From the NCBI GenBank assembly GCA_024635855.1, contig JAGXHZ010000093.1, positions 1 to 18,895 of the forward strand: a stretch of 18,895 nt of DNA, in the 5' to 3' direction. This DNA comes from Sulfuricurvum sp. GTDB lineage: Bacteria; Campylobacterota; Campylobacteria; Campylobacterales; Sulfurimonadaceae. Under the pieces are notes generated by a model, which was not told where the DNA came from, did not search any database, and was given only the letters and a program-made list of their open reading frames with translations. Shown one piece after another: positions 1 through 18,895 of this stretch (its first letter is position 1; each line of letters starts with the position of its first letter). A program made the translations under genes and the position numbers.

Positions 1-55
1 CAAGCAAACGGCGAATGGAGGGATCATCATCTATAATTAGAATATAGGGTGTCAT
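1..55 (-). CDS. Response regulator, N-terminal fragment cut by the window edge
   Basis: The reverse strand reads ATG at 55-53 and then MTPYILIIDDDPSIRRLL before the window ends. This is the usual start of a CheY-like receiver domain: a hydrophobic first strand followed by the acidic Asp-Asp-Asp pocket and a Ser-Ile-Arg-Arg-Leu-Leu first helix, as in KdpE and OmpR-type regulators. Its ATG overlaps the TGA of the antiporter-kinase gene (ATGA on the minus strand), so the two are probably translationally coupled and form a cognate two-component pair. The output domain lies outside the window, so the regulator class cannot be stated. Confidence 0.8.
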   Translation of the reverse strand, partial: MTPYILIIDDDPSIRRLL

Positions 56-2115
56 GATTCGCCGCGTAGTGTTACCCGAACACAAAAATAGTCATTTTCC
101 ATTTCTATCATCATGTTTCCACCATGTGCTTCGATGATAGTTTGAGAAAGCCGCAAGCCAATCCCCGACCCCGGTTTGCCTTGGGCATTATCCAACCGAC
201 CTGAGATAGTACCAAGTGTGCTAATCGTGTCGGTCGAGGGAAGATCTCCGTTATTACAAATAACCAAATAGAGTTCATTGTATGCGGATGACAGCTCGAC
301 GCTCACATCGTCTCCGTATTTAAATGCATTGTCTAACAGATTGCCGATGGCTAATTGAAGTAGAATAAAATCTGCCATAATAGGTGGAAACTCAGCGCTA
401 AAGGAGAGTTTGGCTTGCCTATGCCAGTCGTCTTCAGCTACAGATAATGCGGACGAAACGACCTCTTCCAATCGTCCCATCGTCATATTCAGAGGTGTTT
501 TCCCTTCACGAAAGCGTGCGTGGAGGAGTAGATTGTCGATTACCTTTTCCATACGGCGGGAACCTTCGACGATAGTTTGAATCATCTCTTCTTTATCGCT
601 TGCTTCAAGGATAAATTTTCGGTTTGCAAGATTTGTAGCAGCACCTCGAATGAGTGTTAGAGGGGTCCGAAGCTCATGCGATAGAAGATCAATCAAACTT
701 TTCTGCATCGTTTCGACTACCTTGTTTTCTTTAAACCCTTTCGTTATCAGATTGAGTATCGGTCCGGTCATAAAGGTGGTGACTAATGCCATGATGACAA
801 ACATTGTAAAGAGTTCCGCAGAGAGAATCCCCATGTCATAGCCGATATTTAATACGACCAATTCCATTAATCCTCGCGTGTTCATCAGTATTCCCAACGC
901 GAAGGAATCGCGCCAATTAAAGCCCATAAATTTTGCCGCCAATGAACTTCCTAATAATTTTCCGCTGACGGCAACAATAATAATGAGTCCGCATACAAGC
1001 CATCCATCACTTGTATTGAGCAGTCCAATCTCCGTCCGAAGTCCCGTAAGGGCGAAAAAGAGAGGGAGTAATACGAGAAGGCTAACATATTCCAAGCGAG
1101 GAGCAATTAGCTCTTTGAGACGGGAAGTTGCTGAGGATGGCATCATGGCCCCCGCCATAAAAGCACCGAAGAGGGCGTGAATACCGATCGATTCGGTGAC
1201 CAGTGAAGAGACGAGGAGTAAAACCACAATGGCCGACATGGCGTTCATACTGAGTTTTTCGTTCTGAGTACTCCCAATTTTTGCGAGAAGGGGGCGAATA
1301 CCATAGAACATAATGGCAACATACATCGCGATAAAGAGCAATAAAAACAAGGATGACCCAAGCGTTCCTGAAATGGAGAGGGCAATAATCAGAGCAAGGA
1401 TATACCATGCGGTGATATCATCCGTTGCGGCGCAGGTAATCGCCATTGCACCGTAACTGGTATTGGTGAGATTTTTCTCTTTGATGATTCGGGCGAGGAC
1501 GGGGAATGCAGTAATACTCATGGCAATACCGATAAAGAGGGCAAAGGGCATGAATGAGACATTGTGCGGAGCAAACAGCGGATAGAGCCAGTAGGACAAG
1601 ACTACCCCCAGAAAGAAAGGGAAGACAATACTGGCATGGCTAATGAATACCGATGCGCTTGATTGTTTTTTGATTTTTTCGAAATCCAGCTCCATGCCGA
1701 CGACGAACATAAAAAATATTAGACCGAGCTGACTGATGAGACTGAGATTACTCAATGACTCTTTGGGGAATAAAAGAATAGAAAACTCAGGGAAAAATAA
1801 CCCTAACAAAGATGGGCCAAGGATGATCCCTGCGATAATTTCTCCCACAACGGTCGGCTGGGCGACAAAGGAGACTAAAAAACCGAAAAGACGGGTGGCC
1901 ACCATAATCACAACAATTTGAATCAGCAAAAGAGCTAAAGGGTGGTGTAATTGTTTCAGGAAATTTTCGATCAAACCTGAACTTAGTGTTGTATGAGGCA
2001 TAGCGGTATACAAGAGAGTAGCACTTTCTAGGGCGCTTCCTTCATGAAGGACATAGGCGATTCCGCTACCGAAGAAAACGATAATGGCGATATATAAAAG
2101 GAGTGTGTTTTTCAT
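52..2115 (-). CDS. Na+(K+)/H+ antiporter (CPA2) fused to a histidine kinase
   Basis: A 687-residue fusion. Residues 1-30 are a first membrane segment. About 58-460 form a cation/proton antiporter of the CPA2 type (GEIIAGIILGPSLLG at 91-105, the ion-site pair Asp232-Asp233 in ATDDITAW, and MNTRGLMELVVLNIG at 411-425, resembling the KHA1/CHX branch). Directly after the last membrane helix, with no HAMP or PAS linker, comes a kinase: H-box SHELRTPL with His480, N-box NLLDNAFKYGD at 592-602, and G-box GSGIGL at 649-654. The first ATP-lid box is unusual, reading CNNGDLP (620-626) where DNGxGI is typical, so the usual Asp appears as Asn. The kinase would sit in the cytoplasm. Its TGA overlaps the start of a response regulator. 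The simplest reading is that ion transport, or occupancy of the antiporter, gates the kinase, as is proposed for transporter-kinase fusions such as CbrA; that is inference. No convincing Shine-Dalgarno precedes the ATG at 2115, and no clear promoter is seen in the 71-nt gap to pgpA. Confidence 0.9.
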   Translation of the reverse strand: MKNTLLLYIAIIVFFGSGIAYVLHEGSALESATLLYTAMPHTTLSSGLIENFLKQLHHPLALLLIQIVVIMVATRLFGFLVSFVAQPTVVGEIIAGIILGPSLLGLFFPEFSILLFPKESLSNLSLISQLGLIFFMFVVGMELDFEKIKKQSSASVFISHASIVFPFFLGVVLSYWLYPLFAPHNVSFMPFALFIGIAMSITAFPVLARIIKEKNLTNTSYGAMAITCAATDDITAWYILALIIALSISGTLGSSLFLLLFIAMYVAIMFYGIRPLLAKIGSTQNEKLSMNAMSAIVVLLLVSSLVTESIGIHALFGAFMAGAMMPSSATSRLKELIAPRLEYVSLLVLLPLFFALTGLRTEIGLLNTSDGWLVCGLIIIVAVSGKLLGSSLAAKFMGFNWRDSFALGILMNTRGLMELVVLNIGYDMGILSAELFTMFVIMALVTTFMTGPILNLITKGFKENKVVETMQKSLIDLLSHELRTPLTLIRGAATNLANRKFILEASDKEEMIQTIVEGSRRMEKVIDNLLLHARFREGKTPLNMTMGRLEEVVSSALSVAEDDWHRQAKLSFSAEFPPIMADFILLQLAIGNLLDNAFKYGDDVSVELSSAYNELYLVICNNGDLPSTDTISTLGTISGRLDNAQGKPGSGIGLRLSQTIIEAHGGNMMIEMENDYFCVRVTLRGES

Positions 2116-2186
2116 GCCGGAAGTGTAGCGCAGATCGTCTCAGGAAAGTATCAAGATGTAAATGAGTTATCTTTTAAGAAGTCTTA

Positions 2187-2699
2187 TTAACTGATGAGAC
2201 CGCTTTTTAGGATAACTTGCCACACGATAGCTGTAGTGATCCCTGCGGCAAAACCAGCGAGGATATCATCACCCATAACACCCCATCCCCCTTTTGCTTC
2301 GCGATCGATTCGTCCGATAAGGGAAGGTTTTTTGATGTCGTAAAGACGAAAGAAAATAAAGCTCAGCACAATTTGTATGGCTATTCCATTGCTCATAACT
2401 CCTAAATCACCCATGCTAAACACTATCCCCGGTGCGATAGCAAGGGCAATCCACATCCCGACCAGTTCATCGATAACGATGCGTGAATCATCATGTTTAT
2501 CTGATGTAGCTTCGTGTTTATCAATCGCTTTTATCGCAATAAGAGTGATTAAAATAGAGAGCATAAAAAGGGTTTGAGAGCCAAAAAACATCAAAATCGC
2601 AACACCAAAAGGGAGCGAGACCAGTGTCCCGACGGTTCCCGGTGCCTTGGGTGCATGACCGCTTTTGAAGAGAGTGAGAAAAAGCCAGTTTAGTTTCAT
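2187..2699 (-). CDS. pgpA: Phosphatidylglycerophosphatase A
   Basis: A 170-residue inner-membrane phosphatase that removes the phosphate from phosphatidylglycerophosphate to give phosphatidylglycerol. The family hallmarks are present in order: KAPGTVGTLVSLP (18-30), DELVG (77-81), RLYDIKKP (118-125) and GGWGVMGDDILAG (137-149), with the acidic residues Asp77, Glu78, Asp144 and Asp145 expected to bind the metal and act in catalysis. Several hydrophobic stretches between these motifs fit the multi-pass fold, and the length is normal for the family. The ATG at 2699 has an AGGA upstream at good spacing, lying just past the stop of the ATP-sulfurylase-like gene (7-nt gap before the ATG), so it is part of the minus-strand operon. 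Confidence 0.93.
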   Translation of the reverse strand: MKLNWLFLTLFKSGHAPKAPGTVGTLVSLPFGVAILMFFGSQTLFMLSILITLIAIKAIDKHEATSDKHDDSRIVIDELVGMWIALAIAPGIVFSMGDLGVMSNGIAIQIVLSFIFFRLYDIKKPSLIGRIDREAKGGWGVMGDDILAGFAAGITTAIVWQVILKSGLIS

Positions 2700-2707
2700 A
2701 ATCGTTC

Positions 2708-3898
2708 CTAGGTTAGGGAAGTGGTTTGGTAGAGATTCATTAATTCGACGTAAAAATCTTTTTCGCTATGTTCTTCAAGCAGCCCGTTTGTCGGCATAAT
2801 GTCATAATAAAGCTTGGCTAAATTTTTAAATCGGTTTGGATGAAGCGTTGAGACGATGAGGGATGAAATCTCTTTTCGAACCAAAACGGCAGGGGGGAGA
2901 AGTCCTTGTTTCATAAGCTCCAAAATTGATTCGGAATTGTAAGAAATATGATGATGATGCCCATGCGGGCAGGTTTGAATGCTCACGAGTGTTTTGCACA
3001 GATTACAATAAACGTATTCACTGGCGATACACACCTCAATGTCAATACCGACCAGACGATCAACAACCGATTTATTGGCATTACGATCGTAATACATACC
3101 GATACCGGCATGATTTTGCCCAATCATAAGACGATCACACCCATAATTTTTAGCAACAATGGCATCGAGTATGACTTCATTGCTCCCCGCAAAAATATAG
3201 CTGTTTTCGAGAGGAACAACAATCACGCGACTTTGTGGCAGGTAATGGGTGATAAAAAATTCGAGCACTTCATGTCGAAGTTCGTAAGTAAGATCACTGC
3301 TTGCGTAGGGTTTGAAGAGAAAAATAACGACTAAATCACTCCTGTCCAAGCTCTGACGAATAAGACGCTCATGAGCACGGTGGAGAGGATTGGCTGCCAT
3401 GAAAATAGCGGTTGTGTGTTTAGCTGAAATTTGTTCTTGAGCTTTTGTGATCTTTGATTGGATTGCTTCGATGGGAGAGAGGTCTACAGAGTATTCCCCG
3501 CAAAGCGCATATTTTCCCAACCGTTTGTAGGTGGCACTTACGCCAGGATGGGCAAGATCTTCGGTACCATAAATTTGTCGAAGACGCTCGATGGGGTTGA
3601 TAGGAAAAACTTCATCAACACAAATCTCACCGACTATTGCATTATCGCATACCAAATTAAGAATTTCTCCCTTTTTGGTACTGAGTAAAATGGTTTCATT
3701 CGTCTTGCCATTGGGAGAGAGAATAAGAGGGAACGGAAACGTTGTTCCATCAAAAAGTCCATTCTGAAGTACTTCCATACATTGCTGTGCGTTCATGAGT
3801 CGTGTGACAGGTGAGAGCATCCCTGATTTGAGCAGGATGAGCGCGCTTAATGCCTCTTGGTCAATATAAAGAGCTCTATTTTTTCTTGATGATGCCAT
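2708..3898 (-). CDS. ATP-sulfurylase-like protein lacking catalytic arginines
   Basis: A 396-residue protein with the overall plan of sulfate adenylyltransferase (Sat): N-terminal PUA-like part, central nucleotidyltransferase domain with the HxxH motif ANPLHRAH (169-176), then NHAG (262-265), and a zinc ribbon C298-x2-C301-x8-C310 followed by a His cluster (312-317) like that of Thermus-type enzymes. However, the first signature, QTRNP in true enzymes, is MAANP here (167-171), so the catalytic Gln and Arg are absent. GRDHAG is GQNHAG (260-265), losing the second catalytic Arg, and AGPRE is AGSNE (237-241). It may therefore have changed substrate, be regulatory, or be inactive. The order ispDF / HP1021-type regulator / this gene / pgpA matches what I recall of C. 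jejuni, where the equivalent is annotated as a putative sulfate adenylyltransferase. The ATG at 3898 lies inside the 3' end of the upstream regulator gene. I am confident of the family, not of the reaction. Confidence 0.8.
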   Translation of the reverse strand: MASSRKNRALYIDQEALSALILLKSGMLSPVTRLMNAQQCMEVLQNGLFDGTTFPFPLILSPNGKTNETILLSTKKGEILNLVCDNAIVGEICVDEVFPINPIERLRQIYGTEDLAHPGVSATYKRLGKYALCGEYSVDLSPIEAIQSKITKAQEQISAKHTTAIFMAANPLHRAHERLIRQSLDRSDLVVIFLFKPYASSDLTYELRHEVLEFFITHYLPQSRVIVVPLENSYIFAGSNEVILDAIVAKNYGCDRLMIGQNHAGIGMYYDRNANKSVVDRLVGIDIEVCIASEYVYCNLCKTLVSIQTCPHGHHHHISYNSESILELMKQGLLPPAVLVRKEISSLIVSTLHPNRFKNLAKLYYDIMPTNGLLEEHSEKDFYVELMNLYQTTSLT

Positions 3899-4763
3899 AC
3901 TTCTTTCTCTTTTCCCATAAGCTTTTGCGTGAAATACCTAATTTTTTGGAGAGTTCCGTATCCGGAAAACGGTTTTGAAAATTGGTCATAATGTATTTGA
4001 CGTAATCTTCAATGGGTAAAATTTCCCCTTGATCAAAAAGTTGACTTTCACTTTCAATCTCAATGATACGGAAGGGGACATTTTCAACATGATCCGTGCT
4101 GGAAATAATACATGAACTTTTTTCAATCAGTTCAAAAAATGTTTTATGATCACTTTTCTTGAGATTTTGAAAATCGGTGATATATAGGATATTCGTATTG
4201 GAAAAAAGTTCAATTTCATGAAGTGCTTTAGGCGAACTAAGAGAAATAAATTGAAGATTTCTCCGATGATGTTCAGCATATCCAAACGCAAAGGCATCGG
4301 AATATTTTTGATAACCGCTGCAAATCATGAGGGGAAGTTCTGTTTTATCAAAATCTTCATCAATTTTCACACTTGTAAAGCTGTGGGCTAAATAACGCTC
4401 ATAGGTCTGATTCTGGCGGCGAAGCCGTTCGTGATTTTGGAAATGTTGAATTTTTCGAATGAGCTCTTCAATCATAAATGGTTTGAGAATATAATCCTTT
4501 GCTCCTGCCGCAAGAGGTTTTGAAACGGTATCATTGCTGACATAGGAAACCATCAAAATAACAACGGCATCCTTGTACGCTTCGATAACCGGATAAATAT
4601 CTTGACCGCTAATGTTGGTTGAGAGGAGAATAACATCGTAAGGTGTCCCCTTTAGAGCCTCTTTTGTTGAGCTGCTAATATCACAATTGTGATTGAGATC
4701 GCTGAGTTTAGAAGCGATACTTTGTGCGAGATAAATCTCATTTTCGATAATTAAGACGTTCAT
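3876..4763 (-). CDS. HP1021/Cj1608-type atypical orphan response regulator
   Basis: A 295-residue protein from the ATG at 4763. An in-frame TTG at 4775 would add four residues, but the ATG overlaps the ispDF stop as ATGA and starts exactly at the receiver strand MNVLIIENE, so I prefer it. Residues 1-110 are a CheY-like receiver in which the phospho-acceptor Asp is replaced by Ser48 (ILLSTN) and the acidic pocket reads Glu-Asn-Glu; Lys94 (LKPF) is kept. A middle domain follows, and the C-terminus (about 268-295) is a Fis-like helix-turn-helix (LGISRKSLWEKRKKYG). Length, layout and neighbours fit HP1021 of Helicobacter pylori and Cj1608 of C. jejuni, which bind oriC and many promoters and respond to redox state through cysteines. 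Here the cysteines are Cys27, Cys148 and Cys218. No partner kinase is adjacent, and phosphorylation control is unlikely. The function is inferred from the family. Confidence 0.82.
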   Translation of the reverse strand: MNVLIIENEIYLAQSIASKLSDLNHNCDISSSTKEALKGTPYDVILLSTNISGQDIYPVIEAYKDAVVILMVSYVSNDTVSKPLAAGAKDYILKPFMIEELIRKIQHFQNHERLRRQNQTYERYLAHSFTSVKIDEDFDKTELPLMICSGYQKYSDAFAFGYAEHHRRNLQFISLSSPKALHEIELFSNTNILYITDFQNLKKSDHKTFFELIEKSSCIISSTDHVENVPFRIIEIESESQLFDQGEILPIEDYVKYIMTNFQNRFPDTELSKKLGISRKSLWEKRKKYGIIKKK

Positions 4764-5881
4764 CCGTTTTTCCAATCAAAATAGTATAACGAAGCGGTTG
4801 CAAGGACACCCACCCCTTCTTTTCGCCCGATAAATCCGAGATGCTCGGTTGTGGTGGCTTTAATGTTTAATCGCGCGAGCGGCAGGTGCAGTAATGCGCT
4901 TAATGTTCGGCGCATTTGCTCTTTGTAGAGCGAAATTTTTGGTGTTTGGGCAATAATCGTAATATCTGCATGCAAGATGACAAAACCAAATTGATGCAGT
5001 TTTAAAACACACTGAGCAAGTAATTCTTTGGAGTCTGCATTTTTATACGTATTGTCTGTATCAGGGAAAAGCATCCCGATATCCCCCAGACATGCAGCAC
5101 CCAGCAGCGCATCAATAAGAGCATGAATGGCAACATCCCCATCACTGTGGGCTAAGAATCCAAACGGACTTTGGATTTCTACCCCAGCAAGCATCATAGG
5201 TTTTCCCTCTTCAAATCCATGCACATCAAAACCATTGCCGGTAAAAATAGCGGTTGAAGGAGATTTTAGACACTGGAGCGCGGAGAGATCACTGACATGG
5301 GTTATTTTATCGGCTAGAATATCTCCTTCAACGAGGTGACGTGTTCCGCCGAAAGCTATAATCGCGCTGCTCTCATCGGTGTATTCAACGGATGTTTCTA
5401 ATGCTTGAATAAGTATAGATGTTTTGGAAAGCTGCGGTGTTTGAATTCGTTTTACCTGCTCACGATTTATTGTCTCATCATTATAGAGTATGGTGTCATT
5501 AACACTCAGCGCCGGAACGATGCAATCGGCGAGTTTTTTTGCATTGATAAGACGCTGTATGAGTTCAAAACTAACGCATGAACGTGCAATATCGCTAACC
5601 AAGACATGGGACGTTTCAACGTGCTTCATTGCGTTGAGCAACGAGTGTTGACGGCTATCTCCTCCGGCAACAATTGTATGCTCGCATATGCTTTGCATAA
5701 ATGAAAGTTCATTTGGGTGCCCAACTACGATTACCTTTGCAAAAGATTCCAGATGAGTGATACGGTTAGTAACATAAAGCCACAGCGGATCGTGATCAAT
5801 TCGAAGCCACTGTTTTTTGACAGGGACTTTAAAACGGCTTGAATTACCTGCTGCGAGTAGAATAAGTGTCAAATCAGACAA
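4760..5881 (-). CDS. ispDF: Bifunctional IspD/IspF of the MEP isoprenoid pathway
   Basis: A 373-residue fusion of two MEP-pathway enzymes: 2-C-methyl-D-erythritol 4-phosphate cytidylyltransferase (IspD, about 1-205) and 2-C-methyl-D-erythritol 2,4-cyclodiphosphate synthase (IspF, about 211-373). IspD shows LLAAGNSSRF (8-17), KKQW (22-25) and VSDIARSCV (95-103, a variant of the usual HDAARP). IspF shows the metal ligands Asp219, His221 and His253 (GFDVHGFEEG; AHSDGDVAIH), DIGMLFPDTD (267-276) and the C-terminal TTTEHLGFIGRKEGVGV. This fusion is usual in Campylobacterota. No ATG or GTG lies early enough; the TTG at 5881 has AGGA six bases upstream and places the IspD motif correctly. It is the first gene of the minus-strand operon, and its TGA overlaps the ATG of the next gene. 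Confidence 0.95.
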   Translation of the reverse strand: MSDLTLILLAAGNSSRFKVPVKKQWLRIDHDPLWLYVTNRITHLESFAKVIVVGHPNELSFMQSICEHTIVAGGDSRQHSLLNAMKHVETSHVLVSDIARSCVSFELIQRLINAKKLADCIVPALSVNDTILYNDETINREQVKRIQTPQLSKTSILIQALETSVEYTDESSAIIAFGGTRHLVEGDILADKITHVSDLSALQCLKSPSTAIFTGNGFDVHGFEEGKPMMLAGVEIQSPFGFLAHSDGDVAIHALIDALLGAACLGDIGMLFPDTDNTYKNADSKELLAQCVLKLHQFGFVILHADITIIAQTPKISLYKEQMRRTLSALLHLPLARLNIKATTTEHLGFIGRKEGVGVLATASLYYFDWKNG

Positions 5882-5887
5882 TTTATA

Positions 5888-5891
5888 TCCT
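5888..5891 (-). promoter_or_regulatory. Ribosome binding site that fixes the TTG start of ispDF
   Basis: AGGA on the minus strand, six bases upstream of TTG 5881-5879. It supports a rare TTG start for ispDF, because the first IspD strand begins only four residues later and no other start codon fits. Confidence 0.65.
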
Positions 5892-5913
5892 GTTTTATAG
5901 GTAGTGTTACGAA

Positions 5914-5919
5914 AGTATA
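5914..5919 (-). promoter_or_regulatory. Probable -10 box for the ispDF operon
   Basis: TATACT on the minus strand, about 33 bases upstream of the ispDF start, in AT-rich DNA. No TTGACA-like -35 is seen at normal spacing, which is common for sigma-70 promoters of Campylobacterota. The predicted transcript start near 5907 would give a leader of about 26 nt. Sequence match only. Confidence 0.4.
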
Positions 5920-6042
5920 CACATAAAAAGCTGTTTTTTATCTTGTTTGTGATAAATTCTACTCAAAATCATTGAGAAATAAAGAGCATCTAAAAATAAT
6001 GTTTCCCTAAACATTCTTGAAATTTTTAATATAAATTGAAAC

Positions 6043-6107
6043 CGATACGACCCTTTTAGGGGGTCTTCTTTATAAGTCCAGTATCGCTTTACGCAAAGTC
6101 CAAGGAG
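6043..6107 (+). promoter_or_regulatory. Structured thiC leader, not a recognisable TPP riboswitch
   Basis: Upstream of thiC, CGATAC (6043-6048) pairs with GTATCG (6081-6086). Directly inside, GACCC (6049-6053) pairs with GGGTC (6061-6065) around a TTTTAGG loop, leaving the 3'-side bulge 6066-6080. AAGTCCA occurs twice, at 6074-6080 and 6096-6102, the second running into the Shine-Dalgarno AAGGAG (6102-6107, seven bases before the ATG). The conserved TPP aptamer cores (CTGAGA and the GGATAAT-type segment) are absent from 5882-6114. A weak TATAAAT at 6030-6036 could be a -10 box. The pairing is seen in sequence; a regulatory role is inference. Confidence 0.45.
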
Positions 6108-6114
6108 TAAGAGT

Positions 6115-7491
6115 ATGAGAACAAAATGGGTCGATGAACGAAAAAATGATGCCGTTTGTACTCAGATGTATTATGCCAAACAAGGCATTATCACAGAAGA
6201 GATGAAGTACGTAGCGGTAATAGAAGATTTGGATGCCGAACTCGTTCGCAGTGAAGTAGCGCGAGGTCGTTTAATAATCCCTGCCAATATCAATCACAAA
6301 AATTTAGAGCCAATGGCAATCGGTATTGCAGCACGCTGCAAAATCAATGCGAATATCGGTTCTTCAGCCATTGCCAGCGATGTGCAAGGAGAGATTGAAA
6401 AAATTCAAGTTTCTCAGCATTATAAAGCCGATACGGCAATGGATTTATCAACGGGGGGAGATTTGGATGAGATTCGTCGTGCGGTTATCGCCAACTCGAA
6501 AATCCCAATCGGAACGGTTCCTATCTATCAAATTTTGCATGATGTTCATAATAAAATTGAAGATATGAGTATCGAAAAAATGCTTGAAGTTTTAGAGCGT
6601 CAAGCACAGCAAGGGGTGAGTTATTTCACTATCCATGCAGGCTTTTTACTTTCGACCATGCCCAAAGTGGCGAAACGTAAAATGGGAATCGTCAGCCGTG
6701 GCGGATCATTGATGGCGGCATGGATGATGCACTATCATCGTGAAAATCCTTTTTATACCGCATACGATGAGATTTTAGATATTTGTGCCCGATATGATGT
6801 TTCTCTTTCCCTTGGAGATTCTCTTCGTCCCGGATGTTTAGCGGATGCTTCGGATGATGCACAGCTTTCTGAGCTTAAAGTTTTGGGTGAATTGACACTC
6901 CGCGCATGGGAAAAAAATGTTCAGGTGATGATCGAAGGGCCGGGACACGTTCCTCTCAATCAAATCGAGCGTAACATGAAAATCCAGCGTGAATATTGTC
7001 ATGAAGCACCATTTTATATTCTTGGACCGCTTGTAACCGATATCGCAGCAGGGTATGACCATATCAGCTCAGCCATCGGTGCAGCAGTAGGCGGTTGGCA
7101 TGGTGCGTCAATGTTGTGTTACGTTACACCAAAAGAACATTTAGGCTTACCTAATGCGGAAGACGTTCGTAATGGAATCATCGCGTATAAAATCGCAGCA
7201 CACGCAGCAGATATCGCACGCGGTCGCAAAGGTGCACGGGATGTGGATGATGCGATGAGCGATGCACGTTATGCGTTTGATTGGAACCGTCAGTTTGAGC
7301 TTGCATTGGATTCTGAGCGTGCTCGTGAGTACCATGATGAGACATTGCCTCAAGATGTTTTCAAAGATGCAGAGTTTTGCTCGATGTGCGGACCAAAGTT
7401 TTGCAGTTACAAAATTACCCAGCAAATTATGGACAATCCAGAATCAATGGCGTGGATTGCAGCAGAAGAAAATAAAGCGAATGCTAGTTAA
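6115..7491 (+). CDS. thiC: Phosphomethylpyrimidine synthase ThiC
   Basis: A 458-residue cytoplasmic radical-SAM enzyme that rearranges aminoimidazole ribotide to hydroxymethylpyrimidine phosphate for thiamine. It is the short form, without the N-terminal extension of the E. coli enzyme. It carries the family signatures [74 protein letters not shown], and at the C-terminus the cluster motif Cys422-x2-Cys425-x4-Cys430 (CSMCGPKFC), which binds the [4Fe-4S] cluster. The start has a strong AAGGAG seven bases upstream. mrp follows after 22 nt with its own AAGGAG, so the two are likely co-transcribed; Mrp could serve cluster supply for ThiC, which is inference. Confidence 0.97.
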
Positions 7492-7513
7492 AAAATAAAA
7501 GGAGACTATTTTC

Positions 7514-8683
7514 ATGACAGAAGAAATTGTAAAAAGTGCGTTATCCAAGGTTACATATCCTGGTTTTACGAAAGACATCGTAGCGTTTGGATTTGTTAAA
7601 GAAATTAAGATTGAGGGAAAAAATGTCAGCGTTCTTGTTGATATTACCTCTAGTGCGCCAGAAGTAGCACATCAAATTACACATGAAGCTACGGATGAGT
7701 TAAAGCTTGCAGGTTTCAGTGACGTGGTAATCAATGTTCAAGCACCAAAAATGCCTCGTGAGAGTTCATCTAAGGGGAAAAATATTGCTCCTCAAGTGAA
7801 AAATTTCATCATGGTAAGTTCAGGCAAGGGCGGTGTTGGTAAATCAACGACTTCGGTCAATCTAGCAGTAGCACTTGCGATGCAAGGGAAAAAAGTAGGA
7901 TTATTGGACGCTGATATTTATGGACCGAATATTCCTCGCATGATGGGTATTGACGGAATTAAACCGGAAGTAGTTGGGAACAAAGTCCTTCCGATCAAAG
8001 CGTATGGTGTTGAAGTAATGTCAATGGGCTCACTCATGGAAGAGGGGCAGTCGCTCATTTGGCGCGGTGCTATGATTATGAAAGCGATCGAGCAATTCTT
8101 GCGCGATATTTTATGGTCAGATTTGGATTGTTTGGTCATCGATATGCCTCCGGGCACGGGTGACGCACAGCTTACATTGGCACAAAGTGTTCCTGTTACT
8201 GTGGGTGTTACGGTGACAACTCCTCAAATGGTAGCATTGGATGATTCACGACGAAGCTTGGATATGTTCAAAAAACTGCATATCCCTATCGCAGGCGTTA
8301 TTGAAAATATGTCTGGCTTTATTGCTCCGGATACGGGTGTTGAGTATGACATCTTTGGTAAAGGGACGTCTGAAGCGATGGCTAAGCAGTTTGATACGAC
8401 TATCTTGGCACAAATTCCTATCGAGCCAGCCATTCGTACAGGTGGTGATGAAGGAAAACCTGTAACGTATTGTGTTCCGACATCTGAAACTGCAAAACGT
8501 TATATGAAAGCAGCCCAAGAGCTATGGGCAACGATTGAAAAAATCAATGAAGAGGGTGGTGTTGATAACCAAGCCATTCAGCCTAATACCCCTCCGGGTG
8601 TATCTGCGTGCTCAACAGCAGCAGCTCCTGCACCCAAAGCCTCAAGCGGTGAAAGCTGCGGAACCGGTTGCGGTTGCCACTAA
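7514..8683 (+). CDS. mrp: Mrp/ApbC (NBP35-family) Fe-S carrier P-loop ATPase
   Basis: A 389-residue protein with an N-terminal MIP18/DUF59 domain (about 3-78), a linker, and an Mrp-type ATPase domain: deviant Walker A SSGKGGVGKST (102-112), LLDADIYGPNIPRM (130-143), and VIDMPPGTGDAQLTLAQ (208-224). The family delivers Fe-S clusters to apoproteins in the cytoplasm. In typical ApbC/NBP35 members a CxxC pair after ENMS bridges the dimer-bound cluster; here that stretch reads ENMSGFIAPDTG (264-275), so both cysteines are replaced (Ala271, Thr274). Instead the protein ends in an Ala/Pro/Ser-rich tail with Cys366, Cys382, Cys386, Cys388 and His389 (SCGTGCGCH). The cluster site may have moved to this flexible tail; that is inference. 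The start has AAGGAG nine bases upstream. Confidence 0.93.
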   Translation: MTEEIVKSALSKVTYPGFTKDIVAFGFVKEIKIEGKNVSVLVDITSSAPEVAHQITHEATDELKLAGFSDVVINVQAPKMPRESSSKGKNIAPQVKNFIMVSSGKGGVGKSTTSVNLAVALAMQGKKVGLLDADIYGPNIPRMMGIDGIKPEVVGNKVLPIKAYGVEVMSMGSLMEEGQSLIWRGAMIMKAIEQFLRDILWSDLDCLVIDMPPGTGDAQLTLAQSVPVTVGVTVTTPQMVALDDSRRSLDMFKKLHIPIAGVIENMSGFIAPDTGVEYDIFGKGTSEAMAKQFDTTILAQIPIEPAIRTGGDEGKPVTYCVPTSETAKRYMKAAQELWATIEKINEEGGVDNQAIQPNTPPGVSACSTAAAPAPKASSGESCGTGCGCH

Positions 8684-8713
8684 GGTTTTACCCAAAATTT
8701 ATTCTAAAACGTT

Positions 8714-8719
8714 TATAAT
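8714..8719 (+). promoter_or_regulatory. Consensus -10 box between mrp and the heme sensor gene
   Basis: A perfect TATAAT without a clear -35. Transcripts would start near 8725-8727, about 22 nt before the ATG at 8748, and would lack most of the 5' arm of the hairpin that follows. Confidence 0.5.
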
Positions 8720-8720
8720 C

Positions 8721-8746
8721 TACCCTTCTTAATGAAGGGTATTTTC
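8721..8746 (+). terminator. Hairpin after mrp overlapping the next gene's ribosome binding site
   Basis: TACCCTTC (8721-8728) pairs perfectly with GAAGGGTA (8734-8741) around a TTAAT loop and is followed by TTTTC. This resembles a short rho-independent terminator for thiC-mrp. The 3' arm contains GAAGGG (8734-8739), eight bases before the ATG at 8748, which is the only Shine-Dalgarno candidate for the downstream gene. Confidence 0.6.
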
Positions 8747-8747
8747 A

Positions 8748-10550
8748 ATGCATTTAAAGACAAAAATTTCTCTCCTTTTATTTTCTTCTCTCTTTATTCT
8801 ATTCTCTGCTATTTTTTTGAACACCATTGCTGATTTGCGAAACGCTTCAGCTGTTAGTGCCAAGATGCAAGCGTTATCAGCGGCTAAGGTTATTGAAGCA
8901 GGACTCACGGCACATATGATTTCAGGGACAATGAATCAGAGGGATGAATTTTTAAAACAAATATCATCTTTGGAAACAATGAAGCGTCTATGGGTAGTTC
9001 GTTCGCAAAAAGTCTCTCATCAATACGGGAAAGGGGTGTTTTCACAAGATGCTCAGGATGGCATTGATAAATCAGTTTTATTAAGCGGTGAAGCAGTCAT
9101 AGAGACGAAAGGCAGTATTTTAGAAGATGCAACCGTCCGTCTATCGATTCCCTACAAAGCAACTTCAGGAGAGAAGATTGATTGTCTTAGCTGTCATGAT
9201 GTTAAAGCGGGAGATACATTGGGGGTTATTTCACTTGAGATGCAAACCAATGATTTAAAAGCACTTAATTATCGCAATATTCTCATTACGGTAATTCTCT
9301 TGGTTCTTTTCTTTGCGTTACTGGCATATTTTCTCTACACTAAAGTGCTCATCTATTTTGATCGTTTTGATGCAATGGGTGAATGTGCTCGTGCGGTGGA
9401 GGAGGGAGATTATCATGCACGTATTTCGGATGAGCTCTCTGGTGACAAAGATGCTGCTTCGTTGAACCGATTGGTCGAAAAATTTCAAACATTGCTTGAG
9501 ACGATGAGAGAGAATTTATCAGGACTTATTCGCCTTGATACGACAAAGGATCCTCTGATAGCTCTAAGTGAGGGGTCTGCACGCCTTAGTGAGATAAATA
9601 ATTTTTCTCAAACACTTCAAAAAGATGTCAATACACAAGAAGTGTATAAACATATCGCATCTCATTTTTGTGAAAAATTTGATATTAATGATGTAAATAT
9701 TATTGCCTATGATCCACTTTTGCAGGAGAGTGTAATTGTCCATGAAACCAAACAAATAATGTGCGATGCATCAAGCGGGTGCAGAGCCGCACGAACTGGT
9801 GAAATTGTTGATTCATCACAGCCTGATGGAATTTGCCCTAAAATGATTATCCCAAATGAACACTATATTTGTTTTCCCTGTGTGATCACACCTACGTCAA
9901 CACTGGTCGTTTCTACCGTAAGTGACAAAAAAAATCTTCTAAATTCAGTCCGTTATAATAAACATATTGTTGCTGAAACCATGCAAGGTGTACGTCAAGA
10001 TATTGCATATCACCAGATGTCTGAAGGTATAAAATCATTGGAGCGTGTAGATACTGTTAGTGGACTGTTTAATCAACGGTATTTTGAAGAGCGTATGTTT
10101 CAGATTGTAAAAGAGTCTAAGCGAGCAGCAATCCCTTATGGTGTTTTAGTGATGAATGTCGATAGATTTTCTGAGATCAATAATATTCTTGGGGTAAAAA
10201 CCGGAGATAAAACATTGGCACTTATAGGACGATCTTTACTTGATTCTTTACGCGAAAGTGATTTAATCGTTCGCACATCTTCAGATGAGTTTGTTGTTTT
10301 ACTGTATGATTGTAATCCCGACAACGTGGCGAGTGTGGGTGAAAAAGTACGTTCATTGTTTGCGAATAAAAAGTTAAAAACGCATCCAGGCGGACTCATC
10401 GTAACAATGAGTATCGGGAGTTCAATATTTCCTCGCCAGCATAAAGAGATAGCCCAATGTGTTCACTATGCACGTTTAGCGATGAGGGAAGCAAAAAGAG
10501 ATGGCGGGAATATGAGTGTTAAGTTTCATACGAGGCTGTTAGAAGTGTAA
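8748..10550 (+). CDS. Membrane c-heme sensor with degenerate GGDEF domain
   Basis: A 600-residue signalling protein. TM1 is about 7-27 and TM2 about 178-198. The periplasmic part between them ends with a covalent heme motif CLSCH (Cys146, Cys149, His150), resembling DUF3365/Tll0287-like heme sensor domains. A HAMP-like stretch follows (200-255), then a GAF-like region (about 290-415) with Cys339, Cys345, Cys363, Cys375 and Cys378, and a C-terminal GGDEF-family domain (about 435-595). The active site is altered: the signature reads SSDEF (511-515), the first metal Asp is Asn470 (MNVD), and GH is GV, while the inhibitory site RESD (502-505) is intact five residues upstream. It is therefore probably a c-di-GMP-binding or scaffolding protein rather than a cyclase. 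It is paralogous to, and convergent with, the interrupted gene at 10599-12440. The heme ligand, domain borders and output are inferred from motifs. Confidence 0.88.
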   Translation: MHLKTKISLLLFSSLFILFSAIFLNTIADLRNASAVSAKMQALSAAKVIEAGLTAHMISGTMNQRDEFLKQISSLETMKRLWVVRSQKVSHQYGKGVFSQDAQDGIDKSVLLSGEAVIETKGSILEDATVRLSIPYKATSGEKIDCLSCHDVKAGDTLGVISLEMQTNDLKALNYRNILITVILLVLFFALLAYFLYTKVLIYFDRFDAMGECARAVEEGDYHARISDELSGDKDAASLNRLVEKFQTLLETMRENLSGLIRLDTTKDPLIALSEGSARLSEINNFSQTLQKDVNTQEVYKHIASHFCEKFDINDVNIIAYDPLLQESVIVHETKQIMCDASSGCRAARTGEIVDSSQPDGICPKMIIPNEHYICFPCVITPTSTLVVSTVSDKKNLLNSVRYNKHIVAETMQGVRQDIAYHQMSEGIKSLERVDTVSGLFNQRYFEERMFQIVKESKRAAIPYGVLVMNVDRFSEINNILGVKTGDKTLALIGRSLLDSLRESDLIVRTSSDEFVVLLYDCNPDNVASVGEKVRSLFANKKLKTHPGGLIVTMSIGSSIFPRQHKEIAQCVHYARLAMREAKRDGGNMSVKFHTRLLEV

Positions 10551-10582
10551 CTATGAAATACAGAGTAAGGAAGAGGAGGGTC

Positions 10583-10602
10583 TTAATAGCCATTGCTATT
10601 AA
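10583..10602. terminator. Inverted repeat between convergent sensor genes
   Basis: TTAATAGC (10583-10590) and GCTATTAA (10595-10602) form a perfect 8-bp stem with a CATT loop, and the right arm includes the TAA of the minus-strand gene. The position suits a shared bidirectional terminator, but the stem is AU-rich and no real U-tract follows on either strand. Confidence 0.35.
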
Positions 10603-12440
10603 AACTGATCTCCGCTCTTAAACATCTTCGGTTCAAATTCTATGGCTTGATTGCGTCCAGAATTTTTCGCTTCATAAAGAGCGATGTCTGCAAACTTGAT
10701 GACTTTCCAAATAGAGTCGGCATCGGCTGGGAAGTGTGCTACTCCAACGCTCAATGTTTTTTCTACCGTATCATTTCCAAAGTGATATTTTTTTGCCGCA
10801 AATTGAGTACGAATTTTTTGGGCAACAATCATAGCTCCTTCTCTTGTTGTATTGTGCAAGAAAACAAGGAACTCCTCCCCACCATAACGAATAGGAAGAT
10901 CAGCTTTACGAACGGTTGACTGTAAAATTTCAGCGAGTGATTTAATAACAATATCCCCTGAATCATGCCCATACGTATCATTAACCATTTTGAAATAGTC
11001 AATATCAATCATAAGTATGGAATATGAAATATTAGATCGAAGTGCTTGCTCTGCACTTTTATCGATAAATTCTTCCATAAAACGACGATTGTAGAGCTTT
11101 GTTGCACCATCACGCAAAGACGAGTCGCGCAGTTTATCTGTCAGCGTACGACTCTCTATGACAGCCTTCGCTGCTTCAAAATAGTTTTTAATGCTGGGTA
11201 GAAACTGGTTGAGGAGTTCTATTGTATGTTTGTCTTTAGTCGAATAAGACAAGGTAAGAGCTAAATCGCCATTAATATTAAAAGGGACACATGTATATTC
11301 TTTATCATGAACAGAACAATTTCGGCAAACATCTGTAAAATCGGTAGAGTAGACATCGCTAAGGGTTCGATAAGCACGACACTCTGTTGCATCTTGATCA
11401 ACGATTGGCGCACAAAAACTTGCATGATCAGTAATAAAGATTAGACGACGAGTATTACTTATTTTATCTACTTCATAAAATGCAAAGTGATCAAAATGGA
11501 ATTTTTCTTTTAGAATATAAATAAAACGGTTGTAAATTTCATCTTTAGAATTGTCCAGCTCAATGGTTTTTTTGAATTTATAGACATCGGAGAGTTCTCT
11601 AATGATTGTTCCTGCGGTATTTAGCGGATCACTGCATGAAATATTAGAACGGGACATAAAAGTTCCTAAATCATGTTTTATTCCACCAAATGTCTCATCC
11701 ATTTTTTCAAATAAGGTATTCATTTGCTCAGCAACTTCATTTCCTCCATCTTTGAGCGTTGTGGAAAATCGGAACGAAAAGTCTCCGGTTCGCGCTCGCT
11801 TAATTCCTTGTTGCAGATTTTCAAAGAGTTTCATGTAGGGTTTGAAATAGTGGTGAGTGACCCAAAGAGCAATAAATATAAAGAGGACATTAATAGCGAA
11901 AATTTTTGCAATCGTCAGCGCGCCGGTTTGGCGAATGTCATTGATGTTGAATTCCATACTGATGGCACCTAGAACATCCCCCTCTTTTGCATTATGGCAG
12001 CTTAAACAGTTTGGACTTCCGTAAGCAGTCGCAATATAGGGAATGGTAACACGCAAAACAGCAGTTTGAGAATCTTCATTAACTTGACTAATGATTTTCC
12101 CTTCTTTGAGTACTTTTTGATCGATTCCATCTCGAGGACGTTCGCTTTGCAATCCTCCGCCGTGCTGCGCTATAACGTTATCCGCACGTACAATCCAGAG
12201 TGATTGCACCCCCTCGATGTTCGCACTGTTTCAGAGAAAAAATTCTCGCTTATCCATAATGCCATTAACCATATGTGCGGTGAGTCCATCACGAACGATT
12301 TTAGCCGTCATTTTTGATTTTTCAAGGGCATTGTTATACGCATAGTCACGAAAGTTGAGAGCAACATTGGTAATTGTAGCAATGGCTAAGCCAATGAGCA
12401 TAAGAGCAACAATAAAAAGGATTCTTCGATTAGTATTCAT
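10599..12440 (-). pseudogene. c-heme diguanylate cyclase gene interrupted by an in-frame TGA
   Basis: Read through the stop, this is a 613-codon gene. The ATG at 12440 (AGG seven bases upstream) begins TM1 (about 5-27) and 69 codons that end at TGA 12233-12231; the same frame continues without a gap for over 540 codons. Full-length layout: periplasmic domain with CLSCH (145-149; DNA 11994-12008), TM2 about 176-196, a HAMP-like region, a GAF-like region with a Cys cluster (CRAYRT, CRNC, TCVPF), and an intact GGDEF domain with DIDYFKMVND, GHDSGD, GGEEF (520-524; DNA 10869-10883) and inhibitory site RKAD. It aligns codon for codon across the stop with its paralogue at 8748-10550 (GLTAHM..G.M..R..F before, LW.VR after), so a single substitution, sequencing error or read-through explains the stop. 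A restart at GTG 12209 would give 536 residues without TM1. The gene follows glmS on the same strand after 102 nt of AT-rich DNA. Confidence 0.82.
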
Positions 12441-12542
12441 GGGGTAACCTATTTATAAATTTTTTTAATTTTTTAGATAAACACATTACTTTAGCTAAAT
12501 ATCAATTAAAAGAATTTTAAATAAGACAAAGGTGATAAAGCG

Positions 12543-14357
12543 TTACTCTACAGTAACACTTTTAGCAAGATTTCGAGGCATATCAACATCGTTTCCTAGC
12601 CGAACCGCAATCTCCATTGAGAGAAGTTGCAGTACCACCATCATTTCAAAAAACTCGAGCATATAATCTTCATGAGCATGGGTACGGATATGGTCATCCG
12701 CTTTGTCAAAGTCAAGGGGACTAATAGAGCAGATTGTTGAATCGCGAGCACTCAGCTCTTCTACATTGCTTTTTGTTTTGTCGTAGAGCTTATGCTCTGG
12801 AAGCAGGGCAATAGTAAAGAGTTCCGGATCAGCCAATGCGATAGGACCGTGCTTCATCTCTCCGCTTGGATACCCTTCTGCATGAAGGTAGCTAATTTCT
12901 TTGAGCTTGAGCGCCCCCTCTAGCGCCAGAGGAAAGAACACATCTCGTCCGATAAAGAAAAAGCCATGACCGTGCAGGTAGCGTTTTGAGATACGACGAA
13001 GCTGTTCATGTATGGTATTATCAACGGTTACAACAGAAGGAAGTGTTCGTAAAAGTTTGATTTGACGAGCAATTTCATTTTTTTGAAGAGTTGCGCGCTC
13101 ACTTGCAAGATGGAGGCTAAGCATCCATAAAACGCTTACTTGGGTTGCGAAAGCTTTAGTCGAAGCAACCCCTTTTTCGATTCCTGCACGAGTCAGGATA
13201 CTGGCATCTGCTAAACGTACCATAGAGGAGTTATCGACGTTACAGATAACGAGAGTTTTAAGTCCCGCTTTTTTCGCCATTTTAAGTGATTCGAGTGTAT
13301 CGGCAGTTTCACCGCTTTGACTGATAACGACAAAAAGGGTATCTGGAGTGAGAAGCGGTTCACGGTATCGAAATTCACTGGCAATTTCTACCGAGGTTTG
13401 AATTTTTGCGTGACGCTCTAATAAATAGGTCGCAACCAATGCTGCATGATAGCTCGTACCGCAAGCGCACAGTTTAATGGAGTGAATGCCATCAAAAAGT
13501 TTAGAATCAAGTTCTTCAAAATAAACGGTATCATCGTGCAATCGCCCCATAAGAGTATCGGCTAAAACCGTACCTTGTTCATAAATCTCTTTTTCCATAA
13601 AAAAGCGATAACCATCTTTTTGAGCGGAGAGTTTGTTTTCACTTAGAGGGGTAAAACACAGATCAACCGGATTATTACTCTTATCGTAAAGTGAAATTTT
13701 ATCGGCTGTTGCTATCCCATAATTGCCATCTTCGAGGTAGATGACTTCGTGGCATTTTCCGATGAGTGCAGCATCTGAAGAACCGAAAAGAGTCTCATTT
13801 TCTTGGTTTCGTCCAACAATCATAGGTGAACCGTGTTTGGCAAAGAAGATTGTGTCATTGACAGAGGCAGTAACGAGTAAAATCGCATACGCTCCTTCAA
13901 GTTCTTCGAGCGTTTTTGTGAATGCCTCAAAAGGGCTAGCCGCAGTTTTGAGATGGTATTCAAAGAGATGAACGATGACTTCCGTGTCGGTTTGACTAAT
14001 AAAATGTGCTCCGTGTGCTATGAGCTTGCTTTTGAGTTCTTGGTAATTTTCGATAATTCCATTATGAACCACGTAGGAACTAGAGCCTACATGGGGGTGG
14101 GCATTGAGTTCAGTCGGTTTGCCGTGTGTTGCCCAGCGAGTATGCCCGATACCGACTGAAAAGCCGGTGCTTTCAAATTTCTGTGCTTTTTCTTCAAGAT
14201 TGATAAGTTTTCCGACGGCTTTGAAAAGAGAGAACTGGTGGTTTTGCAAAACAGCGATTCCTGCTGAATCGTAACCACGATATTCGAGTTCACGAAGCCC
14301 GTCTATGAGTATTTCTTTTATGGGTTTAGTTCCGATGTATCCTACGATTCCGCACAT
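12543..14357 (-). CDS. glmS: Glutamine-fructose-6-phosphate aminotransferase
   Basis: A 604-residue cytoplasmic enzyme making glucosamine-6-phosphate from fructose-6-phosphate and glutamine, the entry to peptidoglycan and LPS amino sugars. It begins MCGIVGYIG, with Cys2 as the glutaminase nucleophile, followed by GHTRWATHGKP (71-81) and HNGIIENY (98-105). Two SIS domains follow, with CGTSYHA (299-305) and SQSGETADT (346-354), and the family C-terminus RNLAKSVTVE (595-604). Length is normal. The ATG lies three bases after the glnD stop, with AAGG inside the glnD 3' end, so the two are co-transcribed and probably coupled. No glmS ribozyme is possible in a 3-nt gap. Confidence 0.97.
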   Translation of the reverse strand: MCGIVGYIGTKPIKEILIDGLRELEYRGYDSAGIAVLQNHQFSLFKAVGKLINLEEKAQKFESTGFSVGIGHTRWATHGKPTELNAHPHVGSSSYVVHNGIIENYQELKSKLIAHGAHFISQTDTEVIVHLFEYHLKTAASPFEAFTKTLEELEGAYAILLVTASVNDTIFFAKHGSPMIVGRNQENETLFGSSDAALIGKCHEVIYLEDGNYGIATADKISLYDKSNNPVDLCFTPLSENKLSAQKDGYRFFMEKEIYEQGTVLADTLMGRLHDDTVYFEELDSKLFDGIHSIKLCACGTSYHAALVATYLLERHAKIQTSVEIASEFRYREPLLTPDTLFVVISQSGETADTLESLKMAKKAGLKTLVICNVDNSSMVRLADASILTRAGIEKGVASTKAFATQVSVLWMLSLHLASERATLQKNEIARQIKLLRTLPSVVTVDNTIHEQLRRISKRYLHGHGFFFIGRDVFFPLALEGALKLKEISYLHAEGYPSGEMKHGPIALADPELFTIALLPEHKLYDKTKSNVEELSARDSTICSISPLDFDKADDHIRTHAHEDYMLEFFEMMVVLQLLSMEIAVRLGNDVDMPRNLAKSVTVE

Positions 14358-14360
14358 AAT

Positions 14361-16868
14361 TTACCCTTCTGTTAATTTAGCAATAATTTCTTGAACATTA
14401 TCGCACATCCTATTTTGTTTTTCGATTAAGAAATGATCGCGGACTCTATTTTTATCGGTGTGAATCTTGGCAGTCGCGATGTTGATATGGACTTCATCGC
14501 AAAGTTGGACAAAATATGCGAGCAATCCGCGTTGGTTTGTTGTATTGAGATTGAGCTGAGCGTAATGGATGGAATGGTCACAATCGAGGGTGATTTCCTG
14601 TCTTTTAATGATAGGCTTTGGAAGGTCAAGCTTTTTGGACATATCAAACGCCTCTTCCACTATTATTTCGATTTGTTCCATTGTCCCCTCACGAGGTCGT
14701 TGCAAAAACTCGATTTTGAAATATTTGATTCCATCAAAAAGGGTGAAAATATCCATCGATGCTACATCCAGATAGCTGAGTTTTCCGAGTAAATAGCCTA
14801 GATTTAGAGGAATACGACGGAAAATATGGATAACTAAACCTCCATTGACATGGAGTCCATAAGTAAAGGTTTGGCACTTAAATGCCTCTTTAGAGAGTGC
14901 TATGATTTCATCGGAAGAGTGTTTGAAAAAGAAAAGATTGGATTCAATGGAAAGAATTTTCTTTTGTTCTGGCTTGCTTAATAGGGTAAAATCAGGATCA
15001 CCAAGTAAGCGCCGTTCTTTATTTTGGCGTTTAATGGCATCCGTTAGTCGGTCGTTTTGGGAAGAAATTTCCAGCGCTGCCTCGTAAAGCTCATAAAGCA
15101 AATTAGCACCAAAACTCGTATAGGTTCCTGCGCCTACTCCATTGATATCGGCATAGGTGAGAATATAGAGAAGTTTAAGGTTTTCAGGTGTTTTAATTTT
15201 AGACATAAATTGATAGAGTGTTTTTTCACTGTAGAGATTTTCACGGTAGGCAACGTTGCTCATCGTGACATGATGACGGACGAGCAACGCGGCACGCTCA
15301 TGCGTTGAAGCAGGAAGTTTAAGACTTTTGATAAACGGAACAATGAGTTTTGTCCCCACTTCACTATGATCTTGTTTTCTCCCTTTTCCCGTATCATGAA
15401 GCAAAATGACCGATTTTAGAAGTATCTTATCGTTGAGTGACAGAGGGGTATATAGAGCTTCTACATGAGGGTCTTTGATATTTTCAAGCGCTTCAATGCA
15501 TTTAATGGAGTGCAAATCAACCGGATAATGGTGATAGCCATCAAACTGGGGGAGATGAAGCACTTTTTTAAAGGCTCCTATGAGATGATGGAGGATACCG
15601 GCATCGTAAAACAGTTTGAGCATGACATAGAGATGATTGCGTTCAAAAAGTTTACGTAAATGAATGTGCGTTTTGGCTTTTAGCGGATGTTTTATGGTGA
15701 CATAGGTAAAGTGAAAGAGTACACTTTCATCAAATTTCCACGGTTTGTCTTCGAGAGTAGTTAAAAGTTCGAGAAGAGAGTCGATGTTTGGGGTAGGAAG
15801 ATTGTATGAACTGTAGAGGGTGTCCTCAAAAGCGTAAAATCCTTTACAAAGCCTTCCTGATCGCAGCTTTGCGGTTTTAGTAATGTCTGTGAGATAGTGT
15901 CTCGCCATTTTTTTGACATAAATTTGGGTAAAGTTATTGATACGCCATTGCGCTTCGAGGAGTTTGGTGACCAGTCGGCGTTCATCGGTAAATCCTAGCA
16001 TTCGTGCAATACTTGGCATGAAATCAAGGACTAATTGGTCTTGCTGCTTATTGGCGAGGAGGTGAAGGGCACTTCGAACCCGAAAGAGCAATTCTAACGC
16101 GATACGATATTCACGATAATGTTCTTCACTAAAAAGCGTCCCGGTAAGTTCACGAAGAGTTGTTACTCCATAAAGCGTTTTGGCAATCCAATAAAGCAGT
16201 TGCGAATCCCGTAATCCCCCTACACCTTCTTTGATATTAGGCTGCATGGAAAAAGCATATTTAGTGCGACGAATTTGAGCTTCATTGATTTTTGCCAAAA
16301 CGAATTTTTTAGGATCATCGTGACGGATGAGTGTGAGGCGATTTTGAGTCGCATTCCACGTAAAAGGGGAACCGATGATGAGACGTGATTCCATCATTGC
16401 AGTTTTAATGGTTATATCCTCACGCGATGCACTCAGTAAATCATTGACTTCATGAACCCGATGACCCAGCTTCAACCCCGAATCCCACGCCAAATAGAGA
16501 AACTTCTCGATAATAGCCGCCGTGTTGTACCCTTCGTTTTTTTCATACACAATCATGAGATCGATGTCGCTGTGAACACAAAGCTGTTCTCGCCCATAGC
16601 TTCCCAGTGCGATAAGTGCGATAGGGATATTCCCCCGCATAGGGAGATAATTACCAAACATTCGGCGCAAAAGTGTTTTGTACATCAGAGAGATAATCGA
16701 ATCAAGAGCTTTGGTGTGCGTGACGAGAAAATCTTTCCCTTGATTGCGTTCAAAGAGAGTTAAGAGAGAATTTTTATAATCATTAATATGCGATTTAAAA
16801 AGTTTTGAAAGTTCAAAATCACTGGCATTGGATTCGATGAGGTCTTCGAGTTGTTCGGCAATAGTCAT
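14361..16868 (-). CDS. glnD: PII uridylyltransferase/uridylyl-removing enzyme GlnD
   Basis: An 835-residue bifunctional nitrogen sensor that uridylylates PII proteins when glutamine is low and removes UMP when it is high. The N-terminal nucleotidyltransferase shows GSYGRE (89-94) with Asp101-x-Asp103 (SDIDLM). A PII-UTase linker region follows (EGVGGLRDSQLLYW, 214-227). The HD phosphohydrolase domain has DLHS (451-454), LLHDTGKG (489-496), RHHV (531-534) and YADI (572-575). The C-terminus carries two ACT-like regulatory regions (about 665-730 and 768-833, the latter with YAQLNLNTTNQRGLLAYF). Size and order fit GlnD. No PII or ammonium transporter gene is in the window. No strong Shine-Dalgarno is visible before the ATG at 16868. 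Confidence 0.93.
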   Translation of the reverse strand: MTIAEQLEDLIESNASDFELSKLFKSHINDYKNSLLTLFERNQGKDFLVTHTKALDSIISLMYKTLLRRMFGNYLPMRGNIPIALIALGSYGREQLCVHSDIDLMIVYEKNEGYNTAAIIEKFLYLAWDSGLKLGHRVHEVNDLLSASREDITIKTAMMESRLIIGSPFTWNATQNRLTLIRHDDPKKFVLAKINEAQIRRTKYAFSMQPNIKEGVGGLRDSQLLYWIAKTLYGVTTLRELTGTLFSEEHYREYRIALELLFRVRSALHLLANKQQDQLVLDFMPSIARMLGFTDERRLVTKLLEAQWRINNFTQIYVKKMARHYLTDITKTAKLRSGRLCKGFYAFEDTLYSSYNLPTPNIDSLLELLTTLEDKPWKFDESVLFHFTYVTIKHPLKAKTHIHLRKLFERNHLYVMLKLFYDAGILHHLIGAFKKVLHLPQFDGYHHYPVDLHSIKCIEALENIKDPHVEALYTPLSLNDKILLKSVILLHDTGKGRKQDHSEVGTKLIVPFIKSLKLPASTHERAALLVRHHVTMSNVAYRENLYSEKTLYQFMSKIKTPENLKLLYILTYADINGVGAGTYTSFGANLLYELYEAALEISSQNDRLTDAIKRQNKERRLLGDPDFTLLSKPEQKKILSIESNLFFFKHSSDEIIALSKEAFKCQTFTYGLHVNGGLVIHIFRRIPLNLGYLLGKLSYLDVASMDIFTLFDGIKYFKIEFLQRPREGTMEQIEIIVEEAFDMSKKLDLPKPIIKRQEITLDCDHSIHYAQLNLNTTNQRGLLAYFVQLCDEVHINIATAKIHTDKNRVRDHFLIEKQNRMCDNVQEIIAKLTEG

Positions 16869-16890
16869 TGTGGCTGCTTTTTTTTAAGTT

Positions 16891-16896
16891 ATTGTA
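16891..16896 (-). promoter_or_regulatory. Possible -10 box for glnD-glmS
   Basis: TACAAT on the minus strand, 22 bases upstream of the glnD ATG, with no clear -35. It would give a very short leader. Sequence match only. Confidence 0.35.
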
Positions 16897-17000
16897 TCTT
16901 AAATCGGTATTATTGGGAGGGAAAATGCAGGTGAAAAAATAAGCAAAAATATTATCTTATTCTTTAGCTCTCAGTGAAACTAAAAATTCATTTGACGTGA

Positions 17001-17190
17001 CAACATCGATTCCGCAGTGATAAAATACTAACTTCGATCCATTACGCCACCTTCAAACTCTCCGATGAACGAACCCTTGGAGTGGTTTGAAAGATTAGTG
17101 AGCGAGAAAACTCTCCCTTTTACGGTAAAAGTGCTCCAGATCGGAGAGATTTATCGTTTTAACGAAATATCCACACTTAAATCGACCTGA
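17001..17190 (+). pseudogene. 3' remnant of an MBL-fold (UlaG/NAPE-PLD-like) hydrolase
   Basis: Two overlapping plus-strand frames read as one decayed protein tail. The first (17010 onward, after a stop at 16998-17000) gives ILTSIHYATFKLSDE; the second (ATG 17065 to TGA 17190) gives MNEPLEWFERLVSEKT and then VLQIGEIYRF. Together they resemble the end of UlaG/NAPE-PLD-type metallo-hydrolases, which have IHxGTFxLxDEPxxEP and then a closing xGE segment. The frames are joined at GATGAACGAACCC; inserting one more GATGAAC-type unit (8 nt) would restore SDEPMNEP, so a deletion between short direct repeats is a plausible cause. No upstream part of the gene is recognisable. The 3' end overlaps the end of the yceI gene on the other strand. 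I recognise the family from memory of its C-terminal motif only. Confidence 0.5.
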
Positions 17191-17681
17191 TCGCGTACGC
17201 TCAAAAATAGTAATTTAGGCGGTTTGATCCCAAAATCGGTCATCTTGAGAATGCCCGTAGCTTGAATACGCACTTGTGAACTCTCTTCGGTAATTCTTCC
17301 CTCAAAACTGATCGGTTTGGTCACACCGTGCAGATTCATCGTCCCTTTGAGGAGATAATTATCTTCTCCTTTTGCGACAACCTCTTTGACCTCAAATACC
17401 ACTTTAGGAAATAAAGAAGACTCCAAAGCCTCTTGCATATCAGCATCTCGTCTTTTGTTATCGCTAATTAGATCGCTCATCGATACTTCAATAGACCCTT
17501 TTAATGTTAATGGAGTGGACTCCATAGATAAATGGGATGTTGCCCTCTTGGCAACCGGATCAATCTTCTTATCCAAAGCCATTTCCGTATGGGCTTTGAT
17601 AGCTCCCGATTCAAACGACAGATTTCCTGCAAAAACAGCAGCGGTCAATGCAACGGCTGCTAAGCTTAATTTCAACATCAT
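17151..17681 (-). CDS. YceI-family periplasmic polyisoprenoid-binding protein
   Basis: A 176-residue secreted protein. Residues 1-18 are a signal peptide (MMLKLSLAAVALTAAVFA, likely cut before GNL). The rest has the YceI lipocalin-like pattern: a hydrophilic segment around AKRATSHLSMEST, SMSDLISDNKRRDADMQEAL, SLFPKVVFEV (90-99), LKGTMNLHGVTKPISF and a C-terminal FLSVRDQVDLSVDISL. Family members bind isoprenoid chains such as quinones. A strong AGGAGGA (17686-17692) lies four bases before the ATG at 17681 and seven before a second ATG at 17678; either start fits and changes one residue. It sits head-to-head with mqnE of menaquinone synthesis, which suits a quinone-related role, but that link is inference. 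Confidence 0.85.
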   Translation of the reverse strand: MMLKLSLAAVALTAAVFAGNLSFESGAIKAHTEMALDKKIDPVAKRATSHLSMESTPLTLKGSIEVSMSDLISDNKRRDADMQEALESSLFPKVVFEVKEVVAKGEDNYLLKGTMNLHGVTKPISFEGRITEESSQVRIQATGILKMTDFGIKPPKLLFLSVRDQVDLSVDISLKR

Positions 17682-17767
17682 GACATCCTCCTAAAATAAA
17701 ATGGATACGCTAGACTAAACAAACCTAAATGTCGCAACCACAATATCAATGTTTGAAACAATAACAT

Positions 17768-17773
17768 ATTATA
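17768..17773 (-). promoter_or_regulatory. Probable -10 box for the yceI gene
   Basis: TATAAT on the minus strand with no clear -35, giving a leader of roughly 80 nt before the yceI start. Sequence match only. Confidence 0.4.
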
Positions 17774-17818
17774 GTACGAAAGGATAATAGAGGTGTAATG
17801 AAAGAAATTAGAGGCTAA

Positions 17819-17861
17819 AATCCTTAGTAAATCTTGGTACTATGGTACTTTGTAAAGGATT
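17819..17861. repeat. Long imperfect inverted repeat in the yceI-mqnE divergent region
   Basis: AATCCTT (17819-17825) pairs with AAGGATT (17855-17861); after one mismatch the stem extends with G-U pairs and GTAAA/TTTGT, and the tip holds GTAC-TATG-GTAC. No U-tract follows, so it is not an ordinary terminator. It could be an operator or a structured RNA from transcription entering from either side. The remainder of 17693-17953 is AT-rich with only the two -10 boxes. Confidence 0.4.
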
Positions 17862-17919
17862 GTTTACGATGAGTTTTAAAAAAAATAGCTTAATTTAATA
17901 CCGCTCTTTCTTCTTTCGC

Positions 17920-17925
17920 TATAAT
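17920..17925 (+). promoter_or_regulatory. Consensus -10 box for mqnE
   Basis: TATAAT preceded by a T/C-rich tract (17905-17918) and without a TTGACA-like -35, as is usual in Campylobacterota. The expected transcript start near 17931 leaves a leader of about 22 nt that lacks an obvious Shine-Dalgarno. Confidence 0.5.
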
Positions 17926-17953
17926 GCGCAAAATAAATAATAAAAGATTTTTC

Positions 17954-18895
17954 ATGACGATTATCGAAAAAGTAAAACAGAGTATTCGCCTTGAGTTTGA
18001 TGAAGCGGTTGCTTTGTACGATTTAGACCTTTTTACTCTTGGTGAGCTTGCGGATGAAAAGCGACGTGCTTTGCATGGCAAACAAACATTTTTCAATATC
18101 AACCGTCATATTAATCCGACCAACGTTTGTAAAGATGTCTGCAAATTTTGTGCCTACAGCGCCAGCCGTAAAAATCCTAATCCCTACACGATGAGTCACG
18201 AAGAGATTGTGGCAATCACCGATGATATTGTCGCGCGGGGTATTTCGGAAGTACATATCGTCTCAGCACATAATCCTGATACGGGCTTGGAGTGGTATCT
18301 CGAAGTATTCCGCAAGATCAAAGAGGCGCATCCGCAGCTGCATATCAAAGCGCTCACAGCAGCGGAAGTTCATTTTTTGGCAGAAGAATACAACAAAAGC
18401 TACGATGAAATTTTGGATTTGATGGTGGCAAACGGAGTCGATTCGATGCCAGGTGGCGGAGCAGAAATTTTTGATGAAAAAGTACGCGATTTCATCTGCA
18501 AAGGGAAAGTAAATTCCAAGCAGTGGCTTGAAATTCATCGTAAATGGCATGAGCGCGGGATGAAATCCAATGTCACAATGCTGTTCGGTCATGTCGAAGA
18601 ACGCTCTCATCGGATTGACCACATGATGCGAATTCGTGATTTGCAGGATGTTACGGGAGGGTTTAACTGTTTTATTCCTCTCGTGTATCAAAGTGAAAAC
18701 AACTTTTTGAACGTTAAAGAGTTTATCACCGCGCATGAAATTCTCAAAACGATGGCAATCAGCCGTATCGTATTAGACAATGTCCCCAATCTTAAAGCTT
18801 ATTGGGTTACCTCTACTGTGAATTTAGCATTGGTAGCTCAAGAATTCGGTGCCAACGATTTGGACGGCACAATCGAAAAAGAATCCATAAATTCA
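17954..18895 (+). CDS. mqnE: Aminofutalosine synthase MqnE, 5' part (cut by window edge)
   Basis: The first 314 codons of an open frame that runs off the right edge. It is a radical-SAM enzyme of the futalosine menaquinone pathway, which joins the chorismate-derived enolpyruvyl benzoate to SAM to form aminofutalosine. The cluster motif is Cys56-x3-Cys60-x2-Cys63 (NVCKDVCKFCAY) within INRHINPTNVC. Other matches are IVSAHNPDTGLEWYLE, HIKALTAAEVHFLA, SMPGGGAEIFDEKVR and TMLFGHVEERSHRIDHM, with the GGGAE element placed as in MqnE/MqnC. It could be confused with MqnC, but the AEIF and LFGHVE patterns and the spacing favour MqnE. The ATG at 17954 lacks a strong Shine-Dalgarno. The product fits an organism using menaquinone for anaerobic or microaerobic respiration. 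Confidence 0.9.
   Translation, partial: MTIIEKVKQSIRLEFDEAVALYDLDLFTLGELADEKRRALHGKQTFFNINRHINPTNVCKDVCKFCAYSASRKNPNPYTMSHEEIVAITDDIVARGISEVHIVSAHNPDTGLEWYLEVFRKIKEAHPQLHIKALTAAEVHFLAEEYNKSYDEILDLMVANGVDSMPGGGAEIFDEKVRDFICKGKVNSKQWLEIHRKWHERGMKSNVTMLFGHVEERSHRIDHMMRIRDLQDVTGGFNCFIPLVYQSENNFLNVKEFITAHEILKTMAISRIVLDNVPNLKAYWVTSTVNLALVAQEFGANDLDGTIEKESINS

Follow-up and report, generated by a model that had tools for sequence, protein, structure and literature searches.

At one end of the window (the whole 18,895-nt stretch of DNA that was analysed), a single uninterrupted ORF encodes a 687-residue protein in which an antiporter is joined directly to a histidine kinase. The beginning of a response regulator gene lies immediately downstream, and a KdpE-type box lies upstream. 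The genes that neighbour it within the window are of ordinary kinds, namely pgpA, an ATP-sulfurylase-like gene, a receiver-domain gene, ispDF, thiC, an Mrp/ApbC-like gene, two GGDEF genes, a SIS/amidotransferase gene, glnD, a YceI-like gene and mqnE. The features under discussion are all on the reverse strand:

1..55, reverse: start of a KdpE-like response regulator gene (ATG at 55-53, about 18 codons, the rest beyond the window; assigned from full-length relatives)
52..2115, reverse: antiporter-kinase fusion gene, 687 aa (uninterrupted ORF, Pfam, relatives)
742..2115, reverse: CPA2 antiporter part, residues 1-458, with ion site D232, D233 and K386
55..738, reverse: KdpD-like DHp and ATP-binding part, residues 460-687 (Pfam, solved chain 6lgq, KdpD relatives, tree)
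within 55..738, reverse: kinase residues H480, N592, N596, Asn621 (G1 box) and G649/G651/G653
2122..2127, reverse: putative -10 element TACACT, separated from the box by 9 nt and from the ATG by 6 nt
2137..2155, reverse: predicted KdpE-type box CTTGATACTTTCCTGAGAC, its two half-sites spaced by 11 bp, located with a matrix built from kup sites only

Pfam recognises Na_H_Exchanger at residues 75-457 (E 9.8e-57), HisKA at 473-537 (2.3e-12) and HATPase_c at 583-683 (1e-9), with no other Pfam domain in between and no HAMP or PAS domain at E 0.001. The antiporter part combines the Na_H_Exchanger domain, the NhaA fold and a D-D site, which identify it by sequence as a CPA2 antiporter with putative cation/proton exchange activity; its score against the CPA2 model TIGR00932 is 145.1 bits, under the cut-off of 238.3. 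The H, N, G1 and G2 boxes of a histidine kinase are all present, the G1 box with Asn instead of Asp, and H480, N592, N596 and G649/651/653 are invariant in 64/64 fusions. A preliminary description had reported a complete CPA2 antiporter running without a HAMP or PAS linker into a kinase, with D232-D233, H480, an N box and a G box, and all of this is borne out: the ORF is intact, with no frameshift or stop at the junction, the residues are where they had been placed, N592/N596 are present and the G2 box begins at G649. The stop codon (54-52) overlaps the regulator ATG (55-53), as had also been noted. The overlap reads ATGA and recurs in all 12 cases in which the 3′ end is readable, namely the window and 11 relatives.

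In an AlphaFold2 model (mean pLDDT 74.6, 42 sequences), the junction from the last transmembrane segment into the DHp domain, which had been singled out for structure prediction, is a single helix spanning residues 433-497, with the junction itself (460-466, pLDDT < 50) the least certain part of the model. The model also has an extra N-terminal helix (2-29), by which the fusion differs from NapA and KefC.

The fusion is conserved. Among the best 120 of 7,995 protein clusters scored, 63 are near-full-length fusions with all three domains (679-691 aa, 67-92% identity), and the names on some of these clusters are those of Sulfuricurvum, Sulfurimonas or Campylobacterales MAGs. Genome samples were defined by the family and genus of a Sulfuricurvum MAG relative (L002). 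The fusion was found in 12 of 151 genomes sampled from that family, in each case without an internal stop (the copies in two of the 12, G105 and G111, being cut by contig ends), and in 11 of 41 genomes of the one Sulfuricurvum-like genus. Since 63 listed clusters and 12/151 genomes carry it, the fusion is not an assembly error. No separate-gene version was detected at E 1e-60 in the 41 genomes of the genus, so the refuting case of homologues that are always two genes did not arise there; more distant Campylobacterota do have a stand-alone antiporter. In a sample of 298 genomes from the phylum, the fusion is present in one, that of L002, and a stand-alone antiporter relative, with 60-63% identity, in nine. 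The genome census came from whole-genome searches, as a pattern scan of contigs yielded fusions in only 2 of 80 loci because the patterns are common to the whole antiporter group. Two close relatives among the best 120 matches have only the antiporter, but P0065 stops within it and P0070 ends with ~19 unrelated residues, so both look truncated.

In trees of chosen sequences, 17 fusions form one group by their antiporter parts (100/99) and 15 fusions form one group by their kinase parts (100/99), and a single origin is therefore the simplest reading of the sequences. A search with the junction (residues 395-540) returned 68 fusions with at least 214 bits, followed by 52 sequences without a kinase domain and with at most 108 bits; independent origins were considered and no second one was seen among the 120 matches listed, in a search that reaches close antiporter relatives only. 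The pN/pS of the antiporter part is low, with a median of 0.133 over 45 pairs (G119, out of register through an indel, was left out). Two side observations were made. In the antiporter tree, P0018 (from G117) falls together with the window, but in the kinase tree it lies apart, and pN between the window and G117 is 0.043 in the antiporter part and 0.24 in the kinase part; the conflict between the trees and the pN contrast suggest recombination near the junction, an observation that covers P0018 and P0011. Longer relatives of this antiporter (P0111, P0115 and others, ~700-760 aa) have a C-terminal part of ~300 aa, which is another accessory domain on this antiporter type and which, in P0111, has no Pfam match.

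All 64 of 64 fusions retain the NapA-type D-D-K ion site, and the ion-site residues checked are equally invariant in 28/28 antiporters without a kinase; the site and H480 thus both pass the conservation check that had been proposed for the relatives. R360 was considered as the basic residue of the site and rejected, as the alignment with NapA pairs K386 with NapA K305. D-D-K with a non-polar fourth motif position is a rule for Na+-type electrogenic exchangers (PMC6181914), and the fusion, having both, would fit that type. It differs from KefC, in which Q-D is combined with an RCK domain (PMC11150392), by having D-D in 64/64 cases and a kinase, with no RCK domain recognised by Pfam, and does not belong with KefB/KefC.

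The kinase part is closest to KdpD, as judged from sequence comparisons. A search with residues 460-687 listed 68 fusions followed by 52 other sequences, and the best five of these 52 are KdpD-type, with a KdpD or DUF4118 domain present in 25. The nearest solved chain is that of KdpD (6lgq), and the best NCBIfam models are KdpD, by a narrow margin (77.9 bits), CreC (77.3) and PhoR (75.9), all far below their cut-offs. The closest kin are short kinases of the same genus (close set, matches with at least 55% identity), found in 13 of the 41 genomes, of which the one examined with Pfam has the architecture DUF4118-HisKA-HATPase_c. All 13 are preceded by kup, with a small gene between in three cases, and 12 are followed by a KdpE-like regulator gene, the thirteenth neighbourhood being cut by a contig end. 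A midpoint-rooted tree was built from 73 kinase domains: 15 fusions, the 13 kup-linked short KdpDs, seven weaker short KdpDs, three full-length KdpDs of the genus, 23 KdpDs from outside and 12 other kinases (a further 17 rows were omitted, two of them KdpDs that are near-copies and 15 of them other kinases). Fusions and kup-linked short KdpDs form one clade (100/99), which is adjacent to the other KdpDs instead of nested among them (split 86/87). Pfam finds only Na_H_Exchanger ahead of the kinase, with no KdpD (PF02702), Usp or DUF4118 domain, and the fusion is accordingly filed as KdpD-like rather than as KdpD.

The replacement of the common Asp by Asn in the G1 box had been regarded as an added oddity, a view that does not hold. 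Asn621 is present in 64/64 fusions. The KdpD-type kinases examined in the genus have Asn at this position without exception (13/13 kup-linked short KdpDs, 7/7 weaker short KdpDs and 3/3 full-length KdpDs), and so do some KdpDs from elsewhere, among them P0122, P0123 and P0133. As the genus's other KdpD kinases share it, the Asn is a lineage feature on this sequence comparison.

The coupling to a response regulator, part of the preliminary description, is confirmed, and the output domain can be read in relatives. The same regulator gene is next in 11/11 relatives' loci with a readable 3′ end, and its product has a receiver and a Trans_reg_C domain. The best NCBIfam model is KdpE, with 227.2 and 219.7 bits for the relatives at L001 and L002 (next best model 187.5 and 190.5 bits); both scores are below the KdpE cut-off of 325, and the genus's own KdpE scores just 212.1. 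By sequence, the regulator is KdpE-like. The helix ETHYLRVFINQLRQKIE, which we take to be its recognition helix, is identical in 22 of 23 fusion- and kup-linked regulators, and the three KdpEs differ in this helix at three places.

A 19-bp matrix with the consensus CTTTATACTTTCTTTATAC was built from the best sites before 16 kup genes only. It finds a box before 13/13 fusion genes examined, always ending 22 nt before the ATG, and also before kup and kdpA. There are 60 sites with scores of at least 11 in the fetched loci (1,168,684 positions; loci overlap and some sites are counted twice). The top 34, down to a score of 16.1, are all located before kup, the fusion, kdpA, a small ORF of the 141-aa type or an Lcl_C gene, and 24, the window's own included, reach at least 19.6, the score of the window's box, whereas sites below 16.1 are chance-like and some lie within genes. 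The pattern TTKATAYTTTCYTKAKRY, drawn up after the sites were seen, has 12 exact matches in the 12 whole fusion genomes, seven before kup and five before the fusion. With one mismatch allowed there are 45 matches, 26 before K+-linked genes and 19 elsewhere; a reversed control pattern gives 22, so the 19 are at the level expected by chance, and no K+ transport gene was recognised behind 10 of the 19, with ORF starts read by eye. KdpE of E. coli recognises two half-sites, TTTATA and TTTACA, with 5 bp in between (PMC3264566). The boxes, TTGATA-CTTTC-CTGAGA and variants before the fusion and TTTATA-CTTTC-TTTATA before kup, have the half-sites and 5-bp spacing of the Kdp regulon and would, as predicted binding sites, be of the same design. 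As a separate observation, in 12 of 13 upstream regions TACACT is located 6 nt before the fusion ATG, and a ribosome-binding site is not evident. Should TACACT be the -10 element, transcription would start at about the ATG, and the fusion mRNA may be leaderless.

The location of the fusion relative to K+ transport genes varies from genome to genome, as shown by the following arrangements:

L109 (G001): kdpA-B-C-D-E, 141-aa ORF, kup, Lcl_C gene, kup, fusion, regulator
L105 and L169 (G073): pgpA, kdpA-E, 141-aa ORF, fusion, regulator
L141 (G105): kdp genes, small ORF, Lcl_C, kup, fusion (cut)
G047 and G111: pgpA, kup, short KdpD, regulator, fusion
G109, G053, G119 and the window: fusion directly after pgpA
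G002: GGDEF gene between pgpA and fusion
G059, G069 and G016: kup-short KdpD-regulator in the place after pgpA
G144, G093 and G117: fusion elsewhere

Canonical KdpD was found in six genomes of the genus, and in all three that also have the fusion, the fusion is clustered with kdp. In two genomes, the fusion is directly 3′ of kup-short KdpD-regulator, and in three (G002, G053, G109), neither kup nor canonical KdpD was seen. Co-occurrence in the genus is not significant for kup (7/11 fusion genomes versus 9/30 others, p 0.074), for KdpD (3/11 versus 3/30, p 0.32) or for either (8/11 versus 12/30, p 0.085); the genomes counted may be incomplete, and this statistic was kept out of the support. The stand-alone Campylobacterota antiporters were considered as members of the same circuit and rejected: in the seven neighbourhoods read from the nine genomes there is no kup, kdp or short KdpD homologue by BLAST, and no box scoring at least 11 directly upstream of the antiporter.

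Three side observations concern these loci. The region after pgpA (~2116-2186 in the window), up to a conserved oxidoreductase cluster, is an exchangeable slot for K+ modules, its contents varying by genome among fusion-regulator, kup-short KdpD-regulator, kdp-fusion or both modules. Downstream of kdpE is a small ORF of membrane-like character (131-141 aa; L109 11747-12172, L105 12513-12938, L141 4144-4539), which has a box of its own in L105 and L141; the L001 copy, the one tested, matches no Pfam family. An Lcl_C gene (PF07603) is repeatedly found next to kup (L109 14107-14526, L141 3597-4016, and in L146, L149 and L152), in L141 with its own box.

Fusions of transporters with kinases are already known, as exemplified by CbrA and Ks-Amt5, and what would be new here is a Kdp-type system with its sensor swapped for an antiporter. 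In agreement with the preliminary description, which knew of no characterised example, no published description of a CPA2 antiporter-kinase fusion was found among the open-access papers listed. With KdpD/KdpE, the system shares the kinship of kinase and regulator, the operator design and, in three genomes, the linkage to kdp, but a CPA2 antiporter takes the place of the KdpD, Usp and DUF4118 domains. With the kup-linked short KdpD, it shares a sister kinase clade, a sister regulator with the same recognition helix, the same box and sometimes the same slot; the membrane part of the short KdpD is, however, DUF4118 and not a transporter, with kup a separate gene. Ks-Amt5 likewise uses a transporter fold as the sensor of a histidine kinase (PMC5764959), but that is an Amt fold for ammonium, with no sequence family in common with the antiporter part of the fusion. 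In CbrA and other SLC5/STAC kinases, a secondary transporter is also followed by a kinase, although the fold is SLC5, with STAC and PAS domains between (PMC7918813); Pfam finds no SSF, STAC or PAS domain in the fusion.

We consider it likely that this is a Kdp-type two-component system in which a whole antiporter of the NapA fold and CPA2 family has replaced the sensing half of a KdpD-like kinase. Counting against this reading are the narrow NCBIfam lead of KdpD, the place of the clade outside the other KdpDs, regulator scores under the KdpE cut-off (as for the genus's own KdpE), the non-significant co-occurrence, the three fusion genomes in which neither kup nor canonical KdpD was seen, the after-the-fact wording of the pattern TTKATAYTTTCYTKAKRY and the low model confidence at the junction. 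The KdpD/KdpE-like kinase and regulator, together with a box common to kup and kdpA, point to potassium homeostasis. As the kinase is of a K+-sensing type and the control site is shared, the ion pump probably signals straight to the K+ control circuit of the cell. Of the preliminary description, the fusion, the direct joining, the regulator and the ion site have stood and the oddity of the Asn has not, whereas the KdpD/KdpE kinship and the box had gone unnoticed, as they are apparent only from DNA beyond the window or from comparison. The core domain of NapA-type exchangers undergoes an elevator motion, and TM13 of KefC is part of the core (PMC11150392). By this model, a monovalent cation, Na+ or K+, would compete with protons for binding at the ion site, the core would move, and the last core helix would run on into DHp helix 1, such that core occupancy or position, or the transport cycle, shifts this helix and with it the balance of kinase and phosphatase activities, comparable to the effect of the Amt module in Ks-Amt5 (PMC5764959). 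The target of the KdpE-like regulator would be the box upstream of the fusion gene and, in genomes that have them, of kup and kdpFABC, and K+ import would in this way be adjusted to the cation state. In G002, G053 and G109, the circuit may be self-contained. A Na+ signal that raised K+ import would reconcile a Na+-like site with a K+ regulon.

More specifically, and as a tentative proposal that we regard as quite possible, the protein would be a working elevator antiporter with its moving core geared directly to the kinase; a continuous TM13-DHp helix would read out the transport cycle, which would drive a Kdp-type regulon as well as the gene of the fusion. It is also possible, although we would not favour it, that the antiporter part binds its cation and signals without transporting it, by analogy with the Amt part of Ks-Amt5, which is reported to bind and signal without transport (PMC5764959). 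The ion site, invariant in the fusions as in the kinase-less antiporters, and the low pN/pS of the antiporter part speak for a maintained exchanger but are compatible with a sensor as well, and indeed every antiporter feature used here would persist in a sensor. Control might run in the opposite direction, with the kinase part regulating the antiporter as RCK does in KefC and the response regulator being secondary, as C-terminal cytosolic regulatory domains are usual in the superfamily (PMC11150392); the invariance of H480 and the ATP-site motifs in all 64 fusions and the translational coupling, in 12/12 readable cases, to a KdpE-like regulator with the common box make this reading very unlikely.

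Two further alternatives concern the kinase and the physiological role. Asn621, universal among the fusions where Asp is the common residue, could make the protein a weak kinase or phosphatase-only, but the other boxes are intact and Asn is shared by all KdpD-type kinases examined in the genus and by P0122, P0123 and P0133, and we regard such a defect as rather improbable. The D-D-K motif with its non-polar fourth position, which fits Na+-type rules (PMC6181914), the use of the same slot after pgpA by the fusion and by kup-short KdpD in different genomes and the weak co-occurrence statistics would all suit a Na+ or pH stress system that is unrelated to potassium and is found near kup and kdp only as cargo of an exchangeable slot. 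Against this, the box is common to kup and kdpA and nearly absent elsewhere, and the recognition helices are the same in fusion- and kup-linked regulators, while a Na+ signal that raises K+ import would suit both views; a system unconnected with potassium thus appears unlikely.

What KdpD senses is contentious, with turgor, internal K+, external K+ and transport all proposed (PMC3938482). Under the proposed reading, sensing for a KdpD-like kinase would fall to a protein whose relatives have a well-studied ion site and motion, and the regulator and operator design are apparently kept. Whether ion occupancy or transport drives the kinase thus becomes directly testable through known ion-site mutants. 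The fusion would serve as a compact system in which to study how an elevator transporter is coupled to a kinase and, if the transport cycle does drive the kinase, one protein would be the pump, the sensor and the signal source of a Na+/K+ homeostat.
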